Part shown: positions 1-8,059 of the stretch, piece by piece | How positions within the stretch are numbered: position 1 is the stretch's first letter | Layout of the letters: each line of letters opens with the position of its first letter | Source: Planctomycetia bacterium | GTDB taxonomy: Bacteria; Planctomycetota; UBA11346 | Direction: 5' to 3' | Length of the DNA: 8,059 bases | NCBI GenBank assembly: GCA_005801395.1 | Contig: SYDV01000276.1 | Coordinates: forward strand, 1 to 8,059 | The notes under the pieces: generated by a model | What the model saw: the letters and a program-made list of their open reading frames with translations, nothing else | What the model was told of the DNA's origin: nothing | The model's database searches: none | Translations under genes and position numbers: made by a program

Positions 1-321
1 AATGGCCACCTACAAGCAACGATAAATAACCATACCGGCACGCAACAAAGGTGTCGCGATACACAGCCTCTCACACTTAATGTCTGGCATCATATTGCTG
101 TGGTCGCCGACGGCACACAATTATTGTTATATCGTGATGGCCAACAGGTCGCTGCGATACCAAGCCTAGGGCTCGATCGCCAAGCATCAACAGCGTGGTG
201 GCTTGGCACGAACTACAACGGTGCTGATGTGTGGGATGGGCTCATTGATGAATGTGCCATTTTTTCTCGGCCGTTACGCGCCGAGGAAATTCACTCTCTA
301 GCCATAATGCCTGAGAAATGA
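1..321 (+). CDS. LamG-domain (concanavalin A-like) protein, C-terminal fragment
   Basis: The reading frame is open from the first base and stops with TGA at 319-321, so this is the last 106 codons of a protein that begins outside the window. What can be seen is the end of a LamG/jelly-roll domain: the strand motif WHHIAVVADG, then LLLYRDGQQVAAI, a WWLGTN strand, and the closing DGLIDECAIFSRPLRAEEI. The last motif is the usual final strand and helix of LamG domains, in which a short fold decision loop precedes 'F.R.L..EEI'. Such domains bind sugars or proteins outside the cell. In Planctomycetota and Verrucomicrobiota they are often fused to FecR or other surface modules, but the N-terminal part is missing, so the full architecture is unknown. 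The GTG at 100 is internal to the domain and not a start. The gene converges on the FecR-PA14 gene. Confidence 0.85.
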   Translation, partial: NGHLQATINNHTGTQQRCRDTQPLTLNVWHHIAVVADGTQLLLYRDGQQVAAIPSLGLDRQASTAWWLGTNYNGADVWDGLIDECAIFSRPLRAEEIHSLAIMPEK

Positions 322-484
322 CGCCGAGATCAGGACTCCTATACGTTGCCTTAATTGAGCTTTTCAAACAGAAACAAACAAAGGGGAATGACGAAGAGAC
401 TCAAGTCAAAACGGAAGAGGAAATTCGCATAAAAAGTTCACTATTCACTGAGATTTCGCCCTTGTTTCTTTGTATAACCTTTTG

Positions 485-514
485 TTGACGGGGAGCAAAA
501 TTGCGAGGTATCCT
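485..514 (+). promoter_or_regulatory. sigma70-like promoter of the intergenic RNA
   Basis: TTGACG (485-490) matches five of six bases of the -35 consensus. It is followed 18 bp later by TATCCT (509-514), which matches four of six bases of the -10 consensus. The predicted start is near 520-522, at the GGAAAA run. It faces a region that has no ORF but ends in a strong terminator, so it most likely drives a non-coding RNA. This is a motif call only. Confidence 0.5.
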
Positions 515-520
515 TAGATA

Positions 521-695
521 GGAAAAAACACCGAGCCCACCGGGTGCACATCACCAGAGCGCTGGGAGACCCACATCGCCATCTACCTTGGCAAAAGTCC
601 TGCTGCTTCTGGATGACGCCTCACGGCTGCAGTCCGGCAAACTCGGAAGTCCTCCTACCAACCGCTGGCCCCAGGCCAGCGGTTGCCGTTTTATA
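521..695 (+). ncRNA. Putative structured small RNA, about 175 nt, family unknown
   Basis: The stretch lies between a sigma70-like promoter and an intrinsic terminator and carries no convincing ORF. It is more GC-rich than the flanking intergenic DNA and can be folded by eye into a junction. CCGAG (531-535) pairs with CTCGG (642-646) as a closing stem. Inside it are hairpins GGTG/CACC (543-546/552-555), TGGG/CCCA (563-566/570-573), GCCA/TGGC (578-581/589-592), and a longer bulged stem at 611-635 capped by GCC-TCAC-GGC. The element AGTCC occurs three times (596, 631, 648). I compared it mentally with 4.5S SRP RNA, 6S RNA, 5S rRNA, tmRNA, RNase P RNA and the cobalamin, SAM, SAH and c-di-GMP riboswitches and saw no clear match. 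A riboswitch is unlikely because no + strand gene follows. Confidence 0.5.
659..695 (+). terminator. Strong intrinsic terminator of the intergenic RNA
   Basis: A perfect 12-bp stem, with arms 659-670 and 674-685 and core ACCGCTGGCC, is closed by the triloop CCA. It is followed after CCG by TTTT (689-692). The reverse strand has no U-run, so it acts in the + direction only. It lies 340 bp beyond the LamG stop codon, so it belongs to the intergenic RNA rather than to the LamG gene, though it would also stop read-through from that gene. Confidence 0.8.
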
Positions 696-786
696 GTATT
701 TAATCGCTGTACGAGATTTTCTTAGCGTTGCAGATTTCCCGTAATTCGGAATAGCAGGACTACGAAAAATTCAAACAACCCAGTTC

Positions 787-816
787 GTTATCATGTGCCA
801 TTTCATAATTGATAAC
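787..816. repeat. 7-bp inverted repeat downstream of the fecR-like gene
   Basis: GTTATCA (787-793) and TGATAAC (810-816) are perfect inverted copies separated by 16 nt. They start about 18 bp past the stop codon of the FecR-PA14 gene. On the minus strand the hairpin is AT-rich and lacks a following U-run, so it is a poor terminator. It could stabilise the mRNA 3' end or bind a protein. Confidence 0.3.
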
Positions 817-833
817 AATGGTTCAGGTAAACA

Positions 834-2177
834 TTATTTATCAGTAGAAAATCGCTCGACGGGAATGATTTCAGGGCTTTGACTTGAACTAACCCAACTC
901 AATCGAATGAGCATGCCGGATTTTGGTTGGCGATACTCCACTCGTAATTGATGGCGTTTGCTGGCGTCTAAATTGATGGACGCTTGATGATCAGCTAAGC
1001 GATCTGCGTTCCAGGCATCAATTAATAATTTATTGTCGACGTGCAAACGAACACCCGCGTCGCTACGAAGAGTAAGAAGATATTTTTCACTGAACAAGGG
1101 TTGCAAATAGCCATCCCAACGCACGGAAAAGTCAGACTGACGTTGATCAATAGCGCGATTTTCTAAGCCTAAGTCTGCGCTAATAGTTGGTTCGATGCGA
1201 TCGAATAATGTTGAGCTGAAGGTGTTGCCCGCAAAATAAGATGCACGCAGACCGGAACGATAATCTTTGGTGATCTCAACAGGACGATGCACGAGTGGTC
1301 GAGCGATAGGAGACTGTTTGGCCATAACGGTGGCGTAGTGGCCCGTGGGCACTTCAACGCGCTTTAAGAGTCTCAAATCGGTAATTGCCACCAAACCGTG
1401 ATCGACTTCCAACCGCGTTGAATTAAGGGATTCCGTGTACTCTAATGTCAGCGCCGTACCGAGCACTTCTGCCTGGGCATTGGGTGTCACAAATAACATC
1501 GGTTGGCCAGCTGGTTGTTTGGTAACGTCGGCACTCACGCGCCCCCAGTTCAACACCACTCGTTTACCAACTTGATTCACTGTCGAGCCCGTCGCGGCTA
1601 ATTGAATTTCAGATCGTTGATCAATATGCAGCACCGTTCGATCCGTATAAAATATATCGGCTAAGGCACCATCGCTTACTTGAATACGGTCACCAGCCAA
1701 AAGAGCGAATCCCGATTTTCCAATCACTTCCTGTTTTTCCCGCACGACCACCACCTGTCCTGAAGTTGTGGTAAGCGTCGCGAATGGGACCACCTCTTCG
1801 GTTGGCTCTGTCAGCATCAACACAACGGCAATGCTGGCTGCCAACGCGCCTATCGGAATAAGCATGTTAATTGCACGACGTGTTGCAGGACGAATGGGTG
1901 CGACGCGTAAAGACGGACGCCGACGATTTGCGTTAATTTCCGCTTCCGTCTGTACCGAACGATTACTGGAATCATCAACCAAATTTTCAACAATACTGGC
2001 GCTACTATTGGCGGTTACCTGACGCGCGGCTTCTGACATTAATTCCCATTCTTGCAACACCGTGACAAATTGCGCCCGCATCTCTTTGTTACTGGAGAGC
2101 ACGCGTTTCATTTCCACGACGCCTTCGTCCGTGAGGCGATTAGCTAAATAATCTTCAAATAAGGCATCATATTTCAT
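834..2177 (-). CDS. FecR-like anti-sigma/sensor membrane protein with PA14 domain
   Basis: A 447-residue protein that probably controls the sigma factor encoded just upstream. Residues 1-55 form a short helical cytoplasmic module like the N-terminus of FecR-type anti-sigma proteins. An RRR/RPATRR basic stretch (85-101) precedes one membrane span (about 103-123). Residues 130-270 form a FecR domain, with typical motifs GDRIQVSDGALADI and TPNAQAEVLGTALTLE. Residues 308-445 are a PA14 domain: GLRASYFAG, FSVRWDGYLQP, LRSDAGVRLHVDNKLLIDAW and VEYRQP. PA14 domains commonly bind carbohydrate or close over partner modules, so this one may sense polysaccharide or envelope material outside the cell; that is inference. 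The start codon overlaps the sigma stop (ATGA), and AGGGA (2186-2190) lies 8 nt before it. It has no TonB-receptor neighbour, so it is not a siderophore FecIR system. Confidence 0.85.
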   Translation of the reverse strand: MKYDALFEDYLANRLTDEGVVEMKRVLSSNKEMRAQFVTVLQEWELMSEAARQVTANSSASIVENLVDDSSNRSVQTEAEINANRRRPSLRVAPIRPATRRAINMLIPIGALAASIAVVLMLTEPTEEVVPFATLTTTSGQVVVVREKQEVIGKSGFALLAGDRIQVSDGALADIFYTDRTVLHIDQRSEIQLAATGSTVNQVGKRVVLNWGRVSADVTKQPAGQPMLFVTPNAQAEVLGTALTLEYTESLNSTRLEVDHGLVAITDLRLLKRVEVPTGHYATVMAKQSPIARPLVHRPVEITKDYRSGLRASYFAGNTFSSTLFDRIEPTISADLGLENRAIDQRQSDFSVRWDGYLQPLFSEKYLLTLRSDAGVRLHVDNKLLIDAWNADRLADHQASINLDASKRHQLRVEYRQPKSGMLIRLSWVSSSQSPEIIPVERFSTDK

Positions 2178-2809
2178 GGCTTTATTCCCTGACTTTCTAA
2201 GCGCTTACTTAAACACGTCCGTAATTTATCGCGCAAGCGCGACAACATCAGACGAATGGCATTGACACTGCGACCATGGCGGTCGGCCAACGTTTCACAT
2301 GATTCTTGCTGCCAGTAAAAACCGGCGAGCAAATTAAGATTAAATTGATTGAGACGCGACATGCATTCACGCAACGAAGCACTCATTGCCCGCTGCTGAT
2401 CGGCACGAAGGTCATCTAAATTTTCCGTCATCGCTTTTTCAACCAAATCTAACAACTCTTGATCTGGGGTTGAAGATTCACGTCCGCGACTGCGGATCGC
2501 TTCTAAGGTTTTAAAATGCACAATTTGTCGCACCCATAAAAATATGCCTGTCTCATTGGTGAGATCCTGCCATTTATTCATCACCACCAAATAGGCTTCT
2601 TGTACAACATCTTCTGCCTGCGACCAATTGCGCAGCATGGCGTAGGCATAACTCAGCAACGCATCGCGGTATTGGAATACCGACTTCACCACGTCATCAC
2701 GTGAACGTAAAACACCTTTATCCACCGACGCTCCGGTCGTGGTTGGAACAACTGGCACCGCAATATCGCCTAGTTCAGTCGGCTGGTTGTCCGAATTCGT
2801 TTGCGACAC
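2174..2809 (-). CDS. ECF-type RNA polymerase sigma factor, Rhodopirellula/Verrucomicrobium-like
   Basis: A 211-residue sigma70-family factor of ECF layout. Region 2 spans about 44-108: YRDALLSYAYAMLRNWSQAEDVVQEAYL, then WVRQIVHFKTLEAIR for -10 recognition. Region 4 spans about 143-205: RECMSRLNQFNLNLLAGFY, then a helix-turn-helix ETLADRHGRSVNAIRLMLSRLRDKL that reads the -35 element. There is no sigma 3 domain, and a 35-residue polar N-terminal extension precedes region 2. The start is GTG at 2809, chosen because GAGGT (2817-2821) lies 7 nt upstream. It is translationally coupled to the FecR-PA14 gene by an ATGA overlap, which indicates that the two products work as a sigma/anti-sigma pair. 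A 190-bp gap separates it from the upstream histidine kinase gene, so it probably has its own promoter, although I could not find a good sigma70 match there. Confidence 0.9.
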   Translation of the reverse strand: MSQTNSDNQPTELGDIAVPVVPTTTGASVDKGVLRSRDDVVKSVFQYRDALLSYAYAMLRNWSQAEDVVQEAYLVVMNKWQDLTNETGIFLWVRQIVHFKTLEAIRSRGRESSTPDQELLDLVEKAMTENLDDLRADQQRAMSASLRECMSRLNQFNLNLLAGFYWQQESCETLADRHGRSVNAIRLMLSRLRDKLRTCLSKRLESQGIKP

Positions 2810-2832
2810 CGATGTTACCTCGTGTTTCTAAT

Positions 2833-2847
2833 GCGTGAAAATCACGC
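2833..2847. repeat. Short palindrome upstream of the sigma gene
   Basis: GCGTGA-AAA-TCACGC is a perfect 6-bp inverted repeat around 3 nt. It lies 23 bp before the sigma GTG and 11 bp before its Shine-Dalgarno sequence, a position that fits an operator or a hairpin in the 5' leader. There is no second copy in the window that I noticed. Confidence 0.35.
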
Positions 2848-2928
2848 GGCATGTCGCGGAAAAGACCATAAATAACAAGCTTGGAATTGCCTGATTTACG
2901 TGCTCAAGCGTGGGGTCATTTCCACCTA

Positions 2929-2940
2929 CGCCAATTGGCG
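2929..2940. repeat. 12-bp perfect palindrome between hk and sigma genes
   Basis: CGCCAATTGGCG is perfectly self-complementary with no spacer. On the minus strand it is flanked by two AGGTG direct repeats, one on each side. It lies about 120 bp upstream of the sigma start codon, in the only sizeable gap of the lower cluster, so a regulator binding site is plausible. A 12-bp palindrome can also occur by chance. Confidence 0.3.
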
Positions 2941-2999
2941 CCTCACCTGTCACCAAACAGCGTGCAGGATACACCCTTAACTACCATAATTGAAAGGAC

Positions 3000-3713
3000 T
3001 TACGCTGTAGGCCATTGTAGCGTAAAGGTGCTCCCACCGGGACTCGATTCGAGCAAGCGTAAGTCACCACCCTGTCGTCGTTGGCAGCGACGCGCCACGG
3101 TTGCCCCCAAACCCAACCCACGAGTTCGCCCGGTAATGAAGGGTTCAAACAAACGCTCCTTAAGAATTTCAGGAACGCCACTGCCCGTATCGCTGACTGA
3201 AATTTGGCCATCGATCACGGACACGGTCACGCATCCGCCGACACGACAAGCCTGAACGGCATTACGAATCACGTTGAGCAATGCCTGTCGAGAAAGGTCC
3301 GCATCACCCATGGCTCGTCCACGGCCACTGAGGCGCAATTCTACGCCTGCACGTTCTGCTTCTGACATGGATAAATCAACCGTCGTGCGTGCGAGCCATG
3401 GTAAATCGAGCGGACGAATTTCCGGTTCACGTTCACGACTATAATAGAGTAAATCGCTGACTAAGTGACCAAGGCGTTCCACTTCGGATAAAATAATATC
3501 AACACATTCGCAATCTGGGCCGCTGGTTACCACTTCTCGTAATAATTCTGCATTGGCACTAATGCCAGCTAATGGATTGCGGATTTCATGGGCCACGGTT
3601 GCCGACATACGCCCCATCTCGGCCAATGGCCGTAAGCGATCAATTTCGGCTTGCAGTTGTTCACTGCTCAGGGTCTCGCCATCCGGCACTTGGTTGTGTG
3701 GCAATGCGCTCAT
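3000..3713 (-). CDS. Minimal NtrB-like histidine kinase without sensor domain
   Basis: A 237-residue histidine kinase that should phosphorylate the NtrC-type regulator encoded immediately upstream. After a short N-terminal helix (about 15-35) it goes straight into HisKA. The H-box is ATVAHEIRNPLAG with phospho-acceptor His42, and HExxN is present, which in this family also supports phosphatase activity. The ATPase domain shows the N-box LLNVIRNAVQA (Asn151), the G1 box SDTGSGVP (Asp175), the F-box LFEPFITG and the G2 box RGLGLGATVARR, and ends with GGSTFTLQWP. All catalytic elements are intact. There is no PAS, GAF, HAMP or membrane segment, so it is cytoplasmic and must get its input from a partner. 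ATG at 3713 overlaps the regulator's TAA by one base (TAATG), implying coupled translation. The usual family length is 350 residues or more; the missing part is the sensor. Confidence 0.92.
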   Translation of the reverse strand: MSALPHNQVPDGETLSSEQLQAEIDRLRPLAEMGRMSATVAHEIRNPLAGISANAELLREVVTSGPDCECVDIILSEVERLGHLVSDLLYYSREREPEIRPLDLPWLARTTVDLSMSEAERAGVELRLSGRGRAMGDADLSRQALLNVIRNAVQACRVGGCVTVSVIDGQISVSDTGSGVPEILKERLFEPFITGRTRGLGLGATVARRCQRRQGGDLRLLESSPGGSTFTLQWPTA

Positions 3714-5179
3714 TAAGCCGTCTCGGCTATAATTTCATCGTGCAACGACTCAGACGGATCTAATTCGCGTAATTTATTATAGAGCGTGGTACGATTAATG
3801 CCGAGTAATTCAGCCGCGCGACTTTTTTGTCCGCCGGTTTCTGCTAACGCAGCACGTACTAACAACGCTTCCACTCGCGCTAAATTTCGTTCACCTGCCG
3901 GTATAATTAAGGCACCCTTGGGTACTGCCGCGGCATCAGTGACTGACGGATGGGAAACAGAAGCCGGGGCTGAGGTCATCAGCGGTGCCATTTGTATATT
4001 TTGGATAGGAATACAGGTAAGAATCTCATCCATGCATAAATCTTGCGCTTCAATAATGTCGCCTTCGGCGGTAATAACTCCGCGTTCTACCGCATTTGAT
4101 AGTTCACGAACATTGCCTGGCCAAGCATATGCTGACATAGCGACACGTGCGTCTTTACTTAATTGCATTTGTGGCCGACCTAACTCAGGTCCTAAACGTT
4201 TAAGTAAATGATCGGCAATCGGCAAAATATCTTCTGGGCGTTCGCGCAGCGCGGGAACTTGAATCGGCACCACGCGTAAACGGAAATATAAATCTTGGCG
4301 GAAACGACCACCGGCCACTTCTTGACGCAAATCACGGTTAGTTGCGGCCACCACACGCACATCTACGGCCACGTCATTCAATCCGCCGACTCGGCGAAAA
4401 CGACGTTCTTGTAATACGCGCAGTAATTTAGTTTGGAGCTGCAATGGCATTTCGCCCACTTCGTCAAGGAAGATGGTGCCACCATCAGCAATTTCGAATA
4501 AACCGGCCTTACCTTTACTATCAGCGCCCGTGAACGCCCCTTTTTCGTAGCCGAACAATTCCGCTTCGAGCAGATTTTCCGACAACGCCGCGCAATTAAT
4601 TGCGACAAATTGCTTTTCCTGTCGAGCCGAACGTTCATGAATGGCTTTCGCGACTAATTCTTTACCAACTCCACTTTCGCCCTGAATTAAAACCGTCGTG
4701 CCTGGAACACCAGCGACGCGTTTGACTAAGGCCATCACGCGTTTCATCGCCACACCATGGGCAATTAATGACTGACGTCCTGATTGTTTACCGGATAAAC
4801 GTGCGACTTGACGACCAAGCCGCTGTTTTTCTAACAATAAATTAACCGTCGTGCGTAACCGTTCGAGCTTAAATGGCTTCTCAATAAAATCGGAAATGCC
4901 TTGTTTCAAGGCATCAACGGCCAAATCAACACTGCCATGTCCCGTCAATAACACGATTGGAAGTTCGGGATCAATGGCGCGGATTTTTGCGGCAAACGCA
5001 AGGCCGTCACCATCCGGTAATTTTTGATCCAACAATACCAGGTCTGGATACGCGTCACGTACTAAGGCGAGGGCCTGTTCCCCAGTTTCCGCTTCTCGCA
5101 CGGTAATTCCAGAAAAAGCACGGGTAATTGCGTGGCGGATAGATGATTCGTCATCGACAACTAAGATGGTATCACTCAT
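3713..5179 (-). CDS. NtrC-family response regulator, sigma54-dependent activator
   Basis: A 488-residue transcription activator of sigma54 promoters. The receiver domain (1-120) has the acidic pair Asp9-Asp10, phospho-acceptor Asp51 in LVLLDQKLPDGDG, Thr79 and Lys101. The AAA+ domain (about 137-370) has Walker A GESGVGKE (167-174), the sigma54-contacting loop GAFTGA (214-219), Walker B GGTIFLDEVGEM (Asp239-Glu240) and the arginine-finger region FRQDLYFRL (293-301). After a 45-residue Ala/Pro/Ser-rich linker, a Fis-type helix-turn-helix (432-472) ends in SRAAELLGINRTTLYNKLREL. All key residues are present, so it should be active. Its partner histidine kinase overlaps its stop codon. The ribosome binding site before ATG 5179 is weak (GGA, 8 nt away), and a short leader ORF precedes it. 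No convincing -24/-12 sigma54 promoter was found in the gaps of this window, so its targets may lie elsewhere. Confidence 0.95.
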   Translation of the reverse strand: MSDTILVVDDESSIRHAITRAFSGITVREAETGEQALALVRDAYPDLVLLDQKLPDGDGLAFAAKIRAIDPELPIVLLTGHGSVDLAVDALKQGISDFIEKPFKLERLRTTVNLLLEKQRLGRQVARLSGKQSGRQSLIAHGVAMKRVMALVKRVAGVPGTTVLIQGESGVGKELVAKAIHERSARQEKQFVAINCAALSENLLEAELFGYEKGAFTGADSKGKAGLFEIADGGTIFLDEVGEMPLQLQTKLLRVLQERRFRRVGGLNDVAVDVRVVAATNRDLRQEVAGGRFRQDLYFRLRVVPIQVPALRERPEDILPIADHLLKRLGPELGRPQMQLSKDARVAMSAYAWPGNVRELSNAVERGVITAEGDIIEAQDLCMDEILTCIPIQNIQMAPLMTSAPASVSHPSVTDAAAVPKGALIIPAGERNLARVEALLVRAALAETGGQKSRAAELLGINRTTLYNKLRELDPSESLHDEIIAETA

Positions 5180-5233
5180 GGTTGAGATCCAGAAAAGAAG
5201 TAACAGAGCGCTGTCTTAGACGGCATTACCGAA

Positions 5234-5263
5234 TCATCGGCTACCAAAACTTTCTTTTATCAT
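5234..5263 (-). CDS. Possible 9-residue leader peptide before the response regulator
   Basis: ATG at 5263 is preceded by a very good Shine-Dalgarno sequence (GTGAGGAG, about 7 nt before) and reads MIKESFGSR before TGA. It is in frame with the response regulator, 84 bp upstream, but two in-frame stops separate them. It could be a regulatory leader peptide, or the remnant of a longer N-terminus. Nothing but the ribosome binding site supports it. Confidence 0.25.
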   Translation of the reverse strand: MIKESFGSR

Positions 5264-5290
5264 TGTAAGCTCCTCACAAGATCAGTGTCG

Positions 5291-5320
5291 ATTATTACCT
5301 CATAATTTTTCATCGCGCAA
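5291..5320 (-). promoter_or_regulatory. Possible sigma70-like promoter of the response regulator-kinase pair
   Basis: On the minus strand TTGCGC (5320-5315) is followed after 18 bp by AATAAT (5296-5291), which matches five of six -10 bases; the -35 box matches only three of six. The start would be near 5284, about 105 nt before the regulator ATG, leaving a leader that contains the short ORF at 5263-5234. The same TTGCGCG-plus-18-bp arrangement occurs before the Ser/Thr kinase gene. Confidence 0.35.
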
Positions 5321-5323
5321 GAA

Positions 5324-5340
5324 GATGTCTGTCAGACGTC
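5324..5340. repeat. 17-bp near-perfect palindrome upstream of the response regulator
   Basis: GATGTCTG-T-CAGACGTC has 8-base arms around one central base, with a single G/T imperfection. It lies directly upstream of the possible -35 box, between the Ser/Thr kinase stop codon and the regulator's leader, which suits a dimeric activator or repressor site. The single-base centre makes a DNA operator more likely than an RNA hairpin, and no U-run follows, so it is not a terminator. Confidence 0.4.
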
Positions 5341-5347
5341 GTATAGA

Positions 5348-7666
5348 TCAACGTATGCTAACAACACTTTGTATGGGAATCAGACCTAAACGCTCAGGAC
5401 GGGCTCCATCATTTCCTGCTTCTAACGGAATGCCGGTCACTGGAGTCGGGGCTTGAATCAACAAACGATCCCATTGCCACTCATTCGCCTTAGGCCCTTG
5501 CCACAGCAATCCGGTGGCCCGCGCATATAAACTGATCCCATTCATCGCAGGTATTTGCGCATGACTTGCCATGATACCGATTTGGACATCGCGAATCGCG
5601 ACATCGCGTAGGGTCGCAATCATTCCGGACTCTAAACGTAAACCAATGATGGCCTTTGATTTGGCAACTTCATTAGCCACGAGTTCAAGTGCATCGCATT
5701 CTATTTGACCATTAACCGCATGAATAATAGCGCCGTCGGTAGCAACATTGGCAATCAATCGCGAACGGCTGAGGTTAGCTCGTCCATCGCGTAAATTTAG
5801 TGCCGGTACTTGTTGCACCGTACTATCGCTCACGGTGGCAATGCCTTGCAAGTCAACGACGACACCGCCCATTAATTGAGTGTGATTTAAGGTAACCTGC
5901 GCGCCACTGATGACCACTTGCCCAGAAATAGCACAATGTTCGAACGTCGCCTTTGCACCGGCCATCGCTTCTATCGCCGCGCCTTGTGCATGAATCATTT
6001 CAATGCCTGAAATGGAAAAATTTGCCAGACCTGGTTCGCATCGCACTAACGGAATATCTGCCGCCAATCCGGTATTACTTACTCGCACCCCAGGAGCAGC
6101 CGCACGAATCGTGACCCCCGCATGGGCAACACCAAATCGCCACGGACCAGGATAATCACCTGGCTCTAATAATAAGGTTCGCTGTTGTTGTGCGGCACTG
6201 GCAAGGACCACCGCAAAAGTTGCGGGCGATACACGTTGGCCAACCGTGCCTTGTGTACTTAACCACCAACCTGCGGCGGCCATACATGCCACAACACCAC
6301 ATGCGACTAACACCACGAAACTACGGCGCGTGGAAGAAGCTTTAACGCGTACCGTTGGATGAATTAGCGCATGTTCTGATGATGATTCACGGCGTATATT
6401 CGTGCTAGCGACGCCGGCATTTGGTGTGCTTTTTTGTGTGCTATTTTGTGAGCTATTTTGTGAGCTATTTTGTGTGCTATTTTGCGCTCCGTTTTGCCCC
6501 GTCTTTAAAGGAGCTGCGGACGAAGTCGAAGAAGATGATGCGGACACCAAATGTGCCGCTGAGCCCATGGCGTTACTCAGAGCCGCTTCTTGGATTTTAA
6601 TAATTCCCGGCGCTAGTAATTTAATAGCACCTATGACTTCGTCCCACGTGTTGTAACGGCGCTTTCTGCTCTTTTCTAACATCCGACTCATTAATTTAAT
6701 TAAGCCTTCACCAGCGCCAACCTGACGCAATTGTTCTAAATCGGCACTCTCCGTCACCTGTTTATACATAATGATGGTTGAACTTTTGCCGTGGTGCATG
6801 GTTTGCCCCAACAGCGCGTGATAAACAGACGCGGCTAAACTATAAATATCGGCACGTTGATCGAGATCGATTTCGCCGAAGGCTTGCTCTGGCGGCATAT
6901 AATGGGGTGTCCCTAATGCCATACCGGCACCAGTTAACATGCCTTTGCTTTCTTCTTCGTCTGGCGCACCGCCTTGCACGATAACTTTGGCTAAACCAAA
7001 ATCACATATCTTGGCGCAAAACGGTTCTGGCACATGGGGCCGTGGCGGCGCCAACATGAGGTTCGCCGGTTTCACATCGCGGTGTAAAACTCCGTGATCC
7101 CAGGCATATTTGAGCGCCATGGCCACTTGCCATAAGATAAGAATGGCCTGGTCTTCGGGAACCTTACCACGTTCGACCATGCGTTGTTTTAAGCTCGGAC
7201 CTTTAACCAATTCCATGACTAAATATCGCTGTCCCTCAACTTCTCCGGCAGCTAATGACTGAGTAATATGTGGATGTTTCAACCGCATCGACGCGCGGGC
7301 TTCACGTTGAAAGCGACGCGCATTCTCAGCATTACGTGCTAATTTAGAGGATAATAATTTAACTGCTGCTTCATCGCCTTTTTCATTAACCGCACGAAAG
7401 ACATCGCCCATACCGCCGCTACCAATGCGTCCTTGCAGGACATAGCCTTCGACTTCCAACGCACGAATAGAAGTTGAGCTAACATATTTGCGCAGATCCC
7501 GCGCTTGGACATCGGTGACAAAACCCATTTCTAATATGAGAAACCACAAACCACGCTCGACCCCACGGTCAGCTAATTCCTGTTGTTCCTTTTTGGCTTT
7601 GTCGACCTGCTCCATGGTCAACACACGGTTGTCGAGCGCCAATTGCACCAGTCGGTGATCTTCCAT
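5348..7666 (-). CDS. Transmembrane Ser/Thr protein kinase with beta-helix ectodomain
   Basis: A 772-residue Hanks-type kinase (numbering from ATG 7666). Residues 5-62 resemble two MshEN/GspE-N-like helical units, RLVQLALDNRVLT...Q and LWFLILEMGFVT. The catalytic domain (about 74-350) is intact: G-loop GRIGSGGMGDVF (79-90), Lys103, Glu122, HRDVKPAN (195-202), DFG (222-224), GTPHYMPPEQ (252-261) and RADIYSLAASVYHALLG. A Ser/Asn/Gln-rich linker with QNSS repeats (391-414) leads to one membrane span (450-469). The C-terminal part (about 474-725) has short, regularly repeating beta strands that start with RTLLLEPGDYPGPW, typical of right-handed beta-helix (pectate-lyase-like) domains, probably outside the cytoplasmic membrane. 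Most bacterial kinases of this type carry PASTA domains there instead. The start could be GTG 7684 (778 residues), but a promoter -10 box lies just downstream of it, so ATG 7666 is preferred. Substrates are unknown; the adjacent two-component pair is a candidate. Confidence 0.9.
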   Translation of the reverse strand: MEDHRLVQLALDNRVLTMEQVDKAKKEQQELADRGVERGLWFLILEMGFVTDVQARDLRKYVSSTSIRALEVEGYVLQGRIGSGGMGDVFRAVNEKGDEAAVKLLSSKLARNAENARRFQREARASMRLKHPHITQSLAAGEVEGQRYLVMELVKGPSLKQRMVERGKVPEDQAILILWQVAMALKYAWDHGVLHRDVKPANLMLAPPRPHVPEPFCAKICDFGLAKVIVQGGAPDEEESKGMLTGAGMALGTPHYMPPEQAFGEIDLDQRADIYSLAASVYHALLGQTMHHGKSSTIIMYKQVTESADLEQLRQVGAGEGLIKLMSRMLEKSRKRRYNTWDEVIGAIKLLAPGIIKIQEAALSNAMGSAAHLVSASSSSTSSAAPLKTGQNGAQNSTQNSSQNSSQNSTQKSTPNAGVASTNIRRESSSEHALIHPTVRVKASSTRRSFVVLVACGVVACMAAAGWWLSTQGTVGQRVSPATFAVVLASAAQQQRTLLLEPGDYPGPWRFGVAHAGVTIRAAAPGVRVSNTGLAADIPLVRCEPGLANFSISGIEMIHAQGAAIEAMAGAKATFEHCAISGQVVISGAQVTLNHTQLMGGVVVDLQGIATVSDSTVQQVPALNLRDGRANLSRSRLIANVATDGAIIHAVNGQIECDALELVANEVAKSKAIIGLRLESGMIATLRDVAIRDVQIGIMASHAQIPAMNGISLYARATGLLWQGPKANEWQWDRLLIQAPTPVTGIPLEAGNDGARPERLGLIPIQSVVSIR
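6425..6496 (-). repeat. 12-nt tandem repeat encoding a QNS[S/T] linker
   Basis: Six 12-nt units in frame with the kinase gene encode QNGA, QNST, QNSS, QNSS, QNST and QKST. The four central units are nearly identical (on the + strand a repeat of GCTATTTTGTGA with T/A variants), while the outer ones have diverged. The tract sits in the cytoplasmic linker between the kinase domain and the membrane span. Its copy number could change by slippage without shifting the frame. The Ser/Thr residues may also be phosphorylated. Confidence 0.8.
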
Positions 7667-7674
7667 GACCGAGG

Positions 7675-7704
7675 ATTGTACCACGCGATTTGACTCACGC
7701 GCAA
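7675..7704 (-). promoter_or_regulatory. Promoter of the Ser/Thr kinase gene, predicted leaderless mRNA
   Basis: TTGCGC (7704-7699) is followed after 18 bp by TACAAT (7680-7675), which matches five of six -10 bases. The predicted transcription start, 7-8 nt past the -10 box, falls at or beside the ATG at 7666, which has no Shine-Dalgarno sequence. The promoter lies in the 52-bp gap after the Xer stop codon and overlaps the alternative GTG start at 7684, which would then not be in this transcript. Confidence 0.5.
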
Positions 7705-7718
7705 CTTAGAGTCTGTGC

Positions 7719-8059
7719 TTAAGAGCGAGGATGAAACTTGCGATGCACTTCAACCAATCGTTTCGCGTCCACGTGCGTATAGCGTTGGGTGGTGGTTAGG
7801 TTGACATGACCAAGTAGTTCCTGCACCGAACGCAGGTCAGCGCCGCCTTCTAACAAGTGGGTGGCGAAACTATGGCGCAGCAAATGGGTATAGACCGGTT
7901 TATTGAGCCCAGCACGCAAACCGGCATCACGAACTATTTTCCACAGGGCTTGGCGCGATAGCGGTTTGCCGCGCTGAGATAACAGCAAACGTGTTTGTCG
8001 CTGGCTGGGATCTAAGGTTGGACGCAAATCGCTGAGGTACCGCCGTAAAGCCGAACGCG
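7719..8059 (-). CDS. xerD: Xer-type tyrosine recombinase, C-terminal fragment
   Basis: The frame is open to the right edge, so the start lies outside; 113 full codons are visible, ending in TAA at 7721-7719. This is the C-terminal catalytic half of a tyrosine recombinase. It shows the beta-hairpin lysine (SQRGKPLS, codon 7967-7965), the H-x-x-R motif [13 protein letters not shown] (His at 7886-7884, Arg at 7877-7875), [11 protein letters not shown] (His at 7808-7806) and the nucleophile Tyr in RYTHVD (7781-7779). The first catalytic arginine and the DNA-binding N-terminal domain are outside the window. The ending [13 protein letters not shown] matches XerC/XerD proteins closely, which resolve chromosome dimers at dif. 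The XerD assignment over XerC rests only on the C-terminal LHxxHHPRA-like ending and is uncertain. Nothing suggests a phage or integron integrase. It is co-directional with the kinase gene, 52 bp apart. Confidence 0.9.

Follow-up and report, generated by a model that had tools for sequence, protein, structure and literature searches.

A candidate family of stand-alone structured RNA encoded beside a FecR/PA14 gene in one planctomycete lineage

The window, as the whole stretch of 8,059 nt of DNA analysed here is called, comes from an uncultured planctomycete and very probably contains a genuine noncoding RNA gene (positions 485–693, plus strand) between two genes, as judged from comparison with its relatives. 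This gene would be single-copy, would specify a structured noncoding RNA of ~165–175 nt and would have been passed down at the same locus within a single planctomycete lineage. With moderate confidence, we consider the candidate as a whole to be a stand-alone, single-copy, lineage-restricted and trans-acting structured RNA of a new family, perhaps used as a protein platform. The candidate is an uncatalogued RNA family within an already known kind of gene, and the function proposed for it below is putative. The initial annotation had proposed a stand-alone structured RNA gene, perhaps an undescribed planctomycete sRNA, and this proposal gains support from conservation confined to the unit, compensatory changes, the lack of a reading frame common to the three sequences and the lack of a match in Rfam.

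Homologues were reached through the protein encoded by the neighbouring FecR/PA14 gene. Of the 43 proteins listed for it, 25 were aligned, and this alignment led to two planctomycete MAGs, CANETI (G001; isolate CH-Jul18-104, loci L001 and L003) and JACDEI (G002; isolate MGR_bin356, loci L002 and L005). The candidate RNA was present as a single copy in each of them, beside the same FecR/PA14 gene, and the other matches within these two genomes were short and weak, one of them corresponding to the terminator hairpin of the RNA in reverse. The RNA of the window was 95–98% identical to that of CANETI and 80–81% identical to that of JACDEI (135/166 positions, 81%, over the RNA); the lower values, 95% and 80%, refer to the parts of the DNA that could be aligned. 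The FecR/PA14 protein next to it was 56% identical (window query vs. JACDEI). When identity between the window and CANETI was counted in bins of 25 nt, it amounted to 10–20/25 at positions 326–475, 19–25/25 at 476–700 and 8–12/25 from 701 on. As seen in this alignment, the conserved block coincides with the predicted transcription unit, and identity to CANETI is that of the background past the terminator.

The genes around the RNA differ among the three genomes. In the window, the end of a LamG-domain gene (1–321, plus strand) precedes the RNA, which is followed by the FecR/PA14 gene (834–2177, minus strand) and an ECF sigma gene (2174–2809, minus strand). In CANETI, a gene for a 364-aa protein, an ECF gene, a LamG/FecR gene and the RNA are on one strand, and then come a convergent HEAT ORF and the FecR/PA14 gene, the latter divided over two contigs. 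The order in JACDEI is a homologue of the 364-aa gene (51% identity over 332 aa with the CANETI protein), the RNA and a 120-aa ORF on one strand, followed by the convergent FecR/PA14 gene. Regarding the sigma factor genes themselves, two ECF sigma/FecR-domain gene pairs, LamG-FecR and PA14-FecR, flank the RNA of CANETI and converge on it (L003:1481–3552 with L001). The window (1–321 and 834–2809) is compatible with this two-pair plan as far as it extends, and the plan was not seen in JACDEI, where the 364-aa homologue is upstream. Further along the window, adjacent genes for a histidine kinase and a sigma54-activator response regulator (3000–5179) lie beside a large protein kinase gene (5348–7684).

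The promoter (TTGACG-18-TATCCT) and the 12-bp GC-rich terminator stem described in the initial annotation were found exactly as placed, and both hexamers recur in the two MAGs (Table 1). The promoter-like site (485–514) is sigma70-like, with 9/12 matches to the consensus, and the terminator-like stem has 12 pairs, 9 of them G–C, with a T-run (689–692) that begins 3 nt past the stem, after CCG. As bare consensus matches these elements are weak evidence, as a scan of a 521-nt region returned two promoters and one terminator compared to shuffle means of 0.5 and 0.8, respectively, and therefore the case relies on comparison. Between the window and JACDEI, 10/12 hexamer positions were identical vs. 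7/18 positions of a spacer of equal length (Fisher P = 0.019). What makes both elements credible is that CANETI and JACDEI also have the hexamers, their 18-nt spacing and the stem. The candidate has a putative promoter of its own that is conserved in sequence among relatives and a terminator with a conserved stem, in which 2 double compensatory changes were found among the 12 pairs and from which the T-run is offset by 3 nt, both being features looked for in a stand-alone sRNA gene. On these grounds, a housekeeping sigma70-type promoter would start the RNA near 519–521 and an intrinsic terminator would end it near 690. Immediately upstream of the −35 box (470–484), the sequence reads TTGTATAACCTTTTG in the window and CANETI and CTGTACAAGGTTCAC in JACDEI, with a TGTA.AA..TT pattern kept across the three, possibly an activator site or an UP element.

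Table 1. Coordinates in the window of the features assigned to the candidate RNA gene.
Feature	Position	Strand	Remarks
−35 hexamer TTGACG	485..490	+	6/6 identical in JACDEI, 5/6 in CANETI
−10 hexamer TATCCT	509..514	+	After an 18-nt spacer; 6/6 in CANETI, 4/6 (TATCTA) in JACDEI, spacing unchanged
Predicted noncoding RNA transcript	519..693	+	Conserved block; start ~519–521 and end in or after the T-run, as predicted from promoter and terminator
P0, 5′ arm UAGGA	519..523	+	Predicted end-closing helix with 653–657 (UCCUA); in full-length single-sequence folds of all three sequences
P1, 5′ arm CCGAG	531..535	+	Pairs with 642–646 (CTCGG)
P2, 5′ arm	540..548	+	Pairs with 628–637
Invariant block 1 (24 nt)	546..569	+	Inner P2, three-way junction, P3 5′ arm; identical in all three sequences
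P3, bulged	551–567/598–616	+	In single-sequence folds
Invariant block 2 (36 nt)	595..630	+	P3 3′ arm, P5 hairpin, inner P2; identical in all three sequences
P5 hairpin	618–620/625–627 (618–627)	+	At the three-way junction
P2, 3′ arm	628..637	+	Pairs with 540–548
P1, 3′ arm CTCGG	642..646	+	Pairs with 531–535
P0, 3′ arm UCCUA	653..657	+	Pairs with 519–523
Terminator stem-loop (12 bp)	659..685	+	Double changes in JACDEI: 666–678 U-A to C-G, 669–675 C-G to U-A

The single-sequence folds of the RNAs from the window, CANETI and JACDEI had a common plan, consisting of P0, P1, P2, P3, P5, a variable apex and the terminator. They depict a rod (P0, P1, P2 and P3) from which a side hairpin branches at a three-way junction, with a further small hairpin at the apex, instead of the possible five-stem junction closed by CCGAG/CTCGG that had been suggested, although the closing helix does pair in the window and CANETI, with 4/5 pairs in JACDEI. 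In such a rod, P0 would join the 5′ end of the RNA to the stretch immediately preceding the terminator, and the invariant centre would be the P2/P3/P5 junction with the bulged P3 helix. At the apex, 564–567 pair with 598–601 in the window and a local hairpin is formed in JACDEI. The fold of window positions 516–695 had an energy of −70.4 kcal/mol (z = −3.84, 0/200 shuffles as good), mostly due to the terminator. For the body alone, values of z = −1.88 (7/200 shuffles as good) in the window (519–657), −2.75 (1/200) in JACDEI and −0.94 (31/200) in a slice of CANETI without the 5′ P0 arm were obtained, so that the predicted body appears only modestly more stable than its shuffles.

Covariation was examined in a sample of three sequences, two of them (window and CANETI) nearly identical, by reading the fold of the window alone onto JACDEI (14 substitutions), with random placement in 20,000 trials as a control. 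Among the 54 pairs, 45 were unchanged, 1 had a single change, 5 had double changes that kept the pair and 3 were broken, compared to random averages of 0.6 (double) and 9.2 (broken); 0/20,000 trials were as good on either count. When P0 was left out (49 pairs), 3 double changes and 3 broken pairs were found (P = 0.0014 and 0.0026, respectively), and when the terminator was left out as well (37 pairs), 1 double change and 3 broken pairs, which was not significant (P = 0.090 and 0.067). In a separate shuffle control without P0, 21/500 shuffles were as high as the 3 double changes, with 0 double changes in every slid control; with P0 in its sequence register, there were also 3, with 24/500 shuffles as high, and of the six slid controls five had 0 double changes and the remaining one had 1.

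The five double changes correspond to two in the terminator, one in P2 and two in P0. In the P2 helix of JACDEI, 545–631 changes from U-A to C-G, 544–633 changes from G-U to A-U and 541–636 is broken (C-G to C.A). P1 loses its outermost pair there and its remaining four pairs are invariant, as are P3 and P5. The P0 of JACDEI reads GUGGA/UCCAC, with two compensatory changes that depend on a 1-nt structural realignment made by hand, and under the sequence-only alignment 3/5 of its pairs are unpaired in this genome. Covariation, which had been suggested as a check on the stems, thus appeared in some of them and not in others, which were invariant or lost pairs: in this comparison of three sequences, P2 and the terminator are supported and P0 is probable, whereas P1, P3 and P5, in which all retained pairs are invariant, are predicted only.

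A cmscan against Rfam 15 of the window, of its positions 470–710 and of six loci gave nothing credible at the candidate, in agreement with the annotated absence of a known RNA family. The sole match within 470–710 reached 12.1 bits (E = 5.5, cut-off 50), and the homologues in L004 and L005 gave none at E ≤ 5. The likeness to the bacterial small SRP RNA (RF00169), a rod-like housekeeping RNA of similar conservation, did not extend to its model, which had no match on the candidate, whereas distinct SRP matches were detected elsewhere in both MAGs (36.3 bits in CANETI, below the gathering cut-off of 40, and 42.2 bits in JACDEI, above it); this identity was rejected. Known CsrA sponges carry repeated GGA motifs in hairpin loops. 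The candidate is similar to RNAs of this CsrB/RsmY/Z type as a stand-alone sRNA with a terminator, and CsrA is encoded in both MAGs, but the RNA of the window has four GGA only (521, 565, 611 and 645). Two of them are within invariant blocks, in the window fold the motifs at 565 and 611 are base-paired or almost so, and in the predicted folds none lies clearly within the loop of a conserved hairpin, so a CsrA sponge was rejected for the number and placement of its GGA. A search for TROVE (Ro60), with Y RNA in mind, gave one marginal partial match in JACDEI (24.1 bits, cut-off 23) and none in CANETI. The Rhodopirellula-1 motif is listed in a table for Proteobacteria and Planctomycetes as an ambiguous RNA, probably cis-regulatory (Weinberg et al., 2010; PMC2864571). 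As the table assigns it no Rfam number, the novelty indicated by cmscan may not extend to this motif. No mention of the candidate RNA was found in the literature consulted.

Conservation in sister genomes, another check that had been suggested, was found in the two MAGs but did not extend to most of the class. A DNA search detected the candidate in 2/98 relatives. Model R1 (E ≤ 0.1) gave matches in 11/23 genomes of the order (these 23 also make up the class set); the true copies scored 219 bits (CANETI) and 187 bits (JACDEI) and all the others at most 24.5 bits, five being the terminator hairpin alone, and the matches outside the two MAGs were read as chance. With model R2, the candidate was detected in 2/23 genomes of the class and not found in the other 21, and in 2/392 genomes sampled from the phylum and 2/392 relatives, in searches with stricter filters and at most 8 first-look candidates scored per listed genome, from which distant copies could escape. 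The FecR/PA14 alignment had matches somewhere in 17/23 class genomes, and the best orthologues besides those of the two MAGs (G003 and G004) had other genes and no candidate in their 3′ flanks of ~1.4–1.5 kb. Among the listed proteins there were 38 further FecR/PA14 relatives at 43–93% identity (P0002–P0039), which implies more loci. As far as the searched collections show, the distribution of the family is narrow. In viral contigs, no relative of the FecR/PA14 protein and no exact match to two conserved 21-mers were found, and sensitive blastn did not detect the candidate in plasmids or phages; a mobile or viral origin was rejected on these searches.

Regarding the kind of gene, the transcript might serve as the message for a small protein or have a dual function, as a frame opened by GTG at 544 runs through the terminator for 50 codons in the window and 54 in CANETI, with an in-frame ATG at 613 (27 codons). 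This frame qualifies the annotated lack of a credible ORF, but it is preceded by no Shine-Dalgarno-like sequence within 15 nt, and in JACDEI the start is ACG, a 1-nt insertion leaves 17 codons before a stop, and a later 4-nt insertion causes another shift. No reading frame common to the three sequences was found, as looked for in an sRNA gene, and the identity of both invariant blocks extends to all codon positions; a coding gene is unlikely and the RNA is most probably noncoding, a small-protein mRNA being extremely improbable. Just as improbable is a processed 3′ UTR: a same-strand gene is indeed upstream in all three genomes, but it encodes a LamG-domain protein in the window and CANETI vs. 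the 364-aa homologue in JACDEI, and the promoter hexamers are better kept than the spacer between them. The diverged 6S-type RNA contemplated in the initial annotation, or a second 6S copy that binds RNA polymerase, would fit the stand-alone unit, the paired ends, the size (6S RNA, SsrS, is about 150–190 nt) and the similar conservation between the two MAGs. However, RF00013 had no match on the candidate at E ≤ 10, the long central promoter-like bubble of 6S RNA is absent from the folds, and each MAG has a separate 6S match elsewhere (43.4 bits in CANETI and 43.5 in JACDEI, under the gathering cut-off of 46.4); 6S identity was rejected, with hardly any probability left to it. Compared between the two MAGs, the candidate is 82.5% identical, vs. 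88% for 6S and 85% for SRP RNA, and by this measure it evolves only slightly faster than the two housekeeping RNAs.

Regarding its mode of action, a cis-acting leader (riboswitch or attenuator) would require a downstream gene on the plus strand. The annotated absence of such a gene holds for the window and CANETI, in which the next gene is convergent, but not for JACDEI, where the 120-aa ORF (L005:1693–2055) starts 33 nt past the terminator stem. A same-strand gene thus follows at 1/3 loci, and a search of the window and of the two CANETI loci for this ORF gave no match at E ≤ 1e-3. The changes of JACDEI in the terminator arms have no counterpart in the upstream core, which is invariant, and inspection therefore gives no sign of a conserved antiterminator pairing; a cis-acting leader is very unlikely. 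Because a same-strand downstream gene is absent in two of the three genomes and no such pairing is evident, action in trans would be the most likely mode, and it is favoured also by the persistence of the RNA while its immediate neighbours vary; we consider it likely. One way of acting in trans would be as an antisense sRNA whose C/U-rich strand between P1 and the terminator pairs with mRNAs and blocks their ribosome-binding sites. Its pyrimidine-rich, Shine-Dalgarno-complementary character is kept (UCCUCC in the window and CANETI, CCUCUCC in JACDEI), and the gene has its own promoter and terminator, like typical sRNAs. However, this strand varies in its letters and is partly paired in P0, the invariant letters are largely in the paired core, and Hfq had no match in either MAG, a weak absence as MAGs may be incomplete; such an antisense role is possible but rather unlikely. 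Since both arms of the central helices are frozen and the outer stems and the apex vary, a platform for protein would be favoured over an antisense seed: the RNA may form a ribonucleoprotein or sequester a protein, and a plain antisense sRNA would fit less well. The pattern of conservation, on which this step is based alone, suggests a protein platform rather than antisense with about an even chance. A speculative and unlikely reading is that a new class of ribonucleoprotein or ligand-binding RNA, specific to this lineage and acting in trans in a mode unlike antisense, 6S or CsrA sponges, is built around the invariant three-way junction as a frozen tertiary core.

For the PVC group, which includes Planctomycetes, 8 distinct sRNAs appear in the table of a review that counts sRNAs by group vs. 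345 for Proteobacteria (PMC9029176). One candidate family, known from three sequences, is added here, of moderate interest to RNA biologists. As a conserved, single-copy and clearly delimited noncoding RNA gene, it offers a handle for direct tests of its ends, fold and protein partners, and the lack of an Hfq match in both MAGs raises a question about the mechanism of trans-acting RNAs in its hosts.

Two minor observations concern other elements of these genomes. The 6S RNA-like genes of the two MAGs (L012:1501–1654 and L013:1501–1654) are 88% identical to each other and look like diverged true 6S genes missed by default cut-offs; a study of Thermogutta reports no 6S homologue there and refers to two further planctomycetes that lack one (PMC5673643). 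Also, long inverted repeats were detected directly after the FecR/PA14 genes of JACDEI (L005:2152–2261, 42-nt arms, 88% complementary) and G004 (L050:1048–1212, 40-nt arms, 98% complementary); that of L005 attracts spurious matches to microRNA families, and both are possibly mobile repeat elements.
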